Under the pieces are notes generated by a model. The model saw only the letters and a list, made by a program, of their open reading frames with translations, was not told the origin of the DNA and did no database searches. Shown in pieces: positions 1 through 64,000 of a stretch of DNA of 64,000 nt. Origin of the DNA: Roseibacillus sp. (GTDB taxonomy: Bacteria > Verrucomicrobiota > Verrucomicrobiia > Verrucomicrobiales > Akkermansiaceae); the NCBI GenBank assembly GCA_029242545.1, contig JAQWTV010000085.1:1-64000 (forward strand). Reading direction: 5' to 3'. The stretch's first letter is position 1. Every line of letters starts with the position of its first letter. Position numbers and translations under genes: made by a program.

Positions 1-914
1 CTCGAACGCAGGGGTCCGTCCGGAAGCTCCGTAGCCCATTCCAGAGTCTCCGCCATCCCACCGTCACGTGCGATTTCACGGGTAAGGGTATCCATGGGCC
101 GCCAGTCAAAATTATTCAGATCTGTAGTCTCAAAGATAAAATCCGTTGCAACCATCACATCGTTATCGACCAGCCCTTCAAGAAGGCGCCTCTCCACCCG
201 GGACGCCACCTCGGGCTCGAGCCCTGAGAATACCTCGATGGCCGCCTGTGGATCAACGCTCGCCAAGCCCGGGATCATATTGCCCAGAAAACCCTCAAAG
301 TAATGGTCTGGGATTTCATCAAGATGGGCAATGGCAGTGGCAGGATCATTCGCTCCCCAGGAATAGTCAAAGAGCTGCCATAACTTACCGTCCACCCCAG
401 CCTGGGCCATTGCCCCTCTCATCATGAAAGCCTGCTCCCGATTGAAGGTCGAGGACTGCATCTCCTCCAGAATCCGGTCAAATGCTCTTCGGCGATCAAT
501 CGCTTTTGAACCCTTAACAGCCTGCGCTATTAGGGATGTGATTTCCTTTTTGCCCAGCGGCCCCCTCTGGTTCATCGCCGCTGAGGCCTGCCGCGCAATA
601 AGGCGCTGAGCAGCCTGCCGATTCCTGGACCGCATCAGCCCGTTCATGCTTTTCGCCTGACCAGCCAATGGCACCAAATCCGTGGGCTTTGTAGGTTTCA
701 CCCCAGGAAGAGGAACATACACATGTGCCTCGCTACTCTCTAACTCTTCAGAACCCTTACTCGGGGACCCGGAACTGGGAATCCGTACCAAGGAAGAATC
801 TTTCTCCTGCCGGTTCCCCGCCAACTGCGCGCCCATCATGAGGGCTCCCGTCGTAACGAAAGCCCATAGCAGATGGGCAATCACAGCTTTCCTGGGAGGC
901 CGTGGAAACTTCAT
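1..914 (-). CDS. WA/DP-repeat secreted protein, 3' end off window
   Basis: The reading frame starts at an ATG at 914 and stays open to the left edge, so only about 304 N-terminal residues are visible. Residues about 8-30 are a hydrophobic signal or anchor segment (AHLLWAFVTTGALMMGAQLA). After a low-complexity linker come helical repeats resembling those of the upstream neighbour, for example NDPATAIAHLDEIP and VDPQAAIEVFSGLEP. The start overlaps the stop of the preceding gene (ATGA), so the two are probably translationally coupled. It is the last visible gene of the sigma-FecR operon. Such repeats are common in Verrucomicrobiota secreted proteins of unknown function; a scaffolding or peptide-binding solenoid is an inference. 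Confidence 0.85.
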   Translation of the reverse strand, partial: MKFPRPPRKAVIAHLLWAFVTTGALMMGAQLAGNRQEKDSSLVRIPSSGSPSKGSEELESSEAHVYVPLPGVKPTKPTDLVPLAGQAKSMNGLMRSRNRQAAQRLIARQASAAMNQRGPLGKKEITSLIAQAVKGSKAIDRRRAFDRILEEMQSSTFNREQAFMMRGAMAQAGVDGKLWQLFDYSWGANDPATAIAHLDEIPDHYFEGFLGNMIPGLASVDPQAAIEVFSGLEPEVASRVERRLLEGLVDNDVMVATDFIFETTDLNNFDWRPMDTLTREIARDGGMAETLEWATELPDGPLRS

Positions 915-2275
915 CGACGCCTCCTGTCCCTTGAACTCATGATCGATTCCTGCACGTCAGCCGACAGGCCCGATCCATTGAGCCACTCCGTCAAACCTTG
1001 ACCACCTTTTCGCCTCCACGAGCGAGCTACCTCAACCATGACTTCCTGACGCTGTTCTGGAGCAGCAATAGACTCTGCCCAGCTCATGGCGGCCGTGGGA
1101 TCTTCCCAGACCACATGAGTGCTATATCCCGCCACTGCGGCATCCCGCATCGGTGAAGCCGGCATGTCCTGAAGGTATTCTCCTGCAGCAGTTGGATCCC
1201 TGCGCGCCCATGAATTCAAACTCCCCCTCATCCCAACCTGACGATTTTCACCTTCCGGGAGATTACTCGCCCAATTCAAGGCAGCCTCGGGATCTCGTCC
1301 GGCCCAGTTCGCTCCCACTTCCCAAAAGACTCTCTCCATTCCAGGCTCACTCACAAATCCCTCAGCCCACTGGGCAGTGCCGGCAGGATCTCGCCCCGCA
1401 AAGTGATCTGCCACCCGGCCGAGGGCCTCATTACGCATTCTTCCCTCCGGAAGTCCGTCTGCCCATGTGGACGCTTCCAGTGGATTCTCCGCAGCTCGGA
1501 GCACCTCTCCCGTGACGATATGCATGTGCCCCGGGTGGGCCTGGCCACTGGAAACCATTCTCTCAACGAATTCAGCTGCCTGCCTTGGATCCGTATCAGC
1601 CAGTCCTTCGACAATCCCCGAGACGAGGTGATGGCGCAACCCGTTGACCTCAAGTTTCCGGTCCTTGAGAAGGGGGTCAAAACGGGAATCATTTTCCATA
1701 TCTAGCCCCTCGATCCACGCCATCGCCTCTCCTGGATTGACCCCCGCCCACCCTGCGAGAGCTGGCTTCATGTCATCCTCTTCCGTGTCGATCCCGAACA
1801 TGATCGCGTCCACTCCGGCCACCGCTCCCCACGCGTAGTGAAATTCCTGAAACTCAGCACTCCGGTGATCCTGTCCCTCGATCTCCCCCCTGATCAGCAG
1901 AGCATTTTCAGCGGTCAAACCCTGTAGTAATTTGGAGAATGCCAGACGCTTCGCTACCGGATCAGAGGAGCCCCGGAAGGTTTCACCCAGATTTGTGATC
2001 TCACCCTCACTGAGAACTACTTTTTGCGACAGGATGCTCGAAATACCCTCCTTCGCTCCTGCCCCAAGACCCGCGCCAGCCATCTCACCTCTCTTAACCC
2101 GGGAACCATCTCTCTCATCTTCCAACCCCGATTTGGAACCCGCTCGCTCTCCGGTCCGGGGAATGGAGACGCGCCCTTTTTCTGATGACGAGGGCAGGAC
2201 AAAGTAACCGACGCCGAAGGCCGCCGTCGCTGCGATGCCCCAGATAAGGTGTAACCTCATAGTTTTAATCCCCAT
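911..2275 (-). CDS. Signal-anchored protein with about seven WA/DP helical repeats
   Basis: A 454-residue protein. A signal or anchor helix lies at about residues 8-28 (LIWGIAATAAFGVGYFVL). The C-terminal half carries about seven units of roughly 30 residues built on D/N-P-x-x-A-x-x-W-A, for example DPEAALNWASNLPEG and DPTAAMSWAESI. The pattern resembles an alpha-solenoid. No catalytic motif is recognised. The ATG at 2275 overlaps the end of the FecR gene by 11 bp; an in-frame ATG at 2260 would start directly at the hydrophobic segment and is an alternative. The downstream paralogue overlaps by 4 bp. Its place in a sigma/FecR operon suggests a surface or periplasmic output of that signalling unit, which is inference. 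Confidence 0.87.
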   Translation of the reverse strand: MGIKTMRLHLIWGIAATAAFGVGYFVLPSSSEKGRVSIPRTGERAGSKSGLEDERDGSRVKRGEMAGAGLGAGAKEGISSILSQKVVLSEGEITNLGETFRGSSDPVAKRLAFSKLLQGLTAENALLIRGEIEGQDHRSAEFQEFHYAWGAVAGVDAIMFGIDTEEDDMKPALAGWAGVNPGEAMAWIEGLDMENDSRFDPLLKDRKLEVNGLRHHLVSGIVEGLADTDPRQAAEFVERMVSSGQAHPGHMHIVTGEVLRAAENPLEASTWADGLPEGRMRNEALGRVADHFAGRDPAGTAQWAEGFVSEPGMERVFWEVGANWAGRDPEAALNWASNLPEGENRQVGMRGSLNSWARRDPTAAGEYLQDMPASPMRDAAVAGYSTHVVWEDPTAAMSWAESIAAPEQRQEVMVEVARSWRRKGGQGLTEWLNGSGLSADVQESIMSSRDRRRR

Positions 2276-3596
2276 GTCTATCGATTAAATCCACGGATGT
2301 CACCTCCAGACCAGCATCTTCGCGCACCGTTTGAATCCAGATCCATCCGAGTTCCTGTCCGATCGCAGACGCCGGAAAACGCGTTTTCATCCTTGGGATA
2401 TCTCCCAGATCAAGTTCGACCTCAAATCTGCCCTCAACGCCCTCTCCTACTTCGATATATCGTGAAAGATTATACTTTCCAGAAAGGACTCCCCGCGCCC
2501 GGCGGGTCCCAAAGCCAAGCGCAACCTTACAGCTCCTGTCCAGCCGCCCCCTGACTCTCAGCCGTGCCCCCTCTGTCAACAGCACCGGCGTTCTATTAGG
2601 GGCAGACGGGCTCACCACCACACTGTGAAGGAGGATCGGATTACGGCGCTTACCAAAGTCTCCGCGAAACAAATGAGTCTCCGCGTCCAAAGAGCCAAGG
2701 CGCCATTCCGCACCCGGTCGCCAGTAGCCTTGGCGGACGTCATACCGCAGGTCACATTCCCAACTCGTGACCGGCTCTCCTCGTGGGAGAGCTACAAAGC
2801 TCGTCCTCCTCTCCAGCGCAGCCACGATGTGGTGGTTGGCAGGAACATCCTGTGTCTTTTGATCGACCAACCGCGTCACCTGCACCAGGCCCTCGTGAAC
2901 TGCCAGTCGAGTGGCCACATTATTGGCAGTCACGTTGAACTGCGTTCCGAGAACTTTTGCCTCTGCAGAAGGAGTCTGCAGGAGCAAAGGGTATCCGGAC
3001 AACTGAGGAGTAACATCAAAAGAGAGCTCACCCTGCCTCAAATGAATGCGTTTCCCTTCGGCACCTTCCGAGAACGTGACGATCGACGGCCCCGAGGTCC
3101 AGACCTTGGTTCCATCAGAAAAGACCAGTTCCGCCCATGAATTGGCGGCTGTAACCTCCAGCGTTCCTCCTGAGAGCGCATCCCCAGCACTGAGGCTACG
3201 ATCGGTCTTCCCCCCCTGTCCGGTCCATTCCAATACTCCATTGCAATCGGCGATGGTAAGAATCATCTTTTCGGGTTCGCCGGAAGCGGTCCAGAGATGG
3301 AATAGTGCCAATCCAAGCAGTACCACGGCGGCGACTGCTCCGATCCATCCCGGGACCGACAAGCGTCTCCGGTCTTTTAGGGCAATCATATTAGCCTCCC
3401 GGTTGAGCAACCCTTTCTGGTTCCCTACGGCATCTTTCAGATCCTTGTGAAGTTCGAGATAATGCAAATAACGTTCCTGGGCATCAACATCACCATCAAG
3501 CAAGGTCTCGAGAACGACCAGATCGTCCTGGCTGATCGTCTCCTCAACCAATCGGGAAAGCAACTGATCCAGATGCGCATGTTCCGACTCAGGCAT
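2265..3596 (-). CDS. FecR-domain transmembrane anti-sigma-type protein
   Basis: A 443-residue protein. The N-terminal cytoplasmic part (about 1-75) is followed by a transmembrane helix (VPGWIGAVAAVVLLGLALFHLW, about 80-100). The FecR domain (about 115-265) shows the family's 'AxGDALSGG' region, 'G...VTFSEGAEGKRIHLRQGELSF' type strands and 'VLGTQFNV', a FecR hallmark. The C-terminal 150 residues are probably beta-rich. The ATG at 3596 was preferred to the adjacent GTG at 3599 because a GAGGGG sequence sits 7 nt upstream, inside the end of the sigma gene. It overlaps that gene by 8 bp. In Planctomycetes and Verrucomicrobia, FecR proteins adjoin small sigma factors and are thought to transmit an envelope signal; no TonB receptor is present here. 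Confidence 0.9.
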   Translation of the reverse strand: MPESEHAHLDQLLSRLVEETISQDDLVVLETLLDGDVDAQERYLHYLELHKDLKDAVGNQKGLLNREANMIALKDRRRLSVPGWIGAVAAVVLLGLALFHLWTASGEPEKMILTIADCNGVLEWTGQGGKTDRSLSAGDALSGGTLEVTAANSWAELVFSDGTKVWTSGPSIVTFSEGAEGKRIHLRQGELSFDVTPQLSGYPLLLQTPSAEAKVLGTQFNVTANNVATRLAVHEGLVQVTRLVDQKTQDVPANHHIVAALERRTSFVALPRGEPVTSWECDLRYDVRQGYWRPGAEWRLGSLDAETHLFRGDFGKRRNPILLHSVVVSPSAPNRTPVLLTEGARLRVRGRLDRSCKVALGFGTRRARGVLSGKYNLSRYIEVGEGVEGRFEVELDLGDIPRMKTRFPASAIGQELGWIWIQTVREDAGLEVTSVDLIDRHGD

Positions 3597-4113
3597 CACT
3601 CCACCCCTCTTTCTTCATTGTTTGTCCGATGCACTGAAGCAGTCCGGCCCGAATTTTTTCAAGAGCATAGTAGAGCTTAGGCATCTTGATCCCCTTCTTT
3701 TCTGCCTCTTTTTTAAGCGCACCATGCTTGGAATACCGCAAGTGAAGCCATTTTCGCTCCTGACTGTTCAGCTTCTCCATACACTCCTCCAACGCCTGAC
3801 GCCGCGGATCTGTGAGGCTCATACCGTCTTCATAGACCGCATTCAGCTGCTCGAGCAGTTCATTGGAAAACACCAACTTTTCGCGGGCTTGGCGCTGCCG
3901 CCACTTCTGAACCTCGATCCAGGCAAACTTTAGAGCCCACGGAATGAAGGGCCTTTGCTGCTCATACTTGTCCCATTTTTCCCAGAGTGCGACACTGACA
4001 TCCTGAAGCACCTCACTCACATCGTTGGCGCGCGGCATGATCGCAAACAGATACCGCTCAACGTCCGCCTGATGGCGGGTCCACAAACGGACAAATTCAG
4101 CGGCAGGCTCCAT
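3589..4113 (-). CDS. Small sigma-70 family factor (Rhodopirellula/Verrucomicrobium type)
   Basis: A 174-residue sigma factor. Region 2 is visible as 'RYLFAIMPRANDVSEVLQDVSVALWEKWDKYEQ...PFIPWALKFAWIEVQKWRQ', followed by a helix-turn-helix region 4 ('LNSQERKWLHLRYSKHGALKKEAEKKGIKMPKLYYALEKIRAGLLQCI'). That organisation matches the small sigma factors described as the Rhodopirellula/Verrucomicrobium family. The ATG at 4113 is chosen over an upstream in-frame TTG (4125) because a GAGGAG ribosome binding site lies 4 nt before the ATG. It heads the FecR/repeat-protein operon with overlapping ends. It probably directs transcription of a small regulon, possibly including its own operon; this is inferred from gene pairing only. 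Confidence 0.9.
   Translation of the reverse strand: MEPAAEFVRLWTRHQADVERYLFAIMPRANDVSEVLQDVSVALWEKWDKYEQQRPFIPWALKFAWIEVQKWRQRQAREKLVFSNELLEQLNAVYEDGMSLTDPRRQALEECMEKLNSQERKWLHLRYSKHGALKKEAEKKGIKMPKLYYALEKIRAGLLQCIGQTMKKEGWSDA
3604..3609 (-). promoter_or_regulatory. Shine-Dalgarno GAGGGG of the FecR gene, inside the sigma gene
   Basis: GAGGGG lies in the last codons of the sigma gene, 7 nt before the FecR ATG at 3596. It supports ATG over the preceding GTG and indicates coupled translation of the two regulators. Confidence 0.55.
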
Positions 4114-4117
4114 AACG

Positions 4118-4123
4118 CTCCTC
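4118..4123 (-). promoter_or_regulatory. Shine-Dalgarno GAGGAG of the sigma gene
   Basis: On the minus strand the sequence reads GAGGAG, CGTT, ATG. It decides the sigma-gene start at 4113 over an in-frame TTG that would include this site inside the coding region. Strong Shine-Dalgarno sequences are uncommon in this window, so this gene may be well translated. Confidence 0.7.
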
Positions 4124-4292
4124 AATTAATTTCCTCACGAATCATTCAAATTCGGAAATTTTTTTCAAATAGATCAATTTCCCGCAAAACAGGGAGTTTA
4201 GGGCAAAAATCAGGGCGGATCCTTACCTCGTGAACCAAAATAAGAGATTTACTCCTCGCGACCGATCAAAGATTCATCACATCAGGGTGGGT

Positions 4293-6425
4293 CTACTTAA
4301 GAGGCGAAAAGCCGAGGGCGCGGAGAAAGATCACATCCGACTGTGTCGACAGGACATCCCCGTTGACCGCCTCCAGCTTTGAAGAAAGATCCCGGTGAAG
4401 TCCCTTCCAAGCGGCCTCTGCCTGTTCACGATCCTTGTGGTAGAGCAGGCTGAAAAAAGATGTCCCTGAGGAGGGTTTATCAAACGGGGCCCACGATCCA
4501 ATCTCCCTCATTCCATGCTTGGAAAACAGGGGCCTCAGTTGCCCTTCGAACCAGTTTTCCAGCGCTGTGGTCTCTCCTCGAGATTCCGCGTAAATGCGCA
4601 ATTCATAGATACCTCCCGGTTGCTTGATCGCAACCTCCCGGAGTCGGGAATACGGCTTCTCATTCAGGAAGATACTTTCCGGTTTCTTCGCCAGCAGTCC
4701 CTGAAACTCGGGCTTATCCAGTACTCGCTCCCATTCCCGGTCGTTGGAGAAATTTACCCAGTTCCGATAGGCATCGTAGCGAGATTCGTGTCTAAGCAGG
4801 TAAACCAACCTTCGCCGTTTCTTGGCAGGCCCCCCGGCAGGGATCCAGTAGCCCAGAGCCTCCAACTTATGCCTGCGAAAAATCTGGTCGGTGTGATCCT
4901 TGAAGCGCTTGATCAGATCCCCATGCCTGCCCTCGGCCGCGGAATAGATCCGCAACTCATGAAGTGGACCTTCCATAAGGCGCGGAGAGCGCAGGGACTC
5001 CTTTTCGATCAGCTCCGCGTCCCTCCCTTTCGCCTGCCCAAGCACCACCTCGAGGGGTGCTTCAAAAATCCAGGCCATATCATCGGATATCTTACGACTT
5101 GCATCATGACCTCCGACATAGATGCCATTATCGGAGAAAGGAGAAAGGCAGAAAGCTCTCGGAGAGACTAGGATCGGCTTCCCGGGCTTGTAGCCATTAT
5201 TGATCTCGTGCAGCGCATAACTCAAGTTACCTCTGCGAACCGCATACATCGCTCCACCGTAGAGAGCGCTTCCCTTCCAGCGGAGTTCGTTCTTCCCTCG
5301 AATGTTTCCCTGAAACCCAATGATGTGCACGATCTCTCCGGTTTCCGAGTCTACCACGGGATACATCATATTGTGGGCGCCCAAAGTGTAGGTGACCTCG
5401 ACCCCAAGCTTTTCGCTCATCAGCTTCATAATATTAGCCTCGTCATGCATCGTGAACCCACCCTTCCCGTCGGGATCCAGACGTTTGACCTGGCTTGCAG
5501 AGCGGGCTCCGGGAGCCCAGAGAAACAAGAGGGATTCCCCATCTCCTCTTGGATTCTTGACTGCACTTAACCCCCGGATACCTCCGACATCGGTATCGGC
5601 ATCCTCATGGAGATCAAGAATCACACGATAGTGAGCGGGTTCACCGTCAATTCGTTGGTAGATGGCACCACCCTCGGAAAAAAACAGTGACTTATTTGCC
5701 CTGGCTATTCCGAGGGGTCTTGTTCGAAAAGACCCTTCGGAAAGAAAGGGATGCTCAAGGTGACGCTCCCATCTAATTTTTCCCGGGAGGCTTTCATCAT
5801 AGATACCCGAAATAATTCCAGGATTTCCAAGGGAGAGAAAGAGTCGCTCCTCGCCGGTCACCTTGTCCCGGTGCACTTCCATGTCCCTGGGCACCCAGCG
5901 GATTCCCCCTGCACTGGACCCGTGTCGCACAAGAGTATGGATCCAGGCTCCTTTTTCATCATCTCGAACCCAGACCGAGACCGCTCCTCCCTTCTCAAAA
6001 TTAGCTCCCGCAGCCATGACAAGAAGCTTGTGTGGCTGGGCAAGCAAACCACCGCTCCTGTCTCGGGTAAACGTCACTGACTTCAGGACGTTTCCCTTCA
6101 TATACTCCAGTCCCATTCCATTGGTCTTTCCCGTATCGAGGTCGACCTGCCATTCTCCCGCTGCTTGATCGAGGCGAAGGACCTGGGCACTCTGCTTTCG
6201 CCCCTCCGGAGGAATGACCCAGCGCGCATCCACCCAGTAACCATTGGCGGCATACATCTTCCCCTTGTGCGCCACGAGGTGCATGATTTCGGACCCGCCA
6301 GCATAGGCGCCCGACCGGTCGACATAACCCGCGTCGTAGCTTTGCCTCCAGCGGGGTTCACCCAGCGCAAAAGAAGCAAGAGCGATAGCACTCCCAATCA
6401 AAAGAATACGGCACGAAAGAATCAT
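4293..6425 (-). CDS. Secreted propeller-like protein with two C-terminal NIPSNAP domains
   Basis: A 710-residue protein with a Sec signal peptide (about 1-22, MILSCRILLIGSAIALASFA). The N-terminal two thirds look like a beta-propeller: repeated strands around 'VAHKGKMYAANGYW', 'RWVPRDMEV', 'GRNELRW..SALYGGAMYAV'. The C-terminus holds two NIPSNAP-type ferredoxin-like domains, about 490-595 ('LHELRIYSAAEGRHGDLIKRFKDHT') and about 605-705 ('IYELRIYAESRGETTALENWF'), each with the family's E-L-R-x-Y strand. NIPSNAP domains are small dimeric folds of uncertain role, frequent as fusions in Planctomycetes and Verrucomicrobia secreted proteins. It stands alone, divergent from pyruvate kinase with 160 bp between the starts. 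No enzymatic activity can be assigned. Confidence 0.82.
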   Translation of the reverse strand: MILSCRILLIGSAIALASFALGEPRWRQSYDAGYVDRSGAYAGGSEIMHLVAHKGKMYAANGYWVDARWVIPPEGRKQSAQVLRLDQAAGEWQVDLDTGKTNGMGLEYMKGNVLKSVTFTRDRSGGLLAQPHKLLVMAAGANFEKGGAVSVWVRDDEKGAWIHTLVRHGSSAGGIRWVPRDMEVHRDKVTGEERLFLSLGNPGIISGIYDESLPGKIRWERHLEHPFLSEGSFRTRPLGIARANKSLFFSEGGAIYQRIDGEPAHYRVILDLHEDADTDVGGIRGLSAVKNPRGDGESLLFLWAPGARSASQVKRLDPDGKGGFTMHDEANIMKLMSEKLGVEVTYTLGAHNMMYPVVDSETGEIVHIIGFQGNIRGKNELRWKGSALYGGAMYAVRRGNLSYALHEINNGYKPGKPILVSPRAFCLSPFSDNGIYVGGHDASRKISDDMAWIFEAPLEVVLGQAKGRDAELIEKESLRSPRLMEGPLHELRIYSAAEGRHGDLIKRFKDHTDQIFRRHKLEALGYWIPAGGPAKKRRRLVYLLRHESRYDAYRNWVNFSNDREWERVLDKPEFQGLLAKKPESIFLNEKPYSRLREVAIKQPGGIYELRIYAESRGETTALENWFEGQLRPLFSKHGMREIGSWAPFDKPSSGTSFFSLLYHKDREQAEAAWKGLHRDLSSKLEAVNGDVLSTQSDVIFLRALGFSPLK

Positions 6426-6585
6426 TCAGGGTCTTCAGCTACTTTGGCATCATCGTAATGATCGAGCCAAGCGGGGAATTTTCCATTCCTCTTCATCTTG
6501 CCCTTCATAACCCGTTACAACCTGCTTTGAGGCGGATCAACTCTCTGCCCCATTATAGGTCTTTTAGCCCATTGCTCTTGTCCAC

Positions 6586-8016
6586 ATGGCCGTAGCCCGA
6601 CAGGATGGTTCAGTGAGGAGAACACGATTACTTGCGACCCTGGGACCAGCAACGGAGACCCTCGAATCGATCCGGGAACTTGTCGTGGCCGGGGCCGACA
6701 CCTTCCGGCTCAACATGAGCCATGCTTCCCACGATTGGGCCAGGATGGTTTCGGGCCTTGTGCGGGAAGCGGCAAGCGACGCCCCGAGAGGACGCACGGT
6801 CGGGCTGCTCTTCGATCTTCAGGGCCCCTCAATTCGCACTGGCACTTTGCCTGAGGCCTTCTCCCTCAAGGAAGGAGATGAGGTTGAGTTCCGGTGCCGC
6901 GAGAGTGAACCCCGAATTCCCTTTTCCACCACGGTCAACTACAGCGGAATTATTGAGGATGTTTCCGAGGGTGATTCCCTGCTGGTTGATAATGGAAGCA
7001 TGATCATGAGGGTAAAAGCGATCGACGAGGATCGTATCACCTGCACGGTAAGAACCGATGGTCAGCTAGGATCGAGGCGCCATATCAACCTGCCCGGGGT
7101 CAGGCTGAACCTGCCTGCCCTGACCGAAAAGGATCGGGCCGACATCAAGGTGGCCACGGAGTGCGACGCGGACTTCATTGCGGGCTCTTTTGTCCGGGAC
7201 GGAGAGCATGTCCGGGAGTTAAGGGCCGAGATCGAGCAATCTGGAGGCCATTCCCAGATTATCTCCAAGCTGGAAGACCAGGAGGCCATCAAGCACCTTG
7301 ATGATATCGTCCAAGCCTCTGACCTCGTGATGGTGGCCCGGGGGGATCTAGGAATCGAGGTCCACATCGAGGAACTGCCCATCATCCAGCGTCGAATCGT
7401 CAAACGGTGTCACGAGCTTGGGCGCCGAGTCATTGTAGCCACCCACCTTCTTGAGTCCATGATCGACAATCCTACTCCCACAAGGGCTGAAGTTACTGAC
7501 TGTGCCAATGCTGTCTATGAGGAGGCGGATGCCCTGATGGTATCCGGAGAAACCTCCGTCGGACGCCATCCTCGCCGCTGCATTGAAGTCCTCGACCGCG
7601 TTGCTCGCCGGATCGAACGTTCTGGGGGGCTCGGATATGCTCGGGATGCGGACCTCCCCACCAAACGACAGAGAGCCGTCAAGGCTGCTGTCGGCCTGGC
7701 TGACTCCATCCCGGATGCGGCTCTCGTCGTCTTTACCCGAAGTGGAGCCACTGCCAATCAAGCCGCCCTTCTCCGCCCGCGGGGCCCGATCTATGCCTTC
7801 ACCCCGGACGCGAAAGTCTGTCGAGGGCTCTCCCTCTCACGTGGAGTTCGCCCCTTTGTAATCCCGTTTCAGGAAAAACCCCGGGAAACGATCGCCGGGG
7901 CGATTACCACCCTGCGCAACCGCCGCGACGTACCCGCGGGGACTCCCCTTGTGATCTTTTCTGACACCTTTCAGATTGAGAAGGCAGTTGACTCCATTCT
8001 CCTCGAGCACGCCTGA
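6586..8016 (+). CDS. pyk: Pyruvate kinase
   Basis: Converts phosphoenolpyruvate and ADP to pyruvate and ATP, the last step of glycolysis, in the cytoplasm. The 476-residue length is normal. Visible motifs are the N-terminal TLGPAT and RLNMSHASHD (about 18-50), the B-domain (about 75-175), ISKLEDQEA with catalytic Lys228, MVARGDLGIE (metal site, Asp254) and VATHLLESM...PTRAEV (about 284-301). The usual T-Q-M-L is T-H-L-L here; I see no loss of a catalytic residue. The C-terminal domain (about 350-476) is present but divergent. The ATG at 6586 has no clear Shine-Dalgarno, but the alignment of the TLGP motif near residue 18 fits this start. It is monocistronic and convergent with the CNNM/CBS gene. 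Confidence 0.95.
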   Translation: MAVARQDGSVRRTRLLATLGPATETLESIRELVVAGADTFRLNMSHASHDWARMVSGLVREAASDAPRGRTVGLLFDLQGPSIRTGTLPEAFSLKEGDEVEFRCRESEPRIPFSTTVNYSGIIEDVSEGDSLLVDNGSMIMRVKAIDEDRITCTVRTDGQLGSRRHINLPGVRLNLPALTEKDRADIKVATECDADFIAGSFVRDGEHVRELRAEIEQSGGHSQIISKLEDQEAIKHLDDIVQASDLVMVARGDLGIEVHIEELPIIQRRIVKRCHELGRRVIVATHLLESMIDNPTPTRAEVTDCANAVYEEADALMVSGETSVGRHPRRCIEVLDRVARRIERSGGLGYARDADLPTKRQRAVKAAVGLADSIPDAALVVFTRSGATANQAALLRPRGPIYAFTPDAKVCRGLSLSRGVRPFVIPFQEKPRETIAGAITTLRNRRDVPAGTPLVIFSDTFQIEKAVDSILLEHA

Positions 8017-8060
8017 AGCTCGACCCTTCCCGACGTAACCGCCAGCACTCAGGCTGAGCC

Positions 8061-9428
8061 CTATTCTCCGGAATCTTCCGTCCGCACGAATGTCACTTCC
8101 TTGACCCGACGCTCATCGGCCGCAGTAACTTCAATCTTATACTCCCCTGCCTCGACGCTGTCTCCCACTACTGGGAGACGCCCAAGCTTGGCAGAGAGGT
8201 ATCCGCCTATGGTGGTGGCCTCCGCCGCCTCGAGGCTCTGGCAGGCAACATGAGCTCCCAGCTCACTCAGCGGAAGAGACCCCGCTACCAGAATGCGATC
8301 GCTATTCGAGACCGTCACCTGCTGAGGTTCGGCATCAAATTCATCACGAATATCTCCCACCAGTTTTTCGAGCACGTTATCAAGAAACACAATTCCCATA
8401 GGATCCCCAAATTCGTTCACGACCAACGCGAGATGAGACCGCTCTCTGAGAAACAGAGTCAACAGAGCATCCAGCCGCATGCTACCAGGAACAGTGGGCA
8501 TATCACGCCGGAACTCACGGAGGTCCGGCTCCGTATCATCTGAAACGGCAAGAAGATCTTTCAGATGAATCATCCCGAGAGTGCGATCGAGATGCCCTTC
8601 TACCAGCGGGAAACGCGTATGCTGTGTCTTAATCGCATGGGAAAGGTTACTCTGATAGGTTTCCTTGAGATCAAAGACAATCACCTCACCTCGTGGAATC
8701 ATGACGTCGAGCACCTTAAGCTCGTTCAATCCAAGCGCCTTAATAAGGATTTCGCGCTCCGTAGTGGTCACCTCTGCGTGCTTCTCACTCTCCTCGACAA
8801 GCTGAGCGAGCTCCTCTGCGCTATGGACCTCATCATGGCCTGTAGGGTCCACCTTGAAAAACCGACGCAAAATCCAACCAGCTGATCCATTGATAATCCA
8901 GATCGCCCATCCAAAGCTCCAATAAAACCAGTGCAGCGGGCGAATCAACAAAAGCGTCGTGGGCAGCGCCTTGCGGATGGCGAGAACCTTTGGAACCTGC
9001 TCCCCCACCACCACGTGGATATACGAGAACGAGGCCGCAGCGATCAGGAAGGAGGTCACCCTGATCGCTACCGGGTGCCATCCTGTTTCATGGAGAAGAG
9101 GAGCAACTAGCTTGAAGACCAGCGGTTCCCCGAGCATGCCCAACACGAGCGAGGCAACCGTGATTCCCAGCTGACCTGCGGAAAGGTATCCGTCCAGTTT
9201 CGAGAGAGCTCTGAGGGCAAGATGCGAGTCACGGGCCCCTTTGGTCTGAGCCTCAAGGACCTGACTTTTGCGCACTTTGACGAGAGCAAACTCCACCGCC
9301 ACGAAGAACGCATTGAGAACTAGGAAGATGAAGATCCCAGAGAGATACAAAAGGAGCTCATTCCAACCGGGGAGACTTGTCGGAATCTCGGATCCACTCG
9401 CTAGTAGAAATGGATTGGGCAAACTCAT
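8061..9428 (-). CDS. CNNM/CBS/CorC_HlyC-domain membrane protein
   Basis: A 455-residue inner-membrane protein of the HlyC/CorC (CNNM) family. The DUF21/CNNM transmembrane domain spans about 25-210, with helices such as LLLYLSGIFIFLVLNAFFVAVEFALVKV and GQLGITVASLVLGMLGEPLV. A CBS pair follows (about 230-350; 'VMIPRGEVIVFDL' and 'HLALVVNEFGDPMGIVFLDNVLE'), then a CorC_HlyC C-terminal domain (about 370-445; 'LPLSELGAHV...TIGGYLSAKLGRLPVVGDSVEAGEYKIEV'). Members are linked to Mg2+ or Co2+ efflux and Na+ coupling rather than haemolysis. It is 12 bp downstream of the FmdB-like gene, so it is probably co-transcribed with it and rpsN. Confidence 0.92.
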   Translation of the reverse strand: MSLPNPFLLASGSEIPTSLPGWNELLLYLSGIFIFLVLNAFFVAVEFALVKVRKSQVLEAQTKGARDSHLALRALSKLDGYLSAGQLGITVASLVLGMLGEPLVFKLVAPLLHETGWHPVAIRVTSFLIAAASFSYIHVVVGEQVPKVLAIRKALPTTLLLIRPLHWFYWSFGWAIWIINGSAGWILRRFFKVDPTGHDEVHSAEELAQLVEESEKHAEVTTTEREILIKALGLNELKVLDVMIPRGEVIVFDLKETYQSNLSHAIKTQHTRFPLVEGHLDRTLGMIHLKDLLAVSDDTEPDLREFRRDMPTVPGSMRLDALLTLFLRERSHLALVVNEFGDPMGIVFLDNVLEKLVGDIRDEFDAEPQQVTVSNSDRILVAGSLPLSELGAHVACQSLEAAEATTIGGYLSAKLGRLPVVGDSVEAGEYKIEVTAADERRVKEVTFVRTEDSGE

Positions 9429-9440
9429 GAGGGGAAATCC

Positions 9441-9701
9441 CTACAGCTTTTCAAAAACTCCTTCGTCTCGTTTTTCGAGGACAGTGAAGCCGGCATTCTT
9501 AGCGGCCTTCGCAGAAAAAGGTTTTGCGACCCGGGGCGAATGAACCCGGCTGACCACCTTGCGGACCGGATTTTTGCACAGCGGGCACAATTCAAGAGCA
9601 GGCCGTTCTACCGGTCGCCTCAACTCGAAACCACGAGAGCAGCGAATACAGCTCTTGGAAGGATCACCTGGGGTTTCAGATAGATACTCGTAGAGGGGCA
9701 T
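9441..9701 (-). CDS. FmdB-like zinc-ribbon protein
   Basis: An 86-residue protein starting MPLYEYLSE, the hallmark of the FmdB putative regulatory family (MPLYEY). Two Cys pairs form the presumed zinc ribbon: SCIRCS (about 17-22) and LCPLCKNPVRK (about 40-50). The tail 'SAKAAKNAGFTVLEKRDEGVFEKL' is of the kind seen in longer members of the family. The biochemical role is unknown. It lies between rpsN (57 bp upstream) and the CNNM gene (12 bp downstream) on the same strand. Confidence 0.9.
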   Translation of the reverse strand: MPLYEYLSETPGDPSKSCIRCSRGFELRRPVERPALELCPLCKNPVRKVVSRVHSPRVAKPFSAKAAKNAGFTVLEKRDEGVFEKL

Positions 9702-9758
9702 CTGGAGAGCGGTCGGCAGGGTTTTATTACCACTGCATTTCGAACCGCAGGAAATAGC

Positions 9759-10028
9759 CTACCAGCTCGACTTTGTCACGCCAGGAAGCAACCCTGCGGA
9801 TGCCATTTCGCGGAAGGTGATCCGGGAGAGTCTGAAGCGACGAAGAAAGGCCCTGCGGCGGCCGGTGACCTCACAGCGATTGACCAAACGAGTGGGGCTT
9901 GCGTCCCTTGGCAGCATGCTGAGACCGATATAGTCCTTCTCCTTCTTCAGCTTGTGCCGAAGGTCCTTGAACTTCTCGACCGTCTTCTGCTTGCGCTTGT
10001 TTCGCTCTATCCAGCACTTCTTTGCCAT
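9759..10028 (-). CDS. rpsN: 30S ribosomal protein S14, zinc-independent form
   Basis: An 89-residue S14 with [20 protein letters not shown] at the start and the conserved '[26 protein letters not shown]...[10 protein letters not shown]' C-terminus. It lacks the CxxC...CxxC zinc motif of the short zinc-binding paralogue, so it is the C-minus type. It sits outside the usual ribosomal operon and heads a possible rpsN-fmdB-CNNM transcript. The sequence before the ATG is C-rich, without a Shine-Dalgarno. It is divergent from fumC. Confidence 0.95.
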
Positions 10029-10196
10029 GGGAGGGGGGGTCTTACGTGGATTCCGGTCCTATTCAAGGGTTTTTTACCCGGTGAGGCCATTTGAAGAGGG
10101 CAGAAGCTAGGAAACAAGCCTCTCCGGAACCATTTCCCGAAGATTCCTGTGCACTCGTTACTTGCAACAGGGATCTCGCGGCGTAGTTCTAGGACT

Positions 10197-11603
<1,407 letters not shown>

Positions 11604-11679
11604 GGCCGTCACCGCTCTTTTAAGAAAATGAACCGCGCAAAGGGTCAGTCCTTTCCTTCAAATCGTCCCTGTCCGAATT

Positions 11680-12099
11680 TCATTTGCCTCCCAGGCGCAG
11701 GATTCTGCGAGGCATCAGCAGGAGAGGCAGCAAAAGCAGCAGCCATGGGCTAAGTCCAGCCCGGCCAACCTGAGCAACCTCCTGATCTCCGCACGCGAGC
11801 TCTACCGACAGGAAACGGGGCCTGCGCTGGACCTTGCGACTCGGCTTCTGCCAATCCTGTGAACGGCAGAGGTCGCCTCCTATAGTCACATTGACTTGGG
11901 GATCGGCAATCTCGCTCTGAATGGAATCGAGTGACAGTCTTGGGTTTACTGGAGCGAACAACATCTCTTCTTTCCCGTGGTGACGACAATCGAGGGCTGT
12001 TCCCGGGAGCAGAGGTTCAGAGTCTGCTGGAATGCCCGCGCTCACGGCATTGAGGAAGAGCAGGAGAACGCATGCTGCAAAGGAAAGGTTTGTTTTCAT
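11680..12099 (-). CDS. Small secreted protein with hydrophobic C-terminal tail
   Basis: A 139-residue unrecognised protein. It has a convincing signal peptide (MKTNLSFAACVLLLFLNAVSAG, cleavage near 21-22) and a C-terminal hydrophobic run (SPWLLLLLPLLLMPRR, about 117-131) followed by Arg/Lys. That tripartite end resembles a C-terminal sorting or anchoring signal, but no PEP, LPXTG or GlyGly motif is present. The central part has three Cys. There is no clear Shine-Dalgarno; a GATAAT -10-like element lies at 12143-12148 on the minus strand without a good -35. The gene call rests on the signal peptide and the uninterrupted frame only. Confidence 0.5.
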   Translation of the reverse strand: MKTNLSFAACVLLLFLNAVSAGIPADSEPLLPGTALDCRHHGKEEMLFAPVNPRLSLDSIQSEIADPQVNVTIGGDLCRSQDWQKPSRKVQRRPRFLSVELACGDQEVAQVGRAGLSPWLLLLLPLLLMPRRILRLGGK

Positions 12100-12416
12100 G
12101 AGCCCGGAGCAGTTGATGGAACAAAGCCATCAGAGCTCGGACATTATCAGTGCATATGAATATTTGTTTTGTTCGGATTACCGGCCCTTTCGCTTATCCA
12201 AAATAGCTTCGCCCCCCATCGCCAAGCCGCTCTTGCAAGGACGGGAAAAAAGGCGTCCGACCAGTTTTCATTCTTCGGAAAACAAACTCCGCCATTCTCG
12301 AGGAAACCCCATTTTGATTAGGCTCCCGAGATCAACAAGCACTCTAATTGACTTGGGAAAGTGTATCTTTTTGCATCGCGTCAAACGGCATTTCGGCAGA
12401 CAGGAAATCCATCAAT
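12100..12416. other. 317-bp stretch without a recognised gene
   Basis: This lies between the end of glnS and the start of the small secreted-protein gene, both on the minus strand. It is more AT-rich than its flanks. Apart from the weak -10-like GATAAT on the minus strand at 12143-12148, I see no tRNA-like cloverleaf, strong hairpin with a U-run, or conserved open frame. Confidence 0.6.
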
Positions 12417-14102
12417 CTACTTTTTCGCCCACGAATCGCGCAACCCGATGGTTCGATTGAAGACAACTTGCGAACTCGGAAGATGATCGCGGGAATCCGC
12501 GCAAAAGTATCCCAAGCGCTCAAACTGACAGACGAAACCCGGTGCTTCTGCGCCCAACCCAGGCTCTAATTTCGCACCCTCAATGACTTTAAGAGAATTG
12601 GGATTCAGAACCGACATGAAGCCACCTTCCGCGGCCTCAGGGCTCTCATCATCAAAGAGGCGATCGTATAGGCGCACTTGAGCATTTTCTGCCTCGGAGG
12701 CGTTAACCCAGTGAATAGCAGCCTTGCAGACAACCCCTTCAGGGGGCGACTGCCCGATCGTATTTGGAATAAACTCTACCTGAACTTCGGAGACTTCTCC
12801 GGTGTCTGGATCTATCTCATGACCCACGTATTGCACGATGTAGCCACCCCTGAGCCGAACTGCCCGGCCTGGAGCCAGACGAAAGTATTTCTTTGGAGCT
12901 TCCACTACAAAGTCGTCTCGCTCTATCCACAAATCCCGACCCAGCGTCAACTTCCGGGAACCCGCTGATTCATCTTCCGGATTATTCTTCGCTTCAACCT
13001 CCTCTGCGACACCCACTTCCATGTTCACCAGCACGAGCTTGAGGGGATCAAGAACTGCCATCCGCCGGGGCGCATCCCGGTTCAGCAATTTTCTCACCTC
13101 ATTTTCGAGCCTCGCTACGTCTGTAACACCCTTGAACTTTGTGATTCCTACATCCGTGCAGAAGTTGCGTATCGCCTCGGCGGGAAAGCCACGACGCCGA
13201 ACTCCTGAAAGGGTCGGCATCCGAGGGTCGTCCCATGCATCCACTTTTTCCTCTTCCACTAGCTGAAGGAGCTTTCGCTTGCTTACAACGGTGTAATTGA
13301 GGGTCAGTCGGGAAAACTCAATCTGGCGAGGGACAGCTGGCACCGGGCAATTTTCGATAACCCAGTCATAAACAGGCCGGTGAACCTCAAACTCCAGCGT
13401 GCAGAGTGAATGCGTGACGTGCTCGTAAGCATCCTCCAGGGGATGCGCGAAGTCATACATCGGATAGATACACCACTTGTCTCCCGTATTGTGGTGAGTC
13501 TCATGCAATACACGATAAATGATCGGGTCCCGCATGTGCATGTTTGGCGAAGCCATGTCAATCTTGGCTCGTAAGACAGCTTCTCCGTTCCCAAAATCAC
13601 CGGAACGCATTTTTTTAAAGAGGGTTACATTTTCCTCAATCGATCGGTCACGGTAAGGCGACTCGGCCCCCATCTCGGCCACGGTTCCATGAGCGGCGCG
13701 GATCTCATCAGGAGATTGCTCATCTACGAAGGCCTTCCCCTCCTCAATCAGATGCATCGCGCAATCATAGAAAAATTCAAAGTAATCGCTGGCGAAATAG
13801 AGGTGCTTTCCCCAGTCGCAACCAAGCCACTTTACATCCTCCTGAATACTATCGACATACTCCTGCTCTTCCTTGGATGGGTTGGTGTCGTCAAACCTCA
13901 GGTGAAATTCCGATCCGCTGGCAGAATTCTCCTGAGCGATACCCCAGCCAAGACAGATCGCCTTGGCGTGTCCAAGGTGCAGGTAGCCATTGGGCTCTGG
14001 AGGGAACCGGGTTACAATTTTGTCGTGCTTTCCCGTCGTCAGGTCCTTCGAGATGATCTCACGAATAAAATCACGCTTAGCTGATGAGTCATCCTCGCTC
14101 AT
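12417..14102 (-). CDS. glnS: Glutaminyl-tRNA synthetase
   Basis: Charges tRNA-Gln with glutamine. The 561 residues fit the bacterial and eukaryotic-like GlnRS length. The class I HIGH-type motif is PPEPNGYLHLGHAKA (about 34-48), the KMSKS-equivalent is VVSKRKL (about 272-278), and 'RFDDTNPSKEEQEYV' is the GluRS/GlnRS family signature. The two C-terminal anticodon-binding beta-barrels (about 340-555) include 'RDLWIERDDF' and 'FRLAPGRAVRLRGGY'. The ATG overlaps the stop of the upstream M20 peptidase (ATGA), indicating coupling. A dedicated GlnRS implies that tRNA-Gln need not be made through Glu-tRNA transamidation. Confidence 0.96.
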   Translation of the reverse strand: MSEDDSSAKRDFIREIISKDLTTGKHDKIVTRFPPEPNGYLHLGHAKAICLGWGIAQENSASGSEFHLRFDDTNPSKEEQEYVDSIQEDVKWLGCDWGKHLYFASDYFEFFYDCAMHLIEEGKAFVDEQSPDEIRAAHGTVAEMGAESPYRDRSIEENVTLFKKMRSGDFGNGEAVLRAKIDMASPNMHMRDPIIYRVLHETHHNTGDKWCIYPMYDFAHPLEDAYEHVTHSLCTLEFEVHRPVYDWVIENCPVPAVPRQIEFSRLTLNYTVVSKRKLLQLVEEEKVDAWDDPRMPTLSGVRRRGFPAEAIRNFCTDVGITKFKGVTDVARLENEVRKLLNRDAPRRMAVLDPLKLVLVNMEVGVAEEVEAKNNPEDESAGSRKLTLGRDLWIERDDFVVEAPKKYFRLAPGRAVRLRGGYIVQYVGHEIDPDTGEVSEVQVEFIPNTIGQSPPEGVVCKAAIHWVNASEAENAQVRLYDRLFDDESPEAAEGGFMSVLNPNSLKVIEGAKLEPGLGAEAPGFVCQFERLGYFCADSRDHLPSSQVVFNRTIGLRDSWAKK

Positions 14103-15445
14103 GATTCCGTCCCGATGGAGGCAAGTTTGTCAAAAAGCACTCTGTTAAGGCGAATTCCACCCTCAAAATTCTCAACCGTGAAGTTTTCGTTTGGGGAATG
14201 GATCTGACAATCAGGAAGAGCGAGGCCCAGCAGCAGGGTATCAACCCCCAGAACCTCCTTGAAGTCTTGGATGATCGGAATACTTCCTCCCTCTCTGATC
14301 AGCACTGGATCGGATCCAAAAGTCTCGCTGAGCGCCTGCTGGGCAGCCTTTCCATGCGGTGAGTGAGGATCCGTGTAGTAAGCCTGTCCGTGATGCCCCC
14401 GGGTCACCTCCAGGGATACTCCCTCGGGACAATGCTTTCTGAGATGGGCCTCAACCTTATCCATCACATCCAAGGGGTCTTGGTGAGGAACGAGACGGAA
14501 AGAAAGTTTTGCAAACGCCTCAGCGGGCAAAACGGTCTTCGAGCCCTCGCCCTGATATCCACCCCAGATCCCATTCACCTCGGCCGTGGGGCGAGCCCAA
14601 AGCCGCTCGGCAGGTGTGTAGCCGCTTTCCCCGTACATGGACGGCGACCCCGTAACCTTAAGTAGATCCTCCTCAGCCATCCCAGGGACCACACTCCACA
14701 TTTCACGCTCCCATTCTTCCAGGCCGGCAACATCGTCGTAGAAACCCTCGACCGCCACCCGACCCTCGTGATCATGCAGGCTCGCCACCAGTTGCCCAAC
14801 AACCGTAGCGGGATTGGCCACTGCTCCACCGTAAACACCGGAGTGAAGATCCCGAGCCGGGCCCCTCACCGCGACCTCACAGCACGTAATTCCGCGTAGC
14901 CCATAGCCCATGGTGGGAACCCCCGGGGCAACCATTCCCGTGTCAGAGACTACGATGACGTCACAAGCCAGCTCTGAGCGATGCTCTTCAAGAAATGGGC
15001 GCAGGTTCGGAGAACCTATCTCTTCCTCACCCTCCAGCAACATGATGAGGTTCACCGGCAATCCGCCACACTCCTCGATAGTCTCCGTGATACCACAAAG
15101 ATGAGCGAAGAACTGCCCCTTGTTATCCGTCGCTCCCCGAGCCCAGATCTTTCCATCACGAATCACTGGTTCGAATGGGTCGCTGTCCCATAGCTCTAGG
15201 GGATCAACCGGCTGGACATCATAGTGCCCGTAGACGAGCACGGTAGGTCTACCAGCCTCATGCGTGTTGCGCCCAATCACAACCGGATGTCCATCGGTAT
15301 CATGAATTACACTCTGCAAACCGGCTGAGGTCATGCGAGACGCCAGCCATTCAGCGCAGGCCCTTACATCCGCATCGTGGCGGGAGTCCGTTGAAACACT
15401 GGGAAAGCGTAACAACTCAAGAAATTCGTCAATCCAGCGACTCAC
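14099..15445 (-). CDS. M20-family dipeptidase/metallopeptidase
   Basis: A 448-residue cytosolic zinc peptidase of the M20/PepV-ArgE-CPG2 group, in the branch with 'YGHYDVQPVDPLELW'. Metal ligands seen are His in GHYD, Asp in GATDNKGQ, the EE pair in LEGEEEIGS, Asp in VVSDTG, and His in QIHSPNENF near the C-terminus. The dimerisation 'lid' domain lies at about 190-330 (VRGPARDLHSGVYGGAVANP). It probably hydrolyses dipeptides. It overlaps glnS by 4 bp, an unusual pairing of peptide catabolism with tRNA charging. Confidence 0.93.
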   Translation of the reverse strand: MSRWIDEFLELLRFPSVSTDSRHDADVRACAEWLASRMTSAGLQSVIHDTDGHPVVIGRNTHEAGRPTVLVYGHYDVQPVDPLELWDSDPFEPVIRDGKIWARGATDNKGQFFAHLCGITETIEECGGLPVNLIMLLEGEEEIGSPNLRPFLEEHRSELACDVIVVSDTGMVAPGVPTMGYGLRGITCCEVAVRGPARDLHSGVYGGAVANPATVVGQLVASLHDHEGRVAVEGFYDDVAGLEEWEREMWSVVPGMAEEDLLKVTGSPSMYGESGYTPAERLWARPTAEVNGIWGGYQGEGSKTVLPAEAFAKLSFRLVPHQDPLDVMDKVEAHLRKHCPEGVSLEVTRGHHGQAYYTDPHSPHGKAAQQALSETFGSDPVLIREGGSIPIIQDFKEVLGVDTLLLGLALPDCQIHSPNENFTVENFEGGIRLNRVLFDKLASIGTES

Positions 15446-15506
15446 AGTATTTTAGTTCTTAGTTTAATTTGTCTTTGCCAGGAATTCGGTGATCCCCGGC
15501 GGCATT

Positions 15507-15794
15507 CTAGCGAAGCTTTCCCCGCACGTCCTTGTACTCCTTGATGATCCGCAGGAAATCGTAGAGCCCCAGAAGGAAGAGGAAGATGGCGAGGAAGGCG
15601 CATCCCGCCCAATAAAAAAGAAACCTGAGCGGCGTTTCCTCCAGCCAGGAGGCTAGAGGCCAGTTCCCAAGCGCGAACACTGCGAGAAGCACCACAATCG
15701 TATAGGAAATAATTTTTCTCCGTGTCTCGCGAAGCTGCAGAAAAGCCCTTGCAGCAATCACGGCAAAAGAAAACCAGCTCATTTTCCTAGGCAT
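15507..15794 (-). CDS. Small two-helix membrane protein
   Basis: A 95-residue protein of unknown function. Two hydrophobic helices are visible: about 30-46 (ISYTIVVLLAVFALGNW) and about 58-80 (FLFYWAGCAFLAIFLFLLGLYDFL). The basic C-terminal tail is IIKEYKDVRGKLR. The ATG at 15794 is the likeliest start; a TTG 36 bp further upstream is also in frame. It follows the amidase gene by 82 bp on the same strand. Confidence 0.65.
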   Translation of the reverse strand: MPRKMSWFSFAVIAARAFLQLRETRRKIISYTIVVLLAVFALGNWPLASWLEETPLRFLFYWAGCAFLAIFLFLLGLYDFLRIIKEYKDVRGKLR

Positions 15795-15876
15795 TAAAAC
15801 CAGCATCTCCCGGGAACCCGCCAAGGTCAAATCCTGAGAAGGGCCTCAGCCGCCATAGCTCATCATGGCCACGCAG

Positions 15877-17355
15877 TTACTTAATCCGCGTCTGCTCAAA
15901 GGCAAAACCCATGGCCAGAAGGTGAGCCTCCGAAAATTGAGACCCCATGAACGACAATCCAACTGGCAGGCCATCTGCCATACCCATCGGTACTGTGAGG
16001 TGAGGATATCCTGAAACCGCAGGAAGAGTCGTGCATGCCCCCTGAAATGCATCTCCCTCTTCAAGATTCACCGGAAATGCCCTCCCCGTAGTTGGGGCAA
16101 TCAAGGCATCGCATTGATATTCAGCGAGGAGCCGGTCAATCCCTTCCCTCCCCGCCAGCCGCTTGGCCTCTGCCACGAGTCCCGGCAGATCTGGATCCTC
16201 CCCTCCTTTTGTTCCCTCCGATTGCTCAAAGATATCCTGCCCGAAATGGGGCATAACCACTGAAGCATGGGATTTGTTGTATGCGATGATATCCGCAAGT
16301 GTCCTCGTGGTGACAGAAGGAGGCCTTCCTGAGAGATAGGCGTTCAGGTCCCGCTTGAATTCTCTGAGAAGAATTTCCCACTCCAGCTGGCTGATCCTTC
16401 TCAGGTCTGGAAGATCATTAATTTCTATCAGGGTTGCTCCCGCTTGCTCCAGAGTGCGCCGAGCAGCGGCAAAGGCATCTGAAACCGGCTCGTCATACAT
16501 TCCACAGAGGGGAGCGAGAACACCCAGCCTCACCCCTTCAAGGGCTCCCTCCTTAAGAGAGGCTTCATAATCCTGAGCTTCCTCTCCAGCCATGGCGCTG
16601 AGGGCCCTAGCTGCAAGCCTCACAGTGCGGGTCATGGGCCCAGGAGTGTCCTGGCTAGCGGAAATCGGAACAATCCCGTCGCACGAAAGCAGCCCGACAG
16701 TTGGTTTTAACCCAACAATACCACACATTGCAGCCGGGCAGGTGACAGAACCATCTGTCTCTGTTCCGATGGCAATGTCTACCAGTCCAGATCCCACAGC
16801 CGCCCCGCTGCCTGAACTTGATCCACATGCGCTGCAGGAGGAATCGAATGGATTAGTCGTCAGGCCTCCTACACTACTCCATCCGCTAGTTGACTCTGTC
16901 GACCGAAAGTTAGCCCATTCTGAAAGATTCGTTTTACCAGCAATAAGAGCTCCCGCACGCCTCAAGTTTGAAACCACTGGAGAATCTGTAGTTGCATAAT
17001 TATCTGCCAGCGCTCGCGATCCCGCCGTGGTCGGCATTCCTTTTACATCAATATTATCCTTCACCAAAACGGCTACTCCGTGCAGGGATCCATACTCTTT
17101 TGTTGAATCGATTGCTTCCAGCTGCACTTGCAAGTCCGGGGAGATGGCAAGAATCGCGTTACAGCGATCGTTCTCCTCCAAGCTCTCAAGCAAGGAGCTC
17201 TGGAGCAATGGGGAGGTTTCATCTACCGCCTTCCTTTTGAAAAGGGCAGCCACCAAGACAGCAAGAAGGGCGACCACCCAAGCGGCCACTATGTATTTCA
17301 GCCACCACCTCAAGAGGGTGGCAACCGTTTTGGTCCGGGAGACATCACCTCTCAT
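15877..17355 (-). CDS. Membrane-anchored amidase-signature hydrolase
   Basis: A 492-residue amidase-signature enzyme preceded by a transmembrane helix (LLRWWLKYIVAAWVVALLAVLVAALF, about 17-42). The Ser-Ser-Lys triad is present: Lys in VLVKDNIDVKG, Ser in the GSSSGSGAAVG loop, and the nucleophile Ser in GTETDGSVTCPA. The family hydrolyses amides, including small-molecule amides and, for GatA, glutamine. The membrane anchor, the absence of gatB or gatC nearby and the presence of GlnRS argue against GatA. The ATG at 17355 is preferred to a GTG at 17367. The substrate is unknown. Confidence 0.9.
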   Translation of the reverse strand: MRGDVSRTKTVATLLRWWLKYIVAAWVVALLAVLVAALFKRKAVDETSPLLQSSLLESLEENDRCNAILAISPDLQVQLEAIDSTKEYGSLHGVAVLVKDNIDVKGMPTTAGSRALADNYATTDSPVVSNLRRAGALIAGKTNLSEWANFRSTESTSGWSSVGGLTTNPFDSSCSACGSSSGSGAAVGSGLVDIAIGTETDGSVTCPAAMCGIVGLKPTVGLLSCDGIVPISASQDTPGPMTRTVRLAARALSAMAGEEAQDYEASLKEGALEGVRLGVLAPLCGMYDEPVSDAFAAARRTLEQAGATLIEINDLPDLRRISQLEWEILLREFKRDLNAYLSGRPPSVTTRTLADIIAYNKSHASVVMPHFGQDIFEQSEGTKGGEDPDLPGLVAEAKRLAGREGIDRLLAEYQCDALIAPTTGRAFPVNLEEGDAFQGACTTLPAVSGYPHLTVPMGMADGLPVGLSFMGSQFSEAHLLAMGFAFEQTRIK

Positions 17356-17408
17356 GAGGAGACTCACAGAGTCACACCAGAACGACCAAGGAGGTCACTG
17401 CAAGCAAC

Positions 17409-17708
17409 CTACTCGGCGGGAGAATCCTTACTCTCAGGAGCAGCCTCAGGAGCAGCCTCAGGGGCAGCCTTTTTTGCAGCTTTCTTCGCGGCCTTCTTTG
17501 CCGCTTTCTTAGCGGTTTTTTTCACCGCTTTCTTGGCAGTCTTTTTCGCCGCCTTTTTTGCTGCTTTCTTCGCCGCTTTCTTGGCAGACCCACTCTTACT
17601 CGCCGAGGACTTCTTCAGGGCGACATTCGATTTGGTTTGCTCCCGCCGCCGTTTGAAATACTGCTTTCGGCGTCGACGTTTCTGAACCTTGTTATACTGC
17701 TTACCCAT
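17409..17708 (-). CDS. Lysine/alanine-repeat histone-H1-like protein
   Basis: A 99-residue, extremely basic protein. Residues 1-30 are Arg/Lys/Gln-rich (MGKQYNKVQKRRRRKQYFKR). Residues about 43-80 are near-perfect KKAA or AAKK tetrapeptide repeats, as in the C-terminal tails of histone H1 and bacterial H1-like nucleoid proteins. Residues about 81-99 are acidic Pro/Glu repeats (PEAAPEAAPESKDSPAE). It is likely to bind nucleic acid non-specifically; a nucleoid or ribosome-assembly role is inference. The RNA-binding-looking N-terminus distinguishes it from plain AlgP/H1-like tails. Confidence 0.8.
   Translation of the reverse strand: MGKQYNKVQKRRRRKQYFKRRREQTKSNVALKKSSASKSGSAKKAAKKAAKKAAKKTAKKAVKKTAKKAAKKAAKKAAKKAAPEAAPEAAPESKDSPAE
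17433..17468. repeat. Three 12-bp tandem copies in the H1-like gene
   Basis: CTCAGGAGCAGC occurs at 17433-17444 and 17445-17456, with a one-base variant (CTCAGGGGCAGC) at 17457-17468. It encodes the acidic PEAA repeats. The following 120 bp are also 12-bp periodic (lysine/alanine repeats). Copy number could vary between strains by slippage. Confidence 0.9.
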
Positions 17709-17776
17709 AAGGTGGGTACGGCCTAATCGTCTGCCAGCCAGCTTTCAAGATAAATCGCCCCCCAATTCACTACTTC

Positions 17777-18937
17777 ATGCCAGGTCTCGTCATAAAACCC
17801 CGTTCCCGCATCTTTCATGGCCACGACTGGGTCTACGCCTCCGAAATCAAGAAATCCTTCGGGAATCCGCAGCCCGGAGAGGTGATTTCGCTCAAGGACT
17901 TCAAAGACAAGCCCCTTGGAAGTGCGATCTATAACCCAAAATCTCAGATCGTGGCCCGCCGTTTTTCGCGGCGAAAACAGGAACTCGATAAGGATTTCTT
18001 CCTTCGGCGACTACAACTCGCGTTTTCTCTGCGAGACAGGCTGCCGGTAGACTCCTCCCTCTGCCGCCTGGCATGGAGCGAGTCCGATGGCCTGCCCGGG
18101 CTGATTATAGACCGCTACGATCGCCACCTGGTCATCCAGACGCTCACTCTCGCGATGGATCAGCGGATTAATCTCATCGTCGAGGCCGCACAGCAGCTTC
18201 TTTCTCCGGAATCCATTGTAGTCCGTAATGACTCCCCGATGCGGAAGGCTGAGGGTCTCGAGCCATCTAATTTTATCGCCGCGGGTAAAGATCCGGATCC
18301 GGTCACTCTCGAGCACGGAAATCTGAAGTTCCAATCCACCCTGCTCAGCGGACAGAAAACCGGACTCTACCTGGATCAGATCGATACCTACCAAAAAGTC
18401 TCGGCACTAGCAGAAGGCAAACGAGTCCTCGACTGCTTTAGCAACCAAGGCGGCTTTGGACTCGCTTGTGCCCGCGCTGGAGCTGCTGATGTCACCTGTG
18501 TCGACATCTCAGGCGAAGCTGTTTCCGCCGTCACCCACAACGCAGAACTCAACAACCTGGAAATTCGCGCGATTGAGGCGAATGCCTTCGACTATCTGAA
18601 GGCCTGTGATGAAACCTTTGACCTTATCATTCTTGACCCTCCTTCCTTCACCCGTAGCAAGAAGGCTCTCAACGATGCGATGCGGGGATACAAGGAGATT
18701 CACCTTAGGGCTCTCAAACTACTCAATCACGATGGCTACCTCGCTACTTTCTCCTGCTCCCACCATGTCACTCGAGAGTTGTTCCTCAATAACGTGCGTG
18801 ACGCCGCGGTAGACGCCCGCAAAACATTACGATTGGTCGAGTCCTACAGCCAGCGTTCTGACCATCCCGTCCTTCCCACCATACCAGAAACCGAGTATCT
18901 CAAGGGATTCTGCTTTCAGCTTCTGCCGGGAAGATGA
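17777..18937 (+). CDS. Class I rRNA methyltransferase, RlmI-like (PUA + SAM domains)
   Basis: A 386-residue enzyme. The N-terminal PUA-like domain (about 1-75) starts 'LVIKPRSRIFHGHDWVYASEI'. Next come a central RlmI-type domain ('GLPGLIIDRYDRHLVIQ', about 113-130) and a Rossmann methyltransferase (about 205-386). Motifs include 'RVLDCFSNQGGFGLACARAGA' for SAM binding, 'DLIILDPPSFTRSK' and the catalytic-Cys context 'TFSCSHHV'. The closest well-studied relative is 23S rRNA m5C1962 methyltransferase RlmI; equivalence of target is inferred. The next gene starts in its stop codon (ATGA overlap). Confidence 0.92.
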   Translation: MPGLVIKPRSRIFHGHDWVYASEIKKSFGNPQPGEVISLKDFKDKPLGSAIYNPKSQIVARRFSRRKQELDKDFFLRRLQLAFSLRDRLPVDSSLCRLAWSESDGLPGLIIDRYDRHLVIQTLTLAMDQRINLIVEAAQQLLSPESIVVRNDSPMRKAEGLEPSNFIAAGKDPDPVTLEHGNLKFQSTLLSGQKTGLYLDQIDTYQKVSALAEGKRVLDCFSNQGGFGLACARAGAADVTCVDISGEAVSAVTHNAELNNLEIRAIEANAFDYLKACDETFDLIILDPPSFTRSKKALNDAMRGYKEIHLRALKLLNHDGYLATFSCSHHVTRELFLNNVRDAAVDARKTLRLVESYSQRSDHPVLPTIPETEYLKGFCFQLLPGR

Positions 18938-19419
18938 GAGCCAGACTCATCATTCTCGGCTTTGTGATTCTTGCGGTTACCGGAACTTTCTTTCTGCTAT
19001 GGAGATCGACTCCCGAGCAAATCGTCAAAAGGCAGGCTCACCGCCTTCTGGACTGCTTGGAGAAAGGCGCCCTGAGCAGCAACACCACCACCAATAAAGT
19101 GGAACTCCTGGGGGAGCTCCTGGCCCACTCCTTTACCGTTCAAGCTCCCTATCCAGTAGATTCCGGCACCTTCGATCGGACTCAGGCAGGGCGCTCCCTG
19201 AAAGATTTTCATGACAGCGTGATGTCCTGCGCGATCCGTAGGGATAACGCCCTGATTAAAATTGAGGCGGAAAACATCGGAAGCTACGAAACGGTCCTAT
19301 CCGTCGAAATCAGCCTAGGCCCCCGGCGCCAGCATCATTTTAAATACAATTGCCTTATTGAGTTTATCAGGAGCGGAGATGACTGGATTGCTCGGGAAAT
19401 CATCCTGAATCCCATATAA
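18934..19419 (+). CDS. Membrane-anchored protein, possible NTF2-like fold
   Basis: A 161-residue protein. One N-terminal hydrophobic helix (LIILGFVILAVTGTFFLLW, about 5-23) is followed by an extracytoplasmic domain of about 130 residues. Its pattern ('PEQIVKRQAHRLLDCLEKG', a run of beta strands, then 'DDWIAREIILNP') recalls NTF2-like domains, but no motif proves it. It overlaps the methyltransferase stop by 4 bp. Function unknown. Confidence 0.75.
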   Translation: MRARLIILGFVILAVTGTFFLLWRSTPEQIVKRQAHRLLDCLEKGALSSNTTTNKVELLGELLAHSFTVQAPYPVDSGTFDRTQAGRSLKDFHDSVMSCAIRRDNALIKIEAENIGSYETVLSVEISLGPRRQHHFKYNCLIEFIRSGDDWIAREIILNPI

Positions 19420-19559
19420 ACCCACTCCGTCACCCTCAGAAAAGAGCCTCCAGAAGCCTCATATAGAGATTTTAGCCTGCCGATCGCCCTTTCCCACCAA
19501 AATTCCTTGGCAAACCGGAGGAATTCCTCCAAGTTCCGCCGCCCCACGCCAAACAGGAC

Positions 19560-19820
19560 ATGGTAGCTCTCAGACTTACACGCAAAGGCACCAAGGATAA
19601 GCCCTACTACAAGATTGTGGCCGTTGATAGCCGCAAGCGCCGGGACGCTCGCTACATCGAGCAAATCGGAACCTATGACCCCCTCTTGCCGGGAGCCAAC
19701 TACACTCTCGATCTGGAGAAGGCCGATGGCTGGATTAGCAAAGGAGCCCAGCCCTCAGAAACCGTGGCCAGTATCATCAAGAAGGCGCGGAAGGTAAGCG
19801 ATGCAGCCAGCGAGGTGTAA
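19560..19820 (+). CDS. rpsP: 30S ribosomal protein S16
   Basis: An 86-residue S16. The conserved start is [29 protein letters not shown], with '[10 protein letters not shown]' and '[15 protein letters not shown]'. An AGGA lies just upstream of the ATG. The usual downstream partners rimM, trmD and rplS are absent; instead a pseudopilin gene converges on it. Confidence 0.96.
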
Positions 19821-19906
19821 ATCACCCTGCTAAGACCATCCGCCGAGGTCGGCTGTATCGCCAGCCCTGCACTAGCGGACGATCATGCCCGGAGAGGTGC
19901 CATGGA

Positions 19907-20653
19907 TTACCAGAACAAGGTAAGCCCAGGACTACTGAACCGCCTCCGCACTTGGACCCCTTGGTGCCACTCTACGTGGCCATCCATGAACCCAAGGTGG
20001 ACACCCTTGAATTTCTCATCTTCTTCGAAATTACCGAGACGCTTGCTGTTCCACACAACTGCCAGATCAACCCAGAGGATAGGGTAGGCTACCTTCTGAC
20101 CGATCCGGGAAGGGGTGAACCGGTAGGATTCATCATCCTCATTGTAAACGTCATCGCGAATGCGAGCCCACTCTGCAGGCTCCGGCGGTATGAACTCACC
20201 ATTCTCAGTCCAGACCGGATCATCAATCACACAAGCATAAGAAAAAAGAGAGGAAGAGCCCTCGTCCACTCCGCCATAGTTCCACAAGTCCACGTTATTT
20301 TGACTCCGGTCCTTGCCGTCGGTCGTCCAGCTCTTGTTTGCCGCATTGTAGGCCAAATCACGGGTGATCCCATTGTCTTCTCTCCACTCCCAGCTGAACC
20401 AGAAGGGCAGCCCTCCGGTATCGGTTGTAAAGTGAGCCCTAGGGAAGACCCCGTTGTTATCACCAGCTCCCGCGAGGGAAATCGCACTCAGCTGCTTGAT
20501 GTCAGATATCGATCCTGCTTTGTGGGCAGCGGTAGTAATCTTGCCAACTCCAACGAAAGTGAGAGCCCCAAGCGTCAGCATGATGGCTACGACGACCAAG
20601 ACTTCAATCAGGGTAAATCCTCCTTTTGCTCGCACGGGGTTTTTCGCGTTCAT
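19907..20653 (-). CDS. Type II/IV pseudopilin-like protein
   Basis: A 248-residue protein with a class III prepilin signal (KGGFTLIEVLVVVAIMLTLGAL): the peptidase cuts before the Phe, and Glu at +5 is present. The C-terminal passenger ends with HLGFMDGHVEWHQG, the motif typical of the expanded Verrucomicrobia and Planctomycetes pseudopilin families. No secretion, assembly or peptidase genes are nearby, so it must use machinery encoded elsewhere. Confidence 0.88.
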   Translation of the reverse strand: MNAKNPVRAKGGFTLIEVLVVVAIMLTLGALTFVGVGKITTAAHKAGSISDIKQLSAISLAGAGDNNGVFPRAHFTTDTGGLPFWFSWEWREDNGITRDLAYNAANKSWTTDGKDRSQNNVDLWNYGGVDEGSSSLFSYACVIDDPVWTENGEFIPPEPAEWARIRDDVYNEDDESYRFTPSRIGQKVAYPILWVDLAVVWNSKRLGNFEEDEKFKGVHLGFMDGHVEWHQGVQVRRRFSSPGLTLFW

Positions 20654-20725
20654 GGGGTGGCCGTATGAGGCACCGTCGATCCCTCGTTGTCAAACTCTAG
20701 AACGTCACGACCGACATCCTGTAAA

Positions 20726-20784
20726 ATGAGACGGGCGGATAGTCACCCAGGGCCACATTGAGAATTACCCTGTTCCGTCTCAAT
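20726..20784. promoter_or_regulatory. Alternative inverted repeats between the pseudopilin and PPIase genes
   Basis: TCTCAAT at 20778-20784 pairs with ATTGAGA at 20757-20763 (loop 14). The overlapping CCGTCTCA at 20775-20782 pairs with TGAGACGG at 20727-20734. The two stems share an arm and exclude each other. There is no U-run. The region is the divergent interval of two genes, so it could act in either leader or as paired protein sites; the role is unproven. Confidence 0.35.
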
Positions 20785-20901
20785 ATTGGCACCTTTTGTC
20801 GATAAACTCCTTCCTCGGCTGGGGCCCGGGCTATCTACACGAGCCATTCACAAACGCGGATTTGTTTACAAGTGCACCCCGGCACGCTAAACGACTCGGG
20901 C

Positions 20902-21729
20902 ATGAAATTACGCGGCATCACCTCCTCCATCGTACTCGCCCTCGCTCTTGTCAGCTGTAAGCAGGAAGAAAACGCAGGCTCTCCGCAAGACTCCTCAGCA
21001 TCCTCGGCACAGAACACCCCTGCTCAGGAAACTCCTACTGAGGAAACTCCTGCTCCCGAACCTGCCCCCTCGGCAACCGAAACCGAAAAAGAATCACCCG
21101 TTTCCCCGGCTACCCCTTCACCCGAAAGTCCTGAAGGAAATGCTACCGGGGACAAGCCAGAAGGACCACGCGTTACATTCGAAACCTCCGAAGGATCCTT
21201 CGTCCTTGAACTCGACCCTGTCAATGCCCCGATCAGCACCAAAAACTTTCTCAGCTACGTCAATGATGGATTCTACGACGGCACCATCTTTCACCGGGTT
21301 ATCGATGGATTCATGATTCAAGGAGGAGGCTTTGAACTCATCGATGGGAAAGGGTCACAGAAAGAGACCAAAGCGCCAATTAAGAACGAGGCCAAGAACG
21401 GCCTTCAAAATAAACGCGGTACAATTTCAATGGCTCGGACCAGTGATCCGGACAGTGCTACCTCCCAGTTTTTCATTAACGTAGTGGACAACCCCGGTCT
21501 CGACCCGAAAAGCCCAGACAACCCCCAGGGGTTTAGCCCCGATGGCTACGCCGTATTCGGCATGATCGTTGAGGGAATGGAAACCATTGACAAGATCAAG
21601 CAAAGCGAGACCGGCGTTAAGCGCATGATGGTAAAATCTCCCAGTGGCGATCTTATCGAAAATTCAATGTCTGATGCGCCTCTCCGCGATGCAGTCATTA
21701 AGAAAGCGTCCGTCACTCAATCCCAGTAA
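20902..21729 (+). CDS. Cyclophilin-type peptidyl-prolyl isomerase lipoprotein
   Basis: A 275-residue protein with a lipoprotein signal ([12 protein letters not shown], lipobox VSC about residue 18) and a Pro/Glu/Thr-rich linker of about 75 residues. The cyclophilin domain (about 98-270) follows, with '[20 protein letters not shown]', '[20 protein letters not shown]' and '[10 protein letters not shown]'. It catalyses cis-trans isomerisation of prolyl bonds in exported proteins at the membrane surface. ATG 20902 is chosen because the frame from 20872 only adds unconserved residues before the signal peptide. It is 27 bp upstream of plsY. Confidence 0.92.
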
Positions 21730-21756
21730 AGCCACTGGCAACACAACTCCTATCCC

Positions 21757-22530
21757 ATGCCGTGGCTTATTCCAATCATAGCCTATCTCGTTGGATCCAT
21801 CCCCTTCGGGGTCCTCATCGCGAGGTCCAAGGGGATTGATATCCGCCAACATGGATCCGGGAATGTGGGTGCCACCAACGTCTTTCGAGTCGTCGGCAAG
21901 GGGTTCGGCATCTCCTGTCTACTGCTGGACTTCCTGAAAGGATTCCTACCTGTCCTTGTTGCAACTAATCTCTTTAGGGTGGCAGGAACAGCTCCGGCCT
22001 TGCCCATTTCCTTCCTTTCGAATCCAACTGAACCGTTTTCAGCAGATCAGCAACTGTATGTTCACTCCCTCCAGGTTATCACCGCACTTGCCGCAATTAT
22101 AGGGCACAACTACTCCCTCTTTCTCAGGGGAGGAGGAGGAAAAGGCATTGCTACCTCAGCAGGAGTCCTCGTTGCCCTTCTCCCTGCGGTCTTTCTTGGT
22201 TCGTTCCTGGTGTTTGCTGCGGCCTTCTATTTCACCCGCTACGTCAGCCTGGGCAGTATTATGGGAGTAATCAGTATTCCTGTTTTCACTCACCTCGCTG
22301 ATCGATTGCGCCATCTTGAAGGAGGCCGATCCCAGCCCACCTACTGGGAGTCTGGGTCATGGAATAAACCCTTGCTGGTTTTCACCATCGTCGCTGCTCT
22401 ACTCGCGATCTGGCGCCATCGCTCCAACATTCAGCGGATTCTCGCGGGCACTGAAGACCGTCTGGAAAGCCGGGGATCTAATAAGATCGTGACGAAAAAG
22501 GAACCGATGGAAATCCCCGATGAACGATAA
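21757..22530 (+). CDS. plsY: Acyl-phosphate:glycerol-3-phosphate acyltransferase
   Basis: A polytopic membrane enzyme (257 aa) making lysophosphatidate from acyl-phosphate and glycerol-3-phosphate. Motifs are IPFGVLIARSKGIDIR (about 15-30), GSGNVGATNVFRVVGKG (about 33-50), and GHNYSLFLRGGGGKGIATSAG (about 120-140), the PlsY glycine-rich GGKG motif. Length is slightly above the usual 200-220, with a longer loop at about 75-110 and a polar tail. It overlaps gpsA by 11 bp, so the supplier of its glycerol-3-phosphate substrate is co-translated. Confidence 0.95.
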   Translation: MPWLIPIIAYLVGSIPFGVLIARSKGIDIRQHGSGNVGATNVFRVVGKGFGISCLLLDFLKGFLPVLVATNLFRVAGTAPALPISFLSNPTEPFSADQQLYVHSLQVITALAAIIGHNYSLFLRGGGGKGIATSAGVLVALLPAVFLGSFLVFAAAFYFTRYVSLGSIMGVISIPVFTHLADRLRHLEGGRSQPTYWESGSWNKPLLVFTIVAALLAIWRHRSNIQRILAGTEDRLESRGSNKIVTKKEPMEIPDER

Positions 22531-23542
22531 TCATTTTCCACCTGCTCCACGGACTGCCGTGGTGGGCTGCGGATCGTGGGGCACTGCACTCGCCACTCTC
22601 CTCTACCCAGCTTCCTCGCAAATCACCCTGATCGGCCGCAACAAGGATGTTATCGAGGACATTAACACGAGGCATCGTAATGAGCGCTACCTGCCTGGGG
22701 AACTACTCGACCCAGGCATCAAGGCCAGTAGCGATCTAGATGTCACAAGAGACGCCGATCTCATCCTTCTTGTTCTGCCCAGCGCGGCCATCCGCTCCAC
22801 CGCCGAACAACTGGCATCTCTTCAAATAGGCCCAGAAGTGATCCTGACCTCCTGCTCAAAGGGAATTGAGCGCGGAACAGGGAAACGCATGTCCGAGGTG
22901 ATCTCCGAAATCCTTCCCGATCAGCCGCTTGCTGCTCTCTCCGGGCCGAACCATGCCGAGGAAGTTTGCAAGGGCCTTGCCACCATGACTGTCATTGGAT
23001 CGGCGAACTCCAATGTGAGTGGCTATCTTCAGGGACTCCTTACCTCGCCCAGCTTTCGCTGCTACACCTCGGATGACCTCACCGGACTCGAATGGGGTGG
23101 CGCCATGAAGAACATCTTTGCTATTGCCTCCGGAATCGCCACCGGCCTTGGACTCGGTGATAATGCCACGGCTGGTCTCGTCACCCGTGGGCTCGCTGAA
23201 ATGATCCGACTCGGCACGACTCTAGGGGGGAAACCTGATACCTTCACCGGGCTCTCAGGCGTCGGGGACTTGATCGCTACCTGTTACTCACACCATTCGC
23301 GGAACTTCCGCGCAGGAATTTCAATCGGAAAGGGCAACACCGTGGAAGCGACCCTCAAGGAGGCGGGCATGGTCGTGGAAGGGATTCCGAACTGCCAATC
23401 AATCTATGAAGTCGCCAAACGCAGCAAAGTGCGCACGCCCCTGATCGACTCCATCTACAGTGTTCTTTACGAGAACCAGCCTGCCGCGGAAGCCTTGCGG
23501 GAGTTACTTACGCGAGCTCCTCGTCCCGAATTGGAATCCTGA
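22520..23542 (+). CDS. gpsA: NAD(P)H-dependent glycerol-3-phosphate dehydrogenase
   Basis: A 340-residue cytosolic enzyme reducing dihydroxyacetone phosphate to sn-glycerol-3-phosphate. The Rossmann motif is VVGCGSWGTALATLL (about 13-27). Others are 'LSGPNHAEEVCKGLATM', 'EWGGAMKNIFAIASGIATGLGLGDNA' with the catalytic Lys, and 'TGLSGVGDLIATCYS'. A GGAAA element within plsY precedes the ATG. It forms the plsY-gpsA phospholipid-precursor pair. Confidence 0.96.
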   Translation: MNDNHFPPAPRTAVVGCGSWGTALATLLYPASSQITLIGRNKDVIEDINTRHRNERYLPGELLDPGIKASSDLDVTRDADLILLVLPSAAIRSTAEQLASLQIGPEVILTSCSKGIERGTGKRMSEVISEILPDQPLAALSGPNHAEEVCKGLATMTVIGSANSNVSGYLQGLLTSPSFRCYTSDDLTGLEWGGAMKNIFAIASGIATGLGLGDNATAGLVTRGLAEMIRLGTTLGGKPDTFTGLSGVGDLIATCYSHHSRNFRAGISIGKGNTVEATLKEAGMVVEGIPNCQSIYEVAKRSKVRTPLIDSIYSVLYENQPAAEALRELLTRAPRPELES

Positions 23543-23673
23543 TCTTGCCTCCCCGTGGCTCTCCCTGCTGCGCCTGAGAAAACTCCCTCTCCTCTCCCAT
23601 TCGGCTTCCTCCAAAAAAGCTCCGCAGAAGGCCCTCGCTTTAAGGTTTTTACCCGTCTATACCTGATGTTCCA

Positions 23674-25026
23674 GTGAGCGAGGAGCATTCGAGAGATACC
23701 CAATGGCGAAAACTCGCCAGCAAGGTGTCCAGCAAGATCAACCTTGCCTGGTGGCTGGACAAACTGTCTACCCCCCTCCTCATCACAGCACTTGCTGGCT
23801 CTTGTCTTATTCTGATCGCACGACGAGAACTCTCCAACTTTTCATGGTTTTATGCCTCGATCATAGGGCTAATTGTCTTCCTAACTATCGGCATCCTGAG
23901 CTGGTGGCGCGCAAGGCGCAATTTTGAATCGCCGGATCATGCCTTGGTGCGGATCGAGGCCAGTATGAAACTGCGCAATAAGCTTAGCGCTGCTAAGCAC
24001 GGCCTGACCCCTTGGCCAGATCTTCCAGAGGCAATTCAGGACGGAACCCGGTGGCGTTGGTCCCGCCTCCTTTCTCCCCCGCTAGCGGCACTCATCCTCC
24101 TCGGAGCCAGTATCCTGCTCCCCGTCTCGGCCAGAAGCGACGCTGGAGAACTGCCTATGGATGAGCCCCAGGCGTGGAAAGACCTCGAAACTGACATCGA
24201 ATCCCTCGCCGAGGAACAAACCGTTGAGAAGGATTACCTTGATGAGCTTGAAGAAAGAATCGACCAGCTCAGAAACCAGAATCAGGACCAATGGTACAGC
24301 CACTCCAGCATTGAGGCCACCGATGCCCTTAGTGAAATGCATCAGGGCGAGCTCGATAAGCTGGAGCGCAACCTGCGGAGGGCCGAACAGGCCCTCGAAA
24401 ACCTGCAGGAGAATTCTGGCGAAATGAGTGAAACAACCCGAGAGCGAATGCTGGATGTCTTTAATGAAGCCATGCAAGGGCTCGAACAGGGGAAGATGAA
24501 ACCCGACAGCCAGCTCCTCGAGAAACTCAGAGAGCTGGACCCTGAGAATCTCGGTCAATTGGACCCGCAACAACTCGAACAACTTCGCGAGAGCATGAAG
24601 CAGGCTGCCGAAAATTGCGCTCAGTGTCAGGGTGGAAGCGCCAAGCACCCCTCGCAAGGTGGAGACGCTGGTCAGGATTGGCTGGATGAGCTTCTCAACG
24701 AGGGATCAGCCGATCAGCAATCGCAAGGGAGCGAGGGGGGAAAAGGAGGCCCTAGCCGTGGACCTGGTTCAGCCCCCGGCGTCCTCGGTCAAGTCACTCC
24801 TGACGTGAATTCCGGCAACTTGGAGGGATTAAAATCAGAGGATCTGTCCAAGTCCCTTCCCGGAGACCTTCTCGAACTGAAGGATAGTGAGCACGATGTC
24901 GACAAGGCAAAGATCGGCCTCCGTGCGGGTGGACAAGTCGATAGTGAGTCGGAGGGTGGCTCCCGGGTCTGGAAGGAGTCTCTCCTTCCCTCTGAAAAAA
25001 GCGCTCTTAAGGACTTCTTTAAATAG
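23674..25026 (+). CDS. Membrane protein with long coiled coil, first gene of the MoxR/VWA/ABC cluster
   Basis: A 450-residue protein with no recognised family. Two N-terminal helices (about 34-50 and 59-77) and a third (SPPLAALILLGASILLPV, about 133-151) are followed by a strongly charged coiled coil (about 165-310; 'LDELEERIDQLRNQNQ', 'LDKLERNLRRAEQALENLQE'). The C-terminus is Gly/Ser/Asp-rich. Position and layout recall the coiled-coil membrane proteins often placed before MoxR in Planctomycetes and Verrucomicrobia clusters. The start is GTG; an in-frame ATG is not available nearby. It is 34 bp before the MoxR gene. Confidence 0.85.
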   Translation: MSEEHSRDTQWRKLASKVSSKINLAWWLDKLSTPLLITALAGSCLILIARRELSNFSWFYASIIGLIVFLTIGILSWWRARRNFESPDHALVRIEASMKLRNKLSAAKHGLTPWPDLPEAIQDGTRWRWSRLLSPPLAALILLGASILLPVSARSDAGELPMDEPQAWKDLETDIESLAEEQTVEKDYLDELEERIDQLRNQNQDQWYSHSSIEATDALSEMHQGELDKLERNLRRAEQALENLQENSGEMSETTRERMLDVFNEAMQGLEQGKMKPDSQLLEKLRELDPENLGQLDPQQLEQLRESMKQAAENCAQCQGGSAKHPSQGGDAGQDWLDELLNEGSADQQSQGSEGGKGGPSRGPGSAPGVLGQVTPDVNSGNLEGLKSEDLSKSLPGDLLELKDSEHDVDKAKIGLRAGGQVDSESEGGSRVWKESLLPSEKSALKDFFK

Positions 25027-25059
25027 CACACCCTCTCAACACATTTTCCCCTGAACGCC

Positions 25060-26076
25060 ATGGAGCACGCCTCGGAAACCGAAGTCACCGACGCCGGCAA
25101 GCACGTCCGGTCCCTCTCCCACGCCCTGCAGCAGGTCCTTTTCGGACAAGAAGAGCTGATTCAGCTGGTCCTTGCGGGCATTCTCGCCCGTGGCCATATT
25201 CTTCTGGAGGGTCTCCCCGGGCTCGGCAAGACCGAGCTCGTAAAGGGGCTTTCCCGCATCCTGCAGATGGAGACTCGCCGGATTCAATTCACACCCGACC
25301 TCCTTCCCGGTGACATCACGGGGAACCCAGTACTGCAGGAAAAGGACGGCAAGCGACAGTTCGTCTTCCAGCCCGGACCTCTCTTTACCAATATCGTTCT
25401 GGCCGACGAGATCAACCGCGCATCCCCCAAGACCCAATCCGCTCTGCTTGAGGCCATGCAGGAACGACGAGTCACGGTTCTCGGAGAGACTCATCAGCTT
25501 CCCATGCCTTTTTTCGTTCTCGCCACCCAGAACCCAATCGAACTTGAGGGGACTTATCCGTTGCCTGAGGCCCAACTCGATCGCTTTCTCTTCAAGCTGG
25601 AGATCACGCGCAATGATGTCGATACGCTCGAACGAATCGTAAGTGACCGTGATCTGGGCTCTGAGCCGGAGGTAAATCCCATCATGGAAGCAAGCACCCT
25701 CAACGACGTTCTTGCTCTCGTGCGACGAATTTACCTGCCTGATGTTGTAGCCAATTACATCGCCCGCCTGGTAGACGCTACTCATCCTGGCCAGTCCGAG
25801 TCTGCAGGAAATATTAAGTTCGGAGCCAGTCCGCGTGCCGCGCTCTCTCTCGCTGCCGCCGCCCGGGCTCGGGCCCTGATGAATGAGCGTACCCACGCCA
25901 GCTTTGAAGACGTCAAGTTTGTGGCACCCTCGGTTCTCCGGCATCGCATCATCCTTGATTATAATGCGAGGGTGGAAGGACTCACCAGCAATGGGATCAT
26001 CTCTCTCCTCCTCGAGGAAATCCCCTTCCAGGCGGGTAAAAATCCGAGGACCCTGCAACAATCGGTCTCCAGCTGA
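25060..26076 (+). CDS. MoxR-family AAA+ ATPase
   Basis: A 338-residue MoxR ATPase, predicted to remodel or mature partner proteins carrying VWA or metal centres. Walker A is GLPGLGKT (51-58), Walker B is NIVLADEINR (111-120) and sensor 1 is FFVLATQNPIE (about 151-161). The arginine-finger region is 'LPEAQLDRFLFKLEI' and the lid domain covers about 210-338 ('GASPRAALSLAAAARARAL'). It sits in the same transcript as DUF58 and two VWA proteins, the classical MoxR partners. It acts in the cytoplasm. Confidence 0.96.
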   Translation: MEHASETEVTDAGKHVRSLSHALQQVLFGQEELIQLVLAGILARGHILLEGLPGLGKTELVKGLSRILQMETRRIQFTPDLLPGDITGNPVLQEKDGKRQFVFQPGPLFTNIVLADEINRASPKTQSALLEAMQERRVTVLGETHQLPMPFFVLATQNPIELEGTYPLPEAQLDRFLFKLEITRNDVDTLERIVSDRDLGSEPEVNPIMEASTLNDVLALVRRIYLPDVVANYIARLVDATHPGQSESAGNIKFGASPRAALSLAAAARARALMNERTHASFEDVKFVAPSVLRHRIILDYNARVEGLTSNGIISLLLEEIPFQAGKNPRTLQQSVSS

Positions 26077-26088
26077 ATTTGTGGTCGA

Positions 26089-27948
26089 ATGAGCCACCGT
26101 GCGGTCATCCCCCTGACACTGGCCCTTATCGGCATCCAGGTTGGCACTATTGGCGCGCAGTCTGGGGGGCTTTCCATCAAGAAAACCTACACTAAACCAG
26201 GAGACCCCCTTATTTCTCTCGAGATGAGCTCTCTTATCGAGAGCCTGCCCCCTTCCGGATACCACCCGGTTCGGGTAAAGATCATCAATGACAGTCCGAT
26301 TGATCGCACTTGGAAATTTTCCTTCGTCTCCTCTGATTCGTCTTCCGGTGAGCGCAACAGGCTCCGGTCAAGCTTTTCCGTCATCTGCAATGCGACCTCT
26401 GTCGCAGGAGTGGACCTGATCATCCCAGTCGTAAGCGTCCTTAATACCCGGCATTACGAACAACTGGAGTCCATCCTCGATGTCACCGTCAACCCCTCTG
26501 CTCCTCTTCCTCAATCCTCAGACCGTCTCACGACCGAGATGGCTCAAGAGTCCTCAACAATTTGGCCTGCTGTAATCTACAGCGAGAAAATTCAAACCTC
26601 GAACGGCAATGCTCTGGACAAAGCCACCTCGCTTTATCTTTACGGCGCCCCGCCAGGAGGCGGAGGAGGGTGGCGATTCTCGGCAGAATTCGGAGGAGGG
26701 TTTTTGGCCAAATCAATGCCTGACGACTGGCGGGCCTACATCGGCTACGACGCCTGTATCCTGACTGACTTGGAATGGAATGAGCTACCTGCGGGTGCCC
26801 GCAATGCCCTGCGAAAATGGAATCGACTGGGGGGCGCCCTCATTATTTATACCACCAATTCTGGAACTAACCTCAACACCCTTGGGTTTGGAGGGAATGC
26901 TGCGAGGGTGTCTGTATCTGACTCCGGCTGGGGGACGACCCTTCTCAAGCCGCTTCCGAGCAATGGTCTTCTGGAGGCTCCGGAGGTCGTGCAACTTGTT
27001 GATAGCAACGTGAAGAAAACAGGAGGTCCACGAGTCTCAGATCTAAGGGAAAACTTCCGTTCGAATTGGAAACTTCAGGATGCCCTTGGGAAAAAATTCT
27101 CCCAGATCATCCTCGTAATCATTGTCCTTGTGGTCTTCGGCGTCCTTGTCGGACCGATCAATCTTTTCGTCTTCGCCAGAGCAGGGAAACGCCACAAACT
27201 CTTTATTTCAACGCCTCTAATCTCCCTGGGCGCAAGCGTTATCCTGCTCGGCCTGATCCTTCTCCAGGATGGATTTGGTGGCTACGGCCAGCGCCTTATT
27301 CTGCGAGAGGTCGGTCCGGACAACACCACGTATATCTCACAGGAGCAAATTGCCCGCACTGGCGTTCTCCTTAAAACCGGATTCACGACCAGCGAGCCAG
27401 GTTACCTGAGTCCTCTGACGATAGGCGAATCGCGCTGGGCACGGATCACAGAGGGAAATGGCGGGGGTAAGGGGCGCTACAATATCGAGATCACCGCTGG
27501 CGGACTCAAGGCAACCGGTGATTGGTTTAAGAGCAGTAGTGAGCATGGCCATATCTTCGAGACGATCAGACCGTCTAGGGAACGAATTTCCCTTGTAGGG
27601 AACTCCGGCAACCCCACCGTCAATTCCACCTTCGACTTCATAATCAAAAAAGTCTTTTACCGGGATTCGGGGGGACAGCTCTGGACCACTTCCGATGTTC
27701 AGCAGGGGCGAAATACCACCATGAGCCCTGTTGAGGAGACCGAATTCACCTCTTGGTTCAATGAGCTCCGGGAGCGCTTCGGGCCACGAAACCGGACACG
27801 CCTCGACCTCTCCCGCGACCGATTGGGCTATTTTTACGGTTTTGCGGCTGAGACAGATGGAATCGACAGCCTGTCGAGTCTGGACTGGCAAACGACCTCG
27901 ACCTTTATCACCGGCCAACTCTCCCCTGAAAACCCCTCCAATCCATGA
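26089..27948 (+). CDS. Large membrane protein of the MoxR/ABC cluster, unknown function
   Basis: A 619-residue protein. A signal peptide (IPLTLALIGIQVGTIGAQS, about 7-25) leads a beta-rich periplasmic part (about 30-335) containing a GATase-like stretch ('IGYDACILTDLEWNELPAGARNALRKWNRLGGALIIYTT'). Two transmembrane helices follow (about 341-361, IILVIIVLVVFGVLVGPINLF; and about 375-395). A further 220 residues end the protein. The topology resembles the auxiliary proteins of gliding-type ABC modules, but no motif proves homology. It starts 12 bp after moxR and ends 22 bp before the ABC ATPase. Confidence 0.85.
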   Translation: MSHRAVIPLTLALIGIQVGTIGAQSGGLSIKKTYTKPGDPLISLEMSSLIESLPPSGYHPVRVKIINDSPIDRTWKFSFVSSDSSSGERNRLRSSFSVICNATSVAGVDLIIPVVSVLNTRHYEQLESILDVTVNPSAPLPQSSDRLTTEMAQESSTIWPAVIYSEKIQTSNGNALDKATSLYLYGAPPGGGGGWRFSAEFGGGFLAKSMPDDWRAYIGYDACILTDLEWNELPAGARNALRKWNRLGGALIIYTTNSGTNLNTLGFGGNAARVSVSDSGWGTTLLKPLPSNGLLEAPEVVQLVDSNVKKTGGPRVSDLRENFRSNWKLQDALGKKFSQIILVIIVLVVFGVLVGPINLFVFARAGKRHKLFISTPLISLGASVILLGLILLQDGFGGYGQRLILREVGPDNTTYISQEQIARTGVLLKTGFTTSEPGYLSPLTIGESRWARITEGNGGGKGRYNIEITAGGLKATGDWFKSSSEHGHIFETIRPSRERISLVGNSGNPTVNSTFDFIIKKVFYRDSGGQLWTTSDVQQGRNTTMSPVEETEFTSWFNELRERFGPRNRTRLDLSRDRLGYFYGFAAETDGIDSLSSLDWQTTSTFITGQLSPENPSNP

Positions 27949-27970
27949 CTACCTAGCTCTGGTCGCGTTC

Positions 27971-29011
27971 ATGTCTGCTGCAATATCAGTTCGTAACCTC
28001 TTCCGCTATTTTGGCGTCCTCAAGGCCGTCGATGGGATCTCTTTCGACATTCCCCACGGGTCGGTATGTGGCTTTGTCGGTGCAAACGGTGCCGGAAAAA
28101 CCACAACCATGCGAATGCTGGCCACCTTGGATTATCCCACCATGGGATCCGCGGAAATCTGCGGAATCAATGTTGTCGACCATCCTGACAAGGTGCGCTC
28201 TCTCATCGGATGGATGCCCGACAACTTCGGCAATTACGATCATATGACCGTGCTTGAGTACCTCGACTTCTACGCGAGGGCCCTGGGTTATACGGGAGAA
28301 GAGCGAAAAGGACGGATCGAAGAGGTTATGGCATTTGCAGACCTCATGCCGCTGGCAGACCGCATTTCCAACAAGCTCTCGAAGGGTATGACTCAGCGAC
28401 TCTGCCTCGGTCGCGCTTTACTGCATGACCCCCAGGTTCTCATCATGGATGAACCTGCTGCAGGACTCGATCCCCGGGCTCGGGTAGAGCTCAAACACCT
28501 CATCCGCATTCTAGCCGAAGAAGGCAAAACCATCTTTATCTCTTCTCACATTCTCTCGGAACTAGGGGAAATGTGCGACACTCTTCTCTTCATTAATGCC
28601 GGGCGTATCGTACATCACGGAGACGCGGATTCACTCCGCTATGGATCTGATGCAACCGGCGGGGTCTTCTATGATGTTCAGGTTAACGACAACCCGGAAT
28701 CTGTCGCGGACTGGGTGATCCTGAATCCCGGGGCGGAAGTAGTGGAAACACGGAAACGAGGTGCGAGGTTAAGACTCCCCAATCCTGATCCTGCAAGAGC
28801 AGCTGAAGTCCTGAAGGGAATGGTCAAAGATGGAGTCCCGGTAATTGAATTCCACCGGGAGGAGCGAAATCTTGAAGATGCCTTCATTGATATCCTAGGG
28901 CAGCTGGAGCAGGGAGGGGCGGGACTGACGGCCCCTCCTGACTTATCTACACCCGATGCCCCTTCAAGCGAGCAACATAGCGGCACTGAGGCCACGCCTC
29001 CTACAGCCTAA
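27971..29011 (+). CDS. ABC transporter ATP-binding protein
   Basis: A 346-residue ATPase of the ABC-2/NatA-like group. Walker A is GANGAGKTTT (about 38-47), the signature is KLSKGMTQRLCLGRALL, Walker B is QVLIMDEPAAGLDPRARVEL and the H-loop is IFISSHILSELGEM. A C-terminal extension of about 120 residues ends Pro/Ser/Glu-rich. The start ATG 27971 places the 'ISVRNLFRYFG' strand at the N-terminus; the frame is open upstream but encodes unrelated residues overlapping the previous gene. It pairs with the permease 18 bp downstream. Confidence 0.95.
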   Translation: MSAAISVRNLFRYFGVLKAVDGISFDIPHGSVCGFVGANGAGKTTTMRMLATLDYPTMGSAEICGINVVDHPDKVRSLIGWMPDNFGNYDHMTVLEYLDFYARALGYTGEERKGRIEEVMAFADLMPLADRISNKLSKGMTQRLCLGRALLHDPQVLIMDEPAAGLDPRARVELKHLIRILAEEGKTIFISSHILSELGEMCDTLLFINAGRIVHHGDADSLRYGSDATGGVFYDVQVNDNPESVADWVILNPGAEVVETRKRGARLRLPNPDPARAAEVLKGMVKDGVPVIEFHREERNLEDAFIDILGQLEQGGAGLTAPPDLSTPDAPSSEQHSGTEATPPTA

Positions 29012-29028
29012 CCCATTCCGCCGATAGC

Positions 29029-30534
29029 ATGGCAGAGCAGAGCTCATCGCAAACTCCCCCTCAACTACCCGCTCTTCCATTCGAACGAGTTAACGAGTTC
29101 TCGGATCGCTTGAGCCCTATGCTCGTAAAGGAGCTAAGACAGGGCACACGGACGAACTCCTTTGTCATACTTTTTCTTCTCCTACAGGCAATCCTAACCT
29201 TTGTTCTTCTGATCGCCTCCTCCATTGGACTGAGTGAAGGACGCTTGGACACTGCAACAACTGGCAGATTCGTTACGGGCTTTATCCTCATCATCTATAG
29301 TCTGGCTGTCCTCCTCTTCCAGCCCTTGCGAGGCATCTCATCAATCGCGACTGAAGTGCGGGAAAACTCTATCGACCTCATGAGCCTGACCCGTCTCACC
29401 GCGTGGCGTATCGTGTCCGGGAAGTGGCTCTCGATTGTAAGTCAATCTGCTCTGATTGCTGGTGCCGTGCTTCCCTACCTCATCATTCCTTATTTCTTCG
29501 GTGGCATGCAGCTATTCCCTGAACTCATCCTATGGTTCTGTCTCTTCGTCGTTTCCGGCGCTCTGACAGCCCTAACGGTGGGCATCTCGGCAATTGGCAG
29601 CGCCTTGCTCCGAGGTCTTCTTGTGGTCGCCGGGGGCGCCCTGATGATGGGTTATCTTCTCTTTGGCTTCACATCTCATATTCCAATCCTCATAGAAATG
29701 CTCAGCTTTACCCGGGGAGATCAGTCCCTCGCGGCAATCGCGTTTCTTGTCGCTGCCTGCTACATCTGCTATTTTTTTCTCGACCTTGGCGCCACCGCAA
29801 TAGCTCCCTCCAGCGAAAACAGGGCTACCCGAAAAAGACTCATTGGATTAGGCGCCCTGACTCTCACATACCTTCTTCTCTGCCCGACCGGAGGGAGTCT
29901 CGCATTGTTCATCGCCCTCGGAATTACTGCCTGTATTGCCCTCGACCTCTTTAGTGAACGGGTCAATTTTGCTTCAATCATTTGCTGGAAATTTCTTCGC
30001 TTTGGAGCCCTTGGTCGGCTTGCAGGCCGCTTTCTCTACCCGGGCTGGGCTACTGGTTCCCTGTTCTTCCTCGCTCTGGTCTTGGTGCTCTGCCTGCTGA
30101 TCTCCCTGACCCACTCAAGCCCCCGGCACTACACTATTGCCTTACTTGGAATCGGAACCCTTGCTTTTCCTGCAGCGATTATCCAACTCTTCGCTCGCAA
30201 CTCCGAAAACCGCTTTAGCAGCTACTCCTTCATCCTCCTGGTCTCGTTAATCCTGAGCAAAATACTAGTTGTTCTTTACGACAATTTTTCCGGAGAATTG
30301 CTGCTCTGGATCTTTAGTTTCATCCCAATGACCCTGCTCCCTCTCGCTCCCGAATCGGCATCTGCCACAGAGCCATTTCCCGTTCTGCTTGCTGCAATAG
30401 GAATTACCAGTGTTTACTTACTTGTCATTCTTATAAGGTCCCTACACCAATTGAGTCAGCTCTCCACTCTGGAATCGGTGGCTCAACGAGGTCTGGATGA
30501 TTCTCTTATGGAAGCTCATGATCCGGACCATTGA
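29029..30534 (+). CDS. ABC-2-type permease, multi-pass membrane protein
   Basis: A 501-residue protein with about ten to twelve hydrophobic helices, for example FVILFLLLQAILTFVLLIASSIGL, FVTGFILIIYSLAVLLF and IAFLVAACYICYFFLDLGATAIA. 'SPMLVKELRQGTRTNSF' near the N-terminus is the cytosolic elbow typical of ABC-2 permeases, and 'ENSIDLMSLTRLTAWRIVSGKWLSIV' is the conserved ABC-2 coupling region. It forms the membrane part of the cluster's ABC module. The transported substrate is unknown. Confidence 0.92.
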   Translation: MAEQSSSQTPPQLPALPFERVNEFSDRLSPMLVKELRQGTRTNSFVILFLLLQAILTFVLLIASSIGLSEGRLDTATTGRFVTGFILIIYSLAVLLFQPLRGISSIATEVRENSIDLMSLTRLTAWRIVSGKWLSIVSQSALIAGAVLPYLIIPYFFGGMQLFPELILWFCLFVVSGALTALTVGISAIGSALLRGLLVVAGGALMMGYLLFGFTSHIPILIEMLSFTRGDQSLAAIAFLVAACYICYFFLDLGATAIAPSSENRATRKRLIGLGALTLTYLLLCPTGGSLALFIALGITACIALDLFSERVNFASIICWKFLRFGALGRLAGRFLYPGWATGSLFFLALVLVLCLLISLTHSSPRHYTIALLGIGTLAFPAAIIQLFARNSENRFSSYSFILLVSLILSKILVVLYDNFSGELLLWIFSFIPMTLLPLAPESASATEPFPVLLAAIGITSVYLLVILIRSLHQLSQLSTLESVAQRGLDDSLMEAHDPDH

Positions 30535-30555
30535 CCACCCCTTCCCTTTTAAGCC

Positions 30556-31437
30556 TTGGACCTCAAATCCCTACGGAACGCATCAACCTCCGCTGCCGTT
30601 TGCGCCGAGAAACTCAGATTACCCCTGCGCTCCCGTGTATGGAGGGGGCAAGCCGGGGAGTTCCAGGGCGCAGGAGCAGGATCTTCCATGGACTTTCAAG
30701 ATCACCGGAATTACGCCCCCGGTGATGACCCCCGTCATATTAACTGGCAGGCTTTCGCCCGCACGGGGAATTACACCATGAAACTCTACCGCGAGGAGGT
30801 TCGCCCTGTTGTCGACCTCGTATTTGATGTTTCGAAATCCATGTTCTTCGAATCATCCAAGGCTCGCCGATCCTCAGAGCTATTCTATTTTATCGTGGAA
30901 AGCGCTTTAAGGTCGGGAGCTTCTCTCCAGATCCACCTCGTGGTTGGGAACAACACCAGAACCCTGCCCCCCGATGCGGTCTACAACCATCACTGGCAGG
31001 AAACCGCAGACTCTCTGCAGGAGGAGGATTCCGACCTTGCCCCAGACCTCTCACGTATTGCTTTTCGAGCAAATGCCTTCCGGGTCTTTCTCTCCGATCT
31101 TCTTTTCTCGGCCGACCCGGTGCAGCTGATTCGCCTCCTCGGCCAACGACAAGGGAGCCCCGTGATTTTCGCTCCCTTTGTCCGCTCCGAGTGCAGTCCT
31201 GACTGGCAGGGCAACTATGAGTTCGTTGATGCTGAGCAAGAGACGCGCCATCCTCACAGAATTGAACCCTCCGTCCTCGCCCGCTACAAGAAGGCCTACG
31301 CAAACCACTTCGCGATCTGGAAAACCGCCACCAGCCGTTACCATGCCACTCTCGCGAGAGTCGACGCAGAGGGAACCTTGGAGTCCGGACTTTATAACGA
31401 GGCCATTCCAGCAGGCGCTCTCGAAGTGTCCACATGA
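30556..31437 (+). CDS. DUF58-domain protein
   Basis: A 293-residue protein carrying the DUF58 core (about 45-90): 'GAGSSMDFQDHRNYAPGDDPRHINWQAFARTGNY' is a near-consensus YxxGDDxRxIxW sequence. A VWA-like strand follows (VDLVFDVSKSMFFES, about 95-110). A stop codon at 30550-30552 forces the start to be downstream of it. The first candidate is TTG 30556, which yields the expected DUF58 N-terminus; an ATG would lose conserved sequence. It lacks the two N-terminal membrane helices of long DUF58 forms, so this is the short soluble form. Such proteins sit next to MoxR and are presumed partners. Confidence 0.88.
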   Translation: MDLKSLRNASTSAAVCAEKLRLPLRSRVWRGQAGEFQGAGAGSSMDFQDHRNYAPGDDPRHINWQAFARTGNYTMKLYREEVRPVVDLVFDVSKSMFFESSKARRSSELFYFIVESALRSGASLQIHLVVGNNTRTLPPDAVYNHHWQETADSLQEEDSDLAPDLSRIAFRANAFRVFLSDLLFSADPVQLIRLLGQRQGSPVIFAPFVRSECSPDWQGNYEFVDAEQETRHPHRIEPSVLARYKKAYANHFAIWKTATSRYHATLARVDAEGTLESGLYNEAIPAGALEVST

Positions 31438-31525
31438 GGAAGAGAAGACCTTCGACCCCTCGGCTCCGTTCATTTAGTTGGCCTTGAGCGTTGCAACGTG
31501 GAGATAGAAGGGTGAAATTCTCCAG

Positions 31526-32215
31526 ATGAGGAAAATCCTTTATGCTCTTGTTGCAGTCGCGACAGCCCTTCCCCTCTCCGGAGAAAATCCTGCCAAAACA
31601 GAGGACGAGAGCCCTCAACTTCTCAACCGCCGTGGAATCGAGCATTTTTTTGCAGGGCGGATCACGGAATCCCTGAAGGACTGGGACCGGGTTGTTAAAA
31701 TGGTCCCACAGCAGGCCCCTCATCATTGGCAGCGGGGAATCGCCCTCTATTATGCAGGTAGATTCAAAGAGGGCGTAGAACAGTTTGAAATTCACCAGAC
31801 TGTCAACGGAACCGATGTCGAGAACGCGGTCTGGCATTTCATCTGTGCGGTGCAGACTAAGGGCGGATCCATCCAAAAGGCTCAAGCGGCAATGTATCCC
31901 TATGCCGGAGATCGCAGGATCCCTCTGAAGCAAGTTCACGCCCTTTTCAAGGGCACCGGTTCTCCCAAAGAGGTCCTTGCCGCGGCCACTGGGAATCCGG
32001 CAGACAAGACCACCCAGCGCAACCATCTATGTTACGCTCACCTTTATCTTGGCCTCTATTACGAAGCACTTGGCGACTCAAAAAAAGCTGTCCATCACAT
32101 GAGAAAGGCCGCAACAGATTACAAGATGGATCATTACATGGGAATAGTTGCCCAGATTCATTACGGACTCATGCAGCAAGATCAGAAAGGTCATAGTAGC
32201 AAGAAGACCGATTGA
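31526..32215 (+). CDS. TPR-like secreted protein (NlpI-like)
   Basis: A 229-residue protein with a signal peptide (MRKILYALVAVATALPLSG, about 1-19). TPR-like helical repeats follow: 'LLNRRGIEHFFAGRITESLKDWDRVVK', 'HHWQRGIALYYAGRFKEGVEQFEIH' and 'CYAHLYLGLYYEALGDSKKAVHHM', with the W/G/Y/A pattern of TPRs. It resembles NlpI in length and layout but has no lipobox. A role as an adaptor for the VWA proteins is inference. It ends 97 bp before the BatA-like start. Confidence 0.85.
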   Translation: MRKILYALVAVATALPLSGENPAKTEDESPQLLNRRGIEHFFAGRITESLKDWDRVVKMVPQQAPHHWQRGIALYYAGRFKEGVEQFEIHQTVNGTDVENAVWHFICAVQTKGGSIQKAQAAMYPYAGDRRIPLKQVHALFKGTGSPKEVLAAATGNPADKTTQRNHLCYAHLYLGLYYEALGDSKKAVHHMRKAATDYKMDHYMGIVAQIHYGLMQQDQKGHSSKKTD

Positions 32216-32312
32216 ATCCTTTCACCGTAGCGGAGAGCATATCTCCACCGGCATTTCCAACGGTTGGGATCTATCGAATCTTCATTACCCGGGTTGGCGT
32301 GCCGGACCTTTA

Positions 32313-34166
32313 ATGAATATCATTCTGACAAATCCCGCTGGCTTCTTTGCCCTTCTCGGGATTCCCGCGGTCATCCTGATTCACTTTTTGCAGCGGCAGG
32401 CAAAAGTGCTCCCGGTAAGCACCCTGTTTCTTCTTGCCCATACGCAGCGAGAGTCCGTCAGTGGCCGCCGTTTTGAGCGGCTTACCAATTCTGTCCCCTT
32501 ATGGTTGCAAATCCTGATGGTCCTTCTTCTCACATGGCTCCTCGTTCTCCCACGCTACATAAAACCTAACTCTACCCAACAGGTAGCTCTCGTCCTCGAC
32601 AGCTCCGCGTCAATGAGTGTCTTTAAGGAGGGTTTGGCGAATCGCCTTCAAGAGCAGCTACCAGACCTGCAGGGAAATGCCTCTCGTCTCCAGCTCTACA
32701 TCTTCGAAAGCGCAGAGGATAAACCGGTCATCTACGCCGGCGAAAACATCGAGGAAGCCCTGAAATCTCTGGAGAATTGGAGCCCCACAAGCGGATTGAC
32801 TGAACCTGAGAACTCCCTGCGCCTAGCCCGAAGCCGGGTCAACAGGGAAGGCATTCTCATCTATGTCACCGACAGCGACCCCGGGGATCTTCCCTTTGAT
32901 GCAGGCTCTCTCTCTATCGGAAACCCGAGAGACAATATCGGCTTTACGGGATTAGCGTTCGAAGCAACTGAAGATTCAATCCGGTGGAAGGCTCTTCTTC
33001 GGAACTACTCGAAAAGCAGCCAATCCCGGACATGGCACGTAGTCTTCCCCGATGGAAGCAGCAGCCAACCTCAGGAGATTGCTCTGAAAGCAAATTCCAT
33101 AACAACGATAAGCTCAACGTTTCCGGCTGACGCCACGAGACTGCAGGTGAAGATCTCACCCGATGACTTTTATCTGGATGATCAGCTCCATATGGTGAAA
33201 CCACGCGCCAAGACCCTCAAGTGTTTCCAGGAGCTGACCGGAGATTATAATTCTATCGGTGAGAAATTCAGCCGACTTCATAATATCGAAGCCACCGGCG
33301 ACCTCTCACAGGCAGACCTCTCGCTGGTGACCTACGACCCGCTTCAACCATCACTTCCATCGGGAAACAGCATAATCATGCTCACCGAAGCTACGAGAAG
33401 CGGCAAGTATCTGCGCGGCCGGATTGTGGCAGAGAAGCATCCGCTCATGGAAGGAGTCAACTGGCAGACACTTCAAGCACGTGACTCCACCCAGATACAA
33501 CTCAACAAAAATGATGCGATTCTCCTCTGGCAGGGTAACCGCCCCATGATTGCACTTCGCACATCGGTTGCTCCCCCGAACTTGGAAAGCAAAGGGCCAC
33601 GCCGCCTCCAGCAGCTAATCTTCAACTTTGACCTGACCCTCTCTAATGCGGAGCAACTTGAGTGCACCGCCCTGCTGCTCCACCGATTTACTGAGAATCT
33701 GCGGAAGTTGAAGATAGCCTACGAGTCTCTGAACACCGAGGTCGGACAGCCCATCCAGATTGCATTCCGGAATGACCGCGGGTCTCCCCCACTTGTTCTG
33801 ACCCGGTTCGGTTCTGATCAACAGGCTACTCAGGAAGACTCAGTGATTACTCCCGTAGCACAGGCCCGTTTTCTTAAGGCCCCCGGAACGCCGGGATTCT
33901 TCAGGATCAGCCAAGGGGATGAGGTTCTGCTCGAGTCCGGGTCTCATTTCGCTGACACCCGGGAAGCCGACCTGCAGAATTGTAACTCTGAAGACCGTAT
34001 CTCCACATTGGGCGGAGAAGCTGTTGACAGGACAACCCGTGAAGATCATCTCTGGCGCCTTTGGACGGTCCTTGTTATCGTCTCCCTTCTTGTCTCATGG
34101 CACTTTATAAAAGACCGACCCAAGGACGAGGAGGAATATAATGCCAGCGCACCAACACCGCACTGA
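32313..34166 (+). CDS. BatA-like membrane protein with VWA domain
   Basis: A 617-residue protein. The N-terminal BatA region is NPAGFFALLGIPAVILIHFLQRQ followed by 'LPVSTLFLL' and a second helix (PLWLQILMVLLLTWLLVLP, about 58-77). The VWA domain (about 88-200) has a DSSAS MIDAS (QVALVLDSSASMS). A large extracytoplasmic region and a C-terminal helix (LWTVLVIVSLLVSWHFI) complete it. ATG 32313 is the start because the BatA helix begins there; frame upstream overlaps the TPR gene with unrelated sequence. It probably forms a membrane complex with DUF58, MoxR and the next protein. Confidence 0.9.
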   Translation: MNIILTNPAGFFALLGIPAVILIHFLQRQAKVLPVSTLFLLAHTQRESVSGRRFERLTNSVPLWLQILMVLLLTWLLVLPRYIKPNSTQQVALVLDSSASMSVFKEGLANRLQEQLPDLQGNASRLQLYIFESAEDKPVIYAGENIEEALKSLENWSPTSGLTEPENSLRLARSRVNREGILIYVTDSDPGDLPFDAGSLSIGNPRDNIGFTGLAFEATEDSIRWKALLRNYSKSSQSRTWHVVFPDGSSSQPQEIALKANSITTISSTFPADATRLQVKISPDDFYLDDQLHMVKPRAKTLKCFQELTGDYNSIGEKFSRLHNIEATGDLSQADLSLVTYDPLQPSLPSGNSIIMLTEATRSGKYLRGRIVAEKHPLMEGVNWQTLQARDSTQIQLNKNDAILLWQGNRPMIALRTSVAPPNLESKGPRRLQQLIFNFDLTLSNAEQLECTALLLHRFTENLRKLKIAYESLNTEVGQPIQIAFRNDRGSPPLVLTRFGSDQQATQEDSVITPVAQARFLKAPGTPGFFRISQGDEVLLESGSHFADTREADLQNCNSEDRISTLGGEAVDRTTREDHLWRLWTVLVIVSLLVSWHFIKDRPKDEEEYNASAPTPH

Positions 34167-34248
34167 AGCTCGCGAAAGGAGAGCCAGCTACATAACCGAA
34201 TGATTCTCCCTTCTCCCCCATCCTCTTTTTCTTCTCCTTTCCTGCACC

Positions 34249-37038
34249 ATGCACTTTGATGCTCCAGAATGGTTCCTCTTGCTCGGGGCTTTTCTTCTTG
34301 CTGGGTGGTTCTGGCCTAACCTTCAGCTGTGGCGCCCCCTCAGGGCCTTTGCACTCCTGACCGCAACCATCCTTCTCTCGGACCCCCAGCTCGAAAAAGC
34401 AGAGGACAGCCTCGATCTCTGGGTTCTACTCGACCGCTCCGAATCTACCGAGGAACTGATCGACACAGGTCTTCCCGAATGGTGGGAGCTCCTAAGCAAG
34501 GCAAAGCCCTCCCGGAAAGATCAGCTCTTCTTTGTGGATTATGCCGCTGAAGTGCTCGAGCAGGGCCTCGGTGATTCTGCCGTTTTCACCGGAAACCGGA
34601 ACTTAACTCGCACTAACCTGGCCATCCAGAACGTCCTTGCGTTAGCCGATGACAATCGCCCAAACAGAATACTCGTCTTTACCGACGGCTATGCCACCGA
34701 GCCCCTTGTCGAGGCTGCTGCCAAACTCAAGGCGCGCGGGATCCCACTGGATTTTCGTCTCGTGCGTGAAGAAACCGATAACGACTTCCGTATCGCAAAG
34801 ATCCAGACTCCCATGCGTGTCCAAGCAATGGAGCCCTTTGTTCTGGGAATTACCATACGGGGATTCAGTGACGCCACGGTTCCCATGCAGATCATGCGGA
34901 ATGGCAGCGCAATCGCTGAGAACATCACGGTTACTCTTGAAGGCGGAGTGGGTAAGATCGAGTTCACAGACCGCCTTCCCGAAGTCGGATCCTACCGATA
35001 CACCGCCTCTATTACTCCCCCAGACGACTCTCACCCTGGAAATAACAAGGCCGAGCGCTGGATTGAAGTAACCGGGGGGCCACGGGTTCTCCTCGTTACC
35101 AAATATACTGATGACCCCCTCATCGAAGCTCTCTCTCAGCAGGGCTTCACTGTAGAAACAATCAGCAATCCTCTTCAACTCGATGTAGGGCAGTTATCGG
35201 GAACCCGTGCTCTTATCATCAACAATGTGCCCGCCTTTGAGATTCCGGGGGACTTTCTCGCCGCACTGGATTTCTTTGTGAATGAACAGGGCGGAGGGTT
35301 ACTCATGGCTGGAGGCAAACAGTCCTTTGGCTCGGGAGGATATTTTGAATCTTCGATCGACCAGCTTCTCCCAGTCTCAATGGAGCTGAAGAATGAGCAT
35401 CGTAAACTAGCGGTAGCCATGGCAATCGTCATGGATAGATCGGGGTCCATGGGCGCGTCCGTGGACCAAGGCGGGAAACAGTTGACCAAGATGCAGCTTG
35501 CTAACACTGGAGCGGCCAAGGCCATTGAGCTGCTTGGATCTCAGGACCAGATTTCCATTCATGCGGTTGATAGCGAAGCGCACAGCATCATCCGACTCAC
35601 TGAGATAGGAGATAAGAAGAACCAATGGATGAATGCAGCACGCAGGGTGGAGTCCCGAGGAGGAGGAATTTATGTCTACCGGGGCCTCAAGGCGGCTTGG
35701 GACGAGCTGAAGGAGACAGAACTTGGAACTCGCCACATCATTCTTTTCTCTGATGCTGCGGACTCTGAAGAGCCTGGAAACTACAAGCAGCTTCTGAAGG
35801 AAATTACTGATAATGGCGGGACCGTATCGGTGATTGGACTAGGGACGAGGTCCGACTCTGATGCCTCGCTGCTTGAAGATATTGCAACACGCGGAAACGG
35901 GCGCATGTTCTTCACCAATCGGCCCCTCGAAATACCAAAAATTTTCGCGCAGGAAACAGTCACCGTCGCCCGCTCATCTTTCATCAAGGATCCAGTAGAA
36001 ACACTCGCCACCGGACAATGGACAGAAATCTCGCCAAAGGCATTTGAGTTCCTACCGCAAGTTGACGGCTACAACCTGTCTTACGCCAAGAAACTGGCAA
36101 CCACTTCCCTCGTGGCTGCCGACGATTACCTCGGCCCCCTGATCGCGCACTGGAGACGGGGTATTGGCCGGTGTATGGCGGTCTCCTTTCCACTTGGCGG
36201 AGAGCACTCTGATCAAATCCGCTCCTGGAAGAACTATGGAAATTTCGTCCAGACAATCACCCGATGGCTCATGGGTTCGGAAACCCCACCCGGGCTTGGG
36301 CTCCGGCATCGACTCGAGGGGACACGACTTACGGTTGACCTCCTCTACGAGGGCGAGGACTGGAACCAGCGCCTGTCGGAAACTCCACCTCGAATTAAAC
36401 TGGTTGAAGGACAGGGTGGCGGGGATCCCTACGAGGTCGCCTGGAAGCGAGTGGCACCCGGCCATTTTTCAGTAACTCGCGATCTGGATGAAGGGCAGGT
36501 TATCCGAGGGGCTGTTCAGGCTGGATCTCACGCGCTGCCTTTCGGCCCAGTCGCAGTAGCCAACTCGGCAGAATGGTCCTTTGACCCTGAGCGTCTGTCC
36601 GAATTCAGGGAGGTAGCACGCCTGAGTGGTGGCCGAGAACTGGTCGATCTCTCCACCGCGTGGATCCGTCCACCTTCTACCGCCTCAACCACACTACGAG
36701 TTCCCCTCTTTCTGCTCTTACTGGCTGCCGTGTTATTTGATGCTCTCATCACCCGGATGGGCTGGCGAATTCCTATTCTCGTTCCCGCTGGAACAGCGAC
36801 CAGGAAAGCGCGGCGCCGGAAAAAGGCCGTCGCCCGCAAAAAAATAAGAGAGAAGAATCTCCTGGAGAATACCACCGCAGCGGAAGCGCAGCAGCAAACA
36901 TCGTCCAGTCCGGATTCAAAACCTGGTCCCGCCTTGACTACTCCACCGTCTGGTTCCGTGGAAACGCCCCCGACAACCGATGGGAAATGGAAAAGCGGTC
37001 GCTCATCACGATTTGACAGAGCCAAAAGAAGAAACTGA
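34249..37038 (+). CDS. Large VWA protein with glutamine-amidotransferase-like region
   Basis: A 929-residue protein. Two N-terminal hydrophobic segments (about 7-45) lead a first VWA-like strand (LWVLLDRSEST, about 58-69) and a beta-rich CARDB-like part (about 190-270). A GATase1-like segment follows ('ALIINNVPAFEIP...GGGLLMAGGKQSFGSGGY', about 305-370). A second VWA (about 390-570) has a complete MIDAS, AIVMDRSGSMGAS. A C-terminal helix (about 820-840) leads a Lys/Arg-rich tail of about 90 residues. This order (VWA, GATase-like, VWA) is typical of large VWA proteins in Planctomycetes and Verrucomicrobia. It is the last gene of the cluster. Confidence 0.9.
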   Translation: MHFDAPEWFLLLGAFLLAGWFWPNLQLWRPLRAFALLTATILLSDPQLEKAEDSLDLWVLLDRSESTEELIDTGLPEWWELLSKAKPSRKDQLFFVDYAAEVLEQGLGDSAVFTGNRNLTRTNLAIQNVLALADDNRPNRILVFTDGYATEPLVEAAAKLKARGIPLDFRLVREETDNDFRIAKIQTPMRVQAMEPFVLGITIRGFSDATVPMQIMRNGSAIAENITVTLEGGVGKIEFTDRLPEVGSYRYTASITPPDDSHPGNNKAERWIEVTGGPRVLLVTKYTDDPLIEALSQQGFTVETISNPLQLDVGQLSGTRALIINNVPAFEIPGDFLAALDFFVNEQGGGLLMAGGKQSFGSGGYFESSIDQLLPVSMELKNEHRKLAVAMAIVMDRSGSMGASVDQGGKQLTKMQLANTGAAKAIELLGSQDQISIHAVDSEAHSIIRLTEIGDKKNQWMNAARRVESRGGGIYVYRGLKAAWDELKETELGTRHIILFSDAADSEEPGNYKQLLKEITDNGGTVSVIGLGTRSDSDASLLEDIATRGNGRMFFTNRPLEIPKIFAQETVTVARSSFIKDPVETLATGQWTEISPKAFEFLPQVDGYNLSYAKKLATTSLVAADDYLGPLIAHWRRGIGRCMAVSFPLGGEHSDQIRSWKNYGNFVQTITRWLMGSETPPGLGLRHRLEGTRLTVDLLYEGEDWNQRLSETPPRIKLVEGQGGGDPYEVAWKRVAPGHFSVTRDLDEGQVIRGAVQAGSHALPFGPVAVANSAEWSFDPERLSEFREVARLSGGRELVDLSTAWIRPPSTASTTLRVPLFLLLLAAVLFDALITRMGWRIPILVPAGTATRKARRRKKAVARKKIREKNLLENTTAAEAQQQTSSSPDSKPGPALTTPPSGSVETPPTTDGKWKSGRSSRFDRAKRRN

Positions 37039-37066
37039 AAACTTCAAAGATGCCTGATTCTGATCC

Positions 37067-37927
37067 TTATAAACTCGAGGACCTCAGGCTCTCATCCACT
37101 TCGAAGCTCTGATTCATCGCCAGAGCTGGACTCTCTTCCCTGCTCGCTCCCACGATTTCCGCGGGAACACCGGCAACAGTGGTGTGAGGCGGGACATCCC
37201 CGAGCACTACGCTACCCGCGCCTATCTTCGCGCCCTGCCCGATTTCAACCGGGCCCAGAATCTTAGCTCCAGTCCCAATGAGAACACCGGAGCGCACAAT
37301 CGGGTGCCTAGCTCCTACCTCGTTACCAGTTCCTCCCAAGGTCACTTCGTGAAGGATGGAAACATTATCCTCTATGACAGCGGTTTCTCCCGCCACAAAA
37401 CTGGTAGCATGATCAAGAAGGATTCCAGAACCAATACTAGCTGCAGGATGGATATCCACACCAAAGACCTCACTTGCGAGGCTTTGAAGGTAGAGAGCCA
37501 TGGCACGACGAGAATCGTGCCACAGATGATTGGCAATTCGATAAGTCGTAACGGCAAAGAAGCCCTTGTAATACATCAGAGGCTCGAGGATCGAGTTGCA
37601 CGCCGGGTCTCTCTCCAGAATGGCCTCCAGGTCATCGCTGGCACTTTCAACCAGAGCTGGATTATCCTTGAGAAGACCAGCAAGCAGTGGGACCAGATTC
37701 TCAATTGGAGAGTCCTGCCGAGCCAGCTTACGCGCCAATCGTATTCCCAGAGCAGAGGACAGGCATTCCTGATCCAGAATAACCTCCTTGAGAAGGGCTA
37801 GTAGCCCAGGCTCTGCCGCGGCTATTTCCTCAGCACGGATACGCATATCTCTCCAGAGAAGTTCCACCCGCTGACTTGTCCCTTCCGGGGCATCTGCGGA
37901 TTGTGAACTGGTGCCGGTATCGGACAT
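37067..37927 (-). CDS. cysE: Serine O-acetyltransferase
   Basis: Acetylates serine with acetyl-CoA to O-acetylserine, the first committed step of cysteine synthesis. The 286 residues include an N-terminal alpha-helical domain (about 20-140) and a left-handed beta-helix (about 155-260). Hexapeptide turns are 'DIHPAASIGSGILLDHATSFVAGETAVIEDNVSILHEVTLGGTG' and 'GAKIGAGSVVLGDVPPHTTVAGVPAEIVG', with the catalytic His in LDHA and RHPIV. The start lies 17 bp from the divergent Rrf2-family gene, so both promoters must lie within or very near coding sequence. Confidence 0.95.
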   Translation of the reverse strand: MSDTGTSSQSADAPEGTSQRVELLWRDMRIRAEEIAAAEPGLLALLKEVILDQECLSSALGIRLARKLARQDSPIENLVPLLAGLLKDNPALVESASDDLEAILERDPACNSILEPLMYYKGFFAVTTYRIANHLWHDSRRAMALYLQSLASEVFGVDIHPAASIGSGILLDHATSFVAGETAVIEDNVSILHEVTLGGTGNEVGARHPIVRSGVLIGTGAKILGPVEIGQGAKIGAGSVVLGDVPPHTTVAGVPAEIVGASREESPALAMNQSFEVDESLRSSSL

Positions 37928-37944
37928 ATGTTTACGTTCTAACG

Positions 37945-38358
37945 GTGAAAGTTTCCCAGAAACTGGAGTATGCCTGTAGAGCTGCAGTCTGCCTTGCGAG
38001 ACATTACGATGGAGCCACGGTGGTAAAGCTCGAGGACATTGCCCAGCAGGAAGATATTTCTCCTAGCTTTCTGGTGCAGATTCTCAACGAGCTGAAACGA
38101 TTCGGGCTGGTTGACAGTAAAAGAGGCAAGGCGGGGGGGTATTTGTTATCCCACCCACCGTCCAAGGTCTCTCTCCGCGAAGTGGTCCAAGCTGCAGAGC
38201 CGGGACTTCTCGCCACCCCGGACAATAGCTCAGGAGCATCCGGTCCAGCCGTCAATGACATTTGGCATGGACTGTCCAAGATCGTGCATGAACGATTGGG
38301 GAGTATCACCTTGGAATCGATGGCCTCGGAGGCCGGAGAGCCAATGTATTTCATCTGA
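37945..38358 (+). CDS. Rrf2-family transcriptional regulator
   Basis: A 137-residue winged-helix regulator. 'VSQKLEYACRAAVCLARHYDGATVVKLEDIAQQEDISPSFLVQILNELKRFGLVDSKRGKAGGYLLS' is the Rrf2 DNA-binding domain. The start is GTG 37945, since the family begins 'MK.S.K..YA'. The C-terminal part lacks the three clustered Cys of IscR or NsrR, so it is unlikely to hold a Fe-S cluster and is closer to the CymR type, which senses cysteine status with CysK. Its place between cysE and cysK supports a sulfur-assimilation role. Its stop is separated from the cysK stop by 3 bp. Confidence 0.9.
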   Translation: MKVSQKLEYACRAAVCLARHYDGATVVKLEDIAQQEDISPSFLVQILNELKRFGLVDSKRGKAGGYLLSHPPSKVSLREVVQAAEPGLLATPDNSSGASGPAVNDIWHGLSKIVHERLGSITLESMASEAGEPMYFI

Positions 38359-38361
38359 TCC

Positions 38362-39324
38362 CTATATTTCTGATACCGGCAAAGCCGCCACCTCTTCTCT
38401 CACACTTTCCGCCAGTGGAGTGCTGAGATAGCGTTCGGTAGTACTGGCAGCAATCACGACTACTCGCTTCCCCGCCATTTCGTCGCGCTTCGCGATCTGC
38501 AGGGCGGCATGAACCGTCGCGCCACTCGAAATCCCAGCTGGAAATCCTTCCAGAAGGCAGAGCTGTTGAGCGGTCTCGAAGGCGTCTTCATTGGAGACCT
38601 GAGCAACCTCATCAACGATATCGGTGTTGAGGTTTCCGGGAACAAATCCGGCCCCGATTCCCTGAATCTTATGTGGTCCCGGGGCACCTCCGGAAAGCAC
38701 CGGACTGGCGGAGGGCTCAACCGCAACTGTATGTAAATCTCGCCGCGACTTGATCACCTCAGAGACTCCCGTAATTGTTCCTCCAGTTCCAACGCCGGAT
38801 ACGAACACATCAAGGTCGCCCCCAGTGTCCTTCCATATTTCTTCAGCGGTGGTTTTCCGGTGTGCCTCCGGGTTCGCAGGATTGTCGAACTGCCCGGGGC
38901 CAAAGGCCTCCGGGTCTCCCTCAAGAAGTTGCTTTGATTTCGCGATCGCACCTCCCATCCCCTTGGGCCCCGGGGTGAGAACGATCTCCGCTCCCAGCAT
39001 TTTCAGCAGCACCCGACGTTCAATCGACATCGTCTCGGGCATGGTCAGAATACACCGATAGCCCTTCGACCTTGCCACGAACGCCAGAGCGATCCCGGTA
39101 TTTCCCGAGGTTGGTTCGATAATTGTACCCCCGGGCCTGAGGAGACCCTGAGCCTCCGCTGTCTCGATCATGGACTTTCCTATCCGGTCCTTGATACTCA
39201 GAAGCGGATTATACCCTTCCGATTTCACAATTACCTCGGCCTTACACCCGTCGGTAATATTATTTAGTTTCACCATCGGGGTATTCCCCACCATATCGAC
39301 CATGCTGCCCGAAATTGCGTTCAT
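38362..39324 (-). CDS. cysK: Cysteine synthase A (O-acetylserine sulfhydrylase)
   Basis: A 320-residue PLP enzyme making cysteine from O-acetylserine and sulfide. The PLP Lys is in NPLLSIKDRIG (about 38-48), with 'IEPTSGNTGIALAF' (about 69-82) as the substrate-binding loop. 'FVSGVGTGGTITGVSEVIKS' binds the phosphate, and 'GISSGATVHAAL' carries the conserved Ser. It is the last gene of cysJ-cysI-cysH-cysK, separated from cysH by 65 bp. It is convergent with the Rrf2 gene. In species with CymR, CysK also acts as its co-repressor; this may apply here. Confidence 0.96.
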   Translation of the reverse strand: MNAISGSMVDMVGNTPMVKLNNITDGCKAEVIVKSEGYNPLLSIKDRIGKSMIETAEAQGLLRPGGTIIEPTSGNTGIALAFVARSKGYRCILTMPETMSIERRVLLKMLGAEIVLTPGPKGMGGAIAKSKQLLEGDPEAFGPGQFDNPANPEAHRKTTAEEIWKDTGGDLDVFVSGVGTGGTITGVSEVIKSRRDLHTVAVEPSASPVLSGGAPGPHKIQGIGAGFVPGNLNTDIVDEVAQVSNEDAFETAQQLCLLEGFPAGISSGATVHAALQIAKRDEMAGKRVVVIAASTTERYLSTPLAESVREEVAALPVSEI

Positions 39325-39389
39325 TATTTTACTGGTTTTAGTTTGTATGGACGCGAGACCTACCTTTCAAGTTGGCCCGCTTCAATGAA

Positions 39390-40127
39390 TTATATCTGAA
39401 AATCCTGCTGACCTGATTCGAGATGCAGGCCGCATTCATACCTTTCGCCTTTGAACCGTGTTGCCTCCTGCGAGCTCGAACTCCCGGGACTGGTTGAATG
39501 CCAGTCTCCCATCGTGACATACCCGGCCGCGGCAAGAGGATGTCGCGGAAGATCATGATCATCGATAAAGCGCTCAACTTTCTCACTATTCCAATCGATA
39601 ATCGGATACACCTTGAGAGTTCTTGCCTGCCGCTCGGCCATGTCACGTTGGGAACGCCCTCTTGACTGCTGATGCCTGAGACCGCTGATCCATGCATCGG
39701 CACCCAGATCCTGCAGAGCCCGGTTCATGGGCTCCACCTTGTGCACCCGGGCATAATTGTTCAGATCCGTCCCCCCATTCTCCCACTGTTTTCCATGAAG
39801 AGCCTCCTGACGGGCCGCTGTCACACGTGGGGAGTAGACATGAGCGCTGAAATCCAGCTCCTTCTCCAAAAGGGAAGCATAGCGGTAGGTCTCAGGGAAA
39901 AGATATCCAGTATCTATGAAGACCACCGGGATACGAGGCGCATGCTCTCGGAGCAGCTTTAACATCACCGCAGACTGTAAGCCGAAACTCGTGGTGGCTA
40001 CAATCCGGCCCGTAAACCTCTCAGCAAGAAACTCGACCCGCTCCCCGGCTTCCAGAGAACGAAGCTGCGTGTTCAGAACACTCAGATCATCCTCAGTTCC
40101 TATTTCTGATTGTTTTTCAGCTCTCAT
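39390..40127 (-). CDS. cysH: Phosphoadenylyl-sulfate reductase, PAPS type
   Basis: A 245-residue thioredoxin-dependent enzyme reducing activated sulfate to sulfite. The PP-loop-like motif is 'TTSFGLQSAVMLKLL' (about 44-58), followed by 'VVFIDTGYLFPETY'. The catalytic Cys is in ERYECGLH near the C-terminus. The CC...CxxC cysteines binding a 4Fe-4S cluster in APS reductases are missing, so PAPS specificity is likely. A GAGG Shine-Dalgarno precedes the ATG. It is 15 bp from cysI. No sulfate adenylyltransferase or APS kinase gene is in the window. Confidence 0.95.
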   Translation of the reverse strand: MRAEKQSEIGTEDDLSVLNTQLRSLEAGERVEFLAERFTGRIVATTSFGLQSAVMLKLLREHAPRIPVVFIDTGYLFPETYRYASLLEKELDFSAHVYSPRVTAARQEALHGKQWENGGTDLNNYARVHKVEPMNRALQDLGADAWISGLRHQQSRGRSQRDMAERQARTLKVYPIIDWNSEKVERFIDDHDLPRHPLAAAGYVTMGDWHSTSPGSSSSQEATRFKGERYECGLHLESGQQDFQI

Positions 40128-40142
40128 GATCCTCTAGCAGTC

Positions 40143-41861
40143 TCATTCCTCCTCACTGGCGACATCCTGATGAAAATCCAACCCGTTGGACGTCGCTTTT
40201 ACGTAGGCTTTCCTAATGACGAAGTCTCCAAAGCTCTCTTTTGCCTCACGGCTCCCCGCATAGTCCCTGATGATCGGCTCGAGGAGACTTCTGATGTCCT
40301 CGCTCTTAACGCTGGCGCGGTAAAGCTTACTAAGCCTCTGTCCGGAGAACCCTCCGCCAAGGTAGACGTTATATTTACCTGGGGCCCGACCCACAAAGGC
40401 TATTTCCGCGATATAAGGCCTCGCGCAGCCGTTAGGACAACCAGTCATACGAATGGTTATCGCGTCATGCCTCAGGCCACATTCCTCAATCACCTCTTCC
40501 AGTTCGGTTACAACATCGGGCAGATGTCGCTCAGCCTCTGCTAAAGCAAGACCACAAGTTGGAAGGGCGACACAGGCTAACGAGTGTAGTCGTAATCCCG
40601 TATGCTGCTTGTGGGTATCAAGCCCGTATTCATCGATCAATTGCTTCACCGCTGGACGCTGGTCTCTGGAAATCTTCGCCACGACAAGGTTCTGGTTTCC
40701 CGTCAGACGGAATTCGCCGTCGAGCATTCTGGCTATTGCGAGAAATCCACTTCGCCAGCGGGCCTCGTCCGTATCGCAGACCCGCCCCCCGGGAACGTAA
40801 AACGTATAGTTAGCAGTACCATCCCCGTTCTCCGACCACCCATAACGGTCCCCATTCTCAGTAAACTCATAGGGGCGTTCCTCCTCTAGCGTGTAACCCA
40901 GTCGCTCCTCTACAAGTGCGCTGAACCCATCGACTCCGTGATCGTCGACAGTATATTTCAGCCGGGCATGCTTTCGCTCGTGGCGGTCCCCATGGTCCCG
41001 TTGCACCAGCACAATTTTTTCTGCAACATCCACGACCTTATCGGCCGCCACAAATCCGATCACATCCGCTACCCTGGGATAGGTTTCTTCCTGGCCGTGA
41101 GTCATGCCCATCCCCCCCCCTACAGCCACATTGAAGCCTTCGAGGCCCTTCTTTCCTGTAATCGCGATGAAAGAGAGGTCATTGGCATATACGTCAACGT
41201 CATTATTGGGCGGCACCGCCACCGCGATCTTAAATTTGCGGGGCAGATAGTGCTTCCCGTAGATCGGCTCTTCCTGCCGTATGCTTGATTCTACCTTTTC
41301 TCCATCGAGCCATATCTCGTGATAGGCCCCAGTAGCAGGGGTTAGGTGATCACTGAGGTCCTTTGATACCTGCAGTATTTCGGCATGAAGCGCAGAGGCA
41401 TCAGGATTCGCGTTACACATCACATTGCGGTTTACGTCACCACAGGCTGCGATGGTATCCAGCGCGGTTTCATTGATTTCCCGGATCGTTCTTTTCAGAT
41501 TACTCTTTATGATTCCGTGAAGTTGATAGGCCTGCCGCGTTGTAAGTTTGATTGTGTCGTTAGCATACTCCGTAGCCATTCGGTCGACTTCAATCCATTG
41601 CTCTGGAGTAGACACTCCTCCGGGAACCCGGATTCGGATCATGAAGGAAAATGCCTTTTCCAGTTTGTGCATTCGCCGGGCTGACCGAGCATCTCGGTCA
41701 TCCTGCTGATAAGAGCCGTGAAACTTGAGTAACTGTTGATCGTCAGCAGAGATGCCCCCGGTCGAAAGATCCGAGAGTCCCTCTGCGATCGTTCCTCTTA
41801 GATAATCGCTACGGTCCTTGATACCCTCATTTGCCGCCAGTTTACGCTCTGCTGTGCTCAT
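40143..41861 (-). CDS. cysI: Sulfite reductase haemoprotein beta subunit
   Basis: Six-electron reduction of sulfite to sulfide with the CysJ flavoprotein. The 572 residues are nearly the same length as E. coli CysI (570). ATG 41861 starts 'MSTAERKLAANEGIKDRSDYLRG'; sequence further upstream in frame overlaps cysJ. Siroheme and 4Fe-4S ligands are the four Cys in ACVALPTCGLA (about 430-440) and MTGCPNGCARPY (about 475-486). Substrate-binding 'RLTTRQAYQLHGI' and 'CGDVNRNVMC' are conserved. Coupled to cysJ by a 17-bp gap. Confidence 0.96.
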   Translation of the reverse strand: MSTAERKLAANEGIKDRSDYLRGTIAEGLSDLSTGGISADDQQLLKFHGSYQQDDRDARSARRMHKLEKAFSFMIRIRVPGGVSTPEQWIEVDRMATEYANDTIKLTTRQAYQLHGIIKSNLKRTIREINETALDTIAACGDVNRNVMCNANPDASALHAEILQVSKDLSDHLTPATGAYHEIWLDGEKVESSIRQEEPIYGKHYLPRKFKIAVAVPPNNDVDVYANDLSFIAITGKKGLEGFNVAVGGGMGMTHGQEETYPRVADVIGFVAADKVVDVAEKIVLVQRDHGDRHERKHARLKYTVDDHGVDGFSALVEERLGYTLEEERPYEFTENGDRYGWSENGDGTANYTFYVPGGRVCDTDEARWRSGFLAIARMLDGEFRLTGNQNLVVAKISRDQRPAVKQLIDEYGLDTHKQHTGLRLHSLACVALPTCGLALAEAERHLPDVVTELEEVIEECGLRHDAITIRMTGCPNGCARPYIAEIAFVGRAPGKYNVYLGGGFSGQRLSKLYRASVKSEDIRSLLEPIIRDYAGSREAKESFGDFVIRKAYVKATSNGLDFHQDVASEEE

Positions 41862-41878
41862 TTGCCTGAAATGTGAAA

Positions 41879-43639
41879 TTAGTAAACGTCTCGTTGATAT
41901 CGTCCGTTGCTTTTCAGCTCCCCAAGATAGGTGTCCGCTGCCTCGGGAGTCCGGCCTCCCCATGATTGCACCACATCCAAAAGTGCCGCGTGGACGTCCG
42001 GAGCCATCCGGGAGGCATCACCGCAGACATAGAAGTGAGCTCCCTTTTCTAACCATTCCCATATCTCCTGACCCTTTTCCCGAATCCGGTCCTGCACGTA
42101 TATTTTTTCCGGCTGATCCCGGGAAAACGCCACATCAAGTCGAGTCAGCGCCCCGGACTTGAGATGATCCTGCCACTCAAGCTGGTAAAGAAAGTCATAG
42201 GTAAAGCGCTGGTCACCAAATATCAGCCAACTGGGACCACTTCCCTCCCTCGTAGACCGGTCCTCGACAAAAGCCCGGAAAGGGGCAACCCCTGTTCCCG
42301 GTCCAACCATAATGATGGGCAGGGCGTCATTCTCGGGAAGCCGGAATCGCTTATTGGGAGAGACAAAAACGGGCACAGTATCCCCCTCTACGACCAAATC
42401 AGCAAGACAGGTTGAGGCTACTCCCTTTCTCGAAAAGCCATGCCCCTCATAGCGCACTGCCGCCACTGTCAGGTGGACTTCTCCATCATGTTCCCGCGGA
42501 CTGGAGGAAATCGAGTAAAGTCGCGCTGGCAACATCCTCAGAATATCAATCAACTCCTGAGCCTCTGTCTTCGGCGCCGGAAAATCTCGAAGCAGGTCAA
42601 CAATCTGACGCCCCCAACTCCAATCCTTGAACAGCTTACGACTCTCGTCACCAAGAAGGGTTTCCAGCTGCTTGGATCCGCTATGAGTCTGCCAAGCAGA
42701 TGCTACCTTTCTCGACAGGGCCGTGATGTCGTAATCCTCCCGAAGAGCCTCTCGCAAGGCCTTGTCATCCGAGGAACGCGTCCTCACAATCTCATCCCCA
42801 GTCAGGCCGACTGCCCCAAGGAGAGAATCAACCACGTCATCGGCATTGGTTGGAATAACCGCCAGCGAATCTCCAACCTCATAATTGAGCCCTGATCCCT
42901 CGAGACTGAGTTCGAAGTGCCAAGTCTCTTTTGCAGAGCCGGATGCATTCAAGAGCACCTTGTCGAGAAGCCGTGCTGGGAAGGGATTTTTCTTCCCATA
43001 TTTCGTGGTAGTGGCTGCCACCGGAGAGCTCACCAGCGTCGACACATTGATTGCCGATCCTCCGAGCTCTTCCAGAGCCCTCTCGACCCACTCCTCATAA
43101 GACTCCTCAAAGTCTACGTCACAATCCACCCGGGAGGTCACCCTTTTCGCCCCAAGCTTATCCAGCTGTTGGTCCACATCCTTGCCGACCTTGCAGAAAT
43201 GCTCGTAACTGGTGTCACCGAGAGCGCAGACGGAGTATCTAACCCCACTGAGGTCAGTTTCCCCTGACATTAGAGCACTATGAAATCCCTCCGCACTCTC
43301 CGGGGGATCACCCTCACCCCAGGTGCTGACCACTACGAGCAGACTTTCCGCCCGCGCCAGATCTTCCAGGCCAGACTCGCTCATATTCTTCAGCGTAGTC
43401 TTAAAGCCCTTACGCTTCGCGAGCTTCGCGCTGCGGGCAGCAAGTTCTTCCGAGTTACCAGATTCTGTGCCATAGAGTACGAGCAGGTTTCCCGGGCCAC
43501 CAGGCTGTGCGGCATGGCCGCCAGCATCGAGGAGCCTCCCCAGCCATGCACGCTGCTCGGCGCTACATCCCCTCAGAAATTTTGAGAGAATCTCACGCTG
43601 CCCCTTCTCAAAAGGCGCATCACCAGGAAGATTAAACAT
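41879..43639 (-). CDS. cysJ: Sulfite reductase flavoprotein alpha subunit
   Basis: A 586-residue diflavin reductase passing electrons from NADPH to CysI. The flavodoxin domain (about 50-190) has 'LLVLYGTESGNSEELAARSAKLA' for FMN binding and 'STWGEGDPPE'. The FAD-binding part (about 220-430) has 'RLYSISSSP'. The NADPH part (about 440-586) has 'IIMVGPGTGVAPFRAFVEDR', 'FGDQRFTYDFLYQLEW' and the C-terminal 'RYQRDVY' that packs on the flavin. It is the first gene of the cysJIHK operon. The ATG has no strong Shine-Dalgarno; a perfect palindrome lies 4 bp upstream. Confidence 0.96.
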   Translation of the reverse strand: MFNLPGDAPFEKGQREILSKFLRGCSAEQRAWLGRLLDAGGHAAQPGGPGNLLVLYGTESGNSEELAARSAKLAKRKGFKTTLKNMSESGLEDLARAESLLVVVSTWGEGDPPESAEGFHSALMSGETDLSGVRYSVCALGDTSYEHFCKVGKDVDQQLDKLGAKRVTSRVDCDVDFEESYEEWVERALEELGGSAINVSTLVSSPVAATTTKYGKKNPFPARLLDKVLLNASGSAKETWHFELSLEGSGLNYEVGDSLAVIPTNADDVVDSLLGAVGLTGDEIVRTRSSDDKALREALREDYDITALSRKVASAWQTHSGSKQLETLLGDESRKLFKDWSWGRQIVDLLRDFPAPKTEAQELIDILRMLPARLYSISSSPREHDGEVHLTVAAVRYEGHGFSRKGVASTCLADLVVEGDTVPVFVSPNKRFRLPENDALPIIMVGPGTGVAPFRAFVEDRSTREGSGPSWLIFGDQRFTYDFLYQLEWQDHLKSGALTRLDVAFSRDQPEKIYVQDRIREKGQEIWEWLEKGAHFYVCGDASRMAPDVHAALLDVVQSWGGRTPEAADTYLGELKSNGRYQRDVY

Positions 43640-43642
43640 TAG

Positions 43643-43658
43643 TTACTTGATCAAGTAA
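43643..43658. promoter_or_regulatory. Perfect 16-bp palindrome before cysJ, candidate Rrf2 operator
   Basis: TTACTTGATCAAGTAA is a perfect dyad centred 4-20 bp upstream of the cysJ ATG. It overlaps the expected transcription start and ribosome-binding area, as a repressor site would. The nearby Rrf2-family gene is the obvious candidate regulator. The assignment is inferred from position and symmetry; the half-site ACTTGA also occurs once on the minus strand in the cysH-cysK gap (39366-39371). Confidence 0.5.
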
Positions 43659-43663
43659 GTTAT

Positions 43664-43692
43664 GTTTATGAGTTTCGGATAATTCCCGCCAA
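43664..43692 (-). promoter_or_regulatory. Candidate cysJ promoter
   Basis: On the minus strand TTGGCG (43692-43687), a 17-nt spacer, then ATAAAC (43669-43664) resemble -35 and -10 boxes. Transcription would begin inside the 16-bp palindrome. The match to consensus is weak, and no other evidence supports it. Confidence 0.3.
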
Positions 43693-43844
43693 ATGCAATC
43701 TGAAAACTACAGAAAAATTAGGTCCAGCCCGCTTACAAAGGGGGTCTGATGGGACAATCCTTCCTTTATTCCACCCGCTGACCCCCACTCCTCCGCTGGA
43801 ACCAAGTGGTCAACTCCACGGGCTCTCTGAATTCAAGGACGGCT

Positions 43845-44252
43845 CTAAACCCAGTGCCAATTCAGCAAGACCTCGATTTCTGGATGGATGCTATGATGCA
43901 CCGGACAGCCTAGGGCCGCACTTTCAAGAGCCTTACGATCTGGATGACTCTCCTCCAACGGCATGTTAATGGCGATCTCCAGTCTAGAGATCCGCCGTGG
44001 GAGATCTTCGGACATGTGCTTACCTACGCTGAGCTTCATCCCTTCGAGCGAGATCTCCTTCCGCTGGGCCACAATACCCATCACCGTAGCCATGCACGAC
44101 CCCAGAGACGCAGCCACCAGGTCTGTCGGGGAGAAGGCTTCTCCCCGGCCATTGTTGTCGACTGGTGCATCCGTAGAGAAAATGTCACCCGAGGGACCAT
44201 GAGTGGCTGAACATCGAAGCTTTCCCTCGTAATCTATCTTGATCTCAATCAT
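43845..44252 (-). CDS. OsmC-family peroxiredoxin-like protein
   Basis: A 135-residue OsmC/Ohr-superfamily protein. The two redox cysteines are seen in LGSCMATVMG (about 52-61) and LGCPVHHS (about 112-119). The family reduces organic hydroperoxides, usually with lipoyl or thioredoxin-like donors; this is the YhfA-like branch, whose substrate is unclear. The start overlaps the kinase stop by 4 bp, so it is in the same transcript as the sigma factor and kinase. Confidence 0.93.
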   Translation of the reverse strand: MIEIKIDYEGKLRCSATHGPSGDIFSTDAPVDNNGRGEAFSPTDLVAASLGSCMATVMGIVAQRKEISLEGMKLSVGKHMSEDLPRRISRLEIAINMPLEESHPDRKALESAALGCPVHHSIHPEIEVLLNWHWV

Positions 44253-47011
44253 TGCTCTGTTGGTTCTTCGGTTACGCTTTCAGGTTCCTCCTCCTTTTCG
44301 ACGATTACCGGCACTTTGGCAAGAACGACCCGGAAACCATAAAGACCAGAAGTATCGACGCCGCCGCCACTCTGGGATGGTTTGCGAACTGGCTGTCTCA
44401 CAGAAGCTTTAAGGTGATTATCATCAAAGCTTTTCCAGCAAGCTCCTCGAGCAACGTCGTATTGTCCAAATGAGCTGTAGTCGCTCGCAACCCACTCCAG
44501 AACATTCCCTTCAAGGTCATACATCTTTTGTGTCCCTACCGACCTTCCGGCGTAGCTGGCCACTGGAGAGGTGAAAGCAGCACCGTCTTCGTATCCAACA
44601 AGGTGCTCATCAGCATCAAGAGAGCCCATATCGGCCAGACTAACGTCCGCAAAATTCCCGCCACTCACTGGCGGAGGCATCTGCGGACCCCAGAAAAACC
44701 CTTCGGCCTGCCCATGTTTATCCATAGGCCACTCTCCAATCTCACCTTCGAGCCCTACGAAAATACTCCACTCAGGATCGCTCGGAAGGCGATAATGGTG
44801 CCCTGCTCCAATTTCTCCCTCCTTGCGCTCTCGAAGAGTCAACCACAGGCAAAAGAGTTCGGCATCCCCTCTCGTCACATTTACGACCGGATGATCAGGC
44901 CCATATGCTCCCTCATCTGCAAAATCAGGCGGCAGCGGAGGGGTGAACGTCCCAGCCCATCGATTAATGAAGCGTGCATAATCCACCGCTGCACTTTTAT
45001 CCAGACGCCTGGGAAGTGGAATTTTCTCCGCCAGGCTCTCCACGAAGGCATCAAAGTCACTTTGGCGGGTTTCCCAGATGCTCGCGAGCAACTCTAGATT
45101 CTCGCGGACCGGAATAAACTGCATACCCAGGCTATTCTCCAGTGGTTCCCTCTGATAATCAAAAAGGTTCTCTCTCTGGAGTGCTACCAGAATCTCATCC
45201 GAGACCTCGTTCATCCGAAGAGCGATAGGCCGCTCGTAACGACGAAACCCAGGAAGCTCCACGATAAGCTTGAGCTCTCCCTGGCCCTTGGGATTCAGCT
45301 CTACCCGTACTCCTCGCTCCTCCGCATCATTTCCATCTAGTGGCGTCTGCCCCAAGGTTTGCGAGTAGACGTTTCCCTTGTGGGTTCTCTGCACATAGAC
45401 ATTCGCCCCAGCAGGTTTACTTGTGATCCTCAAGTAGGCATAGGCCGTGGTTCGGACAATCGCGTAGAAAGGATGCATCTTCCTTTTCTTCGGATCCTCC
45501 TCTTTGAGACCTCCAATAAAGTGCCGCTTATCCAACTGAAACTCAAACCACTGATCCTCCTCGAGATGTGTCTCCCTGCACTGAACCTCAAGCCATTTCA
45601 CATAGTCACGGGCCTCCCGCTCGTTGACGAGGACAACCTCCTTTTCAATTCCATTTTTAAAGAGAGTTTGGACTACTCCACTTTGCTTGTTCGTCGACTG
45701 CTGGAAATAATCCCATGACTCAGCCGTCACGTAATACTGACTGATGTGGTAGTCCTCCTCGGGCTGGTAGGTCGCTCCAAAAATGTCCACCCAGGGCTCG
45801 AGTTCCCGAGGGGGGTTGAACTCAATCAAGCTTGGCCCAATCACCGCTCCTCTCTCACTGACAGTTTGCGTGACGGTTTGCGGACGATATCCCTTTAGTT
45901 CGAGGGTAACTGTAACATTACTCCCCTCGGGGTAATCCCGGGGATCCAGAGGCGTGAGTCCAAGAATCTCACCATCCTCACTGAAAACGGCTGCACCCGG
46001 CGGATTACTCAGGATCGTTACGCTTCTCATCTGCAACGGAGGTGGCTCCAGCGAGCCCGAATCCGAGGCGGTCTCGAGTGGGGATAGGGCAATCATCTGA
46101 CCGAGAGCCACCATCACGGTAAGACCCCCGAGCACACCAGCCACTAACCCCGTTCGCGTCCTAAACGGTCGTGACCGCCCCTGCTCAAGCCTGTGAAGCT
46201 CATGTCTTAAATCCGCGGCTCTTCTGATTTTTCTTCGTGAGATCCTTGGTTCGCAGATATCACAGATGACGGAATTAAGCGCCCGCCACCTTTTAAGCTT
46301 CACTCCCTCGGGCAACCGGTCCGGCAGTTCGGGAAAATCCAGGCGATCCTTTCCCGTTGCCATCTCGTATAGGACTTTTCCGAGGCTATACACATCAGCC
46401 TGGGCCGACCCAGGGCCTTCCGGGGGAACAAATCCCTCGGTCCCAACAAAGGTCTGCTGTCCTCGGAGAGCCACCAACCCGACATCTGCCAGCTTCGCCT
46501 TTCCATCGACAAAGATCACATTGGACGGCTTCACGTCCCGGTGAGCGAGGCCCTTTTCGTGAAGGTGCTGCAATGCCTCTGCCAGAGTTCGACCACAGGC
46601 AATACAATCCTCCACCGCAATACCGTCCCCCCCGGCCTCTTTCATATCACTGCGGAGAGTTCGTGGCTCGTATTCTACCGAATTAATGTCACGCCCCGTG
46701 GTAACATCATCGCCCAACTCCATCACATAGTAATAGAAGGGCTCTTCTTCCACCTCTGCCCGTCCGACGTGCAGGATATGCACAAGTCCGGGATGGTCTC
46801 TTGAAATAGGTTCATATTTGAGGAGCCCCTCGAACTCCCTCTCAAATCCACGTTGATCTTCAAAGTTATTATGCCAGACAGCCTTCACTGCCCGGAGCGC
46901 ACCCGTTACTCCCCGGGCAAGCCAAACCTCACCGTAGGCACCGCCGCCAATTTTTCTCAGAACCTCATGATCCGGGATCGTGAGCTCTAGGCGAACATTA
47001 CTGCTTTGCAT
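44249..47011 (-). CDS. Ser/Thr protein kinase with PEGA and degenerate FGE-like domains
   Basis: A 920-residue membrane kinase. The kinase domain (about 13-290) has the Gly-rich loop IGGGAYGEV (21-29), Lys43 in AVK, and HRDVKPSN (157-164). The DFG motif is DVG (176-178): the metal Asp is kept but the Phe is changed. A transmembrane helix lies at about 307-329. Two PEGA-like domains follow ('TILSNPPGAAVFSEDGEILGLTPLDPRDYPEG', about 350-400; and a second at about 520-600). The C-terminal FGE/SUMF1-like domain (about 630-905) has 'LEGNVLEWVASD' and 'ARGACWKSF...ASVRQP...YGFRVVL', degenerate against GNVWEW and RGGSW. It overlaps the sigma gene by 14 bp. Confidence 0.9.
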   Translation of the reverse strand: MQSSNVRLELTIPDHEVLRKIGGGAYGEVWLARGVTGALRAVKAVWHNNFEDQRGFEREFEGLLKYEPISRDHPGLVHILHVGRAEVEEEPFYYYVMELGDDVTTGRDINSVEYEPRTLRSDMKEAGGDGIAVEDCIACGRTLAEALQHLHEKGLAHRDVKPSNVIFVDGKAKLADVGLVALRGQQTFVGTEGFVPPEGPGSAQADVYSLGKVLYEMATGKDRLDFPELPDRLPEGVKLKRWRALNSVICDICEPRISRRKIRRAADLRHELHRLEQGRSRPFRTRTGLVAGVLGGLTVMVALGQMIALSPLETASDSGSLEPPPLQMRSVTILSNPPGAAVFSEDGEILGLTPLDPRDYPEGSNVTVTLELKGYRPQTVTQTVSERGAVIGPSLIEFNPPRELEPWVDIFGATYQPEEDYHISQYYVTAESWDYFQQSTNKQSGVVQTLFKNGIEKEVVLVNEREARDYVKWLEVQCRETHLEEDQWFEFQLDKRHFIGGLKEEDPKKRKMHPFYAIVRTTAYAYLRITSKPAGANVYVQRTHKGNVYSQTLGQTPLDGNDAEERGVRVELNPKGQGELKLIVELPGFRRYERPIALRMNEVSDEILVALQRENLFDYQREPLENSLGMQFIPVRENLELLASIWETRQSDFDAFVESLAEKIPLPRRLDKSAAVDYARFINRWAGTFTPPLPPDFADEGAYGPDHPVVNVTRGDAELFCLWLTLRERKEGEIGAGHHYRLPSDPEWSIFVGLEGEIGEWPMDKHGQAEGFFWGPQMPPPVSGGNFADVSLADMGSLDADEHLVGYEDGAAFTSPVASYAGRSVGTQKMYDLEGNVLEWVASDYSSFGQYDVARGACWKSFDDNHLKASVRQPVRKPSQSGGGVDTSGLYGFRVVLAKVPVIVEKEEEPESVTEEPTEQ

Positions 47012-47681
47012 GCTTCTCGAGTTTCACCAGCTCTCGTTTTAAAACAGCGCCCACCCGGTGCTTTGCCAGGTAGACCTGAGCCATGCTCACCCCAAGATGG
47101 GCCTGAACTTTCTTGGCGTCCCACTCCCTGACTACGTAGTAATCAAAAATTTGATATTGCTTCGGCGATACCTGCCCCTTTACCCGCGCGAGAGCCGCAT
47201 CCGCGAGGTTTTTTTTCCACTCCACATTCCACATGCGTTCCAGCAAGCCCCCGCTTGGATCCTCAAAACGGTCAATTACTGCGGTTTTGCGCTCCTCGTT
47301 CCACTCATTCCCTGCCATCGCCGTATCTTTCTTGCGCCTCCGGAATTGATCATTAATCCGCCAGCGGGTCATATTCATCAGCCACGTCTTGAATGATCCC
47401 TGCTTCGGATCATACAGCTGCTTCCTGCTTTGCTTGGCAATCGATAGAATAGTCTCCTGAACGACGTCAAAGGCCTCATCGGAACGTAGTCCCGCCTTCA
47501 GGCCAACCGAATATATCAGGCGCCAGTAGGTCTGGTAGAATTCATCCCAAGTCCTTTGGTCCTCCCAGTTTTCAAGGCGCGCGATCAGACTTTTACGCGT
47601 GCGCTCGTAGGCCTGCTCGAAGCCTTTTTTTCGATCACCTTCTGCGGGATCGGATTGTTCGCTCTGAGAATCTTCGGGCAT
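46998..47681 (-). CDS. ECF-like sigma factor paired with the Ser/Thr kinase
   Basis: A 227-residue sigma factor. Region 2 (about 45-115) shows 'WDEFYQTYWRLIYSVGLKAGLRSDEAFDVVQETILSIAKQSR' and 'FKTWLMNMTRWRINDQFRRR'. Region 4 (about 170-220) shows 'KQYQIFDYYVVREWDAKKVQAHLGVSMAQVYLAKHRV', a helix-turn-helix. Pairing of such sigma factors with adjoining Ser/Thr kinases is known in Planctomycetes and Verrucomicrobia, where phosphorylation may control activity; no FecR or anti-sigma gene is present here. It heads a three-gene overlapping transcript and is divergent from the DUF3500 gene. Confidence 0.9.
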   Translation of the reverse strand: MPEDSQSEQSDPAEGDRKKGFEQAYERTRKSLIARLENWEDQRTWDEFYQTYWRLIYSVGLKAGLRSDEAFDVVQETILSIAKQSRKQLYDPKQGSFKTWLMNMTRWRINDQFRRRKKDTAMAGNEWNEERKTAVIDRFEDPSGGLLERMWNVEWKKNLADAALARVKGQVSPKQYQIFDYYVVREWDAKKVQAHLGVSMAQVYLAKHRVGAVLKRELVKLEKHAKQ

Positions 47682-47947
47682 TACGAGGCGTGGTCACTCA
47701 ACAATAAAACGCCCCCAACTCCTCTGACTACCATAGAATTATTGTTTGCTTCAGAATTTCCCTCCGAAGAAACGCCTACAAAACCAATATCCTCCTTGGA
47801 AAACATCTTAGATCTTCCTCAAAGTCTACCATTTCTGGGTATTTTACTTACCCGCCCCAACTCCGAGTAAAAACCCTCCTAACCTGCCCCACCGCGCGCT
47901 GAAAAGGTTTGCCTCCTCATCTCCCTTTCCCCCAAGGTCTCTTGGTC

Positions 47948-48967
47948 ATGTCCATGAGTTCCGATCCCATCTCCGGAGCCGCATCTCGCAGGAGTGCGCT
48001 CCCCAGCCGTCGTAGTTTTCTTGGCTCCTCCGCAGCCGTAACTGGAAGCCTTATTACCCCCGGACTTTTACCGCTGCTTGCAGACGAAGTTGCCAAGTCG
48101 ACCCACCAGCCCGAGACCATCGTTAAAACGCTTTACGATTCCCTGAGTCCCGAGCAGCGCAAGATGATTTGCTTTCCTTACGATCACGAACTCCGCCTGA
48201 AGATTGAAAACAACTGGCATATTACGAAGGCTAAGGTCGAAAGTTTCACAAAGGACCAGCAGGCCATGATCAAGGAGATCTTCATGGGCATTCACAGTGA
48301 TGAATATGCTGAAAAGGTCTTCGAGCAGGTTGAGTGGGATAGTGGAATCGACGGTTTTGAGGGAGGATCTTCAGTCGCCATCTTCGGGACACCCGGGAGC
48401 GGACAGTTTGAGTTTGTCCTGACTGGACGTCACTGCACTCGCCGATGTGATGGCGACTCTGTGAAGGGAGCCGCCTTTGGAGGACCGATTTTCTATGGTC
48501 ATGCCGCGAGGGGATTTAACGAGAGCGCCAAACACGAGGACAACACCTACTGGTATCAGGCGGTGAGAGCCAATGAGGTGTATCAAATGCTCGATGGCAA
48601 ACAGCGCGAGGCCGCTCTTTTAGGTAAGAGCCGTGGTGAAAGAGGGAAAAAGACTGTGGAGTTGTCGGGAAAAAAAACCGGCCTAGATGGAATCAGGGTA
48701 GGTGACCTTAAAGATGACCAGAGGGGACACGTCATGAAAGTTGTGGGAGATCTTCTAGCCCCCTTCCGCGAAGAAGACGCTCAGGAAGCCATTAAGCACA
48801 TCAAGTCGGGGGGGATCGAAAACCTTCATCTCTCCTTCTATCGGGATGAAAACCTCGGTGATGATGAAGTGTGGGATGTCTGGCAACTTGAGGGGCCAAA
48901 TATGGTGTCCTATTTCCGGGGCTTACCCCACGTTCATGCTTGGCTCCATATCCGCGAGCCATCCTGA
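47948..48967 (+). CDS. Tat-exported DUF3500 protein
   Basis: A 339-residue protein. A twin-arginine signal (SRRSFLGSSAAVTGSLITPG, about 19-38) is followed by the DUF3500 domain. That domain has 'YDSLSPEQRKMICFPYDHELR', 'FVLTGRHCTRRCDGDS', 'GGPIFYGHAARGF' and 'QLEGPNMVSYFRGLPHVHAWLHI'. The function of DUF3500 is unknown; it is common in Planctomycetes and Verrucomicrobia. Tat export suggests cytoplasmic folding or a bound cofactor. ATG 47948 is the preferred start; an ATG at 47954 is also possible. Confidence 0.88.
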   Translation: MSMSSDPISGAASRRSALPSRRSFLGSSAAVTGSLITPGLLPLLADEVAKSTHQPETIVKTLYDSLSPEQRKMICFPYDHELRLKIENNWHITKAKVESFTKDQQAMIKEIFMGIHSDEYAEKVFEQVEWDSGIDGFEGGSSVAIFGTPGSGQFEFVLTGRHCTRRCDGDSVKGAAFGGPIFYGHAARGFNESAKHEDNTYWYQAVRANEVYQMLDGKQREAALLGKSRGERGKKTVELSGKKTGLDGIRVGDLKDDQRGHVMKVVGDLLAPFREEDAQEAIKHIKSGGIENLHLSFYRDENLGDDEVWDVWQLEGPNMVSYFRGLPHVHAWLHIREPS

Positions 48968-48991
48968 GGTGAAAGCGTCGTCTCAAGTCGC

Positions 48992-49489
48992 CTACAGACC
49001 CGCACTCCGCCACTCCTTCCATCCACCTCGGTAGACCGATGTAGAGTAGCCCATCCGCGCTAACTTTCTCGCCGTAGTGAGACTGTCGGGACAATCCTCG
49101 TCAGCACAGTAGATGACAACTTTTCTGCCGGAGGTTAGGGCCTCATCGAGATCTTGACGAAACGATTTAAACCCCGCCTCGAAGTTTTTCAGCGACAGGC
49201 TCACTGCTCCTGGGATGTGGCCTAGCCGGAAAAAAAAAGCCGGGCGAACGTCTACCAATAAAACACTGTCCTCCTCCAGCAACTGGAAAAGATTCCCTAG
49301 CTTTACCCCACGGATGCGAACTACCTCCCGGTGATTTGCATCTCCAGGAGTAGTCGCCGAGGTAACGTCATCTCCTTTCACCATCGGAACCCGGGAAACC
49401 GGATCTTTCCCAGCTGGCCCCCCGGCACAGGAGGAAAAAAGCACAGCAAGGGCGACAGGAACTCCCCGGAATCCACTCCTAAGCCTCAT
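48992..49489 (-). CDS. Rhodanese-like lipoprotein
   Basis: A 165-residue protein with a lipoprotein signal (GVPVALAVLFSSCAGG, lipobox SSC). The rhodanese domain (about 65-165) has 'LLVDVRPAFFFRLGHIPGAVSLSLKNF' and an active-site loop starting at Cys in VIYCADEDCPDS, so a catalytic Cys is present. The end is the usual 'GYSTSVYRGGWKEWRSAG'. The family transfers sulfane sulfur; extracytoplasmic single-domain forms are poorly understood. ATG 49489 starts the signal; a GTG at 49525 only adds a non-signal-like extension. It shares neither strand nor transcript with the DUF3500 gene, and the two converge. Confidence 0.87.
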   Translation of the reverse strand: MRLRSGFRGVPVALAVLFSSCAGGPAGKDPVSRVPMVKGDDVTSATTPGDANHREVVRIRGVKLGNLFQLLEEDSVLLVDVRPAFFFRLGHIPGAVSLSLKNFEAGFKSFRQDLDEALTSGRKVVIYCADEDCPDSLTTARKLARMGYSTSVYRGGWKEWRSAGL

Positions 49490-49582
49490 TATCAAACTCT
49501 GGAGGTTGCTGCCGTATTTCCGCACTGGCTACCGGGGAAAACCTCTATCGAGGACCCGCGAGATCGATATATCCACCGACAG

Positions 49583-50866
49583 TTACTTGCCAAAGCAATA
49601 GAGGTTCCGGCGACCCCTGATGAAGAGGCGCTTACCGATCGCGATGGGAGAGGCATACAAATTGTCCTCCAGTCTATTTTCGGTAAGCCCGGTCAATCCC
49701 TTGCCCTCAACAGTTCCCGAAAAGACCACTCCATCAACACGTGCCATATACAATTTGTTACCCGCAAGCAGAGGCGATGCATAAAATTTCTGAGCTGCCT
49801 TCGGGAGTTGCTCCTCCCAGAGGGTCTTTCCATTGCGTGAGTCGAGACAGGAAACCAAGCCTCTTGGCTTTTCCGAGTCATTCAGCACGATGAAGGTTCC
49901 GCTTTCTTCATCAGCGACGGGTGATACCGAGTCGGCTCCAATGCCTTCCCGCTTCCACGCCCACGCGCCTTCCGTAACATCTCCTTTTCCTCCAACCCGG
50001 ATCCCTCCAGTCATTTTACCACGAGCGTATGAAACTGCCACAATCCCCTTCGCAGAGGCCGGGGAGGCGATCACCCGCCAGAACTTCGTTTTCTTCGGAT
50101 TGAATCCTCCACAGGTCCAGAGCAGTTTTCCATTAGAGGGATCATGCCCCGTAAGGTGATCTGCTCCCCAGGTCACCAAGGTTTCCTGCCCTTCTATTTC
50201 CATAACGAGAGGAGTCGTGTAGGAATCACCAGATTCCGCTCCAACATCGAAATTACGATCTACCTTCCAAGCAATCTTACCGGTAGTTTTTTGAAGTCCA
50301 ATCACATAGGACCCTCCCTCCGTCTGCATCACTGCGAGCACAAGAAAACCACCAGCAATCACGGGCGACGTTCCCTCATCCCACCAGAGGGTATCCTTCC
50401 CAAATTTATCCTGCAAATTGAGCTCCCAGACCTTCTTCCCCTTCATGGTCAGGGCCGCAACTCGCCCGGATTTGAAGTAGGCGAAAACGCCTCTTCCATC
50501 CGTCACAATAGAAGAATTAGCTCCAGTTCCCTTCTGCTTATTGTCTCCCTTTCCTGGAGTCTCACTTCCGAAACTAGTTTGCCACAACTCTTTTCCCTCC
50601 AGATCGTAAGCAACCACAGCATCATTACCCTCGATCCCGCAGGTCACCAGCAACTGGTCATTCGTAATGATCGGGGTTGAGTTTCCCGGTCCCGGAAGGT
50701 GGACCTTCCAAAGGAGGTTCTGCTCTTCAGAGAAGGATAGAACTGTTTCCGCCTCAGGCGCGACTCCGCTTCCATGGGTATCGCCCCGCCAACTCTTCCA
50801 CTCCCCGGCCTGCAAACAAATGCTGCCGGACATAATCATGACACCGATGAGGTTTCGATACTTCAT
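49583..50866 (-). CDS. Secreted PQQ-like beta-propeller protein (paralogue 1)
   Basis: A 427-residue protein. A signal peptide (MIMSGSICLQAG, about 9-21) leads a propeller of PQQ-like blades, starting WKSWRGDTHGSGVAPE. Blade strands are 'VVAYDLEGKELWQTSFG', 'VAALTMKGKKVWELNL', 'VIGLQKTTGKIAWKVDRN', 'LTGHDPSNGKLLWTCGG' and 'VSCLDSRNGKTLWEEQLP', with the W of each tryptophan-docking motif. Not an obvious dehydrogenase: no PQQ-liganding or calcium motif is visible. It is close to paralogue 2 (59126-60388). Confidence 0.9.
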   Translation of the reverse strand: MKYRNLIGVMIMSGSICLQAGEWKSWRGDTHGSGVAPEAETVLSFSEEQNLLWKVHLPGPGNSTPIITNDQLLVTCGIEGNDAVVAYDLEGKELWQTSFGSETPGKGDNKQKGTGANSSIVTDGRGVFAYFKSGRVAALTMKGKKVWELNLQDKFGKDTLWWDEGTSPVIAGGFLVLAVMQTEGGSYVIGLQKTTGKIAWKVDRNFDVGAESGDSYTTPLVMEIEGQETLVTWGADHLTGHDPSNGKLLWTCGGFNPKKTKFWRVIASPASAKGIVAVSYARGKMTGGIRVGGKGDVTEGAWAWKREGIGADSVSPVADEESGTFIVLNDSEKPRGLVSCLDSRNGKTLWEEQLPKAAQKFYASPLLAGNKLYMARVDGVVFSGTVEGKGLTGLTENRLEDNLYASPIAIGKRLFIRGRRNLYCFGK

Positions 50867-51088
50867 AAGTGGTTCCTAGATATGTCAGACTGAACGGCAC
50901 AGCCAGTAATAAAAGCCCCTCTAAAGGGATCTCAATCAGGAAGCCCAGCCATCAGAGCTCTGTGCACGGAACTATTACCCCCAGCCCACCTTTCCTCGCA
51001 TAAATGCCGTCCTCCCTGTATTTCGCAATTGGCTTGGCCGCTGTTCACCGCAGACTCACATATTCAGATCACCCAATCACCTGCCATC

Positions 51089-52633
51089 ATGTTCCGCGCT
51101 CTCCCCTTTCTTCTCTTCGCATGGACCCATACGCTTGCCGCTACTCCCAATATTCTCTTTATCCTCGCCGATGACCTGGGAGTCAGGGACCTTTCCATCG
51201 AGGGCAGCACATACCATGAGACTCCTCACATCGATCGCATCGCAAGGGAGGGCGCGCGCTTCACACATGGCTACGCTACCTGTCAGGTATGTTCTCCTTC
51301 CCGGGCCAGCATCATGACAGGAAAATACCCTGCCAGACACGGAATTACTGACTGGATTGGTGCCGCAACCGGAAAGAACTGGAATCGCAATAACAGAATC
51401 CTTCCCTCGGAGTATACCCTCCACCTCCCCCACGAGGACACTAGCCTAGCTGAAGCCCTGAAGGAGGGCGGTTACCGAACCTTCTTTGCGGGCAAGTGGC
51501 ATCTTGGTGGTGAAGGCTCCTTCCCCGACGACCACGGCTTTGACCTGAATATTGGCGGGCATCACAGGGGCAGCCCACCCGGAGGGTTCTTCTCCCCCTT
51601 CCGAAACCCCAAGATGAAAGACGGACCGAAGGGCCAATCACTGCCACTTCGACTCGCCAATGACACCGCCACCTTCATCAAAGGCAAGGCCGACAGCCCG
51701 TTTTTTGCCTTCCTCTCCTTTTACTCCGTCCATGGTCCGATCCAGACCACGCCAGATCTCTGGGAGAAATACCGGAAGAAGGCCGCAAAATCTCCCCACC
51801 AGGGCGACCGCTTTCTCATCGACCGCACCTTGCCGGTACGTCAGGTCCAGGACTGTCCCATCTACGCTGGCATGATGGAAACTATGGACGACGCGGTCGG
51901 CATCGTCCTCAAGGCCCTCGATGATGCGGGAGTTGCCGACAACACCATCGTGATCTTTACCTCTGATAACGGTGGAGTCTCCTCCGGTGATGCCTTCGCC
52001 ACCTGCAACCTCCCCTATCGCGGCGGCAAGGGACGCCAGTGGGAGGGTGGGATCCGCGAACCCTACTACATCAAGGCCCCGGGGGTCGCCCGCCCCGGTA
52101 CAACCTGCGAGACCCCCGTGACCGGGACGGATTTCTATCCCACCCTCCTCGAACTGGCAGGCCTTGACCCCATCCCCACCCAGCACGTCGACGGCGTAAG
52201 CCTTGTCCCCCTCCTCAAGGGCGAAAAAATCCCCTCGCGCGACCTCTTCTGGCACTACCCGCACTATGGCAACCAAGGCGGGGAACCAAGTGCAATCATC
52301 CGCCGCGGGGACTGGAAGCTCATTCATTATTACGAGGATGGCAGGAACGAATTCTACAACCTCGCCCGGGACACCGGGGAACAGAATGATCTCGCTGCCG
52401 GGGAAGAACCACGGGTCAGGGAACTCCATGCCGCCCTCAATGCCTGGCTCGGCACGACCGGTGCCCGCATCCCCAAGAAGGATGCCCGCTTCGATTCCGC
52501 ACGACGGAAGCAACAGGATGCCGCCATCAAATCCCAGCGTCTTCCCCGACTTGAAAAACAACACGCCAACTTCCTCGATCCAGCCTTCCGGCCCAATCCG
52601 ACCTGGTGGGGAAGCAAAGTCACCCGGGACTGA
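51089..52633 (+). CDS. Secreted sulfatase A
   Basis: A 514-residue exported arylsulfatase-type enzyme. Signal peptide at about 1-18 (MFRALPFLLFAWTHTLAA). The first metal site is ILADDLG (Asp28, Asp29). The formylglycine motif C-x-P-S-R is present as CSPSR (Cys68-Arg72), so it should be active after maturation. Other conserved parts are GKYPARHGITDW, FAGKWHLGGEG, 'VIFTSDNGG' and 'LVPLLKGEKIPSRDLFWHYPHY'. It probably removes sulfate from glycans. The start is ATG 51089, where the signal peptide begins. Tandem with sulfatase B, 66 bp downstream. Confidence 0.95.
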   Translation: MFRALPFLLFAWTHTLAATPNILFILADDLGVRDLSIEGSTYHETPHIDRIAREGARFTHGYATCQVCSPSRASIMTGKYPARHGITDWIGAATGKNWNRNNRILPSEYTLHLPHEDTSLAEALKEGGYRTFFAGKWHLGGEGSFPDDHGFDLNIGGHHRGSPPGGFFSPFRNPKMKDGPKGQSLPLRLANDTATFIKGKADSPFFAFLSFYSVHGPIQTTPDLWEKYRKKAAKSPHQGDRFLIDRTLPVRQVQDCPIYAGMMETMDDAVGIVLKALDDAGVADNTIVIFTSDNGGVSSGDAFATCNLPYRGGKGRQWEGGIREPYYIKAPGVARPGTTCETPVTGTDFYPTLLELAGLDPIPTQHVDGVSLVPLLKGEKIPSRDLFWHYPHYGNQGGEPSAIIRRGDWKLIHYYEDGRNEFYNLARDTGEQNDLAAGEEPRVRELHAALNAWLGTTGARIPKKDARFDSARRKQQDAAIKSQRLPRLEKQHANFLDPAFRPNPTWWGSKVTRD

Positions 52634-52699
52634 AGCCGGGCACGCCCGGAACCAAAGCTCCGCGCTTGCCCCCGACAGACAAATCACCATCTTGCCACC

Positions 52700-54160
52700 A
52701 TGCGCTCCCTCCTCCCCTGGCTCTTCGCCGCCTCCCTCTTCCCGGCTTTTGCCTCCGCCAATCCGCCCAACATTATCTTCATTCTCAGCGACGACCATCG
52801 CTACGACCTCATGGGCTTCCACCCGGATGCCCCCGAGTGGCTGGAAACCCCCGCCCTCGACCGACTCGCCAAAGAAGGAGCTCACCTCGCCAACGCCTTC
52901 GTCAGCACGTCCCTCTGTTCCCCCAGCCGGGCCTCCGTCCTGACCGGCCAATATATGCACCACCACCGCGTGGTCGACAACCAGCGCCCCGTTCCCAAGG
53001 GAACCGTCTTCTTCCCCCAGCACCTCCAGAAGGCCGGCTACCGTACGGCCTATGTGGGCAAGTGGCATATGGGCCACGATAACGACGAACCACGCCCGGG
53101 TTTTCACCACTGGGTCAGTTTCAAGGGACAAGGAACCTATTTCGATCCGGAGCTTAACATCAATGGCAGGCGCCAGACCTTCAAAGGATACAACGCAGAC
53201 ATTCTGACCACCCAAGCCATCGAGTGGCTCGAGGACCGACCCACCGACCAACCCTTCCTTCTCTACCTCGGCTATAAGGCTGTCCACTACCCCTTCACCC
53301 CCGCCCCCCGCCATGCCACCCGCTACGAGGGCAAAAAAATCCCCTACCCCGCCACCATGGCCAATACCGAGGAGAACTATGCTACCCAGCCCCGCTGGGT
53401 CCGCGAACGCCGTTTCGGCATCCACGGGATCGACCACATGCAGACCGGACCCCTCGACCACGATCCGGTCCCTGACTTCGACGAACTTTACTACAACTTC
53501 TGCGAGACCATCCACGGCCTCGATGAAAACATCGGGCGCCTTCTCGCCCACCTCGACCAGAGCGAACTCACTAAGGACACCCTTGTGGTCTACATGGGAG
53601 ACAACGGCTTCGCCTTAGGCGAACACGGATTCTACGACAAGCGAGATGCCTTCGAGGAAAGCATCCGCGTTCCTCTCCTCGCCCGGGGACCGGGCATCAA
53701 GCCAGGCACCGTGATCGAGGAAATGGTCCAGAACATTGATATTGCTCCCACCCTCCTCGAGGCCGCTGGAACCAAGGCTCCTGCCAATGCTCCCAAGTTC
53801 GACGGACGCTCCTTCCTCTCCCTCCTCAAGGGCCTCAAACCTCCCACCCCATGGCGCGACCACATTCTCTACGAATACCACTGGGAATGGAACTTTCCCG
53901 CCCAGCCCACTACTCTGGCTATCCGCACCGACCGCTGGAAATACGTCTACACCCATGGCCACTGGGACATTAATGGACTCTACGACCTTGAAAGCGATCC
54001 GCATGAACGACACAACCTCATTCGCGTCCCCGCATTCCAGGAAAAGGCTGCTTCCCTTCGCGCCCAGCTCTTTAAGGAACTAGGTGAATCCGGTGGCCTT
54101 ATCATGCCTATCCGCCCTCCGGCTGGCGACCCTTACCACGATCGGAAACTGAAGAGATAG
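52700..54160 (+). CDS. Secreted sulfatase B
   Basis: A 486-residue exported sulfatase. Signal peptide at about 1-20 (SLLPWLFAASLFPAFASA). Metal site FILSDDHRYD (Asp31, Asp32), formylglycine motif CSPSR (Cys73), then AYVGKWHMG and 'VVYMGDNGFALGEHGFYDKRDAFEESIRVPL' are conserved, the latter in the style of iduronate-2-sulfatase and heparan-sulfatase relatives. It is only distantly similar to sulfatase A, so the two probably differ in substrate. Codon third positions are strikingly C-rich. No formylglycine-generating enzyme is encoded within the window. Confidence 0.95.
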   Translation: MRSLLPWLFAASLFPAFASANPPNIIFILSDDHRYDLMGFHPDAPEWLETPALDRLAKEGAHLANAFVSTSLCSPSRASVLTGQYMHHHRVVDNQRPVPKGTVFFPQHLQKAGYRTAYVGKWHMGHDNDEPRPGFHHWVSFKGQGTYFDPELNINGRRQTFKGYNADILTTQAIEWLEDRPTDQPFLLYLGYKAVHYPFTPAPRHATRYEGKKIPYPATMANTEENYATQPRWVRERRFGIHGIDHMQTGPLDHDPVPDFDELYYNFCETIHGLDENIGRLLAHLDQSELTKDTLVVYMGDNGFALGEHGFYDKRDAFEESIRVPLLARGPGIKPGTVIEEMVQNIDIAPTLLEAAGTKAPANAPKFDGRSFLSLLKGLKPPTPWRDHILYEYHWEWNFPAQPTTLAIRTDRWKYVYTHGHWDINGLYDLESDPHERHNLIRVPAFQEKAASLRAQLFKELGESGGLIMPIRPPAGDPYHDRKLKR

Positions 54161-54212
54161 CCCAACGGCTCCTTCCGGTCCCCTCGGCCCCAAAACCACA
54201 GCCCTTATTCCC

Positions 54213-54743
54213 ATGGCTCGCAATGTCGAAATCAAGGCCCACCTGTCAGACTACGAGGACACCGCCCAGCGGGCCCGGGAATTGTCCCGCTCCGAACCGG
54301 TCGTCATCGAGCAGGAAGATGTCTTCTTCCCCTGCCCCTCCGGCCGACTCAAGCTCCGCATCCTCGGCCCGGAGCGGGGTGAACTCATTTTCTACCAGCG
54401 CCCGGACCAGGAGGGACCCAAGACCTCCCACTACTCCCTTGCCCCCACTTCCGATCCCACCGGACTGCGCCATGTCCTCGCTACCGCCTATGGGGAAAAG
54501 GCCGTGGTCCGGAAAATCCGCCACCTCTACCTCGTCGGCCGGACCCGTATCCATCTCGATCGGGTCGAGGGACTCGGGGACTTTCTTGAACTCGAGGTCG
54601 TCCTCGCTGAGGGAGATTCCATAGGGGATGGTGAGGCCGAGACGCACCAGCTCATGAGCTCCCTGGGGGTGACCCCTGAAGATCTCGTTCCAGACGCCTA
54701 CGTTGATTTGCTGGAGAGAAGCCATCGGACCGGAGCCCCATGA
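54213..54743 (+). CDS. CYTH-domain protein (class IV cyclase/thiamine-triphosphatase-like)
   Basis: A 176-residue CYTH protein starting MARNVEIKAHLSDYE, the usual start of class IV adenylate-cyclase-like and triphosphatase-like proteins. Charged tunnel strands are 'FFPCPSGRLKLRI' (about 40-52), 'GELIFYQRPDQ', 'VVRKIRHLYLVGRTRIHLDRVEGLGDFLELEVVL'. The fold binds triphosphates with divalent metal. Whether it cyclises ATP or cleaves inorganic or thiamine triphosphate cannot be told. It lies 52 bp after sulfatase B on the same strand. Confidence 0.92.
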   Translation: MARNVEIKAHLSDYEDTAQRARELSRSEPVVIEQEDVFFPCPSGRLKLRILGPERGELIFYQRPDQEGPKTSHYSLAPTSDPTGLRHVLATAYGEKAVVRKIRHLYLVGRTRIHLDRVEGLGDFLELEVVLAEGDSIGDGEAETHQLMSSLGVTPEDLVPDAYVDLLERSHRTGAP

Positions 54744-54782
54744 CGGGCGGCTCATCCAATGCCCCATCAGCGATCTCCCGCC

Positions 54783-57581
54783 CTAGCGCGTTTTACGACT
54801 ACGTGAGGTCTTGGCCGCCTCCCGCCGGATGGCATCCGTCTTCTGCCGGCGCGCCGCAGCCTGCGCTTCTGCCCGGGCCTTGACCTGTGCCTGAGCTTGC
54901 GCTCTCGCTCTAGCTGCCTGCTGGGCCTCTGCCTGACGCCGGGCCTGCAGGGCTGCTGCCCGCCGCTGTTCCTCAATCTGGGACCGGCGCTGGGCTTCAA
55001 CCCGCGCACGATCCGCCTCTGCCCTCCGCTGGACATCGATCTGGGCCTTGCGCCGGGCGTCCAGTTCAGCCCGCCTGCGGGATTCCTCCATCTTCTGGCG
55101 GGCGAGAGCCTGCCTCCTGGCCTCCTCGGTCTTCTGCTGGGCGAGGGCCCGCTTCCTGGCGTCGGCCTCCGCCTGCTGCTGGGCGAGGGCCCGGCGCTTC
55201 ACCTCCGCAGCCTGTTGACGAGCAAGGTCCGCTCGCCTGGCCTCCGCCTGCTTTCGCTCCGCAAGAGCCCGGCGCTGGACCTCCTCGGCTTTCTGGCGGG
55301 CAAGAGCCTGCTGACGTGCCAGCTCGGCACGCCTGGCCTCTACCTGCTTCTGCTCGGCAAGGGCTCGGCGCTTTGTCTCCTCGGACTTCTGACGCGCCAG
55401 TTCCGCCCGCTTGGCTTCCACCACTTTCTGCTCAGCAAGGGCTCGGCGCTTTGTCTCCTCGGCCTTTTCACGGGCAAGGGCCTGTCGCTTTCTTTCATCT
55501 GCCTCTGCCTGCTGCTGGGCCAGGGCCCGGCGCTTTGCCTCCATAGCCTGCTGGCGGGCCAACTCTGCCTGCTTGGCTTCCGACACTTTCTGTTCAGCAA
55601 GAGCTCGACGCCTTTCTTCCTCGGCCTTCTCGCGGGCCAGTTCCACCCGCTTGGCTTCCGACACTTTCTGCTCAGCAAGGGCCCGGCGCTTTGTCTCCTC
55701 GGCCTTCTCCTCTACCAGAGCACGCTGCTTCGCTTCCGCAGCCTGCTCACGAGCCTTTGCTATCCGCTTGGCCTCCGCTGCTTGCTGCTCCGCAAGAACA
55801 CGGCGCTTCTCCTCTGCGGCCCTCTCCTCTACCAGAGCACGCTGCTTCGCCTCTGCAGTCCGCTGGCGGTCCATATCCAGGCGCTTGTCTTCCGCGACCT
55901 TCTGCTCCGCAAGAACACGACGCTTCTCATCCGCCACCTTCTCGTCTGCAAGAGCACGGCGCTTTGCTTCTACATCCTGCTGACGAGCCATTTCGGCCCG
56001 CTTGTCTTCAACGGAGGGATTCTCGGCGTTGCCCCGCCTTCCCGGTCGCAATTCTCCGCCATTCCTACGGGTATTTAGGGACGCTCGCACAACTGCCAAC
56101 TCCTTCTCAGCCTGATCAATTTTCCTGCGGGCCTCCACCCGCGCCCCAGGCTGTAGTTTACGGTCTTCTACCCGGCGTTCTGCTGCCGCAACAGCCTCCG
56201 TCGCGGCACGCAAGCCCTCTTCGGCCCTCGCCCTGCGACGCTGCCGTTCTTCCACGGGGTTCTCTTCTCCATGTGGAAGTCCTCCCGCATCCCTCCTCTG
56301 CTGTTGGTTGTTGCGCAGGGCTACCTGACATTCTGGACTCTCGATCGCTTCTCTTGCCGCTTCATGACGTCGCACCCTGGCCTCATGATGACGATACCTG
56401 AGGTCCCGTTTGATCTCTCTCTTGCCGGCCCGTACGATCTCCACTCGGCCGAGGTTCCTCGCAACCCGGCTGGGGCAGACGGCAGCGTTCCAAGACGCAT
56501 CAACCCGCGGAGCAAATATGTGGATTCGGTTTTCGTGTAATCGATGATGATGACGGTGTGCGAAGTGGTCGCGACCTATGCCCAGATCTATCTGGCAGCG
56601 GCGTGCCGGACGGCGTGCGTGTCGGTTCACCCACGCAAAATCTGGCCCCCCGCAATGCACTCGGTTGTCCTGCATGGAAAAACGCGTCACATTGCGAGTC
56701 CTGATGACGATAGTGATAACTGTCTCCCGTGGAACACAGTGGGAATACACCGGCTCGTAGAAGTGGTCCACCGGAACGAAGTTGTAGTAGTCAGGAGAGA
56801 CATCATAAGCCAGGTCGATCCCGGCGTCATAATCATAAACTTCGTCATAGAGAGTCTCAGGAGGCAGAGGAGCCCACCCGAGATAGTCGTCGTTCTGACG
56901 CCAGGACACCCAGGCCGGAGCCCAGTCATCCCCGGGCACCCACACCCATCCGTGCTGGGCGACAAGTATCCAGCGCCCATAGTGGTAGACCGCCCATCCG
57001 AAGGGCTCGTCCGAGAGCCAGGTCCATCCCTGATCGGAATTCACCCAACGACCCCGGGTGTAGGGCCTCCATGCCGGATCGGTCCGCAATGCCGTTGGCT
57101 GCCATACGAATCCGTAGTCCCGAGTCTGAAGCCACTCACCAAACCTCGAAAGCTCTGCGAAGAAAATCTGGTGGTCCCCGGTATTAAGCAGGGCTACCGG
57201 AACAGTCGCCTCAAGAGCCACTGCGTTTCCCTCACTTGGTCGAAAGTCATCATTCTCTAACGCTTCCTCCACCACGATCGCCCGGGGAATATCTTCGAAC
57301 TCCACCAGCTCGCCCAGATTGGAATCAATTGCGGCACTATCAACCAGTTCCCCCTCTACGACAGGGTCGCCTTCCTTGTTGGCACTGAGAGCAATCGCAA
57401 GCTGACGACGCGCCTCCTCCAGTTCAGCATCGAGAGCCGCCTCCTCGCGCTCTTTCTCAAGCTGGGCAACCTGTTGCTTCAGTTTTCTTTTCTCTCCGTC
57501 AGCCGAGAGCTTCGCAAGATCGCAGCAAGGCAGAAGGCAAACGGCAGCAAGAGCAGGGAAAAGAGAGATAAAACGCTTCAT
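54783..57581 (-). CDS. DUF6600-like protein with a roughly 400-residue charged helix
   Basis: A 932-residue exported protein. The signal ends with Cys19-Cys20 (MKRFISLFPALAAVCLLPCC), perhaps a lipobox. A short coiled coil (about 25-65) precedes the tryptophan-rich DUF6600 domain (about 170-250; 'RPYTRGRWVNSDQGWTWLSDEPFGWAVYHYGRW' and 'APAWVSWRQNDDYLGWAPLPP'). A His/Arg-rich part (about 300-420) follows. From about residue 525 to the end there are degenerate repeats of about 22 residues built on 'AEEKRRALAEQKVSEAKRAELA', with alternating acid and base groups as in single alpha-helices or TolA. Function unknown; a structural spacer spanning the envelope is inferred. It is divergent from the Nramp-like gene. 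Confidence 0.85.
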   Translation of the reverse strand: MKRFISLFPALAAVCLLPCCDLAKLSADGEKRKLKQQVAQLEKEREEAALDAELEEARRQLAIALSANKEGDPVVEGELVDSAAIDSNLGELVEFEDIPRAIVVEEALENDDFRPSEGNAVALEATVPVALLNTGDHQIFFAELSRFGEWLQTRDYGFVWQPTALRTDPAWRPYTRGRWVNSDQGWTWLSDEPFGWAVYHYGRWILVAQHGWVWVPGDDWAPAWVSWRQNDDYLGWAPLPPETLYDEVYDYDAGIDLAYDVSPDYYNFVPVDHFYEPVYSHCVPRETVITIVIRTRNVTRFSMQDNRVHCGGPDFAWVNRHARRPARRCQIDLGIGRDHFAHRHHHRLHENRIHIFAPRVDASWNAAVCPSRVARNLGRVEIVRAGKREIKRDLRYRHHEARVRRHEAAREAIESPECQVALRNNQQQRRDAGGLPHGEENPVEERQRRRARAEEGLRAATEAVAAAERRVEDRKLQPGARVEARRKIDQAEKELAVVRASLNTRRNGGELRPGRRGNAENPSVEDKRAEMARQQDVEAKRRALADEKVADEKRRVLAEQKVAEDKRLDMDRQRTAEAKQRALVEERAAEEKRRVLAEQQAAEAKRIAKAREQAAEAKQRALVEEKAEETKRRALAEQKVSEAKRVELAREKAEEERRRALAEQKVSEAKQAELARQQAMEAKRRALAQQQAEADERKRQALAREKAEETKRRALAEQKVVEAKRAELARQKSEETKRRALAEQKQVEARRAELARQQALARQKAEEVQRRALAERKQAEARRADLARQQAAEVKRRALAQQQAEADARKRALAQQKTEEARRQALARQKMEESRRRAELDARRKAQIDVQRRAEADRARVEAQRRSQIEEQRRAAALQARRQAEAQQAARARAQAQAQVKARAEAQAAARRQKTDAIRREAAKTSRSRKTR
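54870..56010. repeat. Degenerate DNA repeats encoding the charged helix
   Basis: About 1.1 kb of degenerate repeats with a period near 60-66 bp. Sequences such as GCTCGGCGCTTTGTCTCCTC and GGCAAGGGC recur many times. They encode the K/R-R-A-L-A-E-Q-K motifs of the DUF6600-like protein. Recombination between copies could change the length of the helix. Confidence 0.8.
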
Positions 57582-57725
57582 GATCGGAAAAGTAGATTCA
57601 CCCCCTTGGACAAGATTCACCCCCTCTCTTATTCAATATATCGACATATTCTTCCCGCTATTCGTTTCCATTGCCTTATTTCGAGCTTCAGAAAGCATTC
57701 CCAAGCGTACACCCTGCCCTCTCCC

Positions 57726-59111
57726 ATGGAAGACAACCCATATCAGCTCACCGATAGAAAGATCCTCGAGCCGCCCACCACATTCAATGGCAAGCTCCGC
57801 TATCTGGGACCCAGCTTCATCCTCTCCGCCTCCATTGTCGGTTCTGGAGAACTCATCGCCACCACTCTTCTAGGCGCCGAGGCGGGATTCGTCTGCCTCT
57901 GGGTCATCCTCTTCTCCTGCCTTGTCAAGGTCACCCTCCAGCTCGAGTTCGGCAAACACGCCATCTACACCGGGCGCACCACCATGCAGGCCCTCAATAG
58001 CCTACCAGGGCCCCGCCTCGGCAAGGGGCATATTTCCATCTGGGCCTGGCTGCTTATCATGAGCTTCAAGTTCCTGCAGGTCGGCGGGATCGTCGGAGGG
58101 GTGGCCCTCATTTTCATGCAAATCCCCGCGCTCGCCGAGTTTGGCCTCGCATGGTGGACCTTCTTCACAGCCCTTGTGGTAGCCATTATTGTCTCGGTCG
58201 GGCGCTACGGCTTCCTCGAGAAACTTTCCCTCTCGATGATTGGACTCTTTACCCTTTTCACCCTGATCTCCGTGATTTCCCTGCAATGGACCCCCTATGC
58301 GGTCAGCGGAACGGAAATCCTCTCCGGCCTGGAATTCAAACTGCCTGCCACCTTGATCCTCGTCGCGGTAGGGGCCTTCGGAATCACCGGAGTGGGGGGA
58401 GACGAGATCATGGCCTACAACTACTGGCTGCTGGAAAAAGGCTACGCCTCTCACACCGGACCAAGGCCGGGATGGACTACTGGTGAAGCCCACCGGGTCT
58501 GGGTAAAACGGGCACGAGGCTGGATCAAGGTCATGACCCTTGATGCCCTCGCCGCCATGGTCTGTTACACCCTCGTCACGGTCCTCTTCTATATTCTCGG
58601 TGCCGCTATTCTTCATCGCAGGGGAATCGAACCGGCCGAGACGGAACTGATCACCCAACTGGGAGCGATCTACACCGAGTCTCTCGGCCCCTGGGCCTTC
58701 GGGATCTTCCTCGGGGGCGCGCTGGTGGTCCTCTTTTCCACCCTCTTCTCCGCTCTCGCCGCCTGGACCCGCCTCTTCAGCGATTCCTTCAGCCAACTGG
58801 GATGGGGGGATTTCCAGGATCCGGACAGCCGCAAGAAATTCGTAACCGCCTGCGCGTTCACCTTCCCAGCTATCTGGGGTATTCTCTTCCTCACTTTCAA
58901 AGCACCGGGAATCATGGTCATCATCGGAGGGGTTGCCAGCGCCTTCATCCTCCTCATCGTGGTGTTTGCCGCGGTCATTATGCACCGCAAGTGGGCTCCC
59001 CCCGAACTCGCGGGAGGGCCGTTCTACAGAATCGCCTTTGTCTTAAGCTCTCTGGCTATTGTCACCGTAGCGACCATCACCGGGTGCAGGGCCTTAGGCT
59101 GGATAGGATAA
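57726..59111 (+). CDS. Divergent Nramp-family transporter
   Basis: A 461-residue polytopic protein with about eleven helices. The start 'YLGPSFILSASIVGSGELIATTLLGAEAGF' corresponds to Nramp helix 1. In canonical Nramp metal transporters helix 1 carries D-P-G-N; here the place reads GSGEL. Helix 6's M-P-H is replaced by 'GGDEIMAYNYWLLEKG'. Metal ligands are thus changed, so Mn2+/Fe2+ transport should not be assumed. ATG 57726 starts MEDNPYQLTDRK; the open frame further upstream has no transporter-like sequence. Divergent from the DUF6600-like gene with 144 bp between starts. Confidence 0.9.
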   Translation: MEDNPYQLTDRKILEPPTTFNGKLRYLGPSFILSASIVGSGELIATTLLGAEAGFVCLWVILFSCLVKVTLQLEFGKHAIYTGRTTMQALNSLPGPRLGKGHISIWAWLLIMSFKFLQVGGIVGGVALIFMQIPALAEFGLAWWTFFTALVVAIIVSVGRYGFLEKLSLSMIGLFTLFTLISVISLQWTPYAVSGTEILSGLEFKLPATLILVAVGAFGITGVGGDEIMAYNYWLLEKGYASHTGPRPGWTTGEAHRVWVKRARGWIKVMTLDALAAMVCYTLVTVLFYILGAAILHRRGIEPAETELITQLGAIYTESLGPWAFGIFLGGALVVLFSTLFSALAAWTRLFSDSFSQLGWGDFQDPDSRKKFVTACAFTFPAIWGILFLTFKAPGIMVIIGGVASAFILLIVVFAAVIMHRKWAPPELAGGPFYRIAFVLSSLAIVTVATITGCRALGWIG

Positions 59112-59125
59112 GCCCAGCTGCCAGC

Positions 59126-60388
59126 TTACCAAAAACACACCAAGTGCCGATCCGTCCGCACCAGAAGCTTTCTATCCACCACTACCGGAGAGGCGATTAC
59201 GCCTTCCTCTAGCTTGATTTCCTGCAGGCCCTCGATGCCATCCGCGTTCAGCCCGCCGGTAAAAATGGCTCCGTCGCGGCGCGCCACAAAAAGACGCTTT
59301 CCCGCCACTACCGGGGAGGCGCAGAACGTATGGACCGATTTCGGCAGGCTCTCCTGCCAGATCTTTCTCCCCGTGGTGGCATCAACCATCGTCAAGGTCC
59401 CACGGGCCTTCCCGGTATCAGTCAGCATGAGAGCCCGGTTCCCGTGTGCGGCAGGAGTGCAGTTGTCCGAGCCCCAGCCCCGGCTGCTCCAGAGCCAGGC
59501 TGACTTGGTGATATCTCCCTTACCACCGAGCTTGATGCCCGCCACCCGGTCCTCGCGACCATGAGGCACGATGGCCACTCCGTTTGTGCCTGAGGGCGAT
59601 GCGATGGTCCGCCATACCCGCTCCGGCTTGGGATTGAATCCTCCACAGAACCAGAGCTGCTCCCCGGTCATGGCATGATGACCAGTCAGGTGGTCTCCCC
59701 CCCAGGTCACGATCGTCTCAACTCCATCCACCGTCTTCACGAATGGGGAAGAATAGCTATCTCCGTTTTCTCCCACTGTTCGGAAGGCACGCTCCGTAAT
59801 CCAGGCTCGTTTCCCATCTTTCTTATCGAGGGCAACGAGATAGGAGGTACCCGCCTGCTGCATGGCCGCAATCACGAGCCGGCCCCCGGCAAAGATCGGC
59901 GAAGTTCCTCGGTCCCAGAGAATTTTATCAGGATAGGCGACCTGATCGAGGTTGAGCTTCCAGGTCACCTTCCCCTGGAGGGTCATGGCCGCCACCGTTC
60001 CCGACTTGAAGTAGACATAGAGAAACTCCCCATCCGTAAGCGGAGACGAGTTTGCACTGCTCCCAATCCGCTGCGTCCTTCCCAGCCGGGCCGATCCAAG
60101 CTCCTTTCGCCAGAGTTCCTTCCCGCTTTTAAGATCAAAGGCCTGGACCGCATCATTCTCACCAATGAGCCCGGTCACAAACACCTTGCCCTCCCACACC
60201 ACGGGAGTGGAACAGGCCCGACCCGACAGCTTGGCTTTCCACATTCGCTTAGCAGACAACTGGTCCGGGCCTTCTCTATCCGGCACTACTCCGTTCCCGT
60301 GAGGGCCTCTCCAGGAGGGCCAGTTTTCCGCCGACACTACCTGTCCTCCACACAAGACAACGACCATTAGAGCCAATCGCAACATCAT
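59126..60388 (-). CDS. Secreted PQQ-like beta-propeller protein (paralogue 2)
   Basis: A 420-residue protein with a signal peptide (MMLRLALMVVVLCGGQVVSA, about 1-20). The propeller starts 'NWPSWRGPHGNGVVPD' and carries blades such as 'VQAFDLKSGKELWRKELG', 'VAAMTLQGKVTWKLNL', 'LVALDKKDGKRAWITER' and 'LTMVDATTGRKIWQESLP'. It matches paralogue 1 block by block, including 'GIKLGGKGDITKSAWLW' against 'GIRVGGKGDVTEGAWAW', so the two are clear duplicates. No catalytic motif. The ATG at 60388 is followed by another at 60385; the signal peptide begins there. Convergent with the Nramp-like gene. Confidence 0.9.
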   Translation of the reverse strand: MMLRLALMVVVLCGGQVVSAENWPSWRGPHGNGVVPDREGPDQLSAKRMWKAKLSGRACSTPVVWEGKVFVTGLIGENDAVQAFDLKSGKELWRKELGSARLGRTQRIGSSANSSPLTDGEFLYVYFKSGTVAAMTLQGKVTWKLNLDQVAYPDKILWDRGTSPIFAGGRLVIAAMQQAGTSYLVALDKKDGKRAWITERAFRTVGENGDSYSSPFVKTVDGVETIVTWGGDHLTGHHAMTGEQLWFCGGFNPKPERVWRTIASPSGTNGVAIVPHGREDRVAGIKLGGKGDITKSAWLWSSRGWGSDNCTPAAHGNRALMLTDTGKARGTLTMVDATTGRKIWQESLPKSVHTFCASPVVAGKRLFVARRDGAIFTGGLNADGIEGLQEIKLEEGVIASPVVVDRKLLVRTDRHLVCFW

Positions 60389-60527
60389 AGGCCTACTACA
60401 GTCAGGCCTTCTTCCGATCCTCAACAAGAATCGGAGTAACGAGCACCTGATTACCAACAGTCGATAAATAATAAGGGCACCACGATTCTTGACCAATGCC
60501 GTTCACTTTGGACACTGCTCCAACGCC

Positions 60528-61541
60528 ATGGCTGAAATCATCAATAAAACCGACATTGAAATTGGAGTCGTTGCTACCCACTCCGGATGGGTAGGAGGAA
60601 TCGTTCCTGACGATGACGGCAACGCTCCACGAACCAGTGAGGGCGAGCTCGTTGTTCTCTCTGAGATGAAAAAGCTCCAGAAGCTCAGCGCTGTAAAACT
60701 TGATGGAGTGCAGGTCCCAGTCATCCCCGGCACCAAGGCAGAAGACTTCGATGAGATTTGCAACGGCTTCAAGGACCTCGGTCTTAATCTCTACTTTGTT
60801 CTCATGGTGGGGGGGGCTGACCCCATGAATCCCGAGGACGAGTCCGCAGTAACAGACCAGCTTCTCTCGGGACTGGAAGCAGCCAAGAACCATGGGGTGA
60901 CTATCGTATCCTCTACCTCGATCGAGGAGTGGATGAGCGGCTCACCTCGCAAGGACGGTGCCGACTTCGAGGCGGCCGTGGAGCAGAATGCCAAACTTCA
61001 TCATCGATGCTATAACGAGGCAGGACTCGCTGACTCCTGTGTCGATTCTTGGCATGTGGAGTTCCTTCGGCCCGGGGAGTTCGCCACCTTCACCGACATT
61101 GGCCGACTCTGGAAATTTCTTCAGGCCGCCAATTCCCTCGTCGGCGGAGACAGCAATTTCTTCAAGTCTCTCACTGATGCCGCCCACTGTGGTGACTCCG
61201 CTCTGACAATTCCCGAAAACGAGGATCTCATTGCCCAAATGGGTGAGACGGGTGTACTCGGCTGCTTCCATGCCTCGGCCATGACTACCCGGGGATGCCT
61301 CTCCACCGATGATGGATGGATCGGATCCCTGCTCACTGCGGTAGCGAAAACCGGAACCCTGTCACAGGTATTCGTCGAACTCTTCCGCCACGATGACGCG
61401 GCCCTTCAGGCTCTCCGGGACCTGGACCCCGGCCACGGCATCGACACCACTGACGGACGGGACTACAACCAGTGCACCGCAGACGGGCTGGAAGACATCG
61501 CCCACCGCCTGAACAATCTCAAGGCCCGGGGCATACTCTAG
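60528..61541 (+). CDS. Unrecognised 337-aa cytoplasmic protein, possible TIM barrel
   Basis: A 337-residue protein with no signal peptide. Alternating strands and helices ('IGVVATHSGWVGGIVPD', 'LGLNLYFVLMVGGADP', 'KNHGVTIVSSTSIEEW', 'VDSWHVEFLRPGEFATFTDIGRLWKFLQAA') suggest an alpha/beta barrel similar in layout to sugar isomerase/epimerase (xylose-isomerase-like) proteins, with possible metal ligands such as the E of 'HVEFLRPGE' and H in 'GCFHASAM'. This is a fold guess only; I do not recognise a family motif. The ATG at 60528 is chosen; an in-frame TTG at 60489 is poorer. It lies between two beta-propeller genes. Confidence 0.8.
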   Translation: MAEIINKTDIEIGVVATHSGWVGGIVPDDDGNAPRTSEGELVVLSEMKKLQKLSAVKLDGVQVPVIPGTKAEDFDEICNGFKDLGLNLYFVLMVGGADPMNPEDESAVTDQLLSGLEAAKNHGVTIVSSTSIEEWMSGSPRKDGADFEAAVEQNAKLHHRCYNEAGLADSCVDSWHVEFLRPGEFATFTDIGRLWKFLQAANSLVGGDSNFFKSLTDAAHCGDSALTIPENEDLIAQMGETGVLGCFHASAMTTRGCLSTDDGWIGSLLTAVAKTGTLSQVFVELFRHDDAALQALRDLDPGHGIDTTDGRDYNQCTADGLEDIAHRLNNLKARGIL

Positions 61542-61571
61542 AATCTTCACCCCATCGCGACCCGGGCCCCC

Positions 61572-62798
61572 TTATCTGGCTCCAATACAGAAAAGGTGCT
61601 CCTCACCGCGGAGAAGCCACTGCCCCCGCGTGATCACGGGCGAGGCGTGCATCCCCTCTCCGAGTTCATTCTTCGCTACCTCGGCATATTCCTCTCCGGG
61701 CTTGATCACGGTCATGACCCCGCTTTCCGAGACGAAGCAGACGTGCCCCTGCACTGTAATTGCCGACGCCCCGTGCTCGCGACCAATCCGTTGATTCCAC
61801 ACCAGCCTACCTGTTCCGGCCTCCAGGCAGCTGGCCTTGCCACTATCAGATACCACCATGAAATATTTGCCGATACTGGCTGGACTCGGCACATAGGAAG
61901 GGTCCTTACGGGTCCGCCACCTGACATGTGACTTGGTCACATTACCTGAGCCCCGCGGATCGATAGCCAGCATATGCCGCTGGGGGAACCCGCACGTCAT
62001 GAAGAGAAGGTCCCCGTTATAAACCAGAGAGGCCACGAACTGATCCGTAGGTCCGTCGATCACCCAATGCCGCTTTCCGGTATCAGGATCGTAGCTCGCT
62101 ACCGTCTTATCCCCGGAAAGAACCATCTGATTGCGCCCTTCAATCGTCCAGATCACCGGAGTGCAGTAACTTCGGGTCCGATTCAGGCGCATTGTCTTCC
62201 AAACTTCCTCTCCCGTATTCTTGTCCAATGCCACGATGTAGGAATCGCCATCGTGATCTCCATTAACAATCACCTTGTCCTTCCATAGAATAGGGCTCGA
62301 ACAATAACCGTGCACACTGGAGAACACCCCGGGGCGCTTCTCCCACCTCCGTGTTCCCTCAAAATCATATGCCGCCACATACATTTCGTCACCATCAAGA
62401 AAACTTACATAGACCAGGTCTCCATCCGTAACCGGAGTGGACGAGGCCAGGCTGTTACGCCGGTGGATTGGCTCACGGGAGGAAGTCAACACCGTCTCTA
62501 CCCACTTCTCCTCGCCACTACGGCGATCCAGACAGAGCAGAACCCTCCGCTCTTCTACTGCTGCCACCACAAAAACATGATCCTTCCACACGACGGGTGA
62601 AGCGTGCCCCTTGCCCGGCAGGCTCTTCTTCCAAATCGTATTTTTCTGCACGTTCCATTGCAGCGGCACCACCTCGTCTGGACTGGAACCATCACCTCGC
62701 GCGCCCCGCCAGGAGGGCCAGCTATCCTCCGCATCTGCAGGGAGAACCAGTCCAAGACAGCCAGTGAGTAGACCAAGGGAGACAATCGCAAACCTCAT
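61572..62798 (-). CDS. Secreted PQQ-like beta-propeller protein (paralogue 3)
   Basis: A 408-residue protein with signal peptide (FAIVSLGLLTGCLGLVLPADA, about 3-23). The propeller starts 'SWPSWRGARGDGSSPDEV'. Blades include 'LLCLDRRSGEEKWVETVL', 'VAAYDFEGTRRWEKRPG', 'IVALDKNTGEEVWKTMRL', 'VASYDPDTGKRHWVIDGP' and 'ASCLEAGTGRLVWNQRIG'. It shares the W-x-SWRG start with the other two paralogues but is more divergent. No catalytic motif is recognised. It lies 86 bp downstream of the FtsK-like gene on the same strand. Confidence 0.9.
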   Translation of the reverse strand: MRFAIVSLGLLTGCLGLVLPADAEDSWPSWRGARGDGSSPDEVVPLQWNVQKNTIWKKSLPGKGHASPVVWKDHVFVVAAVEERRVLLCLDRRSGEEKWVETVLTSSREPIHRRNSLASSTPVTDGDLVYVSFLDGDEMYVAAYDFEGTRRWEKRPGVFSSVHGYCSSPILWKDKVIVNGDHDGDSYIVALDKNTGEEVWKTMRLNRTRSYCTPVIWTIEGRNQMVLSGDKTVASYDPDTGKRHWVIDGPTDQFVASLVYNGDLLFMTCGFPQRHMLAIDPRGSGNVTKSHVRWRTRKDPSYVPSPASIGKYFMVVSDSGKASCLEAGTGRLVWNQRIGREHGASAITVQGHVCFVSESGVMTVIKPGEEYAEVAKNELGEGMHASPVITRGQWLLRGEEHLFCIGAR

Positions 62799-62884
62799 GC
62801 AGGTATCCTAGCTCCTCACCTACGCCCTTTATCAAGCATTCCCCGTCGCAGAATGAAGAAAGAAAGCCCGACAGGAGAATAAGT

Positions 62885-64000
62885 TCATCCAACCAGGCCG
62901 CTCAGCGACTTCCCAACCTTCTCCACCCACTCATTACCGGGCAACGCATAAGGCCGGAAGGTTTCCAGATATCCTTCATGCTCATTGTAGAAGAGGGCAC
63001 GGTGCAGACCAAGATTGCTTGCTGCCGGGCTATCAACCAGGGCGGCAGAGTCATTTTGACTCATCTGAAAGATGACCCGCATCTCAAATTCGCTGAGAGA
63101 TTTCCGACTCAGGAAGCGGTTGACGTTGTTATAGGTATCCACCGTTGCGATCACATGCAGCCCATAACTCGTTCCCTCAGTAACGATCTCGTTAAGTTGC
63201 GCACCCGGCCCCGGCCCCGCCGTATCACTGTCGAACGAGAAATCAAAGTCGTCCTCGTGCTTAAGTTTCTTAAACCTCTGAAGACTATGAATAAGGAGGA
63301 AAACCGGCGGATCCTTGGCGGCCGCCTCCTCATCTGAGGCCCTTCGCTTCATTTCCTCTCCCAGCTCACCCATTACCCGGGGGAGATCACTGTTTCTGAC
63401 GAGTTCAACCTGCTGTGGAATCGCCTCGACCACACTCTGAAGAAACGCACCCTCCGAAGAGCCGGGCGTAGTTCCATCGCACACCACGAAACGAATCCCG
63501 TCTCTGGAAGACTGCGCCGACAGGCACACCAGTGAAATAGCCAGCATTGCCAGAGCGGCCTCCTCACGCTGTCCGATGACAATGAGATTACTCCCACTCT
63601 GACGATGAAAGGTCGCCTCCGTTGGCCCCTTGATTGAGTTTGGAGAACCCAACCAGGATCGCTTGGGATCCGCGGGAGCCACCGCGCCGGCACCGAGGAG
63701 GCGTTTCAGGAGGACGTTCTCGCCCACATCAGCAGGCGAATTCCCTTCAAAGACAATCGGAGCGGCACAATCATAGGAATTCTTCTCTGCGATCGTTATA
63801 ACCTGCTTAAGGGCCTCATCCCTCTCTTCATCCGGAAGCCAGACTACCTGGAATGGACTATTGGCTTCCAGTGCCCCCGCACTATCGTTGTAGATTCCCT
63901 CTCCAGGGCGGGTCAGCATCCGGGGAGCGGGATTGGAGTCGTCCATAATGAGATAGGCATCGGTCTCGTTACATTGCAGGGCAACTCGAATCACCATCTG
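62885..64000 (-). CDS. C-terminal part of an FtsK/SpoIIIE-like protein, 5' end off window
   Basis: About 371 C-terminal residues are visible; the frame stays open to the right edge, with a Gln codon immediately before the first Met, so the start is outside. The visible part looks like the last, degenerate P-loop domain of a multi-domain FtsK/SpoIIIE-like ATPase. The Walker A position reads 'NLIVIGQREEAALAMLAISLVCLSAQ', without GxxGxGK[ST]. The Walker B position reads 'VFLLIHSLQRFKKLK', without acidic residues. 'GTSYGLHVIATVDTYNNVNRFLS...FEMRVIFQMSQNDSAALVDSP' matches the conserved end of the family. Active domains, if any, lie upstream off-window. A DNA- or protein-translocating motor is plausible. 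Confidence 0.75.
   Translation of the reverse strand, partial: QMVIRVALQCNETDAYLIMDDSNPAPRMLTRPGEGIYNDSAGALEANSPFQVVWLPDEERDEALKQVITIAEKNSYDCAAPIVFEGNSPADVGENVLLKRLLGAGAVAPADPKRSWLGSPNSIKGPTEATFHRQSGSNLIVIGQREEAALAMLAISLVCLSAQSSRDGIRFVVCDGTTPGSSEGAFLQSVVEAIPQQVELVRNSDLPRVMGELGEEMKRRASDEEAAAKDPPVFLLIHSLQRFKKLKHEDDFDFSFDSDTAGPGPGAQLNEIVTEGTSYGLHVIATVDTYNNVNRFLSRKSLSEFEMRVIFQMSQNDSAALVDSPAASNLGLHRALFYNEHEGYLETFRPYALPGNEWVEKVGKSLSGLVG

Follow-up and report, generated by a model that had tools for sequence, protein, structure and literature searches.

The pairing of a sigma factor with a kinase is a known arrangement, as an earlier note on this DNA had stated and as the available part of PMC8999054 bears out. 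In group ECF43, two kinase-linked sigma systems have been worked out, EcfP–PknT of Vibrio parahaemolyticus and EcfK–PknS of Xanthomonas citri (excerpts of PMC13147305, PMC8103513 and PMC8999054). According to these excerpts, the acidic residues usually found in region 2.2 are missing from ECF43 sigma factors, or at least from EcfP, and phosphorylation, it is proposed, makes up for the missing charge. The kinase-linked groups other than ECF43 keep the DAED motif or a similar acidic one and may work differently. Those named in the available part of PMC8999054 are ECF59, ECF61, ECF62, ECF217 and ECF283, and four of the five representatives listed for them come from Planctomycetes.

We compared these systems with a locus in the window, which is the whole stretch of 64,000 nucleotides of Roseibacillus sp. 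DNA that was analyzed. This locus carries, on one strand, genes for a sigma factor, a Ser/Thr kinase and an OsmC-like protein. None of the titles listed by word searches of open-licence PMC papers, a scope that leaves subscription journals and supplements outside, deals with this trio; one of the listings gave 10 of 12 matches. The reading we prefer, and hold with about even confidence, is that the three genes form one operon in which a kinase-gated ECF sigma system is co-expressed with a cytosolic OsmC-like thiol protein.

Layout of the locus and its products

The kinase gene directly adjoins the sigma gene at this locus, which is the arrangement that defines a kinase-linked ECF system. The list of open reading frames agrees to the base with the coordinates, shared strand and overlaps of 14 and 4 bp reported in the earlier note, and these coordinates and overlaps sustain its description of sigma factor, kinase and OsmC as a single tight unit. 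The features are as follows.

46998-47681, minus strand: sigma factor gene, ORF of 227 aa, ECF-type
44249-47011, minus strand: Ser/Thr kinase gene, ORF of 920 aa, transmembrane product
43845-44252, minus strand: OsmC-like gene, ORF of 135 aa, with conserved Cys53 and Cys116
46998-47011, minus strand: overlap of the sigma and kinase genes, 14 bp
44249-44252, minus strand: overlap of the kinase and OsmC-like genes, 4 bp (ATGA)
46178-47011, minus strand: kinase domain, residues 1-278, with K43, H157-R158-D159 and D176 (Pfam)
46094-46153, minus strand: putative membrane-spanning helix in the kinase, residues ~287-306 (hydropathy peak and model helix)
45860-46024, minus strand: PEGA domain of the kinase, residues 330-384 (Pfam)
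44324-44917, minus strand: FGE-sulfatase-like domain of the kinase, residues 699-896 (Pfam)

The tight spacing is shared by relatives. In the five congeneric loci (L033-L037), the gap between sigma and kinase genes is −14 throughout, and that between kinase and OsmC genes is −4 in four and −1 in one. Across the 54 loci L033-L086, some of which have no OsmC, most computed gaps fall within ~50 bp either way, with extremes of −83 and +122; single-base overlaps in these relatives are approximate because the starts were derived from match ends. Scans inside the operon returned two sigma-70-type-like promoter sites against 2.6 expected from shuffled sequence, and four terminator-like sites against 4.3 expected. 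We rejected internal sigma-70-type promoters and internal terminators on these counts, which are no higher than those of shuffled sequence. No RNA family reached its gathering score near the operon, and a Pfam scan of eight neighboring proteins of the window found no anti-sigma domain.

The window sigma is an ECF sigma factor. It scores 60.8 bits on the NCBIfam sigma70-ECF model TIGR02937 (cut-off 42.9, residues 45-217) and 34.6 bits on Pfam Sigma70_r2 (cut-off 24), region 2 being the only domain that Pfam detects. The best PDB fold matches of its predicted structure (mean pLDDT 70.7) are ECF sigma factors, with a top E of 3.2e-4 and low TM-scores. In the kinase, the Pkinase, PEGA and FGE-sulfatase domains score 81.2, 39.2 and 59.2 bits, every one over its Pfam cut-off, and the predicted structure has a pTM of 0.40. 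The catalytic Lys, HRD and Asp are intact in 36 of 37 kinases compared, the remaining one having HCD, and 44 of 55 family kinases show a hydropathy peak at the position of the predicted membrane helix.

Age of the sigma–kinase pair and conservation of the OsmC linkage

We surveyed 141 genomes of the order with cut-offs of E ≤ 1e-60 for the kinase domain, E ≤ 1e-20 for the sigma factor and E ≤ 1e-12 for OsmC. As in all our genome counts, kin genomes are treated as independent, and p-values were therefore given no weight. Relatives were found in 138 genomes for the kinase domain, 136 for the sigma factor and 123 for OsmC. In 128 of the 141, the sigma factor and the kinase are present in the same number of copies, and in 43 genomes both are doubled; three genomes lack both, two have the kinase without the sigma factor and none has the sigma factor without the kinase. 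OsmC is separable from the pair, with 18 genomes having the sigma factor without OsmC and five having OsmC without the sigma factor.

In other families of the class and phylum, the kinase gene lies beside the sigma gene in all seven loci fetched, and OsmC was found at none of these seven. Around the sigma gene, the fetched stretch showed no kinase at 8 of 11 loci of family f2, 7 of 10 of f4 and 1 of 5 of f3; in Akkermansia-like genomes the kinase is located apart from the sigma gene. Outside the window's family, the full trio was seen among the loci fetched in five genomes, two of family f6 and three of f2. Judged from these distributions, the sigma–kinase pair is older than the OsmC linkage, and OsmC is a later, separable addition.

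Within Akkermansiaceae, a tally of 97 genomes compiled by hand from two match lists gives 67 in which the sigma and OsmC genes share a strand and lie ~2.5-3.5 kb from each other. Both genes are present but separated in 15 (ten of genus g3, presumed to be Akkermansia, and five of genus g10). Ten genomes have the sigma factor without OsmC, two of them at contig ends; one has OsmC without the sigma factor, at a contig end; and four have neither, including G080, in which the only sigma match is 24% identical. A sigma profile search of named records gave a similar picture among the best 80 of 189 matches: the kinase gene comes directly after the sigma gene in all 80, and OsmC is next in 66 of the 72 loci with room. 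Eight further loci are cut by a contig end before OsmC, and a looser cut-off gives 67 with OsmC. The titles of these records include Roseibacillus, Haloferula, Luteolibacter, Rubritalea and unclassified Akkermansiaceae. The earlier note had proposed a gene-order survey of relatives and would have abandoned its reading had the OsmC linkage been unique to this genome. That outcome did not occur, because the linkage recurs across the family, in 67 of the 82 genomes that have both genes.

On a tree built from 90 sigma rows, 88 of which were counted, the linked state has to change at least seven times, and the linked rows lie in one half, along with f3 and Akkermansia-like rows. A single gain of OsmC with later losses is no more than our inference, because support for the two halves is 50 and 82 and the branch of one row is extreme. 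OsmC appears to have been built into the sigma–kinase operon in one branch of the group and then kept. The main weight of our finding is on the old sigma–kinase pair, to which OsmC is a conserved later addition.

The most serious competing explanation is that OsmC rides on a steady promoter and has no functional tie to the pair, its place there being a neutral accident that arose as the operon grew and has lasted long. Loss and retention of OsmC do not follow the pair, as this explanation would have it, and in Akkermansia-like genomes and the five g10 genomes it has been relocated and not lost. However, the linkage holds over many genera while the gene downstream of the trio varies, no neighbor cluster reaching beyond 7 of 47 loci. 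Conservation in the region is not confined to the trio, because a divergent coiled-coil gene is also common upstream (22 of 47 loci). We consider a neutral origin doubtful, with appreciable weight all the same.

The OsmC-like protein and the element upstream of sigma

The OsmC-like protein shares with the Ohr/OsmC thiol peroxidases its membership of the Pfam OsmC family (53.6 bits; gathering cut-off 27.5) and the two redox cysteines, Cys53 and Cys116, which are invariant in 48 of 48 sequences. It differs from the Ohr peroxidases in scoring 25.9 bits on the NCBIfam Ohr model, under the cut-off of 88.85, and in the residue that aligns with the catalytic E50 of Ohr, which is Thr43 here and T in 47 of 48 sequences. 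In the available part of PMC5962072, this Glu is assigned its role as a member of the Ohr triad, and the catalytic Arg is placed in the N-terminal loop in Ohr and in the Gly-rich loop in OsmC. Of the 48 sequences, 33 have H and 15 have R at position 13; at position 36, which lies within the Gly-rich stretch, 38 have R, 8 have K and 2 have L. The nearest solved relative, 2pn2, is labeled uncharacterized (E 2e-30). By these alignments, the window OsmC belongs to an uncharacterized subgroup without the Ohr glutamate. Thiol chemistry is likely for this protein, and the label ‘peroxidase’ should not be applied to it, an activity of that kind being putative at most.

The earlier note had suggested a response to peroxide or envelope stress. 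A peroxide response is not supported, given the Thr in place of the Ohr Glu, the uncharacterized nearest structure and a presence of OsmC across the order that does not track the sigma–kinase pair. Envelope stress is plausible from the membrane helix and the PEGA/FGE-like outer part of the kinase, features that suggest it and do not demonstrate it.

OsmC could alternatively act as a redox sensor or feedback arm, its cysteines exchanging with those of the kinase so that oxidation of thiols governs how active the kinase or the sigma factor is. Both proteins have suitable residues: Cys53 and Cys116 of OsmC are joined by Cys14 (45 of 48 sequences), and C250 and C253 of the kinase, which form a CxxC close to where the kinase domain ends, are invariant in 55 of 55 family kinases. 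However, this CxxC does not track the linkage, and we rejected it as a marker; unlinked f4 kinases possess it, the OsmC-linked kinases L204 and L223 are without C250, and the eight Akkermansia-like kinases are without C253. The absence of OsmC from 18 of 141 genomes that retain the pair also argues against a sensor, and we think this role unlikely.

A further possibility concerns the region in front of the sigma gene.

47682-47735, minus strand: region upstream of sigma, in which relatives carry GTGAAAGACA-N12-TATGGTA; the window copy is diverged and inconspicuous

At least 13 of the 17 letters of this element match in 28 of 55 family loci, as against 1.1% of 1,100 Markov resamples, and in 20 of the 28 it begins 40-43 nt before the script-chosen sigma start codon. 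The ~11-14 nt that follow its second half are therefore too short for a usual leader. Allowing up to two mismatches, ten g7 genomes hold 11 sites, ten at sigma (in all ten genomes) and one elsewhere, and a reversed-control pattern has none; the sites at sigma are expected because the search consensus came from the same loci, and the scarcity elsewhere is the finding. The strict pattern gives 12 hits in 12 of 97 genomes, eight of them at sigma, and those away from sigma are at chance level because the reversed control gives six. The best match in the window's upstream region is 11 of 17 letters, in a different place, and 34% of resamples do as well; within the window's genus, 10 of 11 genomes lack the strict pattern. 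Inspection by eye of 30 standalone osmC genes revealed no such element, and a search for a regulon through the element, nearly unique in the ten g7 genomes searched, yielded none. The sigma factor might mainly drive the operon that encodes it, using a promoter found almost nowhere else in the genome and lying so near the start codon that the mRNA would be nearly leaderless; the operon would then be a self-contained switch with OsmC as the principal product of activation. We regard this as quite improbable.

Region 2.2, a working model and comparison with known systems

The region 2.2 motif of the window sigma is E69-A70-F71-D72 (EAFD), with its acidic residues present. Position 69 is acidic in 60 of 60 proteins compared (E in 59, D in 1), D72 is found in all 60, and every one of the 90 sigma tree rows, which come from six families, has an acidic pair of this kind. 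The replacement of DAED by uncharged residues and a phosphorylatable Thr, which characterizes ECF43, is not seen in the window sigma. An EcfP/PknT-type switch, in which the sigma factor binds RNA polymerase only after the kinase has phosphorylated a Thr or Ser in region 2.2, is suggested by the juxtaposition of an ECF sigma gene and a transmembrane Ser/Thr kinase gene, as in ECF43 (excerpts of PMC8999054 and PMC8103513), and is very unlikely in view of these conserved acids.

We return to our preferred reading of a kinase-gated ECF sigma system with a co-expressed OsmC-like protein. Its foundation is the gene order, overlaps, domains, conservation and copy-matched, old sigma–kinase partnership that sequence comparison establishes. 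The kinase would use its PEGA/FGE-like part to sense a signal outside the membrane and would turn the sigma factor on by phosphorylating either the sigma factor or a partner. Phosphorylation of the sigma factor itself is likely by analogy with the described systems; the route of activation would differ from charge restoration in region 2.2, because the acidic residues there are retained. OsmC would stand outside the switch proper. It may have been placed downstream in an ancestor that the window's family shares with some sister families, and kept because making this thiol protein together with the sigma factor and kinase is useful. Made each time the operon is expressed, it would most likely be an output with a protective or thiol-handling role. 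This role is putative, since the near-unique element in front of sigma led to no regulon in the ten genomes searched.

The copy-matched pair extends across the order, seemingly including Akkermansia gut bacteria, and is likely a core regulator there; the literature searches described above brought up no paper on this pair. With its polymerase-binding acids kept, the system would be a test case for the control of kinase-linked sigma factors that do not belong to ECF43, and the conserved OsmC-like partner offers a concrete handle on the purpose of the switch.

Like EcfP–PknT and EcfK–PknS, the window system combines an ECF sigma factor with a transmembrane Hanks-type kinase, and it resembles them in that the eight proteins scanned around it include no anti-sigma domain. 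It differs from both in the acidic region 2.2, in the PEGA/FGE-like outer part of the kinase and in the third, OsmC-like gene of the operon. The available part of PMC8999054 mentions no OsmC for ECF59, ECF61, ECF62, ECF217 and ECF283, whereas the window operon has an OsmC-like gene. As described there, these groups resemble the window sigma in being kinase-linked and in having an acidic motif, and the window system, as far as its sequence tells, fits that description of the kinase-linked groups that keep their acids.

Sigma factor and kinase copies in related genomes

In another family of the same order (f4), genomes such as G107 and G184 carry two copies of the ECF-type sigma factor gene and two of the transmembrane Ser/Thr kinase gene, which lie on separate contigs or far apart. 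Despite this separation, the copy numbers of the two genes remain matched, and one sigma–kinase pair is still adjacent in other genomes of f4. Within the Akkermansia-like genus of the window's family, neither gene was found at the cut-offs used in two nearly complete genomes (G152 and G158), both of which retain OsmC.

Further OsmC-family genes

The window's own genome encodes a second OsmC-family gene, and in most of the Akkermansia-like genomes there is also a second OsmC relative, which is more distant, at 29-40% identity:

G000:C132:47094-47396, second OsmC-family gene of the window's own genome (locus L002)
G028:C1:291579-291950, second OsmC relative, example from the Akkermansia-like genus

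Genes flanking the trio

Upstream of the sigma factor gene, on the opposite strand, 22 of 47 family loci (all 22 falling between L037 and L080) contain a gene for a coiled-coil protein, for which a Pfam scan returned no match above the cut-off. A DUF3500 gene replaces it in the window and its nearest relatives. Downstream of osmC, the window contains genes for assimilatory sulfite and PAPS reduction:

39390-43639, minus strand, cysJ, cysI and cysH, ~200 bp downstream of osmC and on the same strand

CysI is encoded downstream in 13 of the 54 loci around the sigma factor gene numbered L033-L086. Through these downstream cys genes, OsmC may be tied to sulfur.
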